53,308 bases of DNA. Source: Microtetraspora niveoalba (GTDB lineage: Bacteria; Actinomycetota; Actinomycetes; Streptosporangiales; Streptosporangiaceae). The stretch lies in contig NZ_BBYM01000047.1 in assembly GCF_001570405.1 (NCBI RefSeq), forward strand, positions 1-53,308, given 5' to 3'. Position 1 is the stretch's first letter; each line of letters begins with the position of its first letter. This document shows positions 1 to 53,308 of this stretch, piece by piece. A program made the position numbers and the translations under genes. The notes below the pieces were generated by a model, which saw only the letters and a program-made list of their open reading frames with translations, was not told the origin of the DNA and ran no database searches.

Positions 1-939
1 GAGTGCCGCCAGCCGGCCGCGGCGCCGGCCGAGTCGGCGCGCCTCCACCCAGGCGACCGCGAGGGGCGCGGGCAGCAGCGGCCAGGGCCGCGACCGCAGC
101 CGCCGGGCGCGCCAGTGGTTGTCCTCGGCGATCCATGTGAGCAGCGCCGGCTCCAGCGTGACGATCGCGCCCGCCGCCTGCCCCGTCCGCGCCGAGGAGG
201 CGATCACCGTCCGGGCGGGGAAGTCCGCCAACGCCCGCCAGGCCCGTACGGCGAGGCCGGTCGCGGCGAGGAAGGCGGCCGCGGCCGCGGCGACCACCGC
301 GCCCGCCGGGACGCGGGGGAGCGCGATGAGCAGCGAGCGCAGGGGCGGCACCGCGCCGCTGGAGGCCGCGAGCCCGGCCACGATCGCGAGGGCCCCGAGC
401 ACGGCGAGCGCGACGCCCAGCCAGTCCGACTCCGGGCCCGAACGCTGCGCCAGTACGGCCAGGGCGGCCCCGCCGACGCACGCGGCGACGCCGGCGACCA
501 CGGCGCCCGTCAACCGGAGCGCGGCGAGGTCCGGCACTCCGAGCACGGCCAGGGCGGCGACGCCGAGCACCGCTCCGGCGACGGCCGACACGACCAGCAG
601 CCGCAACGCGGCCGGCCGCAGCACGGCGCGCCGGGCCAGCGGCGACGGCACCAGCCAGGCGGCGTCCGGCGGGGAGACCGCGATCGGTCCCGCGAAGCGC
701 GCCAGGGCCATCAGCCCGGCGTACGCGAGGACGACGAGGGTGAGCCCGGCGCCGATCGCGACCGGATCCGCGGCGGCGACCGGGGCCAGCAGGCCGTCCC
801 ACACCTGCGACATCTGCTGGGCGGCGATGGCACCCAGCAGGACGACGGCGAACACCAGCGTGTAGCGGTCCTGCCAGGTGCGTGCGCGCCTGCCCCGAGG
901 GGCGCGGATGATCTCCCGGGCGGCGGCGACGGCGTTCAT
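1..939 (-). CDS. ABC transporter permease-like membrane protein (3' end cut by window edge)
   Basis: Reads leftward from an ATG at 937-939 and is still open at base 1, so only the first 313 codons are visible. The start overlaps the stop of the upstream ATPase gene as ATGA, indicating translational coupling and a two-gene ABC unit. The N-terminus is basic, with many Arg in the first 20 residues. It is followed by several long Ala/Val/Leu-rich hydrophobic stretches separated by short polar loops, as expected for a polytopic inner-membrane subunit. No substrate can be inferred. It resembles the poorly characterised actinobacterial membrane proteins that accompany a lone ABC ATPase (I suspect the DUF6297 type, from memory). 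The role as permease is inferred mainly from the coupling to the ATPase. Confidence 0.7.
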   Translation of the reverse strand, partial: MNAVAAAREIIRAPRGRRARTWQDRYTLVFAVVLLGAIAAQQMSQVWDGLLAPVAAADPVAIGAGLTLVVLAYAGLMALARFAGPIAVSPPDAAWLVPSPLARRAVLRPAALRLLVVSAVAGAVLGVAALAVLGVPDLAALRLTGAVVAGVAACVGGAALAVLAQRSGPESDWLGVALAVLGALAIVAGLAASSGAVPPLRSLLIALPRVPAGAVVAAAAAAFLAATGLAVRAWRALADFPARTVIASSARTGQAAGAIVTLEPALLTWIAEDNHWRARRLRSRPWPLLPAPLAVAWVEARRLGRRRGRLAAL

Positions 940-1592
940 CGCACGGCTCCGGTGGCCAGCAGGCCGGAGGACAGGACGGTGTGCCGCGCGCCGGTGGCCT
1001 CGATGAGGCCGGGATCGTGGGTGACCATGACGACGGTGCCCCCGCCCCGGGCGTACTCGATCAGCATCGCGGCCAGCCGTGCGCGGAAGGCGGAGTCGAG
1101 CCCCTGCTCGGGCTCGTCCAGCAGGAGCAGCCGGCTGGGCCGCACCAGCGCGGTGGCCAGGCACAGCCGCTGCCGCTGGCCGTTGGAGAGGTTGAGCGGG
1201 ACGGCGTCGGCGCGTTCGGTGAGGCCGCAGCGGTCGAGGACCTCGTCGACGTCGGGCAGGGCGCCGTCCGCCGGTGTGTGGGTGACCCTGACCAGCTCGA
1301 CGTGCTCGCGCACGGTCAGCCCCGGGTACCACGCCGGTTCGGCGGCGACCAGGGCGACGGAGCGCCAGAACTCCGCGTCGTCCGCGGGCGGCGAGCCGAA
1401 GACGGCGACCTTCCCGGACGTGGGCGGCCGCAGACCGGCCAGGCAGCGCACGAGGGTGGACTTGCCCGTCCCGTTCTCGCCCGCCACCGCGACGATCTCG
1501 GTCTCGTACACCATGAGGTCGACTCCACGGAGGACGGGATTGGCCCCCAGCTCGACGTGAAGGTCCTGGACATCGATGATCGGCTCACGCAC
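936..1592 (-). CDS. ABC transporter ATP-binding protein
   Basis: A complete 218-residue nucleotide-binding subunit that would power the membrane protein encoded immediately downstream. Visible motifs are Walker A GENGTGKST (38-46), a signature loop LSNGQRQ (135-141, Asn in place of the usual Gly), Walker B LLLLDE (155-160) with catalytic Glu160, a D-loop and the switch His192. At about 220 residues it is a minimal single-domain ATPase of the exporter type. The GTG start has no Shine-Dalgarno sequence but sits 6 nt after a TAGGCT box, suggesting a leaderless message. The gene ends inside the start codon of the permease (ATGA overlap). The transported substrate is unknown. Confidence 0.93.
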   Translation of the reverse strand: MREPIIDVQDLHVELGANPVLRGVDLMVYETEIVAVAGENGTGKSTLVRCLAGLRPPTSGKVAVFGSPPADDAEFWRSVALVAAEPAWYPGLTVREHVELVRVTHTPADGALPDVDEVLDRCGLTERADAVPLNLSNGQRQRLCLATALVRPSRLLLLDEPEQGLDSAFRARLAAMLIEYARGGGTVVMVTHDPGLIEATGARHTVLSSGLLATGAVR

Positions 1593-1598
1593 TCCCCG

Positions 1599-1604
1599 AG
1601 CCTA
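1599..1604 (-). promoter_or_regulatory. -10 box of a leaderless promoter (ABC ATPase)
   Basis: On the minus strand TAGGCT is followed by 6 nt and then the GTG start at 1592. No ribosome binding site lies between them. This fits the TANNNT-to-start spacing of leaderless actinobacterial genes. No convincing -35 is visible. Confidence 0.5.
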
Positions 1605-1635
1605 GTCAAGACGCGGCGGTCCGGAGCGCCCGTCG

Positions 1636-2646
1636 TCAGCGTGCCCGGAACGTCTGGCGATACGCGAGCGGGGCGACGCCGACCGCCGCGTGCAGGTGCT
1701 GGCGCAGCGACACGGAGGTGCCGAACCCGGCCTGCCTGGCGATCTCGTCCACCGAGAGGTCGGTGGTCTCCAGCAGGTGCCTGGCCTGCTCCACCCGGCG
1801 TCCGGTCAGCCAGCGGGACGGGCTGAGCCCCGTCTCCTCCCGGAACCTGCGGGTGAACGTGCGCACGCTCATCCTGGCGTGCGCGGCCAGCTCGGCCAGG
1901 TCGACCGGCTCGTGCAGCCGTTCCAGCATCCAGGCCCGGGTCGGAGCCGTGCCGGCGCCGCCGGGAGCCGGCAGCGGGCGTTCGATGTACTGCGCCTGGC
2001 CGCCCTCTCTGAACGGCGGTGTCACGCATCTGCGGGCCGCCCGGTTGGCCACCTCGCTCCCGTGGTCACGGCGCACCACGTGCAGGCAGAGGTCGATCCC
2101 GGAGGCGACCCCCGCGGACGTGAGAATGTCGCCGTCGTCGATGAACAGCACGTCGGGGTCGAGCCGTACCAGCGGGAAGAGCCGCCGGAAGCGGCGGGCG
2201 TTGCGCCAGTGCGTGGTCGCCGGACGCCCGTCGAGCAGGCCGGCCGCGGCGAGGACGAACGCTCCGGTGCAGATCGACACCAGCCGGGACCGTCCCGCCG
2301 CCGCCCGGAGCGCGGAGCGCAGCCCGTCGTCGATCGTGCCGTCGGTGAGCGCGGACCCGCCGTGGACGCCGGGGACGATGACGGTGTCGGCCGTCTCCAG
2401 CACGTCGAGGTCGTGGTCGGGCAGCACGCGGTATCCGGCGGAGCCGCGTACGGGCGCCCCGCCCGGCGAGCAGGTCGTGATCTCGTAGAAGCTCTGTCCC
2501 GTCGGGTCCTCCGCCACGAGGAAGACCTGCCCGGGGACGCCGAGGTCGAGGGGCGCGAAGTCGTCGAGGGCGACGATCACGATGCGATGCCGTCGCTCCG
2601 CCGGGTCGTCGTCCTTGGTCCGGTTCGGAGGTGTCGCGCCGTACAT
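1636..2646 (-). CDS. GlxA-type transcriptional regulator (DJ-1/PfpI domain + AraC HTH)
   Basis: A 336-residue protein with the two-domain GlxA layout. Residues ~20-190 form a DJ-1/PfpI class I amidotransferase-like sensor domain with a Cys at the nucleophile-elbow position (Cys126 in SICTGAF). Residues ~235-330 form an AraC/XylS double helix-turn-helix ending in the typical second helix region (DEIARQAGFGTSVSLRQH). Such regulators usually control a neighbouring catabolic or transport gene. This one is divergent from an MFS transporter with only 71 bp between the starts, so regulation of that transporter and of itself is likely but inferred. The gene also lies 43 bp upstream of the ABC ATPase on the same strand. 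The ATG start has no strong Shine-Dalgarno sequence. Confidence 0.92.
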   Translation of the reverse strand: MYGATPPNRTKDDDPAERRHRIVIVALDDFAPLDLGVPGQVFLVAEDPTGQSFYEITTCSPGGAPVRGSAGYRVLPDHDLDVLETADTVIVPGVHGGSALTDGTIDDGLRSALRAAAGRSRLVSICTGAFVLAAAGLLDGRPATTHWRNARRFRRLFPLVRLDPDVLFIDDGDILTSAGVASGIDLCLHVVRRDHGSEVANRAARRCVTPPFREGGQAQYIERPLPAPGGAGTAPTRAWMLERLHEPVDLAELAAHARMSVRTFTRRFREETGLSPSRWLTGRRVEQARHLLETTDLSVDEIARQAGFGTSVSLRQHLHAAVGVAPLAYRQTFRAR

Positions 2647-2688
2647 GGCCCGATTCTTTCATATATTGGCTTTCAGGCCACTCGTGAT

Positions 2689-2716
2689 CGGACATTTCGC
2701 CACACCATGATGTCCG
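2689..2716. promoter_or_regulatory. Inverted repeat in the glxA-like / MFS divergent promoter
   Basis: CGGACA (2689-2694) and TGTCCG (2711-2716) form a perfect 6-bp inverted repeat with a 16-bp spacer, ending one base before the MFS GTG start. It is a candidate operator for the divergent AraC-type regulator. Short arms make chance occurrence possible. Confidence 0.3.
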
Positions 2717-2717
2717 G

Positions 2718-4007
2718 GTGACGTTCAGAGGATTGGGGAGCAGGCGCCCGCACCGCGCCTGGATCGTGGCGGCCGTCGCCCTCGTCGCCATCATCGGCGC
2801 GGCGGGTTTCCGGGCGACGCCGGGGGTGTTCATCACGCCGCTCCAGGAGGAGTTCGGCTGGACCAGGGGCACGATCGGGCTCGCCGTATCGGTGAACCTG
2901 ATGCTCTTCGGCCTCACCGCGCCGTTCGCGGCCGCCCTGATGGACCGGTTCGGCATGCGCTCGGTCGTGTCCGCAGCCCTCACCCTCGTGGCGGCCGGCA
3001 GCGGCGTCACCGTGTTCATGACCGCGAGCTGGCAGCTCGTGTTGTGCTGGGGCGTGCTCGTCGGGCTCGGCACCGGCTCCATGGCCCTCGTGTTCGTCGC
3101 CACCGTGACCGACCGCTGGTTCGTACGGCACCGCGGGCTGGTCACCGGCGTGCTCACGGCGGGCGGGGCCACCGGCCAGCTCGTCTTCCTGCCCGTGCTG
3201 GCGCACCTGGTCGAGATGTCGGGCTGGCGGGCGGCGGCGCTGGCCGTGGCCGCGTGCGCGCTGGCGGTGGTGCCGCTGGTGTGGTTCCTGCTTCGGGACA
3301 CCCCGGAAGAGGTCGGCCTGCGGCCGTACGGCGCCGCGCCCGACGCGCCGCCGCGGGTGCGCCCGGCAGGGGGAGGCGCGGCGGCCCGCGCGCTGCGGGT
3401 GTTGCGCGACGCCGCCCGCACCCGGTCGTTCTGGTACCTCGCCGGAGGCTTCGCCATCTGCGGGGCGAGCACGAACGGCCTGGTCGGCACGCATTTCATC
3501 CCGGCCGCGCACGACCACGGGATGCCCGAGACCACGGCGGCCGGGCTGCTCGCGGCCGTGGGCGTCTTCGACGTCGTGGGGACCGTGCTCTCCGGCTGGC
3601 TGAGCGACCGGATCGACGCCCGGCTCCTGCTGGTGGTGTACTACGCGCTGCGCGGGTTGTCCCTGCTGGTCCTGCCGGGGCTGTTCGCGGCGACGGCGCA
3701 GCCGAGCATGCTGGTGTTCATCATCTTCTACGGCCTGGACTGGGTGGCGACCGTGCCGCCCACGGTCGCGCTGTGCCGCAGGATCTTCGGCGCGGACGGC
3801 GCGATCGTGTTCGGCTGGGTGTTCGCCTCCCACCAGGTCGGCGCCGCGTTCGCCGCGACCCTCGCAGGGGTGACGCGCGACCACCTCGGGAACTACGACC
3901 TCGCCTGGTACGGCGCGGGCGTGTTGTGCCTGGCCGCCGCGCTGATGTCCGCGCGGATCGCCCGCCGGGTGAGCGAGACGCGCCGGGCTGGGATCCTGGT
4001 CGGATGA
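2718..4007 (+). CDS. MFS transporter, 12-TM
   Basis: A 429-residue secondary transporter of the cytoplasmic membrane. Hydrophobic helices begin near residue 15 and continue to ~415, with the family's loop 2-3 motif visible around DRFGMR and a long charged central loop (~195-225) dividing two six-helix halves. The N-terminal half, with FGWTRGTIG after the first helix, resembles the monocarboxylate/oxalate-formate-like MFS branch, so an organic acid substrate is plausible but unproven. It starts with GTG at 2718. Its stop overlaps the ATG of the next gene (ATGA), so the two are co-translated. It is divergent from the GlxA-type regulator, its likely controller. Confidence 0.88.
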   Translation: MTFRGLGSRRPHRAWIVAAVALVAIIGAAGFRATPGVFITPLQEEFGWTRGTIGLAVSVNLMLFGLTAPFAAALMDRFGMRSVVSAALTLVAAGSGVTVFMTASWQLVLCWGVLVGLGTGSMALVFVATVTDRWFVRHRGLVTGVLTAGGATGQLVFLPVLAHLVEMSGWRAAALAVAACALAVVPLVWFLLRDTPEEVGLRPYGAAPDAPPRVRPAGGGAAARALRVLRDAARTRSFWYLAGGFAICGASTNGLVGTHFIPAAHDHGMPETTAAGLLAAVGVFDVVGTVLSGWLSDRIDARLLLVVYYALRGLSLLVLPGLFAATAQPSMLVFIIFYGLDWVATVPPTVALCRRIFGADGAIVFGWVFASHQVGAAFAATLAGVTRDHLGNYDLAWYGAGVLCLAAALMSARIARRVSETRRAGILVG

Positions 4008-4681
4008 ACCAGTGGGTCCTCCCCCTCGTTGTCCGGATCGAACGCGCCGCTCCCCCTGAGCGCACCGACGCGCTCGAAGCGGCGGCGCACGCCGTGCTGA
4101 GCCTGCTCGACCAGGACGAATGGGCCGAGCCGATCGCCCAGTGGGAGCGCATCGGCATCAGGAAGGTGGTACGCCGGGCACGCGGCGCGGAGTGGCGCCG
4201 CGTCCTCGCCCTGCCCGGCTTCACGGTCGAGGCGCGTACGGCGGAGGTGCGTGTCCATCCGCCGGTGCCGCTCGACGACTGGCCGAGAGATCTCCAGCGG
4301 CTCCAGGTGTCCGGCACCGATCTGACCGATTCTCGCGTTCCGGACAGCCCGGATCGGGCGGGGGCGATCCTCTGGGTGAACCCCCATCTGGAGATGAGCG
4401 CGGGCAAGGCGATGGCGCAGGCGGGACACGGCGCCCAGCTCGCCTGGTGGGGCAGTGACGAGCGGGCCAGGGAGGAATGGCGCGGCAAGGGACTGGGCGC
4501 GGCGGTGCGCACCGCGTCCCCCGAGCTGTGGGCGTCGCTGGTGGACAGCGGTCTCCCGGTGGTGCGGGACGCCGGCTTCACGGAGATCGAGCCGGGCTCG
4601 GTCACGGTCGTCGCGGACGCGCCCTGGCTGCGGCTGGGCGGCTTCCGCCCGGAGGGCTGGGGGCCGCTGCGCGCCACATAA
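4004..4681 (+). CDS. PTH2-like peptidyl-tRNA hydrolase family protein
   Basis: A 225-residue protein beginning at the ATG that overlaps the MFS stop (4004-4007). The C-terminal half (~115-220) looks like the PTH2 fold. A beta strand (ILWVNPHLEM) leads into the family's conserved helix with SAGKAMAQAGHGAQLAWW, corresponding to the Lys/Gln/His helix of PTH2 enzymes. Later come a segment equivalent to the TxxIxPGSxT strand (TEIEPGSVTVVA) and a closing strand. The N-terminal ~110 residues are a separate unassigned region. PTH2 enzymes release tRNA from stalled peptidyl-tRNA, but bacterial actinomycete members are divergent, so activity is uncertain. Coupling to a transporter gives no functional clue. 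Confidence 0.75.
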   Translation: MNQWVLPLVVRIERAAPPERTDALEAAAHAVLSLLDQDEWAEPIAQWERIGIRKVVRRARGAEWRRVLALPGFTVEARTAEVRVHPPVPLDDWPRDLQRLQVSGTDLTDSRVPDSPDRAGAILWVNPHLEMSAGKAMAQAGHGAQLAWWGSDERAREEWRGKGLGAAVRTASPELWASLVDSGLPVVRDAGFTEIEPGSVTVVADAPWLRLGGFRPEGWGPLRAT

Positions 4682-4734
4682 TCCTCGTTCCCGAAGTGTG
4701 ATGGGGATCGCGCCCGAAATACCGCGATATGCCG

Positions 4735-4740
4735 TACGCT
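4735..4740 (+). promoter_or_regulatory. -10 box of a leaderless promoter
   Basis: TACGCT followed by 7 nt and the GTG start at 4748, with no Shine-Dalgarno sequence. Confidence 0.45.
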
Positions 4741-4747
4741 CCCGATC

Positions 4748-5734
4748 GTGTCACCTGGGGACAATGGGACGAAAGCGGTTCCGACATACGTGGCGGCCGA
4801 GGCGGAGACGTCGCCGCTGCCGAAGATCGTGGTCCCCCCGCCCTCGCCGCCCTCCGGTTCGGGCAAGGGGGTGGGCGACCTGCCGATGCGCACCGTCTAC
4901 CGACTGCTCGCGGTGGCGGCGGCCGCCGTCGTGGCGGCGGGCGTCGGAGGGTTCCTCGTGCTGAACGGCGGCGACGACACCGCGCCCGCGGCCGCTCCCG
5001 CCAGAACGGCGGCGGCTCCCAGCCTCCCCGCCGTGAACGGCACCGCGGCAGTCCCGGAGACGAGCCCGTCGGCGGGCTCGCCCGCGGCCTCGCCCCTCGC
5101 GTCTCCCCAGGGGTCCTCGGCGACCACCCCCGCGACCGCGGCTCCTTCACCCGGAACCGTGGCCGTCACGGCGGTCATGCAGGCCGCGCTGTCCGATCCG
5201 CGGGTCCCCGAGCTGCCCGAACAGGACCGCCGCCTCGGCCGGCTGTACGGCCGGGCCGCACCGGTGCGGGGCGCGTTGAAGGACGACCGGTCGGGAGTCG
5301 CCTTCCCGCGCTTCGCCAAGACGTGGAAGTTGGCCTCGGCGAACCCCTTCGCCAGCCGCCAGGTGCTGCCCAAGATCAAGGGCACGGCCTTCCGCGGCCT
5401 CCTGGTGTCCTGCCCGGTGCCGATCCCGGTGCAGGCGAACGTCCGGGACACCGCCTTCCTGGCCGCCCGGTGGACGCTGAACCACCATCCGTCCGGGGCC
5501 ACGATCGCCTGGACGGCGTCGCAGCCCATCGCGGTCGGCGAGCGGGACGGCTGGCTGCTCGGCTACACCGTGAACTACACGATCAAGGGCAAGAAGCGTA
5601 AGGCCATGGCGGCCCTGGCCCTGGTCGACGTGCCCAGGGACAAGCCCGCGTTGGTGTTCATGACCATCCCCGACACCCAGAGGAAGCACTGGCGCGACAT
5701 TAATACCGTTATGTCGCGAATTCGCATGCTTTAA
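4748..5734 (+). CDS. Membrane-anchored protein with secreted C-terminal domain (paralogue of the 24556-26712 gene)
   Basis: A 328-residue protein of unknown function. A ~50-residue Pro-rich cytoplasmic N-terminus precedes one transmembrane helix (~52-72). An Ala/Pro/Ser/Thr-rich spacer (~75-140) follows, then a folded domain to the C-terminus. That domain contains two Trp-rich segments and a closing pattern in which a predicted strand (ALVFMTIP) is followed by DINTVMSRIR. The protein from 24556-26712 has the same order, N-in single helix, spacer and domain, and ends in TIVYMQVP and DINTVFKRIR, so the two are paralogues. It starts with GTG, apparently leaderless. The extracytoplasmic location is inferred. 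No enzyme motif is visible. Confidence 0.8.
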   Translation: MSPGDNGTKAVPTYVAAEAETSPLPKIVVPPPSPPSGSGKGVGDLPMRTVYRLLAVAAAAVVAAGVGGFLVLNGGDDTAPAAAPARTAAAPSLPAVNGTAAVPETSPSAGSPAASPLASPQGSSATTPATAAPSPGTVAVTAVMQAALSDPRVPELPEQDRRLGRLYGRAAPVRGALKDDRSGVAFPRFAKTWKLASANPFASRQVLPKIKGTAFRGLLVSCPVPIPVQANVRDTAFLAARWTLNHHPSGATIAWTASQPIAVGERDGWLLGYTVNYTIKGKKRKAMAALALVDVPRDKPALVFMTIPDTQRKHWRDINTVMSRIRML

Positions 5735-5785
5735 AGGGCGATCCTCCGGGGGATGATTACGGCCATCCGAAACGGGGGGATCGAT

Positions 5786-6277
5786 ATGTCGAATCTGATC
5801 GCCGTCGCGTACGACGACGTCACCACCGCGAACACCGTGCGGGACAAGCTCTTCGAACTGCAGAAGCAGAAGCTGATCACTCTCGCCGACGCGGCGGTCG
5901 CGGAGCGGACCAAGGACGGCAAGATCAAGCTGCACCAGTCCACCAGCACGACCGGCGTCGGCGCCATGGGAGGCGCGCTCTGGGGCGGCCTGATCGGGCT
6001 CATCTTCTTCATGCCGCTCATCGGCATGGCCGTGGGCGCGGCGACGGGCGCGGCGGCCGGGGCGATGACCGACGTCGGCGTGGACGACAAGTTCATGAAG
6101 CAGGTCGGCGAGGAACTGAAGCCCGGCTCCGCCGCCCTGTTCGTGCTCGTCACCCAGAGCACCCCGGACAAGGTCATCCCGCAGATCTCGCCCTACGGCG
6201 GCAAGATCATCCACACCTCTCTGTCCAACCAGGCCGAGGAGAACCTGCGCCAGGCGCTCGCCGGCGCCCACCACTGA
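5786..6277 (+). CDS. DUF1269 family membrane-associated protein
   Basis: A 163-residue protein opening with a ferredoxin-like strand-helix segment typical of DUF1269 (NLIAVAYDD). A central Gly/Ala-rich hydrophobic hairpin (~62-100; LWGGLIGLIFFMPLIGMAVG and onward) resembles a glycine-zipper membrane insertion. A second strand-helix follows. I chose the ATG at 5786 because a GGGGG tract lies about 8 nt upstream and the family begins at this point; an in-frame ATG at 5753 would add 11 atypical residues. Function is unknown in the family, and related proteins are often linked to stress. It lies 51 bp after the anchored-protein gene and converges with the channel gene. Confidence 0.85.
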   Translation: MSNLIAVAYDDVTTANTVRDKLFELQKQKLITLADAAVAERTKDGKIKLHQSTSTTGVGAMGGALWGGLIGLIFFMPLIGMAVGAATGAAAGAMTDVGVDDKFMKQVGEELKPGSAALFVLVTQSTPDKVIPQISPYGGKIIHTSLSNQAEENLRQALAGAHH

Positions 6278-6296
6278 GTCTCCTCGGATCGGGCGT

Positions 6297-8198
6297 TCAG
6301 CGCTCGGCGAGCACGATCACCGCGTCGCCGGGCGCGAACGCGACCGGGCGGTCCTTGTCCGGGTTCAGCACGACGCCGTACCTGGGCGGCTCGTTGACCG
6401 CGGAGGCGAGCCGGTAGCCGATCGCCGTCTCGCCGCGCCGCCGGGCCGACTCGATCACGGTCGCGAACCTGACCGGCTCCCCGGGGGTCACGTAGTCCTC
6501 CGCCGGACGCGGATAGAGCTCCGACCCCTTGGAGTCGAAGAGATAGCCGAACACGTCGGCCAGACGCGGGTTCTCCGCGAGCTGCGCGACGAGGAGGCCG
6601 ATGACCGTGTCGCTGATCACGATGTCGTCGGCCCGCGCGACCTCGGCGAGCGCGCGGTTGTTCTCGTCGTGCATCTCGCTGACGATCGAGTACCGCTCCC
6701 CGAGCGTGGACTGGATGTCGCGCAACTGGAGCAACGTCATCAGGGTGCGCGTGTCCGCGTGACGGGGGTCGTACCTGTCGTCGGAGAGCACGATCACGTG
6801 CTGGTAGAGCCCGGCGCCCAGCGACTCCAGCGCGTACCTGTCGGTGATGTCGCACTCCTTGGCGTTCACGGTGAGCCTGGCCAGGCCGGTGAGGCCGCTT
6901 CCCGCGTCCGGGTGGTCGCTGGCGACGTCGATCGTCGACCCCTCGGGGACGTAGCCGTCGAGATAGCGCACGATCTGGGGCGCCCTGCCGTTCCAGCCGA
7001 GCAGCAGTGTCCGCTCCGGGCCGGGCCGCTCGTGCGCGACGGCGGCGACGCGGTCCTCCTCCACCGGGGCCGCGGCGTCGCCGAGGCGGATCAGCGAGTC
7101 GTCGTCGGCGATCAGGATGACCTCGTCGCCCGCTCCGATCACCGTGTTCGCCGGCGGGTTGAGCACCACCTTCCCCGCCGAGCGCAGCCCGATGACGGTC
7201 GCCGTCCGGTACGCGCCGAGCGCCTCGCCGTACGTCAGGCCGGCGAGGGACGGCTCGGGCCGCAGGTAGACCTCCCCGCCGTCGAAGTCGAGCAGGTCCA
7301 TGCAGACGACCGACATGCCCGACTGCCGGGACGACTGGACGATGAGCCGGGACGCGGTGTCGTCGGAGTCGACCAGGTGGACGCGGGGGCCGCCCGCGAG
7401 GCGCGCCGCCGCCATGTTCCGCGACGAGGTGAGGGCGGCCACGACGGGGGAGTGGTCGCCCTCGCGCTTCGCCAGCGCGAGCAGGGTCTTGATGACCTGG
7501 GCGTCCGGGTCGTCGCCCTGCGGCGAGAGCACCACGACGCTCCTGGCCGTCTCCAGGCTCATCAGGTCGAGGTCCGCCGGTTCGGTCGGGCGGCCGGTGC
7601 GGCAGACCAGCCGGGTCCGTCCGGTGTCGCCCACCTTGATCCTGATCGCCTCCTCCATGCCCGGCTTGTCATGGTCAGCCAGGATGGCGATGACCGACCC
7701 GCGCTGGCTGGCGTGCGCCTTCACCAGTTCGCCCACGATCGTGAAGACCTGCTCCGACCAGCCGAGGATCACCGTGTGGCCGCTCTCGATGATGCGCGAC
7801 CGCCCCTTGCGCAGCTCCTCGATCTTGCCCTTGAGCCCGTTGGACAACACGCCGACCAGCGTGCTCACGATGAAGATGCCGCCGAGCGAGGCGACGAGCA
7901 TCAGGGCGAGGAAGGGCGCGGTCCCCGAGTCGCTGGCGATCTTGCCGGGGCTGAGGGCGCGGACCAGCGTCATCCACAACACCCCCGGCAGTCCGGCGTG
8001 CTCGAACACCTCGTCCGGCGTGAGCCACAGGGTCAGGCCGGAGACGGTGAGGATCAGCCCGAGCGACGCGAGTCCCAGCCAGCCGATGAGCGCCACCGTG
8101 CCCTTCGCCATCGTGCCGTCGAACCAGTAGCGCAGCCGTTCCCGGATCGTCGCCCTCGCCACCGAAATCTCCCGAAAGTCCCTCAATGAGCGGATCAA
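6297..8198 (-). CDS. CASTOR/POLLUX-like ion channel subunit (RCK/TrkA-N)
   Basis: A 633-residue protein resembling bacterial relatives of the plant CASTOR/POLLUX channels. Two transmembrane helices (~33-59 and ~101-127) flank a short re-entrant-like segment with no classical TVGYG potassium filter. Two large Rossmann-type RCK regions follow. The first begins at GHTVILGWSE (~145) and the second at ERTLLLGWNG (~393); both have the GxGxxG-like strand-turn-helix entry for a nucleotide ligand. A TrkA-C-like beta domain closes the protein. It would form a tetrameric, ligand-gated cation channel at the membrane; ion selectivity is not predictable. Its start is ~65 bp from the divergent maf gene. Confidence 0.85.
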   Translation of the reverse strand: MIRSLRDFREISVARATIRERLRYWFDGTMAKGTVALIGWLGLASLGLILTVSGLTLWLTPDEVFEHAGLPGVLWMTLVRALSPGKIASDSGTAPFLALMLVASLGGIFIVSTLVGVLSNGLKGKIEELRKGRSRIIESGHTVILGWSEQVFTIVGELVKAHASQRGSVIAILADHDKPGMEEAIRIKVGDTGRTRLVCRTGRPTEPADLDLMSLETARSVVVLSPQGDDPDAQVIKTLLALAKREGDHSPVVAALTSSRNMAAARLAGGPRVHLVDSDDTASRLIVQSSRQSGMSVVCMDLLDFDGGEVYLRPEPSLAGLTYGEALGAYRTATVIGLRSAGKVVLNPPANTVIGAGDEVILIADDDSLIRLGDAAAPVEEDRVAAVAHERPGPERTLLLGWNGRAPQIVRYLDGYVPEGSTIDVASDHPDAGSGLTGLARLTVNAKECDITDRYALESLGAGLYQHVIVLSDDRYDPRHADTRTLMTLLQLRDIQSTLGERYSIVSEMHDENNRALAEVARADDIVISDTVIGLLVAQLAENPRLADVFGYLFDSKGSELYPRPAEDYVTPGEPVRFATVIESARRRGETAIGYRLASAVNEPPRYGVVLNPDKDRPVAFAPGDAVIVLAER

Positions 8199-8250
8199 TG
8201 ATCGGAAAAGGTACCGGTCTCGGCGGCCCCGGCATACACGAACGCGACAC

Positions 8251-8256
8251 TAGACT
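8251..8256 (+). promoter_or_regulatory. -10 box of a leaderless promoter (maf)
   Basis: TAGACT followed by 8 nt and the GTG start at 8265. No Shine-Dalgarno sequence is present. Confidence 0.5.
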
Positions 8257-8264
8257 CGGGTCCC

Positions 8265-8861
8265 GTGACCGAACTCGTCCTCGCCTCCGCCTCCCCGGCC
8301 CGACTCGGCGTCCTGCGTGCCGCCGGGCTCGATCCCAAAGTGATCGTCAGCGGTGTGGACGAGGAGGCCGTCACGGCCGAGACCCCCGCCGCGCTCTGCC
8401 TGGCCCTCGCGCAGGCCAAGGCCGACGTCGTCGCGGCCTCTCTCGACGAGGGCCTCGTCGTCGGTTGCGACTCCGTCCTCGAGCTCGACGGTGTCGCGTA
8501 CGGCAAGCCCTCCTCGCCGGAGGACGCCGTGTCGCGCTGGAGGTCGATGCGGGGGAGGACCGGTCGCCTGCTCACCGGCCACTGCGTGATCGACGTGGCG
8601 TCGGGACGCAGGGCCGCCGACGTCGGCGTGACTGTCGTCCGGTTCGGCGCCCCCACCGACGAGGAGATCTCCGCCTACGTCGCCAGCGGAGAGCCGTTGA
8701 AGGTGGCGGGCGCGTTCACCCTCGACGGCCTCGGCGGCTGGTTCGTGGACGGCATCGACGGCGACCACGGCAACGTCCTCGGGATCTCCCTCCCGCTGCT
8801 CCGCCGCCTGCTCGCGGAGGTCGGCGTCCCCGTCACGAGCCTCTGGACGGAGGCGGGCTGA
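8265..8861 (+). CDS. maf: Maf family nucleoside triphosphate pyrophosphatase
   Basis: A 198-residue Maf/Ham1-superfamily housekeeping enzyme that hydrolyses non-canonical or excess nucleoside triphosphates to the monophosphate and pyrophosphate in the cytosol. The family hallmark LASASPAR (6-13) sits at the extreme N-terminus as the phosphate-binding loop. The acidic motif around [10 protein letters not shown] (~66-75) and the GKP segment after it supply metal-binding and catalytic residues. The C-terminal [19 protein letters not shown] block is also characteristic. Length matches bacterial Maf. The GTG start is apparently leaderless. It lies 59 bp upstream of the EI24-type membrane protein gene. 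Confidence 0.93.
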
Positions 8862-8907
8862 CGCCGCGAGAGGCGTGAGCGAGATCGCGGCGCATGATCG
8901 GAGGCGC

Positions 8908-8913
8908 TAGCCT
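8908..8913 (+). promoter_or_regulatory. -10 box of a leaderless promoter (EI24 gene)
   Basis: TAGCCT followed by 7 nt and the ATG at 8921. This supports the 8921 start over the in-frame upstream ATG at 8894. Confidence 0.45.
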
Positions 8914-8920
8914 GCCGGAC

Positions 8921-9697
8921 ATGAACGACATCGTACGGCCGGCCCGGCGAGAGGCCGGAGGTCTCCTGACGGGCGTCGGCTGTGCCTTCAGGGGGCTCGG
9001 ATGGGTCGCGCGGCATCCCCGCTGGTGGCTCTTCGGCCTCATCCCCGCGCTGATCGCGTTCGTTCTGTACGCCTTCGCCCTGGTGTGGCTCGGAACGCAC
9101 GCCGGTGGCCTCGCCGAGTGGGCGACCCCGTTCGCGGACGACTGGGGCTGGCGGGACGCCTTCCGCACCCTCGTCGGCATCCTGATCTTCGTGGCCGGCC
9201 TCGCGCTCGCGGTCCTCACCTACGCGGCGGTGACCCTCGCCATCGGCGAGCCGTTCTACGAGAAGTTGTCGGAGAAGGTCGAGGAGGATCTCGGCGGACT
9301 TCCCGACGCCGTCGAAATGCCCTTCTGGCGGTCGCTGGGACGGTCGATCCGCGACAGCATCGTCACCCTCTACTACGTGCTGCTGTTCACGATCCCGCTG
9401 TTCGTGCTCGGCTTCGTGCCGGTCATCGGCCAGACGGTGGTGCCCGTCCTCGGCGCGATCGTCTCCGGCTTCTTCCTGAGCGTGGAGCTGACCGCCCTGC
9501 CGCTCGAACGGCGCGGCATCGCGCGCAAGGAGCGGTTCGCCCTGCTGCGCGGCGACAAGGGGGCGACTCTCGGCTTCGGCGTGCTCCTCTTCCTGGCCTT
9601 CATGGTGCCCCTCGTCGCGGTCGTGCTGATGCCGGCGGCGGTGGCGGGCGCCGCGATCCTGGTGCGCGAGCGGCTGCTCCCTCCGCCCGCCGCCTGA
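8921..9697 (+). CDS. EI24/CysZ-like membrane protein
   Basis: A 258-residue polytopic membrane protein of the EI24/CysZ-type family, with about five hydrophobic segments. The first follows HPRWWLFGLIPALIAF, a family-typical Trp-rich entry. The paired central segments contain YYVLLFTIPLFVLGFVPVIG and a following Gly-rich helix. The later part has the conserved LPLERRGIARKERF loop. CysZ members mediate sulfate uptake in enterobacteria, but actinobacterial members are uncharacterised. The last codons lie within a 41-bp perfect tandem duplication that repeats the gene's 3' end immediately after its stop codon. I chose ATG 8921 because of the -10-like box just upstream. Confidence 0.85.
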   Translation: MNDIVRPARREAGGLLTGVGCAFRGLGWVARHPRWWLFGLIPALIAFVLYAFALVWLGTHAGGLAEWATPFADDWGWRDAFRTLVGILIFVAGLALAVLTYAAVTLAIGEPFYEKLSEKVEEDLGGLPDAVEMPFWRSLGRSIRDSIVTLYYVLLFTIPLFVLGFVPVIGQTVVPVLGAIVSGFFLSVELTALPLERRGIARKERFALLRGDKGATLGFGVLLFLAFMVPLVAVVLMPAAVAGAAILVRERLLPPPAA

Positions 9698-9745
9698 CGA
9701 ACCTGCGCGAGCGGCTGCTCCCTCCGCCCGCCGCCTGACGAACCT
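9664..9745 (+). repeat. Two perfect 41-bp tandem copies spanning the 3' end of the EI24 gene
   Basis: Unit 1 (9664-9704) covers the last codons, the stop and 7 bases beyond; unit 2 (9705-9745) is an identical copy. Because 41 is not a multiple of three and unit 1 keeps the stop, the encoded protein is unaffected. The identity of the copies indicates a recent slippage or duplication event. Confidence 0.95.
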
Positions 9746-9819
9746 CCGCGCCGCGGAACCGGTTCTCCGGCACGCCGCGGCGTCGTCGGCGCTGGTGCGG
9801 CTGGGAGCGGTTCTCGCGC

Positions 9820-9886
9820 GGCCCGTCGCCCGCGGTCGTCGCAAGCGGTCGTGGTTGTGGCCGTGGCCCGTCGCCCGCGGTTGTCG
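9820..9886 (+). repeat. Near-identical 22-bp direct repeats in an intergenic region
   Basis: The sequences at 9820-9841 and 9865-9886 match at 21 of 22 positions and share the core CCCGTCGCCCGCGGT. They lie in the 229-bp gap before the DUF4192 gene, in which I see no coding sequence. Function is unknown. Confidence 0.75.
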
Positions 9887-9974
9887 TCCGCAGTTCTTCC
9901 ACAGGGGGACCGATATCCCCAGAACGTGGTTCGGGCCGGTCGGCGAGGGCGCGCGTCGGCGACGCTCTCGGTCC

Positions 9975-11045
9975 ATGACCTCCATCTCGACGCTCGTGCT
10001 CGCCAGCCCCGCCGACATCCTCGCGGCCGTGCCGTACCTGCTCGGTTTCCACCCGCGGGACAGCCTCGTCGTGGCGGTCTTCTCCGGCGGCGTGCTGCGG
10101 GTGACCACGCGGTGGGACCTGCCGATCGAGCCGGATGCCCTCGATCCGCTGACCGCGCTGCTGCGGCGCGAGCCCGTCACCACGGCCGTCCTCGCCGGGT
10201 ACGGCCCGGCCGCCCTCGTGACCCCCGCGATCGACGCGGCCTCCCGGTTGCTCCGTGAGGCCGGCATCGAGATCGTCGAGGCGCTGCGCGCCGACGCCGG
10301 GCGCTACTGGTCCTATGTCTGCGCCCAGGCGGACTGCTGCCCGCCCGAGGGAACGCCGTACGATCCGGTGTCCGGCCGCGTCGCCGCCGAGGCCGTCCTG
10401 CACGGTCTGGTCGCGCTGCCCGATCGGCGCAGTCTCGCCTGCTCCGTCGAGCCGTACGGCGGGCTCGTCCGGGTGGCGATGGGGCAGGCCACCCGCAGGG
10501 TCACCGCCGAGACGCGCACGCTGCTGACAGCGGCGGACCGCCCCGACGAGGCCGCCGCCGCGTTCGTTTCGTCAGGGCTGGCCCGGGTCCGGGCGGCGAT
10601 CGACCGTTACGACTCCGGCGGACGCCTCACCGACGAGGAGGCCGCGCGGCTCGGCCTCGACCTGATGGTCGTCCGCGTCCGGGACGAGGCGTGGGCGCTG
10701 ATCGACCACGGGGACGCCCATGTCGCCCTGTGGCGGGATCTCACCCGGCGTCTGGAGCCGCGCTTCGTGGCCCCGGCGGCCTCCCTGCTCGCTGCGGCGA
10801 CGTGGCACGGCGGGGACTGCGCGCTCGCCGGCCTGGCGCTGGAGCGGGCGCTGGCCGCGGACCCGGCGTACTCGATGGCGAACCTGCTGTGCCAGGCGCT
10901 GCGGCATCTGCTGCCGCCCGATGCGATGCGTCAGCGCATGCCGACGCCGGACGAGTTGGACGCGCAGATGGGCCCGCCGAGGATGAGCTGGCTGGTGCCG
11001 TTGCTCGCCCGGCTCGGTGACGAACCGTCCCTGCTGGCCGGATGA
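9975..11045 (+). CDS. DUF4192 domain protein
   Basis: A 356-residue soluble protein covering the whole DUF4192 family. It opens with the characteristic LVLASPADILAAVPYLLGFHPRDSLV region, the phrase 'YLLGFHP.DSLV' being the family signature. The N-terminal alpha/beta half is followed by a helical C-terminal half containing LLAAATWHGGDCALAGLALERAL, also recurrent in the family. Function is unknown; the family is nearly restricted to actinobacteria. An in-frame start at 9795 would add 60 Arg-rich residues unlike the family, so ATG 9975 is preferred. It appears to be transcribed alone. Confidence 0.88.
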   Translation: MTSISTLVLASPADILAAVPYLLGFHPRDSLVVAVFSGGVLRVTTRWDLPIEPDALDPLTALLRREPVTTAVLAGYGPAALVTPAIDAASRLLREAGIEIVEALRADAGRYWSYVCAQADCCPPEGTPYDPVSGRVAAEAVLHGLVALPDRRSLACSVEPYGGLVRVAMGQATRRVTAETRTLLTAADRPDEAAAAFVSSGLARVRAAIDRYDSGGRLTDEEAARLGLDLMVVRVRDEAWALIDHGDAHVALWRDLTRRLEPRFVAPAASLLAAATWHGGDCALAGLALERALAADPAYSMANLLCQALRHLLPPDAMRQRMPTPDELDAQMGPPRMSWLVPLLARLGDEPSLLAG

Positions 11046-11151
11046 CCCCCGCCCGCTGTTCCAACCGCTCCGGCGGTGCGGCCCGCCGCACGTGCCGGAA
11101 CCGGCAGGTCGGCTGGGCTCAGCCGGGACGCGGCCGTCCTCGCGTTCCTCA

Positions 11152-11505
11152 TCACGACTCGGCCTGACGACGTTCCTGCTCGCGGCGGCGCTCGTTGTAG
11201 GCACGCATCCGGGCGGGATAACCGGTGAGCTGCACGTCGTACACAGGGAGCGCGAGATCGCGGGCGACCCTGCCGATGACGGCCGGCGACCCGACCCGGC
11301 GGCGGGTCCATTCGCCGTCGTGCGCCACGGCGACGGCCGTGGTGTCGGTCGCGAACGTCTCCGGTTCCACGTAGAACTCGACGCCCCGCCGCGACCGGGC
11401 GAACGCGATCAGGGCCTCGATGTCCTCATCCGTGGCTTCCCGGTCGAATTTGGCGACGCGGTGTCCGCGTAGTCGCCTGATGCCGTAACGATCTCGCCAT
11501 CTCAT
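11152..11505 (-). CDS. Conserved actinobacterial hypothetical protein
   Basis: A 117-residue, strongly charged, Arg-rich soluble protein. No enzyme motif is visible. The middle carries a GVEFYVEPETFATDTTAVAV segment followed by DGEWTRRRVGSP, and the end has PVYDVQLTGYPARMRAYN. I remember this arrangement from other actinobacterial hypothetical proteins, which supports a real gene. A basic C-terminal helix (ERRREQERRQ) follows. The ATG start lies just after an AT-rich stretch on the minus strand (TATATAAGGGG), which could hold the promoter and a very close ribosome site. It converges on the DUF4192 gene. Function is unknown. Confidence 0.75.
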   Translation of the reverse strand: MRWRDRYGIRRLRGHRVAKFDREATDEDIEALIAFARSRRGVEFYVEPETFATDTTAVAVAHDGEWTRRRVGSPAVIGRVARDLALPVYDVQLTGYPARMRAYNERRREQERRQAES

Positions 11506-11851
11506 ACCCCTTATATACAGTTCCCGACCGTCATTTCGGCGGCCTACCGGAATGTCGGCGAGGGCTCTTCTTCGTATCGGTAGCGAGGGCGGCGCATAGC
11601 CGTTTCAGGCCGATCCCCGGGACCCGAACGCGGGGGCGACAGAGGATCGGAAGGCCGGGGATCGGGGGTTATCGGGGGAGACGTAGGGGAGATCCCCGAT
11701 GGACCGCGCCGGAGGCGCCGTCGAGGATGGAGGGTGAGATGCCCTGCCGCCCGGGCGGCGAGGCAGACTCGAAGGAAAGGCAGGCAGGTCGTGTCCGTCC
11801 CGTGCCAACGGCGTCGGGGACGGGCGCGACATCGACGGAGGTAGGGCATTC
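11506..11851. other. 346-bp intergenic region without a recognisable gene
   Basis: Between two divergent genes. It contains an AT-rich promoter-like stretch next to 11506-11520, a run of G-rich segments with GATCGGGG/CCCCGATC-type partial symmetry (about 11655-11700), and a GGAGG ribosome site at ~11839 serving the downstream gene. Short reading frames here have codon use unlike the neighbours, and I do not support them as genes. Confidence 0.5.
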
Positions 11852-12481
11852 ATGCCGGCGGCAGCGACACCATCCTGGTCCGGGCGCACGCCAATCCATC
11901 CCGACCTGAGGGTCACGAACCACGACCGTGACCAGGTGGTCGAGCACGTCAAGGCCGCCTATGCCGAGGGCCGGCTGGAGAAGTTCGAGATGGACGAGCG
12001 GCTGCACCAGGCGATGACCGCTCGCACGCACGCCGACCTGATCCCGATCATGGACGACCTGTACGGCTCCCGCGCCGCCGCGTACGTGCCGCCCGCCCCG
12101 CCGCCCGGCCGGCATCCGCGCGCCGCCGGCTACGCCCCGAGGGCGGGGTACGGCGACGCAGGGCCCGCCGACGGAGGCGACCGGGTCGGCGGCGCCGCGG
12201 CCCACCTGCTGACGCTGTGCGGCCTGTTCGTGGTCGGCCCGCTGATCATGCTGCTGACGGCGGGCCGCACGTCGCCGTTCATCAGGAGGCACGCGGTCGA
12301 GTCGCTGAACTTCCACCTCACGGTGCTGGGGGCGACGATGCTGCTGCCCTTCACCGTGATCGGGGTGGTGCTCATCCCGTTCCTGTGGGTCCTGGGCTTC
12401 GTGCTCGCCGTCGTCGGCGGGGTATCGGCCGTCGCCGGGGGCGACTTCCGCTACCCCCTGACGGTCCGCCTCGTGAAGTGA
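11852..12481 (+). CDS. DUF1707 and DUF4870 domain membrane protein
   Basis: A 209-residue protein with two recognisable parts. Residues ~18-70 are a DUF1707 (SHOCT-like) module, with the family pattern of a DLRV start, then EGRLEKFEMDERL and AMTARTHADL. A Pro/Gly-rich linker (~75-105) leads to a DUF4870-like C-terminal half with three hydrophobic helices, including HAVESLNFHLT, diagnostic of that family (F/N/Q-rich helix). It is probably an inner-membrane protein of unknown role. A GGAGG sequence ten bases before the ATG supports the start. The combination of the two domains is common in actinomycetes. Confidence 0.88.
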   Translation: MPAAATPSWSGRTPIHPDLRVTNHDRDQVVEHVKAAYAEGRLEKFEMDERLHQAMTARTHADLIPIMDDLYGSRAAAYVPPAPPPGRHPRAAGYAPRAGYGDAGPADGGDRVGGAAAHLLTLCGLFVVGPLIMLLTAGRTSPFIRRHAVESLNFHLTVLGATMLLPFTVIGVVLIPFLWVLGFVLAVVGGVSAVAGGDFRYPLTVRLVK

Positions 12482-12503
12482 CGCCCGGCCGCCGGATGGG
12501 GGA

Positions 12504-12689
12504 GTGCCGGACGTCGAGGACCGGATCCTTCCCGCCCTCCTGGGAGCGGCCGACGTCCTGTCCTGCCTCGCGGCCGTCGTGTTCCTGTGGAAACGCCATC
12601 GCGCCGCCCGAGCGGAGGCGGGTCAGGGCATGAGGGCGTTGAGCGTGGCCACCGTGTCGGCCTCCTCGGGGCGCTTGTCCGGCCGGTAG
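12504..12689 (+). CDS. Possible small single-helix membrane protein (doubtful)
   Basis: A 61-codon frame starting GTG 22 bp after the DUF1707/DUF4870 gene. Residues ~8-29 are hydrophobic and are followed by KRHRAARA, an N-out/C-in-like anchor. Codons before 12620 are strongly G/C at the third position, as in real genes here. The last third overlaps the end of the convergent ligase gene, where the reading is merely a shadow, so the true gene, if any, may be decayed or run on by chance. Confidence 0.3.
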   Translation: MPDVEDRILPALLGAADVLSCLAAVVFLWKRHRAARAEAGQGMRALSVATVSASSGRLSGR

Positions 12690-14149
12690 CGCAGCACACG
12701 CGCGAAGCGCAGGGCCATCCCGCCCGGATAGCGGGTCGAACGTTGCACCCCGTCGAAGGCGATCTCCACCACCAGCTCGGGCTTGACCTTGACCACCCAG
12801 CCGTCGGCCGGCCCCTCCGCCAGGCGGAGGAACTGCTCCGTCTGCCAGGTGAGCAGCTCATCGGTGAGTCCCTTGAAGGTCTTGCCCAGCATGACGAAAC
12901 CGCCGGTCTCCGGGTCGAGCGCGCCCAGGTGCAGGTTGGAGAGCCAGCCCTCGCGCCGCCCGCTGCCCCACTCGGCCGCCAGCACGACCAGGTCGAGGGT
13001 GTGCCGGGGTTTCACCTTCACCCACCCGGCTCCGCGCCTGCCCGCCGCGTACGGCGTCTGGAGGGACTTGACCACCACGCCCTCGTGGCCGTGCCGTACG
13101 GCGTCGGCGAAGAACGCCTCGCCCGCCTCCGCGTCGGCCGTGACCAGGCGCGGCGTGAGGAGCCCGGCGGGTACGGCGGTGGCCAGCGCCGCGTGCCGCT
13201 CCTCGGCGGGCAGGTCGAGCAGGTCGGCGCCCCCCAGCCGGAGGGCGTCGAAGAAGAACACGCTCAGCGGAACCGCGGCGCGGGCGGCCTCGACGTCGGT
13301 CCTGTTCGCGACCCGGCCGGAGGTGACCTGGAACGGCTCGGGCCGCCCGTCGGGACGCAGGGCGATGACCTCGCCGTCGAGCACGAGGTCGCGGTCCGGC
13401 AGCAGGAGCAGCGCCTCGACCAGCTCCGGGACCTGGGCGGTGATCTCCTCCAAGGTGCGGGTGAAGACGCCGACCCGGTCGCCGGAGCGGTGGGCCTGGA
13501 CGCGTACGCCGTCGAGTTTCCACTCGAGAGCCGCCGGGACGCCGACCTTCTCCAGCGCGGCGGTCACCGACGGCGCGCTCTGCGCGAGCATGGGGGAGAC
13601 CGGCCGCCCGACCTCCAGGTGGAACGCCCGCAGTTCCTCGACCCCGCCGCGTAGCGCGGCGGCGCCCACGGCGGGCAGCCAGCCGCGCAGCGTCAGCGCC
13701 CGTCTGATCTCGGTGGCCGGGACGCCCGCGGCCTTGGCGAGGGCCTCGATCATCACGCCGTCGAGCGCGCCCTGGCGCAGCTCGCCGCGGATCAGCCGCC
13801 TCAGGAAGGACTGCTCCTGGCGGGTCGCGGCGCTGAAGAGGTCGTCGATGAGCGCCTTGCGCGCCGACTGCGACCCGGGACCGGACTGCGCCTTGATGCG
13901 TTCGAAGAAGGAGTCGACCTGGGTGAGGGTGGCGGTGGCGATCTGGCGCGGCTCGGGGGCCTCGCTGAGGGTGCGCGGGCCGACGCCGATCTGGCGCTGC
14001 GGGATCTCGCCGGACAGGTAGGAGATCGCGATCTCGGCTTCGCCGGGCCCCACCCTGGCGAGCAGCTCGGCCAGGTGGGTGATCTTGGCCAGCCGCGACG
14101 AGTCCGCCGCCACCGCCGCCGACGTCCGGGCAAGGTCGATCAGCAACAC
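12623..14149 (-). CDS. ligB: ATP-dependent DNA ligase (LigB type)
   Basis: A 508-residue homologue of mycobacterial LigB. An N-terminal all-helical DNA-binding domain (~1-200, with SGEIPQRQIGVG and LIRGELRQGALDG) precedes the adenylation domain. Motif I is EWKLDGVRVQAHR (nucleophile Lys in KLDG). Motif III is DLVLDGEV, motif IV EGVVVK and motif V GWVKVKP. The OB-fold C-terminus includes VVEIAFDGVQRSTRYPGG. It seals nicks using ATP; bacteria use such enzymes as accessory repair ligases alongside NAD-dependent LigA. A GTG start preceded by AGGA seven bases upstream is used. It is followed on the opposite strand by the DUF4870 gene. Confidence 0.94.
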   Translation of the reverse strand: MLLIDLARTSAAVAADSSRLAKITHLAELLARVGPGEAEIAISYLSGEIPQRQIGVGPRTLSEAPEPRQIATATLTQVDSFFERIKAQSGPGSQSARKALIDDLFSAATRQEQSFLRRLIRGELRQGALDGVMIEALAKAAGVPATEIRRALTLRGWLPAVGAAALRGGVEELRAFHLEVGRPVSPMLAQSAPSVTAALEKVGVPAALEWKLDGVRVQAHRSGDRVGVFTRTLEEITAQVPELVEALLLLPDRDLVLDGEVIALRPDGRPEPFQVTSGRVANRTDVEAARAAVPLSVFFFDALRLGGADLLDLPAEERHAALATAVPAGLLTPRLVTADAEAGEAFFADAVRHGHEGVVVKSLQTPYAAGRRGAGWVKVKPRHTLDLVVLAAEWGSGRREGWLSNLHLGALDPETGGFVMLGKTFKGLTDELLTWQTEQFLRLAEGPADGWVVKVKPELVVEIAFDGVQRSTRYPGGMALRFARVLRYRPDKRPEEADTVATLNALMP

Positions 14150-14203
14150 ATCGTCATCCTGCCTTACGGCGCCTCCCTTTGCCCATCCCGGGGGGCCGGT
14201 GGG

Positions 14204-14902
14204 TCAGCTGTAGTGGCGCAGCTCAGGCCACAGGGCGGCCCACGACGTCACCGGGTCGCGGCAGACGGTGACGGGCACGCCCTGCTCCTCTCCGGCCGTG
14301 CCGTCGATGGACGCGACCTGGTCGCAGCGGGCGAACCGCCCGGTCAGGAAGGACGACGGGGCGCCCACCACGACCGCGACGCGGGCCGTCTCGCGCGGCG
14401 GCCCCCACCAGTAGAGCTCGTTGTGCGGGCTGTGCACCGGGGGCAGGCCGTACTCTCCGGACCACCGGTCGAGCGCGCCGGCCTCGCCATAGTTGGCGGC
14501 GAGCAGCACGGCGCGCGCCCGGTCCTCCGCCGGAAGCGCGCGTACGACGGCGGCCACCTGGGTGGCGAAGCCCGGCCAGCCGACCGACTCGCGGGCGACC
14601 TCGTTCGCCACCGCGACCGGGGTGCCGCGCAGGGACTCGGCCGGGACGGCCGGCAGGGCGAAGACGATGTTGGAGACCGCGCCCAGGACGACCGCGGCCG
14701 TGACGAGGGTGCGCCGCCGGGCCCGTCCGGCGACCCATTCCACCGTGGGCGCGCACCCGGCGGTGAAGAACAGCAGGAGCAGCCCCGCCACGTAGTCCGG
14801 ACGCCCTCCCGCGTAGAGCACGACAGCGCAGCACAGCGGGTACGCGATCGCGAGCGACCGGGTCACGCGATCGCGCCAGAGCCGGATCGGCCACAGGGCC
14901 AT
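14204..14902 (-). pseudogene. C-terminal remnant of a glycosyltransferase family 39-like membrane protein
   Basis: The 232-codon frame corresponds only to the C-terminal half of the ~500-residue ArnT/PMT-like (GT39) family. It shows the last membrane helices (AIAYPLCCAVVLYAGGRPDYVAG region) and then the soluble tail with LLAANYGEAGALDRW, HNELYWWGPP, and the closing RLWPELRHY-like end (here ALWPELRHYS). The N-terminal catalytic half with the Asp-Glu motif of the first loop is absent. The 78 bp upstream hold a terminator and then the FKBP gene. It is therefore a 5'-truncated, presumably dead gene, although the remaining frame is intact with normal codon use, so the loss is probably recent. Confidence 0.7.
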
Positions 14903-14942
14903 GATCCGCGCGAGGGGTCCGCTCGGGAACCCCCGAGGGCAT

Positions 14943-14969
14943 GGGCCTTCACGGCGCGCGTGAAGGCCC
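14943..14969 (-). terminator. Perfect 10-bp hairpin after the FKBP gene
   Basis: GGGCCTTCAC (14943-14952) pairs with GTGAAGGCCC (14960-14969) across a 7-base loop, 12 bases past the FKBP stop. There is no T run, as is common for GC-rich actinobacterial terminators. Confidence 0.75.
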
Positions 14970-14980
14970 CGCCCGGTCGA

Positions 14981-15355
14981 TCAGCTCACGCCGAGCAGGT
15001 CGACCACGAAGATCAGCGTCTCGCCCGGCCTGATGGCGTTGCCGGCGCCGCGGTCGCCGTACCCGAGGTGCGCCGGGATGGTGAGCCGGCGACGACCGCC
15101 GACCTTCATCCCGACGACGCCCCGGTCCCACCCGGCGATGACCCGGCCGCCGCCCAGCGGGAACTGGAAGGGCGTGCCGCGGTTCCACGACGCGTCGAAC
15201 TCCTCGCCGGTCGAGAACGCGACGCCGACGTAGTGCACGCTCACGGTGTGTCCGGGCTTGGCCTCCGGGCCGTCCCCTTCGACGAGATCGACGATCTCCA
15301 GGTCCGCGGGCGGTGCGCCCTCGGGGAAGTCGATCTCGGGCTTTTCCAGTGCCAC
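14981..15355 (-). CDS. FKBP-type peptidyl-prolyl cis-trans isomerase
   Basis: A 124-residue single-domain FKBP that accelerates proline isomerisation during protein folding, probably cytosolic because no signal peptide is present. Recognisable family elements are VHYVGV, the FDASWNRGTPFQFPLG stretch, the VIAGWDRGV segment containing the active-site Val-Ile-Trp, the IPAHLGYGDRG loop with the conserved Tyr, and the closing strand LIFVVDLL. I chose the GTG at 15353-15355 because AAGGAG lies six bases upstream; the frame is open nine codons further. A strong hairpin follows the stop. Confidence 0.94.
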   Translation of the reverse strand: MALEKPEIDFPEGAPPADLEIVDLVEGDGPEAKPGHTVSVHYVGVAFSTGEEFDASWNRGTPFQFPLGGGRVIAGWDRGVVGMKVGGRRRLTIPAHLGYGDRGAGNAIRPGETLIFVVDLLGVS

Positions 15356-15467
15356 CTGGCTCTCCTTGTCGTGTCGCGTCACTCGGGGCCGGGGCCCGAT
15401 GCCCTGGCCAACCGGATGACTCTACCGGGCGCCGCCCCGCCGTCCGGGGCGCATGGACAGATCGGCG

Positions 15468-17528
<2,061 letters not shown>

Positions 17529-18650
17529 TCAGGCCAGCTTCCCGGCCTCGCGCAGCGCGCCCGCCGCGGCGTCGTCCAGTCCCCAGGCGCCGAGGTCGAG
17601 CAGGCGGGTGGCGGGGGCGAGCTCGCTCCGCCCGGCCCCCAGGAGCCGGGGCGCGGGCGCGGGGTGGGTGATCCCGTCCACCTCGACGAAGGCGCCGCGC
17701 GCCCGGTTGTGCGGGTGGGTCACGGCCTCGGCCATGGACAGCACCGGGGCCACGCACGCGTCCGACCCGTCGAAGACGGCCTCCCACTCGGCGCGGGTGC
17801 GGCTCCGGAAAGCGTCGGCGAGCCGCTCGCGGATCCGCGGCCAGTTGGCCCGGTCGTCCCGGTCCGGGAGGTCGGTGAGGCCCATCTTCGCCACCATCTC
17901 GGCCCAGAACTGCGGCTCAAGCGCGCCCACGGCCAGGAACCCGCCGTCCGCCGTCTCGTACGTGTCGTACATGGGGGCGCCGGTGTCCAGCAGGTTCGTC
18001 CCGCGCGGGCCCCAGTAGCCGGCCTGCACGGCGTGGTAGAACATCGCGAACAGCGTCGCCGCGCCGTCCACCATCGCGGCGTCGATCACCCGGCCCCGCC
18101 CGGTGCGCTCCCGCTCGAGAAGCGCGAGCAGGACGCCGTACGCGAGCATGAGACCGCCGCCCGCGAAGTCGCCCAGAATGTTGATCGGCGGAGTCGGCGC
18201 GTCCCCCTCCCGGCCGAGCATGGACAACACGCCCGACACGGCGATGTAGTCGATGTCGTGGCCCGCCCTCTGCGCCAGCGGGCCGTCCTGGCCCCAGCCG
18301 GTCATCCGGCCGTACACCAGCCGCTCGTTCACCGCGTGCAGGTCGGCGGGACCGATGCCGAGCCGTTCGGCCACGCCGGGCCGGAACACCTCGATGACCA
18401 CGTCCGCGTTCGCGGCCAGCGTCTTGAACGCCTCGACGCCCTCGGGCGACTTCAGGTCGAGCCCGATCGTGCGCTTGCCCCGGTCCATCACGTCCCGGCG
18501 CGGCGCGTCGGTCACCGCCGCCACCCGGTCGACGCGCAGCACCTCCGCGCCGTGGTCGGCCAGCATCATCCCGGCGAACGGCCCCGGCGCGAGCCCGGCG
18601 AGCTCCAGCACGCGTATTCCGGCCAGCGGTCCCTTCCCGGGTTCGCTCAT
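17529..18650 (-). CDS. mcr: CoA-transferase family III, alpha-methylacyl-CoA racemase type
   Basis: A 373-residue enzyme most like actinobacterial alpha-methylacyl-CoA racemase, which epimerises the 2-methyl centre of branched acyl-CoAs so they can enter beta-oxidation. The N-terminus has LAGIRVLELAGLAPGPFAG, then the CoA-binding RVDR. Equivalents of the racemase catalytic residues are seen as His and Asp in AGHDIDY and NILGDFAGGG, and Glu in TYETADG. Length matches the family. ATG 18650 is preceded by GGAGG with five bases' spacing. Neighbours in the same block handle methyl-branched lipids, acyl-CoA activation and P450 oxidation, consistent with a role in branched lipid turnover. Confidence 0.88.
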   Translation of the reverse strand: MSEPGKGPLAGIRVLELAGLAPGPFAGMMLADHGAEVLRVDRVAAVTDAPRRDVMDRGKRTIGLDLKSPEGVEAFKTLAANADVVIEVFRPGVAERLGIGPADLHAVNERLVYGRMTGWGQDGPLAQRAGHDIDYIAVSGVLSMLGREGDAPTPPINILGDFAGGGLMLAYGVLLALLERERTGRGRVIDAAMVDGAATLFAMFYHAVQAGYWGPRGTNLLDTGAPMYDTYETADGGFLAVGALEPQFWAEMVAKMGLTDLPDRDDRANWPRIRERLADAFRSRTRAEWEAVFDGSDACVAPVLSMAEAVTHPHNRARGAFVEVDGITHPAPAPRLLGAGRSELAPATRLLDLGAWGLDDAAAGALREAGKLA

Positions 18651-18832
18651 GGGAGCCTCCTCGGCGTCACGTCCATCACATCCGTACGGCCGCCAAGTAG
18701 AACAAGATTCGGTCCATCGGTGCAAGCCAGGGACGGGCCGGAGGGGTGCGGGACCCCCCTGCGGATCATCGATTCCGGAGCCCTGATAGTTTTCTCGGGC
18801 TTAACGTGTCCGGTCTGGTCTGGGATGGTTTC

Positions 18833-18850
18833 CAGGGATAGCGTTCCCTG
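18833..18850. promoter_or_regulatory. Palindrome in the promoter of the 10-methyl fatty acid genes
   Basis: CAGGGA-TAGCGT-TCCCTG is an inverted repeat with perfect 6-bp arms, 33 bases before the ATG. A TACATT at 18862-18867 could be the -10 box, which would put the palindrome over the -35. It is a candidate repressor or activator site; the cognate regulator is unknown. Confidence 0.4.
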
Positions 18851-18882
18851 AGGACGATCTCTACATTCCTGGGGGTGGTTGC

Positions 18883-20253
18883 ATGCCAGAGCGCACGGCC
18901 AATATGACCGCCCACGACAAGGCGGTCGAGCAGATCAGGGAGTCCTACGCCGCGATTCCCGACGGCGCCGCGCCCCGGCTCGCCAAGGCCACCACGAATC
19001 TCTTCCGCTTCCGTGAGCCGGCCAAGACGGCCAAGCTCTCCGCGCGCGACCTGGACCAGGTCATCGACGTGGATCCGGCGAGCATGACGGCCGAGGTCCA
19101 GGGCATGACGACGTACGAGAACCTCGTCGACGCCACCCTGCCGCACGGTCTGATGCCGTACGTCGTGCCGCAGCTGAAGACGATCACACTGGGCGGCGCG
19201 GTCACCGGGCTCGGCATCGAGTCCAGCAGCTTCAGGGACGGCCTCCCGCACGAGTCGGTCGAAGAGCTGGAGATCCTGACCGGCGACGGCCGCATCGTCG
19301 TGGCCCGCCCGGAGGGCGAGCACGCGGACCTGTTCCGCGGCTTCCCGAACTCGTACGGCACGCTCGGCTACGCCCTGCGGATCCGGATCAAGCTGGCCCC
19401 GGTCAAGCCCTTCGTCCGGCTGACCCACGTGCGGTTCACCGACGCGGCCAAGTGCATGCTCGCCATGCAGGAGATCTGCCAGAGCGGCGAGTACGACGGC
19501 GAGCGGGCCGACTTCGTCGACGGCACCTACTTCGGGCCGGACGAGCTCTACGTCACGATCGGCACGTTCGCCGACAAGGCGCCGTACGTGTCCGACTACA
19601 CCGGGATGCGCATCTACTACCAGTCGCTGCGCAGCCGTACCCGCGACTGGCTGACCGTCCGCGACTACCTGTGGCGCTGGGACACCGACTGGTTCTGGTG
19701 CTCGCGCGCGTTCGGGGTGCAGCAGCCGCTGGTGCGCTCCCTCCTGCCGCGCCGCTGGCTCCGCTCCGACGTCTACCGCCGCTTCGTCGGCCTCGACCAG
19801 AGGTACGGCGTGACCGCGCGGCTGGACCGCTGGCGGGGCAACCCGGTGCAGGAGTCGGTGATCCAGGACGTCGAGGTGCCGATCGAGCGGGGCGCCGAGT
19901 TCCTGGAGTTCTTCCAGGAGCGGGTCGGTATGACGCCCGTGTGGATGTGCCCGCTCAAGGCGACCCAGGAGTGGTCGCTCTACCCGCTGGAGCCGAACCG
20001 GCTCTACGTGAACTTCGGCTTCTGGGGAATGGTGCCGCTGCCCAGGGGCACGCACGACGGCCATCACAACCGTTTGATCGAGAACGCCGTGCACGAGCTT
20101 GAGGGGCACAAGTCCCTCTACTCCACCTCCTTCTACGAGCGGGAGGAGTTCTGGCGGCTGTACAACGGGGACGCCTACTGGCCGGTCAAACACTCCTACG
20201 ACCCCGGCGGGCGCTTGCTCGACCTGTATGAGAAGTGTGTACGGGGAAGGTGA
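18883..20253 (+). CDS. FAD-binding oxidoreductase, probable 10-methylene fatty acid reductase (TmsA/BfaA-like)
   Basis: A 456-residue FAD-dependent protein of the PCMH/VAO-type fold. The N-terminal FAD domain shows the TTYENLVDATLPHGLMPYVVP and TLGGAVTGLGIESSSFRDGL segments, the Gly-rich pyrophosphate loop of the family, and then EELEILTGDGRIV. The C-terminal half is aromatic-rich. It is followed three bases later by a cyclopropane-synthase-type methyltransferase. This pair matches mycobacterial Rv0449c/Rv0447c (BfaA/BfaB, also TmsA/TmsB), in which the methyltransferase builds a 10-methylene intermediate from oleoyl phospholipid and the flavoprotein reduces it. Substrate is inferred from this context. 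GTG-free ATG start with a weak GGTGG upstream. Confidence 0.82.
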   Translation: MPERTANMTAHDKAVEQIRESYAAIPDGAAPRLAKATTNLFRFREPAKTAKLSARDLDQVIDVDPASMTAEVQGMTTYENLVDATLPHGLMPYVVPQLKTITLGGAVTGLGIESSSFRDGLPHESVEELEILTGDGRIVVARPEGEHADLFRGFPNSYGTLGYALRIRIKLAPVKPFVRLTHVRFTDAAKCMLAMQEICQSGEYDGERADFVDGTYFGPDELYVTIGTFADKAPYVSDYTGMRIYYQSLRSRTRDWLTVRDYLWRWDTDWFWCSRAFGVQQPLVRSLLPRRWLRSDVYRRFVGLDQRYGVTARLDRWRGNPVQESVIQDVEVPIERGAEFLEFFQERVGMTPVWMCPLKATQEWSLYPLEPNRLYVNFGFWGMVPLPRGTHDGHHNRLIENAVHELEGHKSLYSTSFYEREEFWRLYNGDAYWPVKHSYDPGGRLLDLYEKCVRGR

Positions 20254-20256
20254 TCA

Positions 20257-21516
20257 ATGAAACTCGCCGAGATCTTCGAAAAGATCGTTGGCCCGAACGC
20301 GGATGTCCAGTTCATCGCCTATGACGGGAGCAAGGCGGGTCCCCCCACCGCCGACGTCCGCATCGAGGTGAAGTCGCCGATCGCGGTCGCGTACCTCGCG
20401 CAGGCCCCCGGCGAGCTGGGGCTGGCCCGGGCGTACGTCTCCGGTCACATCGATGTGCACGGCGACATGTACGAGCTGCTCAACCGGATGTGGACGCTCA
20501 CGCTCAACGACATCCCGCTCAGCGAGAAGATCGCGGCGATGCGCGCCCTCGGCACCAAGCCGCTGCTGATGCGGGTGCCGCCGCCGCCGCAGGAGATGCG
20601 GCGCAGCACGCTGGCCCGGCTGGGCAGCAGGCACGCCAAGAAGCGCGACGCCGAGGCGATCCACCACCACTACGACGTCTCCAACCGGTTCTACGAGTGG
20701 GTGCTCGGCCCCTCCATGGCGTACACGTGCGCGGTCTTCCCGACGCAGGACGCCACGCTGGAGGAGGCGCAGTACACGAAGTTCGACCTGGTCGCCAAGA
20801 AGCTGGACCTCCAGCCGGGCATGCGGCTGCTCGACATCGGCTGCGGCTGGGGCGGCATGGTCATCCACGCCGCCCGCGAGTACGGCGTGAAGGCCCTCGG
20901 CGTCACGCTCTCGCGGCAGCAGGCCGAATGGGCGCAGAAGGCGATCGCCGAGGCGGGCCTGTCCGAGCTGGCCGAGGTCCGCTTCATGGACTACCGCGAC
21001 GTCAAGGAGTCGGGCTTCGACCGGGTCAGCTCGATCGGCCTCACCGAGCACATCGGCAAGGACAACCTGCCGTCGTACTTCTCCTTCCTGTACGGCAAGC
21101 TCAAGCCGGGCGGGCGGCTGCTCAACCACTGCATCACCCGCCCGACGGGCAAGGAGAAGACCCTCAACAAGGGCGGTTTCATCAACCGCTACGTCTTCCC
21201 GGACGGCGAGCTGGAGTCGGTCGGCTACCTGATCCGCCAGATGGAGGACACCGGCTTCGAGATCCGGCACGAGGAGAACCTGCGCGAGCACTACGCGCTC
21301 ACGCTGCGCAAGTGGTGCGCCAACCTCGACGCCAACTGGGACGACGCGGTCCGCGAGGTCGGCCGGGGCATCGCCAGGGTGTGGCGGCTGTACATGGCCG
21401 GCTGCGTGGTCGGGTTCGAGCGGAACAAGGTGCAGCTCCACCAGGTCCTCGGTGTCAAGCTCGACCGCGACGCGGGCTCCCACGTGGCGCTCCGCCCGTC
21501 TCTCGACTGGCCGTGA
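20257..21516 (+). CDS. SAM-dependent cyclopropane-synthase-family methyltransferase (TmsB/BfaB/UfaA1-like)
   Basis: A 419-residue enzyme of the CFA synthase family, which methylates the double bond of unsaturated acyl chains in phospholipids. An N-terminal lipid-binding part (~1-120) precedes the Rossmann SAM-binding domain with motif I LLDIGCGWGGMVIHAA (~190) and GVTLSRQQAEWAQ. The acidic DYRDV and the EHIGKDN loop follow. The C-terminus contains EENLREHYALTLRKW, typical of the family. It shares an operon with the FAD oxidoreductase (ATG three bases after its stop, with the ribosome site inside it). The predicted product is 10-methyl fatty acids such as tuberculostearate-like lipids. Conservation of all active-site residues should be verified by alignment. 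Confidence 0.88.
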   Translation: MKLAEIFEKIVGPNADVQFIAYDGSKAGPPTADVRIEVKSPIAVAYLAQAPGELGLARAYVSGHIDVHGDMYELLNRMWTLTLNDIPLSEKIAAMRALGTKPLLMRVPPPPQEMRRSTLARLGSRHAKKRDAEAIHHHYDVSNRFYEWVLGPSMAYTCAVFPTQDATLEEAQYTKFDLVAKKLDLQPGMRLLDIGCGWGGMVIHAAREYGVKALGVTLSRQQAEWAQKAIAEAGLSELAEVRFMDYRDVKESGFDRVSSIGLTEHIGKDNLPSYFSFLYGKLKPGGRLLNHCITRPTGKEKTLNKGGFINRYVFPDGELESVGYLIRQMEDTGFEIRHEENLREHYALTLRKWCANLDANWDDAVREVGRGIARVWRLYMAGCVVGFERNKVQLHQVLGVKLDRDAGSHVALRPSLDWP

Positions 21517-21551
21517 TCCGGGCGGAGGGCCGTCCTGCTACGCCGTGACCG

Positions 21552-23075
21552 CTACCGCAGTTCGCGCTTGAGGATCTTGCCGGTGGCGGTCATGGGCAGG
21601 GCGTCGCGGAACTCGACGATCCGCGGGTACTTGTAGGCCGCCATCGTCTCGCGCGACCAGGCGACCAGCTCGTCCTCCGTGACCGCCACGCCCTCCTTGC
21701 GGATGACGTACGCCTTGATCTCCTCGCCGTGCGAGTCGTGCGGGACGCCGACGACCGCGGCGAGCGAGACCGCCGGGTGGGTCATCAGCACCTCCTCGAT
21801 CTCGCGCGGGTAGACGTTGAAACCGCCGCGGATGATCATGTCCTTGGCGCGGTCGACGATGAAGTAGTAGCCGTCCTCGTCACGCCTGGCCACGTCGCCG
21901 GTGCGGAACCAGCCGTCGTTCATGACCTCGGCCGTCGCCTCGGGCCGGTTGTAGTAGCCCTTCATGACGTTGTGGCCGCGGACGGCGATCTCGCCCAGCT
22001 CGGGCTGGGTGTTCCACTCGGCGTCGACGAGCCTCATCTCCACGCCCCAGATGGGGGTGCCGATGGAACCCGGCTTCGCCGGGCGGCCCGCCTGGTTGAA
22101 CGCCGCGACCGGCGAGGTCTCGGACAGGCCGTACCCTTCGAGCACGCCGACGCCGAAGGTCGCGGAGAAGTCCTTGAGCACCTCGACCGGGATCGCCGCG
22201 CCGCCGGAGACGGCGGTCACCAGGGTGGAGGGCACCTCGGCCGCGCCGGTACGGACGGCGGTCAGCATCGCCCAGTACATCGTGGGCACGCCGGCGAACA
22301 TCGTGACCTTCTCCGCCGCCATCAGCTTGAGCGCGTCCACCGGGTCGAAACGGGGGACCAGCACCAGCGCGGCCCGCCGCCGGAACCCGGCGTTCATCAT
22401 CGTGGTCTGGCCGAAGGAGTGGAACAGCGGCAGCGTGACGAGGTTGACGTCGTCGCCCTGCCGGGCGAACATCTCGTCGCTGACCATGGCGTTGAGCAGC
22501 ATGTTCTGGTGGCTGAGCTCGGCGCCCTTGGGCTGGCCGGTGGTCCCGCTGGTGTAGAGGATGACGGCGGTGTCGTCCGGCGCGGTCTGCACGGTCTGGA
22601 ACTCGCCGGACATCCCGTCGAGCGCGGCCCACAGGGTCTCGCCGTACTGGGACTCGGTGGCGAACGCCTGCGCGGGCAGCACGAAGAAGTGCTCGGCGCC
22701 GGACTCCTCGAAGCCCTTGAGGCCGCGCTCGCCGAGCGGGAGCTCCGGGGTGCCCTCGAAGCAGAAGAACGCCTTCGCGTCGGAGTCCTCGAGGTGGTAG
22801 GCGATCTCCCGCGACTGGAGGAGCACGTTCAGCGGGACGACGGTCGCGCCCGCCTTGAGCGCCCCGAAGTAGACGAAGGGGAAGTAGGGGAGGTTCGGGC
22901 AGGCCAGCGCCACCTTGTCGCCCTTGCCGACACCGCGCGAGACGAGCAGGTTCGCCACCTGGTTGGCGATGGTGTCGACGAGGGAGTAGGGCAGCCGCAG
23001 GTCCCCGAAGATCACGGCGGTTCTGTCCGGGGTCTCCCGGGCGCTGTCTTCGAGCACGACAGAAAGATTGAGCAA
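21552..23075 (-). CDS. Long-chain acyl-CoA synthetase (AMP-forming)
   Basis: A 507-residue member of the ANL superfamily that activates fatty acids to acyl-CoA. The phosphate loop YTSGTTGQPKG (~170) is intact. The A5 motif GYGLSETSP, the A8 region GWFRTGDVARRDEDGY and RAKDMIIRGGFNVYPREIE, and the A10 lysine in TGKILKRE at the C-terminus are all present. The start codon is TTG, supported by GAGGAG five bases upstream. A TetR-type palindrome lies 30 bp upstream. It converges on the methyltransferase gene and is divergent from a P450, placing it in a lipid-metabolism block. Chain specificity is unknown. Confidence 0.92.
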   Translation of the reverse strand: MLNLSVVLEDSARETPDRTAVIFGDLRLPYSLVDTIANQVANLLVSRGVGKGDKVALACPNLPYFPFVYFGALKAGATVVPLNVLLQSREIAYHLEDSDAKAFFCFEGTPELPLGERGLKGFEESGAEHFFVLPAQAFATESQYGETLWAALDGMSGEFQTVQTAPDDTAVILYTSGTTGQPKGAELSHQNMLLNAMVSDEMFARQGDDVNLVTLPLFHSFGQTTMMNAGFRRRAALVLVPRFDPVDALKLMAAEKVTMFAGVPTMYWAMLTAVRTGAAEVPSTLVTAVSGGAAIPVEVLKDFSATFGVGVLEGYGLSETSPVAAFNQAGRPAKPGSIGTPIWGVEMRLVDAEWNTQPELGEIAVRGHNVMKGYYNRPEATAEVMNDGWFRTGDVARRDEDGYYFIVDRAKDMIIRGGFNVYPREIEEVLMTHPAVSLAAVVGVPHDSHGEEIKAYVIRKEGVAVTEDELVAWSRETMAAYKYPRIVEFRDALPMTATGKILKRELR

Positions 23076-23104
23076 CGCCGCTCCTCGGTTTCTGGGGGGT
23101 TACA

Positions 23105-23120
23105 TACCGACCGGTTGGTA
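23105..23120. promoter_or_regulatory. TetR-type palindrome upstream of the acyl-CoA ligase
   Basis: TACCGACCGGTTGGTA is a 16-bp palindrome with one mismatched pair, about 30 bp upstream of the ligase start in the ligase/P450 divergent region. The ACCGGT-centred form resembles operators of lipid-responsive TetR regulators. No such regulator is encoded in the window. Confidence 0.5.
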
Positions 23121-23247
23121 ACACACCGTACTAGTAGATCGCCCGGAATGTCATGATCGCGGGAAGAACTGGCGTGGGTGGGAGGGCTGTGGCACCATCA
23201 AAAACCGAACGGCATTCCAGTCACTCGCAGGCCCGGGAGGCCCGCCC

Positions 23248-24519
23248 ATGACGACTCAGCCCGTGGACCGCGCGCCGATCAGGTCGGCGGCCGACGTCGA
23301 CCTGACCGACTGGGACTTCTGGGCCCGGCCCATGGAGGAGCGCGAGCACGCGTTCGCGCTGCTGCGCCGCCTCGAGAAGCCCGCGTTCTTCGCCGAGCCC
23401 GAGCTGTCGTTCGCGCCGGCCGGCCCCGGCTACCACGCCCTCGTCAGGCACGCCGACATCGTCGAGGCGAGCCGCAACCCCGAGATCTTCTGCTCCGGCG
23501 ACGGCGGATCGACCAACATCGTCGACATGCCCGCCGAGTTCGTCGAGTACTTCGGCTCGATGATCAACATGGACGACCCCCGGCACGCCCGGCTGCGCCG
23601 GATCGTCTCGCGGGCGTTCACGCCGAGGATGATCAGGCAGTTCGAGGCCGACGTCGAGGCGGCGGCCGCGCGCATCGTCGACGACCTGCTGGAGAAGGGC
23701 TCCGGGTGCGACTTCGTCGCCGAGGTGGCCGCCCGCCTCCCCCTGAAGATCATCTGCGACATGATGGGCATCCCCGAGCGGGACTACGGGTTCGTCTTCG
23801 ACCGGTCCAACATCATCCTGGGTGCCGGCGATCCCGAGTACGTCAGCGATCCCGAGGCCATCGCCACCGCGCTGCTCACCGCGGGGATGGAACTGCAGCA
23901 GCTCGTGCAGGACCTGGCCGCCCACCGCGCGGACAACCCGACGGACGACCTCACGTCGTCCCTCGTCAACGCCAACCTCGACGGCGAGCGGCTGACCGCC
24001 CAGGAGCTCGGCTCGTTCTTCATCCTGCTCGTCGTCGCCGGCAACGAGACCACCCGCAACGCCATCTCGCACGGCATGCGCCTGCTCACGCTCCACCCGG
24101 ACCAGCGCGGGTTGTGGACGGAGGACTTCGCCGGGCGCACGGCGGGGGCGGTGGAGGAGATCGTGCGGCTCGCGTCGCCGGTCAACTACATGCGCCGCAA
24201 GGTCACCCGCGACCACGAGATGAACGGCGCGCTGTACCGCGCGGGCGAGAAGGTCGTCCTCTACTACTGGTCGGCGAACCGGGACGAGTCCGTCTTCACC
24301 GATCCGTTCCGCTTCGACATCCTCCGCGACCCCAACCCCCACCTGGGATTCGGCGGGCCGGGCCCCCACTTCTGCCTCGGCGCGCACCTGGCCCGGCGGG
24401 AGATCAGCGTCATGTTCCGCGAGCTGCTCACCCGGGTGCCGGGCATCGAGGCGGGCGAGCCGGAGATGCTCCTCTCCAGCTTCATCAACGGCACCAAGCA
24501 CATGACCTGCACGTTCTGA
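23248..24519 (+). CDS. Cytochrome P450 (CYP124/125/142-like)
   Basis: A 423-residue soluble haem monooxygenase. The I-helix oxygen-activating motif AGNETT is at ~264-269. The ExxR pair is E304 and R307. The haem-ligand loop is GFGGPGPHFCLGAH with Cys376. Around the substrate-recognition and meander region, SANRDESVFTDPFRFD and RDPNPHLGFGG resemble the sterol/methyl-branched-lipid hydroxylases of actinobacteria (CYP124/125/142), though this cannot be settled by eye. GGGAGG seven bases before the ATG is a strong ribosome site. It sits beside a racemase, acyl-CoA ligase and lipid methylation pair, so a fatty acid or sterol substrate is plausible. No ferredoxin partner is adjacent. Confidence 0.93.
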   Translation: MTTQPVDRAPIRSAADVDLTDWDFWARPMEEREHAFALLRRLEKPAFFAEPELSFAPAGPGYHALVRHADIVEASRNPEIFCSGDGGSTNIVDMPAEFVEYFGSMINMDDPRHARLRRIVSRAFTPRMIRQFEADVEAAAARIVDDLLEKGSGCDFVAEVAARLPLKIICDMMGIPERDYGFVFDRSNIILGAGDPEYVSDPEAIATALLTAGMELQQLVQDLAAHRADNPTDDLTSSLVNANLDGERLTAQELGSFFILLVVAGNETTRNAISHGMRLLTLHPDQRGLWTEDFAGRTAGAVEEIVRLASPVNYMRRKVTRDHEMNGALYRAGEKVVLYYWSANRDESVFTDPFRFDILRDPNPHLGFGGPGPHFCLGAHLARREISVMFRELLTRVPGIEAGEPEMLLSSFINGTKHMTCTF

Positions 24520-24536
24520 CCGGCCCTGCGGGCCGG
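24520..24536. terminator. Short hairpin between convergent genes
   Basis: CCGGCCC-TGC-GGGCCGG, immediately after the P450 stop and before the stop of the convergent membrane-protein gene. It could serve both directions. Confidence 0.5.
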
Positions 24537-24555
24537 CCACAGCGTGGCGGGCCGG

Positions 24556-26712
24556 CTAGCCGACCGGGCGGATCCGCTTGAAGACCGTGTTGATGTCGGG
24601 CAGCAGCTCGTCCTTCTGCTTCGGCACCTGCATGTAGACGATCGTCGGGACGTCGCCGCCCGCGTCGAGCGCGGCGACGACCGCGGTCGTCCGCTCGGAG
24701 CCCGTCTTCACCGTGTACGCGACGAGCTGGCCGGTCATGCCGCCGCGCGACACCCGCTGCCGGGCCGCCGGCGCGGCCTTGTTGCCCTTGTCGAAGAGCT
24801 TCTGCCGGGCCTGGAACATCACCGAGTTGATCACCGGGCCGAGGTCGCCCCCGGCGGTGTACTTCGCGGCGAGCGACTTGTCCAGCGGTCCGGTCATCAC
24901 CTGGGCGAACTGCGGCTTGCCCTCGGGCGTCGTCCCGGCGGCCACGTACTGCCGGGTGGCGAAGCCGTACGTGTCCTGGATGTGCTGGGCGCGCTGGTCG
25001 AGCTGCCAGGGGCCGCCGAGCTTGGGAAGCGTGATCCGCCCCGCGGAGTCGGTGACCGTGCCCGAGACCGGGGACGCCGTGCCCTCGTACGTCGGCAGGG
25101 CGGGGAGCGACTGCGGCTTGGCCGCGGCGGGCGCGGAGTTCTTGGCGGACGGCTTGGCCGACGGCGTCACGTCGTCGGCGCCGTCGTCCGAGCTCAGCGG
25201 GCCGGAGACGAACGCCCACACCAGCGCGGCGATCAGCGCGACGATCACCGACCCGATGAGGGCGAACAGCCAGATCGGACGGCCACCCTCGTCGTCGTAG
25301 TAACCGTCGTCGGGGTCGCGCTCACCCTCGGGGCCGAAGACCGTGTTCCACAACTCCTCCTGGCGGTGCGCGGGAGGCGTCTTCGGTCCGCTGATCTGGC
25401 CGGCCGTGACGAACGGGCGGTACGGGTCGTCCTGGCGCCCCATGCCCTCCTGGGGCCGGTCGTGCGGCCCGCCGGGGCCGGGGAAGCCGGGCTGGGCGCC
25501 CCCGTGCTGACCGGGGGCCTGCTGACCGGGAGGCCCGCCCGCCTGCGGGTACGCGCCGCCGGGCGCGGGCATCGACATCGTCGAGTCCGGGTTGGCCGGG
25601 GCGGGCATCGACATGGTGGCGTCCGGGGCGGGCGCCGACGGGGTGGGCAGCGACATCGTGGCGTCGCCGAAGGCGGGGCGGTCGGTGCCCAGCGGGTCCG
25701 GTCGTCCGGGAGAGCCCTGGCCCAGAGGGTCGGCGCGCAGGGGGTCGGGCCGCAGCGGGTCCGACGCGCGAGGGTCCATGCCGAGCGGGTCGATCCGGTC
25801 CTGGCGCGACGAGCCGGGCCGCGCCGGATCCGGCCGCATGCCCAGCGGGTCGTCGCGCAGCGGATCGGCCCGCAGAGGATCGGAACGCATGCCGTCGGTG
25901 CGGGTGGAGTCCGCCGACGGCTCGGGCCACACCGAGCCCTGCCGCGCGCTCTCGGCGCGGGACGGCTCGCCCCAGACGGAGTCCTGGCGGGCGGGCTCGG
26001 GCCAGACCGAGTCCTGGCGGACCGGCTCCGGCCGCCCCGGCTCCGGCCACACGCTCTCCTGGCGCGCGGGTTCCCTGCGGGGCGGCTCCTGCCGGGGCGG
26101 CTCGCCCCAGACGGAGTCCTGGCGCGCCGGTTCGGGCCACACCGAGTCCTGGCGCGGCGGTTCCGGGCGCACGCCGAGCGGGTCGCTTCCGTACGAGGCC
26201 GGAGGCGGCGGCAGGAAGGGGTTGGGGCCGGTCGCGTGCTGCGACGACTGCGGCATGCCGTACGGGTCGTCCGCGCGGGAGTCTCCGTAGGAGGGCGGGG
26301 GCGGGAACGCGGTCCGCTCGTCCCCACCATGGGACGGGCCCCGTGAGGGGCCCGGTGCCGGTTGTTGTCCCGTGTGTCGCGGCGGCTGGTCGCCGCCCTG
26401 GTCCGCCGCCTCGAACGACCGCGCGGACGGCGTGAACGAGGAGGCCGCTGGGACCTCGGGCCAGGCCGGCGGGACCTCCGGCCACGCCGGGGTCCGCTGC
26501 GGCTCGCTGTGCTCCGAGGGCATGGTACCTCCCGAGATCATGCCCGAATTGGGTGCGCCTGGCATGATCTCATGCGAACCTGGCGACGCCGTATGGAAAC
26601 CGGAGAATGCTCCGCGGAACTGCTCGCCCGTGGGGTCGGTCGGCGGGTCCTGCATCGGAAGGTCCGTCTGCGGGAAATCCGGGCCCGATCCCGGCTGGAC
26701 TGAGTTCACCAC
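24556..26712 (-). CDS. Single-pass membrane protein with long repetitive cytoplasmic region and secreted C-terminal domain
   Basis: A 718-residue protein of unknown function. The first ~478 residues are low-complexity (Pro, Arg, Ser, Asp, Glu, Trp). Within them lie tandem ~12-residue units of the type (Q)DSVWPEPAR/QDSVWGEPPR (about 175-265 from the N-terminus) and then units DPLRxDPLR/DPLGMRPDP. One transmembrane helix at ~479-502 follows acidic Gly/Arg sequence (EEGGRPIWLFALIGSVIVAL). Outside, a spacer and a ~150-residue domain end in TIVYMQVP and DINTVFKRIR, as in the protein at 4748-5734. Start is GTG, apparently leaderless (TAATCT 6 nt upstream). Repeat length makes expansion or contraction likely between strains. 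It may be a surface sensor or envelope scaffold. Confidence 0.8.
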   Translation of the reverse strand: MVNSVQPGSGPDFPQTDLPMQDPPTDPTGEQFRGAFSGFHTASPGSHEIMPGAPNSGMISGGTMPSEHSEPQRTPAWPEVPPAWPEVPAASSFTPSARSFEAADQGGDQPPRHTGQQPAPGPSRGPSHGGDERTAFPPPPSYGDSRADDPYGMPQSSQHATGPNPFLPPPPASYGSDPLGVRPEPPRQDSVWPEPARQDSVWGEPPRQEPPRREPARQESVWPEPGRPEPVRQDSVWPEPARQDSVWGEPSRAESARQGSVWPEPSADSTRTDGMRSDPLRADPLRDDPLGMRPDPARPGSSRQDRIDPLGMDPRASDPLRPDPLRADPLGQGSPGRPDPLGTDRPAFGDATMSLPTPSAPAPDATMSMPAPANPDSTMSMPAPGGAYPQAGGPPGQQAPGQHGGAQPGFPGPGGPHDRPQEGMGRQDDPYRPFVTAGQISGPKTPPAHRQEELWNTVFGPEGERDPDDGYYDDEGGRPIWLFALIGSVIVALIAALVWAFVSGPLSSDDGADDVTPSAKPSAKNSAPAAAKPQSLPALPTYEGTASPVSGTVTDSAGRITLPKLGGPWQLDQRAQHIQDTYGFATRQYVAAGTTPEGKPQFAQVMTGPLDKSLAAKYTAGGDLGPVINSVMFQARQKLFDKGNKAAPAARQRVSRGGMTGQLVAYTVKTGSERTTAVVAALDAGGDVPTIVYMQVPKQKDELLPDINTVFKRIRPVG

Positions 26713-26718
26713 GCGAAA

Positions 26719-26724
26719 AGATTA
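26719..26724 (-). promoter_or_regulatory. -10 box of a leaderless promoter
   Basis: On the minus strand TAATCT is followed by 6 nt and the GTG start at 26712. The surrounding sequence is unusually AT-rich for this window. Confidence 0.5.
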
Positions 26725-26833
26725 AACTAACGCGACATATGTGTTCACAGCGGATCTATCACCATCATGTATCGCCTGTCCAGATGGCAAGCCCGTCCGG
26801 TAGATCCTGAAGCGACGCTCTTGCCGTCTGCGC

Positions 26834-26839
26834 TACCCT
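26834..26839 (+). promoter_or_regulatory. -10 box of a leaderless promoter (leuS leader peptide)
   Basis: TACCCT followed by 6 nt and an ATG at 26846. This places the transcript start at or near the leader peptide start. No clear -35 is visible. Confidence 0.45.
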
Positions 26840-26845
26840 TGGTAT

Positions 26846-26890
26846 ATGCGCGCCGCGACCCTGCTTGCCCGGCCGCATCGCCAGGGCTGA
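26846..26890 (+). CDS. Candidate leuS leader peptide (14 aa)
   Basis: A short frame reading [14 protein letters not shown], below usual gene-finding limits. It has adjacent Leu codons CTG-CTT at positions 6-7 and lies directly after a TACCCT box, so it would be the first thing translated on a leaderless transcript. Its stop codon falls in the loop of a strong hairpin. Position and Leu codons in front of leuS suggest a sensing peptide for charged leucyl-tRNA. Two Leu in 14 codons is only modest enrichment in such DNA, so this needs conservation evidence. Confidence 0.45.
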
Positions 26891-26906
26891 TTTCCCTCGA
26901 TGCGGC
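26872..26906 (+). promoter_or_regulatory. Leader hairpin around the leuS leader peptide stop
   Basis: GCCGCATCG (26872-26880) pairs perfectly with CGATGCGGC (26898-26906), with an inner AGGG/CCCT extension and the leader TGA in the loop. The 5' arm can instead pair with CGATGCGG at 26918-26925 inside the next hairpin, so two structures compete. Confidence 0.6.
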
Positions 26907-26907
26907 T

Positions 26908-26939
26908 GCCCCTCGTGCGATGCGGGGGGCTTTGTTGTG
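26908..26939 (+). terminator. Terminator-like hairpin in the leuS leader
   Basis: GCCCCTCG (26908-26915) pairs with CGGGGGGC (26923-26930; one T-G wobble) over a 7-base loop and is followed by TTTGTTGTG, the most T-rich tail of any hairpin in this window. It lies 52 bp before the leuS start, a position suited to attenuation. Confidence 0.55.
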
Positions 26940-26990
26940 AGCGGGCGCCCTCACCGTGCCTTTAAGGAAAGCATCCCTTCGGGAGTTGAC

Positions 26991-29453
26991 GTGGACGAGC
27001 TGGTGTACGACCCGCAGGCGCTGCAGGCCAAGTGGCTGCGGCGCTGGGAGGAGCTGAATCCCTTCGCGGCAGTGGAGGACGAGGCGGACACCAGGCCGCG
27101 CCGTTACATGCTCGACATGTTCCCGTACCCCTCGGGCGACCTGCACATGGGGCACGGAGAGGTGTTCGCCATCGGCGACGTCGTCGCGCGCTACTGGTTC
27201 CAGAAGGGCTACAACGTCCTGCACCCCATCGGGTGGGACTCCTTCGGCCTGCCCGCGGAGAACGCCGCGATCAAGCGCGACGCCCACCCCGCCGAGTGGA
27301 CCTACACCAACATCGAGACCCAGGCGAACTCCTTCAAGCGCTACGCCGTGTCCTTCGACTGGTCGCGGCGGCTGCACACCAGCGACGAGGACTACTACCG
27401 CTGGAACCAGTGGCTGTTCAACCGCTTCTACGAGCGCGGCCTGGCGTACCGCAAGGGCGGCCTGGTCAACTGGTGCCCGACCGACCAGACGGTGCTGGCC
27501 AACGAGCAGGTCGTGGCCGGAAAGTGCGAGCGCTGCGGATCGGACGTGGTCCGCCGCGAGCTGACGCAGTGGTACTTCAAGATCACTGACTACGCCGACC
27601 GACTGCTGGACGACATGTCCATGCTGGAGGGCGGCTGGCCGGAGCGCGTGCTCACCATGCAGCGCAACTGGATCGGCCGCTCCACCGGCGCCGACGTCCG
27701 GTTCCGCATCGAGGGCAGGGACGAGCCGGTCACGGTCTACACCACCCGCCCCGACACGCTGTACGGCGCGACGTTCTTCGTGGTCGCGGCCGACGCCCCG
27801 CTGGCGGAGGAGATCGTCGCCCCCGACCGGCGCGAGGCGCTGGAGGCCTACCGGGCCGAGGTCGCCAAGCTGTCCGACATCGAGCGCCTGTCCACCGAGA
27901 AGGAGAAGACCGGCGTCTTCCTGGGCGTTCACGCGATCAACCCGGTGAACGGAGAGCGCATCCCGGTCTGGGCGGCCGACTACGTCCTGTCCGACTACGG
28001 CCACGGCGCGATCATGGCGGTTCCCGCCCACGACCAGCGCGACCTGGACTTCGCGCTGAAGTTCGGGCTGCCGGTCAAGGTCGTCGTCCACACCGGCATG
28101 GCCGACCCGGGCGAGACCGGCGTCGCCACCCCGGGCGAGGGCAAGCTGGTCAACTCCGGGCCCCTGGACGGCCTGTCCAAGGCCGAGGCCATCGCCAAGA
28201 TCATCGAGGTGCTGGCGGAGCGGGACACCGGGCGGGCCGCGGTCAACTTCCGGCTGCGCGACTGGCTGCTGTCCCGGCAGCGCTTCTGGGGCACCCCGAT
28301 CCCGATCATCCACTGCCCCGACTGCGGCGAGGTGCCGGTCCCGGACGACCAGCTCCCGGTCAGGCTGCCCGACCTGCGCGGCGCCGACCTCAAGCCGAAG
28401 GGCGTCTCCCCGCTGGCCGCGGCCACCGACTGGGTCAACGTCGAGTGCCCCAAGTGCGGCGGCCCCGCCAAGCGGGACACCGACACGATGGACACCTTCG
28501 TCGACTCGTCGTGGTACTTCCTGCGCTACTGCTCGCCCGGGTACGAGGACGGGCCGTTCGACGAGGGCCGGGTCCGCCGCTGGGGTCCGATCGACCAGTA
28601 CGTGGGCGGCGTCGAGCACGCGGTGCTGCACCTGCTGTACTCGCGGTTCTTCACCAAGGTCCTGTTCGACATGGGCATGCTGACCTTCACCGAGCCGTTC
28701 CTGCGGCTGCTGAACCAGGGCCAGGTCATCAACCAGGGCAAGGCCATGTCCAAGTCGCTGGGCAACGGCGTCGACCTCGGCCAGCAGATCGACGCGTTCG
28801 GCGTGGACGCCGTCCGGCTGACCATGGTGTTCGCCGGGCCGCCCGAGGACGACATCGACTGGGCCGACGTCTCGCCGGCCGCCTCGCAGAAGTTCCTGGC
28901 CCGCGCCTTCCGCGTGATGGCCGAGGCGGGCGCGGCCTCCGCGCCGGGCGCCGACGTCGCCGGGGGCGACCAGGAGCTGCGCAAGGTCACCCACCGGACC
29001 ATCGACGAGGTCACCAAGCTGGTGGACGCCCACCGCTTCAACGTCGCCGTGGCCCGCATGATGGAGCTGACGTCGGCGGCGCGCAAGGCCATCGACTCCG
29101 GCCCCGGCGCCGGCGACCCCGCCGTACGCGAGGCCGCCGAGACGCTGGCGGTCATGTTGTCGCTGGTCGCGCCGTACACGGCGGAGGAGGGCTGGGAGCG
29201 GCTCGGCCACGCCCCGTCGGTCGCGCGGGCGGGCTGGCCGGTCGCCGACCCGGCGCTGCTGGTGCGCGAGTCGGTCACCTGCGTCGTACAGGTCGCGGGC
29301 AAGGTCCGCGACCGCCTGGAGGTGTCGCCGGAGATCTCCGCCGCCGACCTGGAGGCGCTGGCGCTGGGCAGCGAGAAGGTCCGGCCGTACCTGGACGGCG
29401 CGCCGCGCAAGGTGATCGTCCGCGAGCCGAAGCTGGTCAACATCGTCCCCTGA
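26991..29453 (+). CDS. leuS: Leucyl-tRNA synthetase
   Basis: An 820-residue class I synthetase that charges tRNA-Leu. The HIGH-equivalent HMGH is at ~52-55 in [12 protein letters not shown], and the KMSKS-equivalent AMSKS is at ~585-589 in [13 protein letters not shown]. The CP1 editing domain contains [12 protein letters not shown]. Cys pairs (CERCGSD; CPDCGE; CPKCGG) suggest zinc-binding modules. The C-terminal anticodon-binding and tail domains are present. GTG 26991 is supported by GGGAG five bases upstream. The frame is open 42 codons further, but that stretch is the structured leader. From memory, the N-terminal sequence differs from the longer LeuS of Streptomyces and Mycobacterium. 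Confidence 0.95.
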
Positions 29454-29473
29454 TGTCCCCGCGGCGCCCTGAG

Positions 29474-29479
29474 TAAAGT
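29474..29479 (+). promoter_or_regulatory. -10 box of a leaderless promoter (lipoprotein gene)
   Basis: TAAAGT followed by 7 nt and the ATG at 29487, with no Shine-Dalgarno sequence. It suggests the gene has its own promoter 20 bp after leuS. Confidence 0.45.
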
Positions 29480-29486
29480 CTCGGTC

Positions 29487-30497
29487 ATGAGACGGCTTGG
29501 GGCGCTGCTGCTGGGGGTCGGGCTCGCCGTGACGGCGTGTGGCGGGGCCGGCCGCTCCGGCCTCGCCGAGGCGATGGCGCAGGTGTCCGGAGACGGCCCC
29601 GCCGCGACCTACTTCGAGTACGGCGACACGGCGCACTGGCGCGAGATCGGCGCCGTCACCCTCAGGGGGCCGCGCCGGGACGAGGTCTGGGGGCCGGTCA
29701 CATCCGGGGTCTGGGCGTCCGCGCTCGGCTCCGGGCTCGGTGATCTCGCCCTCTCCGCCGCCACGTCGCTGCCCGAGCGTACGGGCATCGACCTGTACGG
29801 CGCCGACCACGTCGTCACGATCGGCCTGCCGCCGAACCGGGCGGTGCGCGCCGACGGCGAGTTCGACGCCGAGGCCATCGACGGGAAGCTCTCCTGGATC
29901 GGCGCGAAGCCCCGCGACATCGGCGGGCACGACGGCCTGACCCTGGCCCCGGACCTCGCCGTCGAGATGGACGGGGTGCAGACCAAGTTCGGTCTGCTGA
30001 ACCAGCTCAACCAGGTCGTCGTCACGGGCACGACGGTCGCCGCCGGGCCGGGCGCCCAGGCGGTGGCCGCGGCGCTGGGCGGCGGGCGCAGCCTGGCGGA
30101 CCGCCCGGCGCACGCCGCCGTCGCCGAGTGCCTCGGCGGCGTCGTCTCCGCGCTCCTGTACACGCCGCGGGCCGCCGGTGAGGTCGAGCTGTACGGCGTC
30201 GGCCTGCGCCGTCCGGAGAAGCTGAGCGACCGGCCCGTGAACGTGATCTGCGTGCTGGCCCGTACGGCGTCCGCGCGGAAGGTCGGCGACACGTTCGCGG
30301 CCAGGCTCACCACCGCGGCCGCCACGGCGGGCGGCCGGCCGTTCGGCCGGATGGCCGAGCGCATCGAGCACGACACGGTCGAGAGCGGGGGACGGCGCGT
30401 CTCGCGCGCCACGCTCACCCTGTCCGGGGACACGCCCGCGTCGTTCGCCTGGCAGCTCGCGCTCCGGAACGAGCTGGACGCCCTCACCCGGCCCTGA
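29487..30497 (+). CDS. Putative lipoprotein of unknown function
   Basis: A 336-residue exported protein. A short signal peptide (MRRLGALLLGVGLAV) ends in a lipobox V-T-A-C with the lipidated Cys at position 18, so it should be anchored to the outer face of the membrane. The mature part is a mixed alpha/beta sequence without enzyme motifs. It begins with AEAMAQVSGDGPAATYFEYGD, and a later region (~130-150) reads SWIGAKPRDIGGHDGLTLAP. This layout resembles other actinobacterial lipoprotein hypotheticals. It follows leuS by 33 bp but appears to have its own leaderless start. No function is assigned. Confidence 0.8.
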   Translation: MRRLGALLLGVGLAVTACGGAGRSGLAEAMAQVSGDGPAATYFEYGDTAHWREIGAVTLRGPRRDEVWGPVTSGVWASALGSGLGDLALSAATSLPERTGIDLYGADHVVTIGLPPNRAVRADGEFDAEAIDGKLSWIGAKPRDIGGHDGLTLAPDLAVEMDGVQTKFGLLNQLNQVVVTGTTVAAGPGAQAVAAALGGGRSLADRPAHAAVAECLGGVVSALLYTPRAAGEVELYGVGLRRPEKLSDRPVNVICVLARTASARKVGDTFAARLTTAAATAGGRPFGRMAERIEHDTVESGGRRVSRATLTLSGDTPASFAWQLALRNELDALTRP

Positions 30498-30560
30498 ACC
30501 GGTGTCGACGCTTCGCGGGCTCGCGGCGGCGTGGGCGGGGCGAGGCCGAGAGCCGGGGCG

Positions 30561-30589
30561 TTGACGCTCGCCGATCAGGCCGACAAAAT
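30561..30589 (+). promoter_or_regulatory. Candidate promoter of the cellulase gene
   Basis: TTGACG (30561-30566), a 17-bp spacer and CAAAAT (30584-30589). It is the best -35/-10 pair in the 233-bp upstream region and would give a 5' leader of about 130 nt. I see no CebR-type TGGGAGCGCTCCCA box. Confidence 0.45.
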
Positions 30590-30648
30590 GGCGGCCGAGC
30601 CACAAATCGAACACTGTTGGGCGTGCGGTCAGGGCATGCCGCGACCAT

Positions 30649-30666
30649 CCACCGCGAAAGCGGTGG
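30649..30666 (+). promoter_or_regulatory. GAAA-tetraloop hairpin in the cellulase 5' leader
   Basis: CCACCGC-GAAA-GCGGTGG, a perfect 7-bp stem closed by a stable GNRA loop, 65 bp before the start codon. It may stabilise the mRNA or be part of a larger element. Confidence 0.5.
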
Positions 30667-30685
30667 TCCTGGAGCGCGCGCCTGA

Positions 30686-32332
<1,647 letters not shown>

Positions 32333-32380
32333 CGTCAGCCTGATCCCGGGCCGAGGTCCGGGGGACATCCGCCGACGACG

Positions 32381-32409
32381 GCCGCCGCCCGGGTACGCCG
32401 GGCGGCGGC
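32381..32409. terminator. Perfect 12-bp hairpin after the cellulase gene
   Basis: GCCGCCGCCCGG-GTACG-CCGGGCGGCGGC, 48 bp past the cellulase stop and between convergent genes. It could act in both directions. Confidence 0.75.
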
Positions 32410-32488
32410 TCCTCGGAGCGGCCCCGGGAAAGCGCCCTGAACGCGCGGGCGCCGTGCGGGGACCGCGCCAGGGCCCGGGCGACGGCCG

Positions 32489-32580
32489 CCCCGAGGAAGC
32501 CCCGAGGAAGCCCCAGGAAAGGCACGGGAAGGGCCCGAGGAAGCCCCGGGAAAGGCACAGGAAAGGCACGGGACGAGCCC
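32489..32580 (+). repeat. Purine-rich imperfect short repeats in an intergenic gap
   Basis: Repeated units of the form GAGGAAGCCCC and GGAAAGGCAC, in at least three irregular copies each, fill the space between the terminator and the end of the aminotransferase gene. It does not look coding: no reading frame is supported by family content. Confidence 0.65.
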
Positions 32581-32603
32581 GGAACGAGCCGGTGCGGGCA
32601 GGC

Positions 32604-33725
32604 TCAGGGCAGGGCGGCGCAGATCCGGGTGAGGATCTCCTCCAGGATCGGCTCGGAGGTGCCGAAGTTGAGCCGCGCGCACCCCTCGCCTCCCGGCCCG
32701 AACAGCGGGCCCGGGTTCAACCTCACCCGCGCCTCCCGCTCCAGGTACGCCGCCGGGTCCTCGTCGAGGAAGCCGAGGTCGAGCCACCCCAGATAGGTGG
32801 CCTCCGGGATCCGGTAGCCGACGCGGGGCGGCAGCCGCTTCGCGACCAGGCGGCGGTTGCGGTCGAGGATCGTGATGACCTCGGCCAGCCAGTCGTCGCC
32901 GTGCCGCCACGCCGCCACGGTGGCCTCCACGCCGAGCAGGTTCGGCGCGCCGTAGATGTGGGCGGGCTGCCGGTCCACCGTCTCGCGTACGGCGGGCGCG
33001 CCCAGATGGGCGACGCAGCAGCGGATGCCGCCCATGTTGAACGCCTTCGTCGCGGACGTGAGCGTGACCGTGCGGTCGGGGAGGAGCGTGCCGAACGGGA
33101 TGTGGGTCCGGGGCGCGTACGTCAGGTCGGCGTGGATCTCGTCGGAGAGGACCAGGGCGTCGTGCCGCTCGGCGTACTCGGCGAGCGCGCCGAGCTCCTC
33201 GGGGGTGAGCACGCGGCCGGTGGGGTTGTGGGGGTTGACCAGGAGCAGCACGGCGGCGGGCTCGTCCGGCACCTCGAACCGCCAGCCGTCGCCGTCCGGA
33301 AGCATCGGGATGGGGAGCAGCCGCCGGTCCATCTGCGCGATGGTGTCCAGGAACGGGTGGTAGGCCGGGGTGTGCAGCGCCACGGTGTCACCGGGCCGGG
33401 TCGTCAGGTGCAGCAGCACCTGGAGCGCCTGGTTGACGTCGCTGTACGAACGGACGTGGCCCGGGTCGGGGCGGAAGCCGTACCGGGTCTCCATACGCTC
33501 GGCGAACGCCTCGCCGAGGGGGCCGGCGGACGGCTCGTCCAGCCAGGAGGGGTAGCCGAGGTCGGTCTCGGCGCGCCGCCGCACGGCCTCGCGCACCGCC
33601 TCCGGGACGGGGAAGTCCATGTCGGCCACCCAGGAGGGGATCACGCCGGGCGCGGTCTGCGACCACTTGAGCCCGTCGCGGCGAGATGCGGTCTCCAGGG
33701 TGAGCTGGTCAAGGTTGCGCGTCAC
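32604..33725 (-). CDS. MalY/PatB-family PLP-dependent aminotransferase (C-S lyase type)
   Basis: A 373-residue fold-type I PLP enzyme. MalY/PatB members usually have cystathionine beta-lyase or cysteine desulfhydrase activity. The family opening (RRDGLKWSQ, PSWVADMDF) is clear. The cofactor-phosphate and PLP-ring residues appear in VNPHNPTGRV and SDEIHADL. The Schiff-base lysine is in SATKAFNMGG. The C-terminal RLNFGTSEPI contains the carboxylate-binding Arg. GTG 33725 is preferred: it follows TAGGCT by 7 nt (leaderless), matches the family start, and the upstream 13 codons are atypical. Exact substrate unknown. Confidence 0.9.
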   Translation of the reverse strand: MTRNLDQLTLETASRRDGLKWSQTAPGVIPSWVADMDFPVPEAVREAVRRRAETDLGYPSWLDEPSAGPLGEAFAERMETRYGFRPDPGHVRSYSDVNQALQVLLHLTTRPGDTVALHTPAYHPFLDTIAQMDRRLLPIPMLPDGDGWRFEVPDEPAAVLLLVNPHNPTGRVLTPEELGALAEYAERHDALVLSDEIHADLTYAPRTHIPFGTLLPDRTVTLTSATKAFNMGGIRCCVAHLGAPAVRETVDRQPAHIYGAPNLLGVEATVAAWRHGDDWLAEVITILDRNRRLVAKRLPPRVGYRIPEATYLGWLDLGFLDEDPAAYLEREARVRLNPGPLFGPGGEGCARLNFGTSEPILEEILTRICAALP

Positions 33726-33732
33726 ACCAGCC

Positions 33733-33738
33733 AGCCTA
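33733..33738 (-). promoter_or_regulatory. -10 box of a leaderless promoter (aminotransferase)
   Basis: On the minus strand TAGGCT is followed by 7 nt and the GTG at 33725. No Shine-Dalgarno sequence is present. Confidence 0.5.
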
Positions 33739-33943
33739 TTTGCGCTAATCACCCCTATCGCCACCTGGCTGCGCTTTCACACTGATTGCCGCAGCTCGGG
33801 GATCCCGCCTTCACGGCGGAGCGATCACATGAGTCGGTGGACGCGACGGCGGTGGGTTTCGCGGGTTGTGCCGCCAGGCGGCCCGTGGCGAGCGCGGCAC
33901 GACGGCCGGGTCCTCCACGAGCCGCCGGCCGGTGGTTCGTGGG

Positions 33944-33976
33944 CGCTCCGCGGTGAGCGAGGATCACCGCGGAGCG
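33944..33976. terminator. Perfect 13-bp hairpin downstream of lexA
   Basis: CGCTCCGCGGTGA-GCGAGGA-TCACCGCGGAGCG, about 110 bp past the lexA stop. There is no T run. A terminator for lexA or a structured 3' element. Confidence 0.6.
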
Positions 33977-34010
33977 ACGTGCGGACTCGCGGACCTGGAA
34001 CCGCGCGAAC

Positions 34011-34086
34011 CCGCGCGGTCCCCGGAACGCGCGGTCCCCGGAACGCGCGGGGCCCGGAATGTGCGGGGCCTGGAGCCGCGCGGGGC
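34011..34086 (-). repeat. Five imperfect 16-bp tandem repeats at the lexA 3' end
   Basis: Units begin at 34011, 34027, 34043, 34059 and 34075, with a consensus close to ACGCGCGGNCCCCGGA. Units 1 and 2 differ at only two positions; units 4 and 5 are degenerate. The last unit touches the lexA stop codon. Confidence 0.8.
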
Positions 34087-34787
34087 TAAAGCTTGCGCAG
34101 GACCGCGGTGACCTTGCCCAGGACGGTCGCCTCGTCGCCCGGGATCGGCTCGTAGTTGGGGTTGTGCGGCACCAGCCAGACGTGGCCGTCCTTGCGCTTG
34201 AAGGTCTTGACCGTGGCCTCGCCGTCGATCATGGCGGCCACCACGTCGCCGTTGTCCGCGACCGGCTGCTGGCGCACCACGACCCAGTCGCCGTCGGCGA
34301 TCGCCGCGTCGATCATCGAGTCGCCGCTGACCTGCAGGAGGAACAGCGTGCCCTCGCCGACGAGCTGCTTGGGCAGCGCGAAGACGTCCTCGATGCTCTG
34401 CTCGGCCAGGATCGGGCCTCCGGCGGCGATGCGGCCGACGAGCGGCACGTACGCGGCGGTCGGGCGGCTGAAACCGGGCTCGACCTCGGCCGCGTCCGGG
34501 TCGACCCACAGCACCGGCTCGCCCGGCAGCCGCACCTCCAGCGCCCTGGGGCGGTGCGGGTCGCGGCGCAGGTAGCCCTTGCGCTGCAACGCGGTGAGCT
34601 GATGCGACACGCTGGAGGTGCTGGTCAGCTGGACCGCCTCGCCGATCTCACGCATCGAGGGCGGATAACCGCGCTGCTGCACGGAGTCGCGGATCACCTC
34701 GAGGATCTTGCGCTGCCTTGGGGTGAGACCAAGGGAGTCCCGCCTGCGCACCGCCAGGTCGTTGACGCTCTCTTCCTGCCCGCTCAC
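34086..34787 (-). CDS. lexA: LexA repressor
   Basis: A 233-residue SOS repressor and self-cleaving protease. The N-terminal winged helix (~20-85) includes [13 protein letters not shown] and the recognition segment [15 protein letters not shown]. The cleavage site is Ala122-Gly123 in RIAAGGPI. The catalytic dyad is Ser157 (SGDSM) and Lys194 (ATVKTF). RecA-stimulated cleavage derepresses repair genes. GTG 34787 is chosen because GGGAGG lies seven bases upstream and length then matches actinobacterial LexA; the frame is open much further. A near-consensus SOS box lies 67 bp upstream, implying autoregulation. It is divergent from nrdR-nrdJ across 450 bp. Confidence 0.96.
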
Positions 34788-34854
34788 CAAACCACCTCCC
34801 AATCCGTGTTCTTCATGTCGCACAGAGCGACGGTATCTCGATTCAAGATCATCT

Positions 34855-34870
34855 TCAAACAATTGTTCGA
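34855..34870. promoter_or_regulatory. LexA (SOS) box of lexA
   Basis: TCAAACAATTGTTCGA differs at one position from TCGAACANNTGTTCGA, the actinobacterial LexA consensus as I remember it. It is 67 bp upstream of the lexA start, as expected for autoregulation. Confidence 0.8.
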
Positions 34871-34926
34871 TTCGATGTGAATCCCCGTCACCTGCGCAGT
34901 TGTACCGACATCGTACGGGAGTTCGA

Positions 34927-34942
34927 TCGACACCGTGTTCGA
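34927..34942. promoter_or_regulatory. Degenerate second LexA-box candidate
   Basis: TCGACACCGTGTTCGA keeps a perfect right half (TGTTCGA) and the outer left bases, but its inner left half deviates from consensus. It lies midway toward nrdR. Confidence 0.35.
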
Positions 34943-34969
34943 TATTGCCGAGATTTGGCCGATCTTCTT

Positions 34970-34995
34970 GTACAGTGCCCGCGCGTACAGTGCCC
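34970..34995 (+). repeat. 11-bp direct repeat in the lexA/nrdR region
   Basis: GTACAGTGCCC occurs at 34970-34980 and 34985-34995, a 15-bp period. It could be a regulator site or a local duplication. Confidence 0.5.
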
Positions 34996-35129
34996 CCGTG
35001 CGATGCGCTCGGCGCTCGGGACGGGCGACACGCCCGGGCCGCCCCGGTGATTTCCCGGCTGAACAGCGACTTCACCCGGGGGGTGGCGGCCGACTTGCGT
35101 TCAAGGTCGGGCACTTCTACGGTTGGACC

Positions 35130-35145
35130 ACAACATCTAGTAGTT
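35130..35145. promoter_or_regulatory. NrdR box 1
   Basis: ACAACATCTAGTAGTT, partly palindromic around CTAG, of the NrdR-box type. Its centre is 31 bp from that of a second similar box, the helical spacing typical of paired NrdR sites. Confidence 0.7.
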
Positions 35146-35160
35146 ACAGCGATGTACTTC

Positions 35161-35176
35161 ACCACAGCTTGTGTTT
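35161..35176. promoter_or_regulatory. NrdR box 2
   Basis: ACCACAGCTTGTGTTT matches box 1 at 11 of 16 aligned positions. It lies 62 bp upstream of the nrdR start. Confidence 0.65.
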
Positions 35177-35237
35177 CCGTGACCGCTTCACGACGCTTTC
35201 GTGAGGTGGGCGCAAGCGTTTCCAGGGAGGCGATGAC

Positions 35238-35699
35238 GTGCACTGCCCGTTCTGCCGTCACCCGGACACGCGGGTCGTCGACAGCCGCTCGACCGAGGAC
35301 GGGGCGGCCATCCGCCGCCGGCGGACCTGCTCCGAATGCGGGCGCAGGTTCACCACGCAGGAGACCGTCCTGCTCATGGTCAGCAAGCGCAGCGGAGTGA
35401 CCGAGCCGTTCTCGCGGGACAAGGTCGTCGCCGGAGTGCGGCGGGCCTGTCAGGGGCGCCCGGTCGGCGAGGACTCTCTCGCCCAGCTCGGGCAGCGGGT
35501 GGAGGAGAGCATCAGGGGCACCGGGTGCGCCGAGATCGCCTCGCACGAGGTGGGCCTCGCCATCCTGGGGCCGCTGCGCGAGCTGGACGAGGTCGCCTAT
35601 CTGCGCTTCGCCTCCGTCTACCGGGGGTTCGAGACGCTGGCCGACTTCGAGGCCGAGATCGAGCAGCTCAGAGCCGCGCGCACCGCCGTACAGCAGTAG
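35238..35699 (+). CDS. nrdR: Transcriptional repressor NrdR
   Basis: A 153-residue repressor of ribonucleotide reductase genes that senses ATP/dATP. The N-terminal zinc ribbon has Cys3, Cys6 (MHCPFC) and Cys31, Cys34 (CSEC), with the DNA-contacting RRRRTC between. An ATP-cone domain follows (~45-135), starting [19 protein letters not shown] and including [11 protein letters not shown]. It is the first gene of nrdR-nrdJ. The GTG start is preceded by AGGGAGG with seven bases' spacing. Tandem candidate NrdR boxes upstream imply that it represses itself and nrdJ. Confidence 0.96.
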
Positions 35700-35808
35700 C
35701 GGCGGGAGCCGACGGGAACGGCCGACGCCGCCGCCCGTCACGCAGGGTGATTAGACAGACACGTGATCGGATGCGAGGGGCTCCACCGGGCCCCGGGAGG
35801 GGGAATTC

Positions 35809-38646
35809 ATGACGGAGATCGTGAACGGCACCGAGACGGGCACCGGGGGCCGCGGGGGCAAGCGGCCACGCAAGGGTCTCAAGATGAAGCGCGTCTTCAC
35901 CACCCCCGGCGTCCATCCGTACGACACGGTCGCCTGGGAGCGTCGCGACGTCGTCATGACGAACTGGCGTGACGGCTCGATCAACTTCGAGCAGCGCGGC
36001 GTCGAGTTTCCCGAGTTCTGGTCGGTCAACGCCGCCAACATCGTCACCAGCAAGTACTTCCGCGGCGCGGTCGGGACGCCGCAGCGCGAGTCGAGCCTGC
36101 GGCAGCTCGTCGACCGGGTCGTGGACGTATACACCAAGACCGGCGTCGAGAACGGCTACTTCGCCTCGGACGAGGACGCCGAGATCTTCGACCACGAGCT
36201 CAAGCACGCGCTGGTCCACCAGATCTTCAGCTTCAACTCGCCCGTGTGGTTCAACGTGGGAACCGCGTCGCCGCAGCAGGTGAGCGCGTGCTTCATCCTG
36301 GCCGTGGACGACCAGATGGAGTCGATCCTGGAGTGGTACAAGGAAGAGGGCGTCATCTTCAAGGGCGGTTCCGGCTCCGGGATCAACCTCTCCCGCATCC
36401 GTTCCAGCAAGGAGCTGCTCTCCAGCGGCGGCACCGCCAGCGGCCCCGTGTCGTTCATGCGCGGCGCGGACGCCTCCGCGGGCACCATCAAGTCGGGCGG
36501 CGCCACCCGCCGGGCGGCCAAGATGGTCGTCCTGGACGTCGACCACCCCGACATCGAGGAGTTCATCGACACCAAGGCGCGCGAAGAGGACAAGATCCGC
36601 GCGCTGCGGGACGCCGGGTTCGACATGGACCTCGGCGGCAAGGACATCGTGTCCGTGCAGTACCAGAACGCCAACAACTCCGTCCGCGTCTCCGACGAGT
36701 TCATGCGCGCGGTCGAGGACGGCGGCGACTTCGGCCTGCGCGCCCGGCTGACCGGCGAGATCATCGAGAAGGTCGACGCCAGGTCGCTGTTCCGCAGGAT
36801 GGCCCAGGCCGCCTGGGAGTGCGCCGACCCCGGCGTGCAGTACGACGACACGATCAACGACTGGCACACCTGCCCGGAGACCGGGCGCATCACCGCCAGC
36901 AACCCCTGCTCGGAGTACCTCCACCTGGACAACTCCTCCTGCAACCTCGCGTCGATCAACCTGCTGAAGTTCCTGCGCGACGACGACACGTTCGACGTGG
37001 AGAACTTCGTCAAGCTGACCGAGCTGATCATCACGGCGATGGACGTCTCGATCACCTTCGCGGACTTCCCGACCGAGAAGATCGCCGAGACCACCCGGGC
37101 GTACCGGCAGCTCGGCATCGGATACGCGAACCTGGGCGCGCTGCTGATGGCCACCGGCCACGCGTACGACTCCGACGGCGGCCGGGCCATCGCCGGGGCG
37201 ATCACCTCGCTGATGACCGGCACGTCCTACCGTCGCTCGGCCGAGCTCGCCGCGATCGTCGGGCCGTACGACGGCTACGCCCGCAACGCGGAGGCGCACA
37301 AGCGCGTCATGCGCAAGCACGCGAGCGCCAACGACGGCCTGCGCACGGTCGACGCGATGGACAGGGAGATCCACACCGAGGCCACCCGGCAGTGGCAGGA
37401 GTGCCTCCGGCTGGGCGAGAAGAACGGCTACCGCAACGCCCAGGCGTCGCTGCTCGCGCCCACCGGCACCATCGGCCTGATGATGGACTGCGACACGACC
37501 GGCATCGAGCCCGACCTCGCGCTGGTCAAGTTCAAGAAGCTGGTCGGCGGCGGCTCCATGCAGATCGTCAACCAGACGATCCCGCGGGCGCTGCGGCGGC
37601 TCGGCTACCAGGAGGAGCAGGTCGAGGCGATCGTCGAGTACATCGCCGAGCACGGTCACGTCGTGGACGCCCCCGGCCTGCGGACCGAGCACTACGAGGT
37701 GTTCGACTGCGCCATGGGCGAGCGGGCCATCGCCCCGATGGGCCACGTCCGGATGATGGCGGCGACCCAGCCGTTCCTGTCCGGCGCGATCTCCAAGACC
37801 GTCAACCTGCCCGAGTCCGCCACGGTGGACGACATCGAGCAGGTCTACCTGGAGGGCTGGAAGCTCGGGCTGAAGGCCCTGGCCGTCTACCGGGACAACT
37901 GCAAGGTCGGCCAGCCGCTCTCGGCGGCGAAGAAGACCACCGAGGGCGCGACCGAGGAGGCCGCCGCCCCCGAGGTCCAGGTCATCGAGGTGCCCCGGCC
38001 GACCCGGCGGCGCATGCCGAACCAGCGGCCGAGCATCACCACGCGGTTCACCGTGGGCGGCGCCAAGGGCTACATGACCGCGTCGTCCTACCCCGACGAC
38101 GGCCTCGGCGAGGTCTTCCTCAAGATGTCCAAGCAGGGCTCGACCCTCGCGGGCGTCATGGACGCCTTCTCCGTCGCCATCTCGATCGGACTGCAGTACG
38201 GCGTGCCGCTGGAGACCTACGTCCAGAAGTTCGTCAACATGCGCTTCGAGCCGGCCGGCATGACCGACGACCCGGACGTCCGGATGGCCCAGTCCGTCAT
38301 GGACTACATCTTCCGGCGGCTGGCGCTCGACTACCTTCCGTACGACGACCGGGCCGCGCTCGGCATCTTCTCGGCCGCCGAGCGGGCCGCGCAGGCGCGC
38401 GGCGAGGACCCGGCGGCGCTGCAGGAGGTCGTCGACACGGCGGCGCTCGCCCAGTCCGCGCCGATCGAGGAGAAGCGCGCCGAGGTCGCGCGGCCGGCGG
38501 CGAAGCGCTCCTCGACCGACTCGCTGGAGAGCCACCAGGGCCGTACGGCCGACGCGCCGCTGTGCATGACCTGCGGCACGAAGATGCGTCCGGCCGGAAG
38601 CTGCTACGTCTGCGAGGGCTGCGGCAGCACCAGCGGCTGCAGCTGA
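35809..38646 (+). CDS. nrdJ: Vitamin B12-dependent (class II) ribonucleotide reductase
   Basis: A 945-residue adenosylcobalamin-dependent reductase that makes deoxyribonucleotides without oxygen dependence. The N-terminus fits the NrdJ Z-type family (FTTPGVHPYDTVAWERRD). The substrate-site Cys are in SACFILAVDD and the NPCSEYLHLDNSSCNLASIN block. The catalytic loop with AQASLLAPTGTIG and PESATVDDIEQVYLEGWKLGLKALAVYRD are typical. The C-terminus carries a Cys-rich tail, CMTCGTKM and CYVCEGCGSTSGC, that delivers reducing equivalents. A purine-rich GGGAGGGGG site precedes the ATG. It forms an operon with nrdR 109 bp upstream and is followed by a strong terminator. Confidence 0.96.
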   Translation: MTEIVNGTETGTGGRGGKRPRKGLKMKRVFTTPGVHPYDTVAWERRDVVMTNWRDGSINFEQRGVEFPEFWSVNAANIVTSKYFRGAVGTPQRESSLRQLVDRVVDVYTKTGVENGYFASDEDAEIFDHELKHALVHQIFSFNSPVWFNVGTASPQQVSACFILAVDDQMESILEWYKEEGVIFKGGSGSGINLSRIRSSKELLSSGGTASGPVSFMRGADASAGTIKSGGATRRAAKMVVLDVDHPDIEEFIDTKAREEDKIRALRDAGFDMDLGGKDIVSVQYQNANNSVRVSDEFMRAVEDGGDFGLRARLTGEIIEKVDARSLFRRMAQAAWECADPGVQYDDTINDWHTCPETGRITASNPCSEYLHLDNSSCNLASINLLKFLRDDDTFDVENFVKLTELIITAMDVSITFADFPTEKIAETTRAYRQLGIGYANLGALLMATGHAYDSDGGRAIAGAITSLMTGTSYRRSAELAAIVGPYDGYARNAEAHKRVMRKHASANDGLRTVDAMDREIHTEATRQWQECLRLGEKNGYRNAQASLLAPTGTIGLMMDCDTTGIEPDLALVKFKKLVGGGSMQIVNQTIPRALRRLGYQEEQVEAIVEYIAEHGHVVDAPGLRTEHYEVFDCAMGERAIAPMGHVRMMAATQPFLSGAISKTVNLPESATVDDIEQVYLEGWKLGLKALAVYRDNCKVGQPLSAAKKTTEGATEEAAAPEVQVIEVPRPTRRRMPNQRPSITTRFTVGGAKGYMTASSYPDDGLGEVFLKMSKQGSTLAGVMDAFSVAISIGLQYGVPLETYVQKFVNMRFEPAGMTDDPDVRMAQSVMDYIFRRLALDYLPYDDRAALGIFSAAERAAQARGEDPAALQEVVDTAALAQSAPIEEKRAEVARPAAKRSSTDSLESHQGRTADAPLCMTCGTKMRPAGSCYVCEGCGSTSGCS

Positions 38647-38687
38647 CGACCGGCGTCCCGCGTCAGCGGGCGCAGGAGCCGCGAGAG

Positions 38688-38720
38688 GAGCGGGGCCCCG
38701 GGCATTCCGGGGCCCCGCTC
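38688..38720 (+). terminator. Perfect 14-bp hairpin terminating nrdR-nrdJ
   Basis: GAGCGGGGCCCCGG (38688-38701), loop GCATT, CCGGGGCCCCGCTC (38707-38720); 42 bp after the nrdJ stop. No T run, but the most stable hairpin in this window by inspection. Confidence 0.8.
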
Positions 38721-38827
38721 CGCTTCATCCCGGCACATGTCCCGCCGCGCCGGCGGGCACGACGACCACGCCGACTCTTTCCGGCAGCCTGCGGACCCGG
38801 GCCGAGGGGCGCTCGCGGGGTCCGGGT

Positions 38828-38833
38828 TAGGCT
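38828..38833 (+). promoter_or_regulatory. -10 box of a leaderless promoter (nitronate monooxygenase)
   Basis: TAGGCT followed by 6 nt and the first of three in-frame ATG codons at 38840. Confidence 0.5.
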
Positions 38834-38839
38834 GCCGCC

Positions 38840-38875
38840 ATGCCCGACCACATGCCCGACCACATGCCCGACCGC
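38840..38875 (+). repeat. Triplicated 12-bp unit at the start codon
   Basis: ATGCCCGACCAC at 38840 and 38852, then ATGCCCGACCGC at 38864 (11 of 12). Each unit contains an in-frame ATG, so slippage would add or remove start codons without shifting frame. Confidence 0.95.
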
Positions 38876-39895
38876 ATTCTGGACGCGCTGGCGTACCCCG
38901 TCGTCCTGTCGCCCATGGCGGGCGGGGCGGGGACGGCGCGGCTGTGCGCGGCCGTGTCCGAGGCCGGAGGGCTGGGCTTCCTCGCCGCCGGATACAAGAC
39001 GGGCGAGGCCATGGCCGCCGAGATCGAGCAGGTCAGGGAGGCGACCTCGCGGCCGTTCGGGGTGAACCTCTTCGTCCCTGGCGAGCCGGCCGACCCCGAG
39101 GTGGTGGACGCCTACGCCGCCGAGCTGGCGCCGGAGGCGGAGCGGTACGGCGTCGGGCTGCCCGACGTCCCGCTCGACGACGACGACGAATGGGACGCCA
39201 AGATCGACCTGCTGCTGCGGCGTCCGGTGCCGGTGGTGAGCTTCACGTTCGGGTGCCCCGGAGTCTCCCTCGTCGACCGTCTGCACGAGGTGGGGACGGC
39301 GGTCGTCGTGACCGTCACCGACCCCGGCGAGGCGGTGGCCGCCGTGTCGGCGCGAGCGGACGCGTTGTGCGTGCAGGGCCCGGAGGCGGGCGCGCACCGA
39401 GGCTCCTTCGTGCCGCGCAAGCCGTACGGCGCCGCGGAGCCGGGGCTGCTCGACCTGCTCGCGGCGGTCCGCAAGGCTGTACGGGCGCCGCTCATCGCGG
39501 CCGGAGGCATCGGGGACGGGGCGGCCGCGGCGGCGGCGCGGGAGGCGGGCGCGGCGGCCGTGCAGCTCGGCACGGCCTTCCTGTTGACACCGGAGAGCGG
39601 GGCGAACCCCGTCCACCGGGCCGCGCTGCGCGACCCGCGCTTCACCTCGACCACCGTGACCACCGCGTTCTCGGGACGGCCGGCGCGCGGGCTGACCAAC
39701 AGGTTCATCCTCGACCACCCGGACGCCCCGGTCGGCTATCCCGCCGTCCACCACCTGACCACGCCGATCCGCCGCGCCGCCGTCGCGCAGGGCGACCCCG
39801 GCGGGGTCAACCTCTGGGCGGGAACGGCCTGGCGGCTGGCCGGGGAGCGACCGGCGGCGGACGTCGTACGCGAGATCGGCGCGGCGATCGCCTGA
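38840..39895 (+). CDS. Nitronate monooxygenase family flavoprotein
   Basis: A 351-residue FMN-dependent TIM-barrel enzyme that oxidises alkyl nitronates; members of the family also detoxify propionate-3-nitronate. The N-terminal barrel strand has the family PVVLSPMAGGAGTARLCAAVSEAGGLGFLAAGY. The FMN phosphate-binding part includes APLIAAGGIGDG and GAAAVQLGTAFLLTPES. The catalytic His region is QGPEAGAHRG. The start is unusual: the first 12 codons are three near-identical copies of a 12-bp unit, giving MPDHMPDHMPDR with three in-frame ATGs. The leaderless promoter favours the first. It ends 27 bp before the convergent MFS gene. Confidence 0.88.
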   Translation: MPDHMPDHMPDRILDALAYPVVLSPMAGGAGTARLCAAVSEAGGLGFLAAGYKTGEAMAAEIEQVREATSRPFGVNLFVPGEPADPEVVDAYAAELAPEAERYGVGLPDVPLDDDDEWDAKIDLLLRRPVPVVSFTFGCPGVSLVDRLHEVGTAVVVTVTDPGEAVAAVSARADALCVQGPEAGAHRGSFVPRKPYGAAEPGLLDLLAAVRKAVRAPLIAAGGIGDGAAAAAAREAGAAAVQLGTAFLLTPESGANPVHRAALRDPRFTSTTVTTAFSGRPARGLTNRFILDHPDAPVGYPAVHHLTTPIRRAAVAQGDPGGVNLWAGTAWRLAGERPAADVVREIGAAIA

Positions 39896-39922
39896 CCCCG
39901 TCCGGCCGTTCCGAGTGAAAGG

Positions 39923-41290
39923 TCAGGAGGCGGCGAACCGGACGAGCCCGGCGGTGAGGGCGGCGGCCGCCGCACAGGCCACGATCATGAGATCGGCGCC
40001 GGCGGCCGGCCCCTGGCCGCCGATGACCGCCGCGGTCAGCGCCGCGCCCACCGAGGATCCCACGTACCGCGCGGTGTTGTTGGCCCCGGACCCCATGCCG
40101 GCCCAGTGCGGCGGCACGCTCTCGATCGCGAGGTGGGTGAGGGATCCGTTGATCAGCCCGCTGCCGACCCCCGCGACCAGGAGCCCGGCGAGGGCCCGCG
40201 GCGCCGACCACTGGGCCGTCGTGCCGAGCAGGGCGAGGCCGCCGGCGGCGGAGAGCAGCAGGCCGAGCGCGAGGCGGCCACGGGTGGTGAGCCGCAGCCG
40301 GGGAGCCAGGAGCGCGGCGACGAAGGACGTCCCGGACCAGACGGCGAACACGGCGGCGGTGGCGAGCTGCGTCATGCCGAGGGCCGACTGGAGCACGGTC
40401 GGCAGATAGCTCATCAGCCCGATGATCGCGATGCCGGTGGCCAGCGCGCCGCCGGTGGCGACGAGGAACGACGGGCGCCGGAACAGGCCCATGTCGATCA
40501 GCGGCTCCGGATGGCGGACCTCCACCAGGGCGAAGGCGGCCAGGAGGACGGCCGCCGCGGCCAGGGCCGCGAGCACGACCGGCCGGGACCAGCCGAGCCG
40601 CCCCTCGGTCACGCCGGTCACCAGGGCGGCGAGCCCGAGGGTGAGCGTGACGGCGCCGGGCACGTCGAGCCGCCGGCGTCCCGATGGCGGCTCGGTCCGT
40701 GCGGGCAGCGTACGCGCCGTCACGGCCAGCGCGACGGAGCAGGCGGCCGTCAGCCAGTACACGCCGCGCCAGCTCGACAGCGCGGCGAGCCCGCCCGACA
40801 CCAGGGGGCCGATCGCGATGCCCAGGCCGAGCATCGCGCCGTACCATCCCGTGACCCGCGCCCGCTCGGGACCCGGGGGAACGACCTCGCCGACCACACC
40901 CAGGCTGGCGGCCAGCACCGCCGCACTGGCCACCCCCTGGGCGAAGCGGCCGAGCACGAACATCGGCACGCCTCCCGCGAGGGCCACGATCGCGCTCGAC
41001 ACCGCGAGCGACGCCATGCCGATGACGTAGACGCGCCGGCGGCCGTGCTCGTCGGCGAGCACGCCGGCGACGAGCAGCGACACCGCGAGTCCCAGGGTGA
41101 CGGCGTTCAGCATCCAGACCGGGCCGGTCGGACCGGCGTCGAGAGCGCGGGCGGCCTCCGGCAGCGTGACCATCGGCGCGGTGTAGTTGACCAGCGCGAG
41201 CAGCGGCGCCGCGCACACGATCGCGAGGGTCGCCGGCCGGGCCCGTAAGGGAGCCGGGGGCGTGTCCAGCACAGGACCTCCAAGGTTCAT
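39923..41290 (-). CDS. MFS exporter, 14-TM (DHA2-like)
   Basis: A 455-residue proton-driven drug-exporter-type carrier. The antiporter helix-5-like segment (AMLGLGIAIGPLVSGGLA) and the loop 2-3 motif LADEHGRRRVYV mark the DHA family. Hydrophobic helices cover the whole length with a central loop near 200-210. Probable efflux of toxic compounds; substrates unknown. The ATG start is embedded in a 15-bp inverted repeat (41285-41299). It is divergent from an HxlR-type regulator with a second copy of the repeat, so it is likely repressed by that regulator. It overlaps no neighbour; the nitronate monooxygenase gene converges on it. Confidence 0.9.
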   Translation of the reverse strand: MNLGGPVLDTPPAPLRARPATLAIVCAAPLLALVNYTAPMVTLPEAARALDAGPTGPVWMLNAVTLGLAVSLLVAGVLADEHGRRRVYVIGMASLAVSSAIVALAGGVPMFVLGRFAQGVASAAVLAASLGVVGEVVPPGPERARVTGWYGAMLGLGIAIGPLVSGGLAALSSWRGVYWLTAACSVALAVTARTLPARTEPPSGRRRLDVPGAVTLTLGLAALVTGVTEGRLGWSRPVVLAALAAAAVLLAAFALVEVRHPEPLIDMGLFRRPSFLVATGGALATGIAIIGLMSYLPTVLQSALGMTQLATAAVFAVWSGTSFVAALLAPRLRLTTRGRLALGLLLSAAGGLALLGTTAQWSAPRALAGLLVAGVGSGLINGSLTHLAIESVPPHWAGMGSGANNTARYVGSSVGAALTAAVIGGQGPAAGADLMIVACAAAAALTAGLVRFAAS

Positions 41291-41299
41291 TCATTGAAC
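41285..41299. promoter_or_regulatory. Operator 1 of the MFS/HxlR divergon
   Basis: GTTCA-TTCAT-TGAAC, a perfect 5-bp inverted repeat with a 5-bp spacer, overlapping the MFS start codon (41288-41290). Confidence 0.6.
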
Positions 41300-41325
41300 T
41301 GATGGCGCGACGATAGCACGCGTCG

Positions 41326-41340
41326 GTTCGATGACTGAAC
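41326..41340. promoter_or_regulatory. Operator 2 of the MFS/HxlR divergon
   Basis: GTTCG-ATGAC-TGAAC, the same 15-bp element with one mismatch. Its centre is 41 bp from that of operator 1, near four helical turns, just upstream of the regulator's ribosome site. Confidence 0.55.
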
Positions 41341-41366
41341 TAAGATGTGGCGGAAGGAGGACGGTG

Positions 41367-41885
41367 ATGGGGCTCGGCAAGAACTACGAGGGGCAGGACT
41401 GCTCCCTCGCCCGGTCGCTGGAACTGCTCGGCGAGCGGTGGACGCTGCTCATCGTGCGCGACGCGCTGTACGGCGTGCGCCGGTACGGCGACTTCCTCGC
41501 CCACCTCGGCATCCCGAGGGCGGTCCTCTCCCAGCGGCTGTCCGCGCTGGTGGACGCGGAGGTCATGGAGCGGCGCCGCTACCAGGAGTCCCCGCCGCGC
41601 GAGGAGTACGTCCTGACCGGCAAGGGGAGGGAGCTCTGGCCGCCGGTGCTCGCCCTCGCCCACTGGGGCGAGCGGCACATGAGCGACGCGGGGCCGCGCC
41701 GCGTCTTCCGTCACGTGCCCTGCGACGCGCCGATCGGCGCGGGCGCCACCTGCTCGGCGTGCGGGGCGTACGTGCCCGTCGAGGAGGTCGAGGTACGGCC
41801 CGGTCCCGGCGCCGACCTCACCCGCGAGGACCCGGTGAGCGTCGCGCTGCGCGGGCCGCGCCGGATGCTGGAACCGCTGCCCTGA
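41367..41885 (+). CDS. HxlR-family transcriptional regulator
   Basis: A 172-residue regulator with an N-terminal winged helix-turn-helix of the HxlR family. The family signature Cys is in GQDCSLARSLELLGERW, with the Trp-Thr-Leu-Leu-Ile-Val-Arg-Asp stretch following. The recognition part is RYGDFLAHLGIPRAVLSQRLSAL, with the wing ahead of YVLTGKGRELWPPVLALAHWGE. An extra ~50-residue C-terminal tail contains CSACGAY and Cys140s-region residues that could bind metal or sense thiol stress (inferred). ATG 41367 is preferred because GGAGG lies six bases upstream; the open frame begins 12 codons earlier inside operator 2. It probably controls the divergent MFS exporter. Confidence 0.9.
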   Translation: MGLGKNYEGQDCSLARSLELLGERWTLLIVRDALYGVRRYGDFLAHLGIPRAVLSQRLSALVDAEVMERRRYQESPPREEYVLTGKGRELWPPVLALAHWGERHMSDAGPRRVFRHVPCDAPIGAGATCSACGAYVPVEEVEVRPGPGADLTREDPVSVALRGPRRMLEPLP

Positions 41886-41906
41886 CCTCCGCCCGGCCTT
41901 CCGGCG

Positions 41907-42725
41907 TCAGCGTCGCTGGCAGGCGGGGCACCAGAACAGGTTGCGCGACTCCAGGTCGGCGGTGCGGATCTCGCCGCCGCAGACGTGGCAGAGCTGCCCG
42001 GCCCGGCGATAGACGTACACCTCGCCGCCGTGGTCGTCCACCCGGGGCGGCCGTCCCATCGCCTCGGGCATGTGCTCCGGGCGTACGGTGTCGATCCGGC
42101 CCGAGGCGGCGCCTTCGCGCATGAGCGCGACGAGGTCGGCCCAGATCGCCTCCCACTCGGCCCGGTCCAGGTCGCGACCCGCGCGATAGGGGTCGACGCC
42201 GTGCCGGAAGAGGACCTCGGCCCGGTAGACGTTGCCGACCCCGGCGATCACCTTCTGGTCCATGAGCAGCGCCGCGATCGGCCCGCGTGACCGGGTGACG
42301 CGCGTCCACGCGCGCTCGGGGTCGTCGTGCGGCCGCAGCGGGTCCGGGCCGAGGCGGTCGTGCACCGCCTGCTTCTCCCCGGGGGTGATCAGCTCGCAGG
42401 CGGTGGGGCCGCGCAGGTCCGCGTACTCGTCCCGTCCCTCCAGGCGCAGCCGTACGGCTCCGACGGGCGCGGGGGCGGGAGCCGGACCGAAGGAGACCTT
42501 CCCGTAGAGGCCGAGGTGGACGCGCACCCAGCCGTGTCCGCCGAACCCCTCGAAGCCGAGGAAGAGGTGTTTGCCGTGGGCGTCGGTCACGGCCATGCGC
42601 TGCCCGTCGATCAGCGCGGCGCCGTCGGAGAACTTGCCCTGCGGGCTGCTCGCCGCGACCGGGCCGCCCGCGAAACGCCGGCCGTACTCGGCCGCGAGAC
42701 GGTGGATGATGTGACCTTCGGGCAT
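41907..42725 (-). CDS. nei: Fpg/Nei-family DNA glycosylase/AP lyase
   Basis: A 272-residue base-excision repair enzyme. After Met removal the N-terminus is PEGHIIHRLA, in which Pro2 and Glu3 are the catalytic residues of the family. The rest shows AASSPQGKFSDGA, HGKHLFLGFEG, VHLGLYGK, and the helix-two-turn-helix with ALLMDQKVIAGVGNVYRAEVLFR. A C-terminal zinc finger CHVCGG and CPACQR is intact. The MPEGH start marks it as Nei-type (close to mycobacterial Nei1) rather than MutM, which begins MPELPEVE. It removes oxidised pyrimidines. The ATG at 42725 is chosen by homology; the open frame extends 15 codons upstream without family similarity. Confidence 0.94.
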   Translation of the reverse strand: MPEGHIIHRLAAEYGRRFAGGPVAASSPQGKFSDGAALIDGQRMAVTDAHGKHLFLGFEGFGGHGWVRVHLGLYGKVSFGPAPAPAPVGAVRLRLEGRDEYADLRGPTACELITPGEKQAVHDRLGPDPLRPHDDPERAWTRVTRSRGPIAALLMDQKVIAGVGNVYRAEVLFRHGVDPYRAGRDLDRAEWEAIWADLVALMREGAASGRIDTVRPEHMPEAMGRPPRVDDHGGEVYVYRRAGQLCHVCGGEIRTADLESRNLFWCPACQRR

Positions 42726-42840
42726 CGGCGGGCAGCGCTCCGGGGGACTCGGGGAAGAGGGGAGCCCCACCCTATCCGGGCTCCGGGCCGCCCCACCGGT
42801 CGGCGGGCGCGCCGGTGATCCGGCTCGGCGCCGGGGTGGG

Positions 42841-43293
42841 TCAGTCGGTCTCGTACGCGAGCCGGTCGGCGAGCCAGCGGTGGAACCTGATCGCGAACCT
42901 GACCCAGTGGGCGATCACGGTGGTGAGGTGCTCGCGGGTGACGCCGGCGCCGATGTAGAGCTGCGAGTCGCCCACCACGCGCAACGCGCCGCTGTCCTGC
43001 GTGAAGCTGTAGACCTTGGGCCACATGGTGTCGGCGTTCCACTCGTTCAGCGCGGTGACCAGCGTCGGCTTGTCGTCGACCGAGTACTGCTCCTCGTAGT
43101 ACGTGCGGATCGTGAACAGCTCTCCCTCGGAGCCGAACAGGAAGAAGACCGTGAGCTCGGGGGTGGAGATGGCGATGTCGCCCTCGGCGTCGAGGGTGTG
43201 GTCGAGGTCCAACTCGTCCAGGATCTCCCTGATCAACTCCTGATCGGGCTGGACGACCGCTGGGGAAGGGGTCACCGCCCCATCCTGCACCAT
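42841..43293 (-). CDS. YbjN domain-containing protein
   Basis: A 150-residue soluble protein with the YbjN/secretion-chaperone-like fold. Features are the DQELIREILDELDLDH helix, the two beta strands ending FFLFGSEGELFTIRTYYEE, and the ALNEWNADTMWPKVYSF helix-strand, followed by the helix EHLTTVIAHWVRFAIRFHRWL. Family members are poorly understood and some affect sensory or stress responses. Two starts are possible: ATG 43293 (used here) and GTG 43275. No strong ribosome site distinguishes them. The open frame upstream is a shadow of other sequence. It lies between nei and the PPOX-type gene, both on the same strand. Confidence 0.82.
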   Translation of the reverse strand: MVQDGAVTPSPAVVQPDQELIREILDELDLDHTLDAEGDIAISTPELTVFFLFGSEGELFTIRTYYEEQYSVDDKPTLVTALNEWNADTMWPKVYSFTQDSGALRVVGDSQLYIGAGVTREHLTTVIAHWVRFAIRFHRWLADRLAYETD

Positions 43294-43403
43294 GAGTGTC
43301 GCGGCGGCCCGCCGTATGGGGCCGAACGCCGCCACGGCCGCGGGCGCCGCTTCCACGCGTCGTCCCCGGTCGGGGGCCGCTCGCGCCGGCGGGACCCGCG
43401 GCC

Positions 43404-44084
43404 TCAGTCTCCGGGGGACTCGCCGCCGAGGCGGGTTCCGGCGCGGAGCCGCACGTGGGCGGGGACCTCGCGGGCGCTCAGCGGGTCGGTGACCGGGGGC
43501 TGCCAGGTGGCGGCGAGAGGCAGCACGCCCGCCCACACGTCGTGCGGATCGTCGGCGTCGTCGGGCGGGCCCTGCCGGACCTTCACCGACGCCTCGTCCA
43601 GCGGGACGGCCAGGATCGTGGTGGCGGCCAGCTCCTTGCGGTTCGGCCGGCGCGCGTAGTCCCACTGGCCGGGGGCCGTGTGCTCCGTGAGGAGGCGGAG
43701 CGCCTCCAGCTTCTCCTCGCCCTCCAGGGCGCGCGGCACGCCGTAGATCATCGCGCTGCGGTAGTTGACGCCGTGCTCGAACACCGACCGGGCGAGCACC
43801 AGGCCGTCGACGTGCGTGACGGTCACGCACACGGGCGCCGGCCCCCCGGTGGCCAGGCTGCGGCTGGCGACCGATCCGTGGACGTACACGTGGTCGGAGT
43901 CGAAGCCGTACACCGTGGGCACCACCATGGGCGCGCCGTCCACGATCACGCCCAGGTGGCAGACGAACCCGGCCCCGAGCACGGCGAACAGCTCTTCCCT
44001 GTCCGTACGGCCCTGCTCGCGCAGCCGGCGGTGCCGGGTCCGCTCCGATGCCGACAAAGATGGCAAGGCCGACAAGTCACCCAT
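43404..44084 (-). CDS. Pyridoxamine 5'-phosphate oxidase-like (FMN/heme-binding split barrel) protein
   Basis: A 226-residue split-barrel flavin-reductase/PNPOx-fold protein. The family-typical GFVCHLGVIVDGAPMVVPTVYGFDSDHVYVHGS and then TVTHVDGLVLARSVFEHGVNYRSAMIYG align with the actinobacterial PPOX class that binds FMN or F420. The later ALRLLTEHTAPGQWDYARRPNRKEL and TTILAVPLDEASVKVRQGPPDD belong to the conserved C-terminal part. Specific activity is unknown. The ATG start lies in a 6-bp inverted repeat (44076-44092), a potential mRNA hairpin or operator. The gene is monocistronic in appearance. Confidence 0.85.
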   Translation of the reverse strand: MGDLSALPSLSASERTRHRRLREQGRTDREELFAVLGAGFVCHLGVIVDGAPMVVPTVYGFDSDHVYVHGSVASRSLATGGPAPVCVTVTHVDGLVLARSVFEHGVNYRSAMIYGVPRALEGEEKLEALRLLTEHTAPGQWDYARRPNRKELAATTILAVPLDEASVKVRQGPPDDADDPHDVWAGVLPLAATWQPPVTDPLSAREVPAHVRLRAGTRLGGESPGD

Positions 44085-44092
44085 GAGGTGAC
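44076..44092. promoter_or_regulatory. Inverted repeat spanning the PPOX-type gene start
   Basis: GTCACC-CATGA-GGTGAC; on the minus strand the ATG sits in the loop of this perfect 6-bp stem. It could limit translation initiation or be a repressor site. Confidence 0.35.
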
Positions 44093-44124
44093 ATCCAATC
44101 AGTAAGCGGTCGCGGCTGGAAAGA

Positions 44125-44304
44125 TCAGGCGACCGAGGTCGGCCCGGGCTTGGGGAAGCGGATGACGTTGCGCCCCGCGTACGCCCGCATGTCCACGATC
44201 TTGGTGTCGCGCTTCGGCCGGCGGCGCAGCGCGGACGTGATGTCGCGCACCTTCGCGAACGGCGTCTCGACCGACTCGTCGAGCGACGTGACGACCCTCA
44301 GCAT
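44125..44304 (-). CDS. Small basic hypothetical protein (59 aa)
   Basis: A 59-codon frame on the minus strand, beginning ATG 44304 and filling most of an otherwise gene-free gap. The peptide is basic (about 13 Lys/Arg) with a central SALRRRPKRD stretch and the end RNVIRFPKPGPTSVA. It has no membrane segment, signal peptide or known domain. Codon use is GC3-rich as in neighbouring genes. A G-rich sequence upstream (GGGGGGATCGG) could be a weak ribosome site. Real-gene status is moderately likely; conservation is needed to confirm it. Function unknown. Confidence 0.5.
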   Translation of the reverse strand: MLRVVTSLDESVETPFAKVRDITSALRRRPKRDTKIVDMRAYAGRNVIRFPKPGPTSVA

Positions 44305-44572
44305 CTTTCCGATCCCCCCGACCGTGATGATTCCGTTATTTAGTGAGATGTCTACCGATCTACCCGTAAAACCGGTGTAAAGCGGTGATGTTTAACGGGA
44401 TCTGGGTGACTACTGTGCCATGGCGGGTCCGCGCGCTCGCGTCCGGGGTCGTCGCGATCCGTCCGCCGCGCGGGCGGCCTTCTCCTCGTCCATCTGCGGC
44501 GTTATCGAAACGAGATGAAACGCGGACGGGATCGCGGGCGTCAGAAGATGCGTGGCATCGGGAGCGTTGGCC

Positions 44573-47500
44573 GTGGAGGATCCCTCGCGGCTCGGGGACT
44601 ACTGGCTCGCCGGACGGCTCGGCGCGGGCGGGCAGGGAGTCGTCTACGAGGCGTACGACGCCGCGGGACGCCGAGTCGCGATCAAGGTGCTGCACGGAGA
44701 GGCGGCCGGGGACCCGGAGCTGCGGCGCAGGTTCGCGCGCGAGGCGGAGGCGGCCCGCCGCGTGGCGTCGTTCTGCACCGCTCAGGTGATCGACGCCGTC
44801 CTCGACGGGCCCCGGCCGTACATCGTGAGCGAGTACGTCCAGGGGGCGAGCCTCCGGCAGGCGGTCGCGGCGGGCCGGCTCTTCGCGGGGGACGACCTGC
44901 ACCGCCTGGCCACCGCCGTGGCCACCGCGATCGTCGCCATCCACGACGCCGGGGTGGTCCACCGCGACCTCAAGCCGGACAACGTGCTGCTCGGCCCGGA
45001 CGGGCCCCGCGTGATCGACTTCGGCGTCGCCCGCACGCGCGACATGTCCCTCACCGCGACCGGGCTGGTGGCCGGGACCCCGGCGTACATGGCGCCCGAG
45101 GTGTTCGTCGGCGAGCGGGCCGGGCCGCCCGCCGACCTGTTCGCCTGGGGCGGCATCGTGCTGTTCGCCGCCACCGGAGCGGACCCGTTCAGCGCCGAGA
45201 CCCTCGGCGGCGTCATGCACCGCGTGCTCTCGGAGGACCCCGACCTCGGCGTGCTGCCGACCTCGCTGCGCCCGCTCGTCTCCGCCGCGCTGGCGAAGGA
45301 CGCCCACGGCCGCCCGTCCGCCCGCGAGCTGCTGCACGGGTTGATCTCCGGGCCGCGCGGCGCCGCCGCGGACGACCTGCTGGTGCTCGGCAGCGCCGAG
45401 GCCGGGCTGCTGCCCGGGCCGGAGGTCGCCGACCCGGGGCTCGGGCTGCTCGCGGAGGACGCGTACGGCGTGCTCTCCCCGGCGGAGCGCGAACTGGTGC
45501 CGGAGGTGCTGCTCCGGCTCGCCACCGTCACCGACGACGGCGAGGTCGTCACCAGGCGGGCGGCGCGCGCCGAGCTGATCGACGGCCGGCCGGAGGAGGA
45601 GGCCGCCGCGGTCGCGCGGATCGTCGAGGCGTTCGGGCGCCTGCTGGCCGAGCGCGACGGCGAGATCGGACTGACCCGCACCGCCCTGATCCAGGCGTGG
45701 CCCCGCCTGCGCGCCTGGGTCCAGGCCGAACGCGAGGGCCTCGCCGTGCTCCGTGAGATCACGGTCGCGGCCCGGCGGTGGAACCGCGGCGCCGACGGCG
45801 ACCTGTTCCAGGGCGACCGGCTGGACACCGTCCTGCGCTGGGCGGCCACCGGGCGCCGCCACGTGGCGCTCAGCCGCCTCGAACGCGACTTCCTCGACGC
45901 GGGCTCCGCGCTGGCCCGCCGCCGCGCCGGCCGCCGCCGCGTCGTCACCGCCGCACTCGCCGTGCTGCTGGTGCTCGCCGTCGGCTTCGGCGTCGCGACG
46001 GTCCGGCAGAGCGCGGCGGTGAACGAGCAGCGATACCTGGCCGAGTCGCGCGGGCTCGCCTCGACCGCGGACCGGCTGAGGGACACCGACCCGGTCAGGG
46101 CGATGTTGCTGAGCGTCGCCGCCTGGCGGCTCGGCGACACCGCCGAGGCGCGCGGCGGCCTGGTCAGCTCGCTCGCCCAGCGGGAGACGGGAGTGCTGCG
46201 GCTGAAGGGGTCCGCGTACGCGCTCAGCGGCGACGGGCGGAGCGCCGCGTCCGTGGACGGCGACGGCGTGTCCGTCTGGGACGTGCGGTCGGGACGGCGG
46301 ACCGGCGGGTGGTCCGGCCTCGGCGTCCGCGGCCAGCGCCTCCACTCGATCGCGTTGAGCGGGGACGGACGGTTCCTCGCGGTCGCCGCGGGGCAGCGGG
46401 TGCGCGTCTGGGACGCGCGCACCGGCCGCGCCACGGGCCGGGAGCTCGACCTCGGCACCCAGCGGTACGAGTCGCACTATCCGATCGAGGTCGCCTTCGG
46501 GACGGACACCCAGACGCTGATCGTCGGTTTCAGCGGCGCGGTCCGGCTCTGGGACCTCCGCACCGGAACGGTGAGCCCCCGGCGGCCGGGCTACCTCGCG
46601 GACGTCGCCCCGAGCGGCCGCTTCGCGGCGATCGACGGCGTCGGGGACCGTCCCCTGCTGTTCGACCTGCCCCGCGCCACCCGCCGCGGCACGCCCGCGG
46701 GCATCTGCGGCGGTCCTCCTTCGGCACGGGCGGACGACGGATCGGGGCCGCAGGCGCTCGCCTTCAGCCCCGACGGCCGCACGCTGGCCTGCGCCGCCGA
46801 CGAGGGCGTCACGCTGACCGACCTCGCCCGCGGCCGGACCGGGGCCCCGTTCGGGCCGCCGGTCGGCGGGCGGCCGGCGGTGACCTTCAGCGCGGACGGG
46901 CGGTTCCTCGCCGTCCGCGCCGAGAACGCCGTCACCCTCTGGCGGGTGGCCGATCGTGCGCAGTTGCTCGTCCACCCCACCCTGGGGGAGGCCGCGCAGG
47001 TGCGCTTCGACCGCGACGGCGGCGCGCTGCGGTACATCGTCGACGACACCGTCCACACGGTCGGCATCGCGGACCTGACCTCCCCGGCGAAGGCGGGACC
47101 GGCCGACGCGGGCGCCGTGCTGACGCCGGACGGGAGGTACGCGGTCAGCGGGGCGGGCGCCGGCGCCCTCACGTTCAGGGACACGCGTACAGGACGGCCG
47201 GCGGGCGCCGCGGTCCCCTTCACGGAGTCGCCGCAGGCGGTCGCCTTCAGCCGGGACTCGCGGATCGTCGAGATCGCCGACGACGCCGGACGTCGGGCCC
47301 GGACGGTGGACCGGCAGAGCGGCCGGACCCTCGCGACGACCTCGGTCCGGGACCCGGACAGGCACAGCATCGTCGGGGTCGCGGTCAGCCCGGACGGGAC
47401 GAGGGCCGCCACGGTCACGGCCACGTCGTCCACCGGCACGGAGGTCGGAGTCGCCGATCTGAGGACGGGCGCCTGGCGCGTCGTCGCGACGCTTCCCGAC

Positions 47501-48133
47501 GAGGACGCGGCCACCGCCGTCTTCAGCCCCGACGGGCGGGATCTCGCCGTACTCGGACCGGACACCGGCTATCTCGTCGACGTGGACGGGGGGAAGGTCA
47601 GGACCTTCGGAGCCACCAACCAGAGTCTCGTCGCGGTCGCCTTCCACCCCGGCGCCCCGATCGTGGTCACGGGCGACTACGCGGGCCGGGTGATCGCCTG
47701 GGACACGCGTACCGGCGAGCAGCGCGGCGCGGTGCTCGCCCAACGGCGGCCGGTGAAGGCCATGGCGTTCAGTCCGGACGGCTCCGTCCTGGCCGTGGCG
47801 GCGGGGCAGGACGTGCGGCTGTGGGACGTGCGGGCAGGAACGGCGGTCGGCGAGGCGATCGCCACCCACGGGGTGGACGTGGTCGCCGTGGCCTTCCGCC
47901 TCGACGCTCCGGCCGGGCCCGGCGGTTCCGCGGCTTCCGGGGAGCCCGCGGGCCTCATGGTGACCAGCCTGGACGCGAGCGGCGCGGTGGCGTCCCGGCC
48001 GGTGAATCCGGACGCGGTGGCCGCCGCCGTGTGCGCGCGGGCGGGCCGGACCCTGTCGGAGGGGGAGTGGCGGGAGTACCTTCCCGGCCTGCCGTACGAG
48101 CACGTGTGCCGGGGCGGCGCCGATGCGCCCTGA
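44573..48133 (+). CDS. Serine/threonine kinase fused to a STAND-derived helical region, membrane helix and WD40 propeller
   Basis: A 1186-residue signalling protein. Residues ~8-265 are a complete Hanks-type kinase: Gly loop GAGGQG (17-22), Lys38, HRDLKPDN (130-137, catalytic Asp132), DFG (149-151) and APE (174-176). Residues ~300-450 resemble the helical tail of nSTAND1 NTPases (LSPAERELV, LTRTALIQAWPRLRAWV, LSRLERDFLDAG), but the P-loop NTPase itself is missing. A transmembrane helix (~457-477) then leads to ten or more WD40-type blades (WDVRSGRRTG, WDARTGRATG, WDLRTG, WDTRTGEQRG, WDVRAGTAVG) that would lie outside the membrane. GTG 44573 follows GGGAG by eight bases; an in-frame GTG at 44552 is less supported. 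Likely a membrane receptor kinase; ligand unknown. Confidence 0.88.
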   Translation: MEDPSRLGDYWLAGRLGAGGQGVVYEAYDAAGRRVAIKVLHGEAAGDPELRRRFAREAEAARRVASFCTAQVIDAVLDGPRPYIVSEYVQGASLRQAVAAGRLFAGDDLHRLATAVATAIVAIHDAGVVHRDLKPDNVLLGPDGPRVIDFGVARTRDMSLTATGLVAGTPAYMAPEVFVGERAGPPADLFAWGGIVLFAATGADPFSAETLGGVMHRVLSEDPDLGVLPTSLRPLVSAALAKDAHGRPSARELLHGLISGPRGAAADDLLVLGSAEAGLLPGPEVADPGLGLLAEDAYGVLSPAERELVPEVLLRLATVTDDGEVVTRRAARAELIDGRPEEEAAAVARIVEAFGRLLAERDGEIGLTRTALIQAWPRLRAWVQAEREGLAVLREITVAARRWNRGADGDLFQGDRLDTVLRWAATGRRHVALSRLERDFLDAGSALARRRAGRRRVVTAALAVLLVLAVGFGVATVRQSAAVNEQRYLAESRGLASTADRLRDTDPVRAMLLSVAAWRLGDTAEARGGLVSSLAQRETGVLRLKGSAYALSGDGRSAASVDGDGVSVWDVRSGRRTGGWSGLGVRGQRLHSIALSGDGRFLAVAAGQRVRVWDARTGRATGRELDLGTQRYESHYPIEVAFGTDTQTLIVGFSGAVRLWDLRTGTVSPRRPGYLADVAPSGRFAAIDGVGDRPLLFDLPRATRRGTPAGICGGPPSARADDGSGPQALAFSPDGRTLACAADEGVTLTDLARGRTGAPFGPPVGGRPAVTFSADGRFLAVRAENAVTLWRVADRAQLLVHPTLGEAAQVRFDRDGGALRYIVDDTVHTVGIADLTSPAKAGPADAGAVLTPDGRYAVSGAGAGALTFRDTRTGRPAGAAVPFTESPQAVAFSRDSRIVEIADDAGRRARTVDRQSGRTLATTSVRDPDRHSIVGVAVSPDGTRAATVTATSSTGTEVGVADLRTGAWRVVATLPDEDAATAVFSPDGRDLAVLGPDTGYLVDVDGGKVRTFGATNQSLVAVAFHPGAPIVVTGDYAGRVIAWDTRTGEQRGAVLAQRRPVKAMAFSPDGSVLAVAAGQDVRLWDVRAGTAVGEAIATHGVDVVAVAFRLDAPAGPGGSAASGEPAGLMVTSLDASGAVASRPVNPDAVAAAVCARAGRTLSEGEWREYLPGLPYEHVCRGGADAP

Positions 48134-48184
48134 TCGGACGTCTCGCGCCCGGGACGCGCGGGCGGGTGCTCGCGTCGGGCCGCC

Positions 48185-48373
48185 TCAGCGGGCCTCGGCG
48201 GAGGCCTCCCAGAGGGAGCAGGGGCGCACGGCGTGGTGGTGGTAGATCATGCCGACGGGCTCGCGGGTGGCGACGGTCTCCACCGGCTGGCCGCCCGGCC
48301 CGCAGACGCAGTCAGGGGTGCCCTCGTGGCCGATGACGTCGTCGAGTGGCATCACATGAACGAAGCTGGCCAT
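48185..48373 (-). CDS. Small Cys/His-containing hypothetical protein (62 aa)
   Basis: A 62-residue peptide converging on the kinase gene. Visible features are HVMPLDDVIGHEG, then DCVCGPGG, and a run of His in MIYHHHAVRPC. The HV-P-DD-H spacing, the CxC pair and the later His and Cys could bind a metal. I remember similar small proteins from actinomycete genomes and actinophages, which argues for a real gene. AAGGGA seven bases before the ATG is a clear ribosome site. No membrane segment or known domain. Function unknown. Confidence 0.65.
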   Translation of the reverse strand: MASFVHVMPLDDVIGHEGTPDCVCGPGGQPVETVATREPVGMIYHHHAVRPCSLWEASAEAR

Positions 48374-48459
48374 GGGGGCATCCCTTCCGCGTCAATTAAC
48401 CCCCGATATTACCTCAAAATTGGACAAAAGTGATTAACAGGGATAATTCCGTCGGGCGC

Positions 48460-48481
48460 GGTCGCCCCAGGTGGGGCGGCC
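48460..48481. terminator. 9-bp hairpin in the intergenic gap
   Basis: GGTCGCCCC-AGGT-GGGGCGGCC, with one T-G pair, in a 220-bp gap between two divergent genes that otherwise is AT-rich and has no supported gene. A terminator is unlikely here; it may be a structured RNA or protein site. Confidence 0.35.
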
Positions 48482-48593
48482 GCCGTACGCGGATTCTGAT
48501 CGAGGGAAACATGCGGGAGATTGACCCCTATATGTGGTGATCGTCAGGGGCGCGAGGGTAGACGAGAGCCAGCAGCGAGATTCGGGGGGAATC

Positions 48594-48839
48594 ATGGCGG
48601 CTTGTGAAGTCTGCGGCAACGACTACGACCTGAGCTTCGAGGTACACGCCCAGGGGGCGGTCCACACCTTCGACAGCTTCGAGTGCGCGATCACCAAGAT
48701 GGCCCCGGTGTGCGAGCACTGCGGCTGCCGCATCGTGGGGCACGGCGTCGACGTGGACGGGCGTTTCTGCTGCTGCGCCCACTGTGCCCGCGAGCTGGGC
48801 GCCACCCAGATCGTGGACAAGGTCGGCGCCGCGCGGTGA
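48594..48839 (+). CDS. Small Cys-rich zinc-binding protein (metallothionein-like)
   Basis: An 81-residue Cys-rich protein. Cys pairs occur as CEVCGN near the N-terminus, then FECAI, CEHCGCR and CCCAHCAR, with nearby His residues (EVHAQG, VHTF, GHG), giving a two-site zinc ribbon-like pattern. It matches proteins annotated in actinomycetes as prokaryotic metallothionein-like (from memory). It would bind zinc or buffer metal in the cytosol. GGGGGGA just upstream supports ATG 48594; the open frame continues 20 codons upstream without similarity. Divergent from the small Cys/His protein gene. Confidence 0.82.
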   Translation: MAACEVCGNDYDLSFEVHAQGAVHTFDSFECAITKMAPVCEHCGCRIVGHGVDVDGRFCCCAHCARELGATQIVDKVGAAR

Positions 48840-48934
48840 CGACCCGCCCCGTCCCTCCCGTACGCGGCCCGTGACGGGAGGGAGCGGGCCGGTCGTGCTC
48901 CGGGACGCCGGACTTCAGGACCGGCGGACCCCGC

Positions 48935-49075
48935 TCACCCGCCGGTCTCCGCGCCGACGGCGTCGAGCGCGTGAACCGGATCCGCGGGACGGCGGTGCTC
49001 CACCGCCGGCAGGGTGACCAGCAGCACGAGCAGCGCGGCGAGCTGCGCCGCGGCCGACCACAGTCCCACCGGCAC
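48935..49075 (-). CDS. Possible small single-helix membrane protein (46 aa)
   Basis: A minus-strand frame starting GTG 49075. Residues ~6-24 form one hydrophobic helix (GLWSAAAQLAALLVLLVTL), followed by a short acidic-basic tail (AVEHRRPADPVHALDAVGAE). Codons are strongly G/C in the third position with a Leu-rich core, as in real membrane proteins here. No clear ribosome site precedes it. It may be a real small protein or the remnant of one. It lies just downstream of the DoxX gene on the same strand. Confidence 0.35.
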   Translation of the reverse strand: MPVGLWSAAAQLAALLVLLVTLPAVEHRRPADPVHALDAVGAETGG

Positions 49076-49150
49076 GCTCTTGCGATGAAATTGGCGGCGG
49101 CGAGCGGACGGAAACCGGGGCGCCGGTCCCGGCGCCGTCGTCGTGAAGGG

Positions 49151-50098
49151 TCAGGGCGTGTGCGGGCGGGGACCCGCGACCAGCGTGTCGCCGGGCTCGG
49201 GGCCGGAGGCCGCCTCGCTCCGGCTCTCGGCGTTCTCGTCCCGCCCCCGCTTCGTACGGCGTGCCCGCGTCTTGGCCGCCGCGCCGTCCCGCCCGGCCGA
49301 GTCCCGTGCGGCGTCGGGCACGGGGTTGGGTACGGTGTCGGCCGTCGTGGCGGGGTCCTCGCCGGCCGCCTTCGGCGGCGTTCCGCTCGCCCTGCCGGAG
49401 GAGCGGCCGCCCGCCGTCCCGCCGGACGGGCGGCGCGCCGCGCTCGACGCGGAATCCTCGCCGGCCGTGGGGAACGTGACCGGCCCCTTGGGGGTGGACG
49501 CCTCCTGTCCCCGGCCGCCGGCCGTCGCGGCGGTTTCCGCGCCGGCCGCCTTCGGCGCCGTCCCACCACCCTCTTGCTCCGACGCGGAGCCCGGCGCGAT
49601 GGCGGTCCTGGACGCGTCCGCGGGGTCGCGCAGCGCCGCGATGACGGCGTCCGCCTCCCGGTCCGCGGCGAACTCGTCGGCCGCCTCGGCCTCGCGCCGC
49701 TTGATGACCACCATGTGATCGACCGAGACGCGCCCGGCCCCTCCGACCGAGAGCAGGACGGACGCGGCCCCGAGAGCGACGATGATCTTGATGTCGCCGC
49801 CGGTCAGCGGCATGCCGGCGTGCCCGGTGGTGATGACGAAGACGGCGACCGCCTCGGCGAAGAGCAGCAGCCCGACGAACGGCACGGCGAGGCCCGCGAC
49901 CAGCAGCGTGCCGCCGACCAGCTCGATGAGCATGGTCGCGGCGGCCCATACGGAGGGCAGGGGAGCGCCGAGCTCGGCGTACTGCGTGGCGGTCGCGTTG
50001 AGACCGGCCTCCAGCTTCTCCCAGCCGTTGGCGAAGAAGATGCCGCCGACGCCCATCCGGGCCGCCAGCGAGGCCACGTCGTGGAGGGTTCGCTTCAC
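49151..50098 (-). CDS. DoxX family membrane protein with long disordered tail
   Basis: A 315-residue protein. Residues 1-~135 are a four-helix DoxX-type membrane domain with the family opening ARMGVGGIFFANGWEKLEAGL, then PLPSVWAAATMLIELVGGTLLVAG and FAEAVAVFVITTGHAG. From ~140 onward the sequence is a charged, Ala/Gly/Pro/Arg-rich region without predicted fold, ending GDTLVAGPRPHTP. Typical DoxX proteins stop after the fourth helix, so the tail is an extension. DoxX proteins are linked to thiol/oxidative stress in mycobacteria. The GTG start is preceded by GAGGA. Function of the tail is unknown. Confidence 0.85.
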   Translation of the reverse strand: MKRTLHDVASLAARMGVGGIFFANGWEKLEAGLNATATQYAELGAPLPSVWAAATMLIELVGGTLLVAGLAVPFVGLLLFAEAVAVFVITTGHAGMPLTGGDIKIIVALGAASVLLSVGGAGRVSVDHMVVIKRREAEAADEFAADREADAVIAALRDPADASRTAIAPGSASEQEGGGTAPKAAGAETAATAGGRGQEASTPKGPVTFPTAGEDSASSAARRPSGGTAGGRSSGRASGTPPKAAGEDPATTADTVPNPVPDAARDSAGRDGAAAKTRARRTKRGRDENAESRSEAASGPEPGDTLVAGPRPHTP

Positions 50099-50243
50099 GG
50101 TTCCTCATTCTGGGGGGACGGGCAACGATTGCCCATACATCTGCCCATAAGGATCGACCGCACACCCGGCGGCCGCGCGTCTCGTCAGGACGACGGGGCC
50201 GCCCCCCTTCTCCGGCCTTCCATCGGCTCCCTCCGCCGGGGCC

Positions 50244-51827
50244 TCAGGACGACGGGACCGCCTCGCCCGCCTCGTCCTCGGCGGGGCAGCCGGTCTCCCT
50301 GGAGATGAACACGGCCGCGGCCAGGGCGGTGAGCCCGAGCAGGATCACGCTGACCACGACCGTGTGGTGCAGGGCGGCGACGAACGCGACGCGGGCCGCG
50401 CCGAGCAGGGCCGCGCCCGACCCGCCGCCGACCTGCGCGGCGACGTGCGCCGCCGCCGCCAGAGACTCCCTCGCCTCGTCCATGAGGGGGCCGGGCACTC
50501 CGGGGACCGTGCCGAGCGCCGGGGCGTACACCATCGTGGTGATCGTGCCGAGGACGGCGATGCCGAGACCGGCGCCCAGTTCGTAGGCCGTCTCCTCGAT
50601 CGAGGCCGCGCCGCCGGCCCGCGACTCGGGGACGGCCGCCATGATCGTGTCGGAGGCGGCGAGCAGCGCGACCTCCACGCCGAACCCGATCCCGATGAAG
50701 CAGAGGGCGAGCATCCACGGATGCTGCTCGACCCCCCAGGTGAGCACGGGGGCGAGCGAGATCGCGGTGAGCCCGAGGCCGCCGCTCATGGTGGCCCGCA
50801 GCCCGATCCGCTGGAGCACGTGCGCCGCCGCCAGCCCGCCCGCGATGGCGGCGACCATCAACGGCAACATCCGCAAACCCGCGGACAGGGGGGAGAACCC
50901 GAGCACGAGCTGGAGGTACTGCGCGAGCAGCAGTTCCAGCCCGACCAGCGCGAAGATCGCCAGCAGGACGCAGGCGACGCCGGTGGCGAAGCCGCGCCGG
51001 GTGAACAACGCGATGTCGAGCAGCGGGAACGGCAGCCGCCGCTGCCGCCGTACGAACCAGGCGAGCAGCGCGATCCCGAGCAGGGCGACGGCCACGGCCG
51101 GGCCGCGCCCGATCATGTGCCCGTACCCGGCCTCCTTGAGGCCGAACGCGAGGGCGAGGATGCCGAGCGTGGACAGGGCGGCGCTGAGCCCGTCCCACGG
51201 ATGGCCGGACCGGTTCCGGGACGGCGGCAGCAGCCGTACGGCGAGGGGCAGCGCCACGATCAGCAGCGGCACGTTGATGAGGAAGACGGCTCCCCACCAG
51301 AAGTGCTCGACGAGGACGCCGCCGACCAGCGGGCCGACGGCGGCGCCCGCGGCGGCGACCGCGCTCCAGACGCCCAGGGCGATCGCCCGCTCCCTGCGGT
51401 CGGTGAAGACCTCGCGGATGATGGACAGCGTCGCCGGCATGATCATCGCGCCGCCGAGGCCGAGGAAGGCGCGCGACAGGATCAGCGCCAGCGGCGTCCC
51501 GGCGAACGAGGCGGAGAGCGAGGCCAGCCCGAACACGACGTAGCCGGCCAGCACCAGGCGGCGCCTGCCGTACCGGTCGCCGAGGGTGCCGAACGTGACC
51601 AGCAGCGGCGCGACGACGAGCGAGTAGATGTCGATGATCCACAGCAGTTCGACGGCGGACGGTTCGAGCGCGGCGGTCAGCGCGGGCACCGCGATGTGGA
51701 GCACGGTCGCGTCCACCGCGATGAGCAGCAGGCTGAAGCAGAGCAGCGCGAGGACCGCCCACCGGCTCGTGTGCCGAGCGGCGGCGTGCACCGTACGGGA
51801 CCGCGTCCCGACCCCCATGACGATCAT
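50244..51827 (-). CDS. MFS multidrug exporter, 14-TM (DHA2/SmvA-QacA-like)
   Basis: A 527-residue exporter. Helix 1 carries the family's Asp in LLIAVDATVLHIAVPAL (D1 motif). The loop 2-3 motif is TLGDRYGRRRLVL, the antiporter motif C AAGAAVGPLVGGVL, and the WGAVFLINVPL segment. Length and helix count fit DHA2. It would export drugs or cationic compounds by proton antiport. Start is uncertain: ATG 51827 or ATG 51818, neither with a strong ribosome site. A GATATAGGTATATATC inverted repeat lies ~95 bp upstream. No regulator is adjacent. Confidence 0.9.
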   Translation of the reverse strand: MIVMGVGTRSRTVHAAARHTSRWAVLALLCFSLLLIAVDATVLHIAVPALTAALEPSAVELLWIIDIYSLVVAPLLVTFGTLGDRYGRRRLVLAGYVVFGLASLSASFAGTPLALILSRAFLGLGGAMIMPATLSIIREVFTDRRERAIALGVWSAVAAAGAAVGPLVGGVLVEHFWWGAVFLINVPLLIVALPLAVRLLPPSRNRSGHPWDGLSAALSTLGILALAFGLKEAGYGHMIGRGPAVAVALLGIALLAWFVRRQRRLPFPLLDIALFTRRGFATGVACVLLAIFALVGLELLLAQYLQLVLGFSPLSAGLRMLPLMVAAIAGGLAAAHVLQRIGLRATMSGGLGLTAISLAPVLTWGVEQHPWMLALCFIGIGFGVEVALLAASDTIMAAVPESRAGGAASIEETAYELGAGLGIAVLGTITTMVYAPALGTVPGVPGPLMDEARESLAAAAHVAAQVGGGSGAALLGAARVAFVAALHHTVVVSVILLGLTALAAAVFISRETGCPAEDEAGEAVPSS

Positions 51828-51921
51828 GGATGGGAACCGCCGGCCTGGTGGAACATGGGTCGCAGCTTAGGCCATTCCAGGTAGATCCCTCAGCAGCTTC
51901 CGGCATCGCGCTCTCTAGCGA

Positions 51922-51937
51922 GATATAGGTATATATC
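51922..51937. promoter_or_regulatory. AT-rich inverted repeat upstream of the MFS exporter
   Basis: GATATA-GGTA-TATATC, a perfect 6-bp inverted repeat in the otherwise GC-rich divergent region between the MFS and TPR genes. A candidate PadR/TetR-type operator. Confidence 0.4.
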
Positions 51938-51979
51938 CGACATCTAGGCAACCCCTCGCCGGCAGCCGATCATGCGGGA

Positions 51980-53308
51980 GTGGGGAGCGACATCGAGGAC
52001 CCGGACCACGCCAGGACCCGACCCGGAAACCGCGCCCGAGACGGCGTCCCGCGTCACTCCCCGGAGGCCGACCCCCGCTCCTGGTGCCTCGCCGCCGTCG
52101 CGAGGCTGGAGCGCGGCCGCCCGGAGGCGGCGCTCGAGGCCGCCAGGCAGGCGATCGAGCGCGACCCGGGCGGCGAGTGGGCGCATCGCCTGGCCAGCCT
52201 CGCCCTCGAACGCCTCGGCCGCGACCCCGAGGCCGTCGCGGCGGCCCGCGAGGCCGTACGGCTCGCGCCCGGCTCCTGGGCGGCGCGCCTCAGGCTGGGC
52301 GGAGCGCTGCGCCGGATGCCCGACGGCTGGCGGGAGGCGTGGGCGGAGGCGCGCAAGGCGGTGAGCTTCGCCCCCGAGGAACCCGACCCGCACGTGCTCG
52401 CCGGGGACCTGGCCCTGCTCCGGGGCGACCACGAGAGCGCCGTCGCGTCCTATCGCGCGGCGCTGCGGCGTTCGCGCGACCACCCGGCGGCCCGGGTCAA
52501 CCTGGGGCTCGCCCTGCTGCGCTGGGAACGGCCGCGCAACCACCACGATCCGGCCTGGGACGCCGACCCCCGCGACACCGCGCGGGCCAGGCGGGCCGCG
52601 GAGGTCTGGTCCCGGCAGGTCCGTGTCATGCTCGCCGTGGCGACCGTCGCCGTGACGGCCGCCGCGCTCGGCCTCGGCCTGCACAAGGAGGCGCAGATCG
52701 GCGGGGCGCTCGCGCTCGGCGGCGTCGTGGCGGTGACGATCCGGCAGACCGGGCGGGTCCCCGTCTGGCCGCGCGTTCCCGCGATGCTGCGCCGCGACCT
52801 CTGGCTCACCATGGACGCCGCGATGGCCGTCGCGGCCGTCGGCGCGTACGTCGCGGGCCTGGCCACCCTGCCCGGCGACCTGGACGGGGCGCGGGACGGC
52901 GTGTGGGCCGGGGCGTGCGGCATCGTGCTGCTCAACGGCGTCGCCGCGGGCGGCCTGCGCCTGCTGGTCGAGGCGTGGCAGGGCCGTCCGGTGCGGGCGC
53001 TCGTCCAGTTCGCCGCCGCGAGCCCGGTGCCCGCCGCCCGGCGGGACGCCGGCGTGACGTTCTGGATCATCGCCGGGCGTGCCTGGTGGGGGCTCGTCCT
53101 CCTGCTGTCGCTCTGCCTGCTCACCGCCCAGCCCCGCCTCGCGCTCGCCGCCGCGGCGGCGCCGGTCGCCGTCGTGCTCGCCGTCCGACGCGGACGGGCG
53201 GCGCCCATGCTGCGGGCCGCGCTCCGCGACGACCGGCCGCTCGCGCTGTCGTTCGCCCTGCTCGCCGTCGCCTCCCTGGCCCTCGCGCTCGCCGGAGCGG
53301 CGCCGGGC
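51980..53308 (+). CDS. TPR-repeat membrane protein (3' end cut by window edge)
   Basis: A 443-codon open frame that runs off the right edge. The N-terminal ~200 residues contain at least three TPR-like helix pairs (AALEAARQAIERDPGGEWAH; EAVAAAREAVRLAPGSWAA; ESAVASYRAALRRSRDHPAARVN), likely cytoplasmic protein-protein contacts. The second part has about six transmembrane helices (e.g. MLAVATVAVTAAALGLGL and WGLVLLLSLCLL). Function unknown; TPR-plus-membrane proteins often assemble complexes. The start is provisional: GTG 51980 is the first plausible codon after an in-frame stop at 51926, and no ribosome site is convincing. Divergent from the MFS exporter. Confidence 0.75.
   Translation, partial: MGSDIEDPDHARTRPGNRARDGVPRHSPEADPRSWCLAAVARLERGRPEAALEAARQAIERDPGGEWAHRLASLALERLGRDPEAVAAAREAVRLAPGSWAARLRLGGALRRMPDGWREAWAEARKAVSFAPEEPDPHVLAGDLALLRGDHESAVASYRAALRRSRDHPAARVNLGLALLRWERPRNHHDPAWDADPRDTARARRAAEVWSRQVRVMLAVATVAVTAAALGLGLHKEAQIGGALALGGVVAVTIRQTGRVPVWPRVPAMLRRDLWLTMDAAMAVAAVGAYVAGLATLPGDLDGARDGVWAGACGIVLLNGVAAGGLRLLVEAWQGRPVRALVQFAAASPVPAARRDAGVTFWIIAGRAWWGLVLLLSLCLLTAQPRLALAAAAAPVAVVLAVRRGRAAPMLRAALRDDRPLALSFALLAVASLALALAGAAPG

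Follow-up and report, generated by a model that had tools for sequence, protein, structure and literature searches.

How might the short stretch in front of a leucyl-tRNA synthetase gene of Microtetraspora niveoalba govern the expression of that gene? The window, the whole stretch of 53,308 nucleotides that was analysed, belongs to a genome of 8.5 Mb and carries leuS on the + strand (26991..29453; GTG start; 820 aa; Pfam PF13603, PF00133 and PF08264); the closest named leuS genes, those of Microbispora and Planotetraspora, share 89-90% identity with it. The original prediction had read the region upstream as an attenuator built of a TACCCT box, a 14-codon frame with adjacent Leu codons, a hairpin enclosing the stop codon of this frame and a GC terminator hairpin before leuS, and all of these parts are present, on the + strand. 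The -10-like box TACCCT (26834..26839), recognized by its sequence, lies 6 nt upstream of the leader ATG at 26846. The leader peptide frame (26846..26890), which has similar frames in relatives, occupies a predicted leaderless position and contains the presumed regulatory Leu codons CTG CTT (26861..26866), two where most leaders have three, the CTT being the conserved last codon. Hairpin 1 does enclose the leader stop codon (26888-26890) in its loop, but it folds with 10+4 bp at 26871..26907, rather than with 9+4 bp at 26872-26906 as had been proposed. It is followed by a predicted intrinsic terminator (26908..26938), a GC hairpin (26908-26930) with TTTGTTGTG directly 3' of it and a T-rich tail at 26931-26938. 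The Leu codons may in addition form a base stem, in which CCTGCTTGC (26860-26868) pairs with GTGAGCGGG (26937..26945). The small TCCC-TTC-GGGA hairpin that had been noticed at the leuS ribosome site exists as well (26974-26984); it is identical in three congeners (L002-L004) and absent from L007, of another genus. Downstream of leuS, a frame at 30731-32332 (+) matches a family 5 glycosyl hydrolase with a cellulose-binding domain.

Of 2000 dinucleotide shuffles of the 300 nt upstream, 8 contain a TANNNT-N6-RTG frame with Leu-Leu by chance. One terminator-like site was found where 0.2 would be expected. A sigma-70 consensus pair was looked for and none was found, so that the promoter is assigned by the conserved -10-like box only. 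We read the element as a predicted ribosome-sensing transcription attenuator, by which the supply of charged leucine tRNA would control leuS, and we put the probability of this sequence-based reading at about three in four. We infer as follows where transcription starts, what is sensed, in which direction control acts and how the signal is relayed. The leaderless mRNA would start at or beside the ATG (26846), and its 14-codon frame would immediately be taken up by a ribosome. By default, transcription would stop at the terminator at 26908-26938. When charged Leu-tRNA is scarce, the ribosome would stall on the Leu codons, chiefly on the rare CUU, and more polymerases would pass into leuS. The relay that we prefer is hairpin 1: a stalled ribosome would open its base, and the state of the hairpin may then alter terminator stacking or polymerase pausing.

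The alignment of upstream regions that the original prediction had called for bears out an attenuator-type leader, a Leu-Leu peptide in a predicted leaderless position together with a terminator, that is conserved in relatives; the leader frame and its Leu codons are conserved and both hairpins covary. Among 219 oriented leuS upstream regions, 119 hold a candidate leader and 116 a run of at least two Leu codons (108 distinct), whereas the frame with Leu-Leu is missing, as judged by the leader finder used here, in 103 of the 219. Because this finder required adjacent or near Leu codons and favoured a 6-nt spacing, Leu-Leu and that spacing are in part a product of the search, whereas the choice of third base is not; and because the sets include duplicates and close relatives, the counts are not independent. 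The spacing between box (TANNNT) and start is 6 nt in 109 of 116 leaders and 7 nt in the other 7; distances of 5-7 were permitted in the search, with preference for 6. The leader peptides, written here up to the stop, include MRSATLLLSGPRRP in Nonomuraea, MRAILLLS in Arthrobacter and MWRTLLLT in a Nocardioides assembly (L104). Frame and terminator are present jointly and lost jointly: a terminator scoring at least 16 within 300 nt upstream of leuS occurs in 113 of 115 regions with a leader vs 16 of 102 without, and several of these 16 hold variant leaders that the filter missed, e.g. MHNFLPLS. By eye, the regions of Microbispora and Planotetraspora (L031, L032 and L068) keep remnants of the element, and the leader ATG and the T-rich tail are gone.

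The third base of the last Leu codon follows a rule. Of 116 leaders, 100 end the run with CTT and 16 with CTC (93 and 15 among the 108 distinct ones), and in 77 leuS genes CTT makes up 1.6% of Leu codons, CTC 12.5% and CTG 82.8%. When each leader is compared with its own leuS gene, CTT ends the run in 46 of 52 comparable loci, vs 0.9 expected. The third codon from the end is mainly CTG (72/100). In the genome of the window, 59 tRNA matches were obtained; the seven long ones, which were read, include two tRNA-Leu (CAG and GAG anticodons). The anticodon GAG reads CUU through wobble.

None of 200 shuffles of the window's 74-nt hairpin region folds as stably as the native sequence (z -3.60), and the fold of the full 145-nt leader is unremarkable, with 20 of 200 shuffles equally good (z -1.26). 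In 44 leaders, picked by us from 91 non-redundant ones, the two helices are paired in 95.4% of cells, and changes on both sides of a pair fill 69 cells vs 20.5 in shuffles; none of 500 shuffles reaches this number, and controls with slid helices give 12 at most. For hairpin 1, such two-sided changes occur at 7 of 10 consensus pairs. Past the last Leu codon, 102 of 105 distinct leaders have a minimum-energy fold that ends in two neighbouring hairpins, and in these 102 the distance from the last Leu codon to hairpin 1 is 4-5 nt (92 leaders) and the gap between hairpin 1 and the terminator 0-1 nt (96 leaders); in the window these are 4 nt and 0 nt. If distances of 3-6 and gaps of up to 2 are allowed, the layout is present in 55 of the first 60 leaders, vs 57 of 600 with shuffled linkers. 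Since in most leaders hairpin 1 begins 4-5 nt past the last Leu codon, a stalled ribosome would open its base, and since it ends 0-1 nt before the terminator, its state could affect terminator stacking or polymerase pausing.

How widely is this layout distributed? Matches to the covariance model R1, which contains the hairpin layout, were counted before all genes at E 0.01 or better. Of 296 genomes in the class, which we take from the named relatives to be Actinomycetes, 216 have a match. In a sample of 197 genomes of the phylum, 27 genomes match R1 at E 0.001, 13 in the class and 14 outside it, and the latter consist of one strong match (61.8 bits, at G407:C81:33864-33958) and 13 weak ones (33.7 bits or less). 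R1 also picks up leuS leaders with the S. lividans leuL2 peptide or close variants, a peptide found in no row of our alignment A1; the genomes that carry it were taken for Streptomyces, and 22 distinct leaders were used for folding. In six of these Streptomyces-type loci (L235, L236, L238, L239, L245 and L246), the stretch before leuS looks similar around GCAGAGACGATCGATGGAGCTT, by eye. A search of a plasmid collection gave no match. Five more R1 matches in the genome of the window (L223 to L227, 18.6 bits or less) were judged by eye to be chance.

Nor is the layout confined to leuS. We fetched and typed 48 R1 matches and find 16 before leuS, 18 before cimA-like genes and 14 before ilvB; the typing script left 3 of the 48 untyped, whose frames proved to be ilvB, and the typing excluded nine leuS-type loci (L303, L308 to L315) and 30 further R1 loci. 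One of the cimA leaders is in the genome of the window itself: the second R1 match there (L222 1501-1607; G000:C3:200241-200347; 24.6 bits) has the leader MFYGLLIIGRRAG, with two hairpins that abut, ahead of a gene for citramalate synthase. Two cimA genes, this one among them, are named by NCBIfam, with citramalate synthase (TIGR00977) as best match, from partial sequences and below the whole-protein cut-off, and three ilvB genes as acetolactate synthase large subunit, also from partial sequences; the remaining cimA and ilvB assignments rest on a motif. The codons of both leader types match the end products of their own pathways. In leuS genes 3% of Ile codons are ATT, a codon present in 19 of 19 cimA leaders, and GTA occurs in 14 of 14 ilvB leaders, where CTT is seen too. 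The last two hairpins are 0-1 nt apart in 33 of 33 cimA and ilvB leaders; as R1 contains this layout and was used to find these leaders, their spacing is in part a product of the search, whereas their codons are not. In 11 of the 14 R1-type ilvB leaders (L258, L259, L267, L281, L283, L284, L286, L290, L292, L294, L295, L297, L299 and L301), a His codon and then TAG stand right at the hairpin. A limited literature search turned up no account of a cimA leader from Actinobacteria. Leaders of ilvB are already known there as attenuators (PMC1262725, PMC11857589, PMC10272879 and PMC13236596, each in the part available to us).

How would stalling on the Leu codons be relayed to the terminator? On the one hand the position sensor, from codon to hairpin 1, and the output, the terminator, are plain; on the other hand the link between them is not. 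Fold probabilities, which here are thermodynamic and not co-transcriptional, give the terminator a mean of 0.91 without a ribosome, and of 0.95 both when a ribosome is stalled at the last Leu codon and when it is at the stop codon (n=104; medians 0.999-1.0 in the three states). The terminator of the window itself has 0.97 in the absence of a ribosome and 0.995 when one is stalled. In the stalled state the terminator is near zero in L022, L078 and L109, the same three leaders that have no two-hairpin fold. As the terminator folds equally in all ribosome states, the models offer no route from stalling to terminator relief. A tentative generalization, which we hold to be possible but doubtful, is a class-wide attenuator that would work without an RNA antiterminator: a rare last codon (CUU or AUU; GUA and CUU for ilvB) and a relay hairpin at fixed distance, flush on the terminator, would set read-through, and the device would serve leuS, cimA and ilvB.

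Alternatively, the leader could be a classical attenuator of the trp type, in which the ribosome switches between the terminator and a mutually exclusive antiterminator, formed either by pairing of 26867-26880 or by pairing between the 3' arm of hairpin 1 and the 5' arm of the terminator. The order of leader, hairpin and terminator fits such a switch. The available part of PMC1262725 describes the leuS elements of S. avermitilis and S. coelicolor as predicted classical attenuators with antiterminator and terminator hairpins, and that of PMC11857589 presents an antiterminator model for C. glutamicum ilvBNC backed by mutations, with CUU and GUA as control codons. The pairing of 26867-26880 with 26918-26930, put forward in the original prediction, is nevertheless not conserved and fails on three counts: it does not covary in 44 leaders, where between 143 and 464 of 500 shuffles do at least as well as the real sequences in five measures; at two of its core pairs, 21 and 26 of the 44 sequences do not pair; and in the three congeners L002-L004 a mismatch (GCGAAGCGG) interrupts it. 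With a stalled ribosome, the 5' arm of the window's own terminator pairs with upstream RNA at 0.57 vs 0.46 in the shuffled control, which speaks for a switch, but over 104 leaders the mean is 0.23 vs 0.45 with shuffled linkers, and the arm-to-arm candidate was rejected as being, on average, below the shuffled control. A third candidate, in which the hairpin-1 arm would pair with the terminator loop, was rejected too, being no better than with shuffled loops and worse than cross-species pairs. In the 22 Streptomyces-type leaders as well, the terminator probability averages 0.987 to 0.998 across the three states tested. Thermodynamic models and covariation thus revealed no conserved antiterminator among three candidate pairings, and we consider a switch of this kind unlikely.

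Somewhat less probable again is control at the level of leuS translation or mRNA, as the sole mechanism or as a second layer, whereby the Leu run would pair between the terminator and leuS and be freed by the ribosome, as has been proposed for the LEU element of leuA. Such a stem stands out in the set of the own genus and near relatives (7 leaders; combined p 6e-6 vs shuffles, reversed-codon control 0.24) and in the Actinomadura-type set (14 leaders; 7e-4, control 0.44), and weakly in the Arthrobacter-type set (13 leaders; 0.04, control 1.0), where one of 13 leaders is below 0.05 by itself. Against this, it is not above shuffles in the Streptosporangium-type (0.998), Sphaerisporangium-type (0.51) and mixed (0.13) sets, and is about level with the reversed-codon control in Nonomuraea (0.017, control 0.042) and in the Nocardioides-type set (0.016, control 0.014). 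With two of eight sets supporting it, a third doing so weakly, three not and two about level with the control, the stem was rejected as a class-wide feature. Over 108 leaders, pairing with the own partner (-15.45) is stronger than cross-species pairing (-14.67; permutations sd 0.22, minimum -15.48 in 5000), a comparison that includes kinship and in which related sequences are not independent. In the window, moreover, the 3' side of the stem lies about 44 nt upstream of the leuS start, away from the ribosome site. Four leaders of the Arthrobacter type (L086, L087, L093 and L103) can form about 10-13 bp between the Leu codons and RNA past the terminator, with sequences that differ and yet match. 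That frame and terminator are a relic, or fix a constant leuS level without sensing leucine, as the terminator predicted to be stable in every ribosome state and the lack of the element upstream of leuS in many genomes might suggest, is very improbable given the last-codon rule, the fixed spacing, the coupling of frame and terminator and the end-product codons in cimA and ilvB leaders.

Our preferred reading remains transcription attenuation by a ribosome that would sense charged leucine tRNA. Points against it are the terminator that folds alike in every ribosome state, the statement of PMC1262725 that altered regulatory codons in the S. coelicolor ilvB leader left regulation unaffected, the window's run of two Leu codons where three are usual, and the 103 regions in which the finder saw no such frame. 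In GC-rich bacteria, the last-codon rule (CUU, AUU) would give a natural measure of tRNA charging at individual codons. The element known from Streptomyces is extended here to many families of its class, control of leuS, cimA and ilvB is joined in one layout, and this layout allows a stringent test of the ways in which a leader peptide could attenuate transcription without an antiterminator.

How does the element compare with known systems? T-boxes sense tRNA charging ahead of synthetase genes; the window element differs from them, in that no T-box match was found among the Rfam families in the window, in agreement with the lack of a T-box consensus noted originally, and Rfam as a whole gave no match at the gathering score and two unrelated weak ones at a relaxed threshold. 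With the trp-type attenuator it shares a leader peptide carrying codons for the regulated amino acid, whereas mutually exclusive antiterminator and terminator pairings were not found for three candidates by models and covariation. The LEU element of leuA, a run of Leu codons proposed to pair further down and to be freed by the ribosome (PMC1262725, in the part available), likewise has its Leu codons before a leucine gene with possible downstream pairing, yet the Leu codons of the window are not paired with the ribosome site and the downstream pairing is seen in some clades only. Like the ilvB attenuators of Actinobacteria, the window element combines a short branched-chain leader with a terminator. 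The control codons CUU and GUA of C. glutamicum match CTT and GTA of the ilvB leaders found here, but the C. glutamicum antiterminator, as the accessible text of PMC11857589 has it, overlaps the terminator, whereas R1-type ilvB leaders have two abutting hairpins; for S. coelicolor, PMC1262725 states in the part at hand that changing the regulatory codons of the ilvB leader left regulation unaffected. The closest counterpart is leuL2-leuS of Streptomyces, a leader described from RNA-seq in S. lividans as leaderless, with a hairpin and a U stretch (PMC8079986, in the part available). The element of the window comes from a different family, has two Leu codons instead of three and a longer peptide that reads into hairpin 1, and the antiterminator that the available 2005 text (PMC1262725) names for Streptomyces leuS was not found here. 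On the other hand the gene is the same, the peptide is Leu-rich (MRAVRLLLSEPR in S. lividans), a hairpin with a U-rich tail follows, the frame with its Leu run stands directly upstream of leuS, and both are captured by the shared model R1. Given that the same element has been described before Streptomyces leuS (PMC1262725, PMC8079986, as far as the excerpts go), the attenuator idea stands, and the window element is a genuine conserved homologue of that leader.
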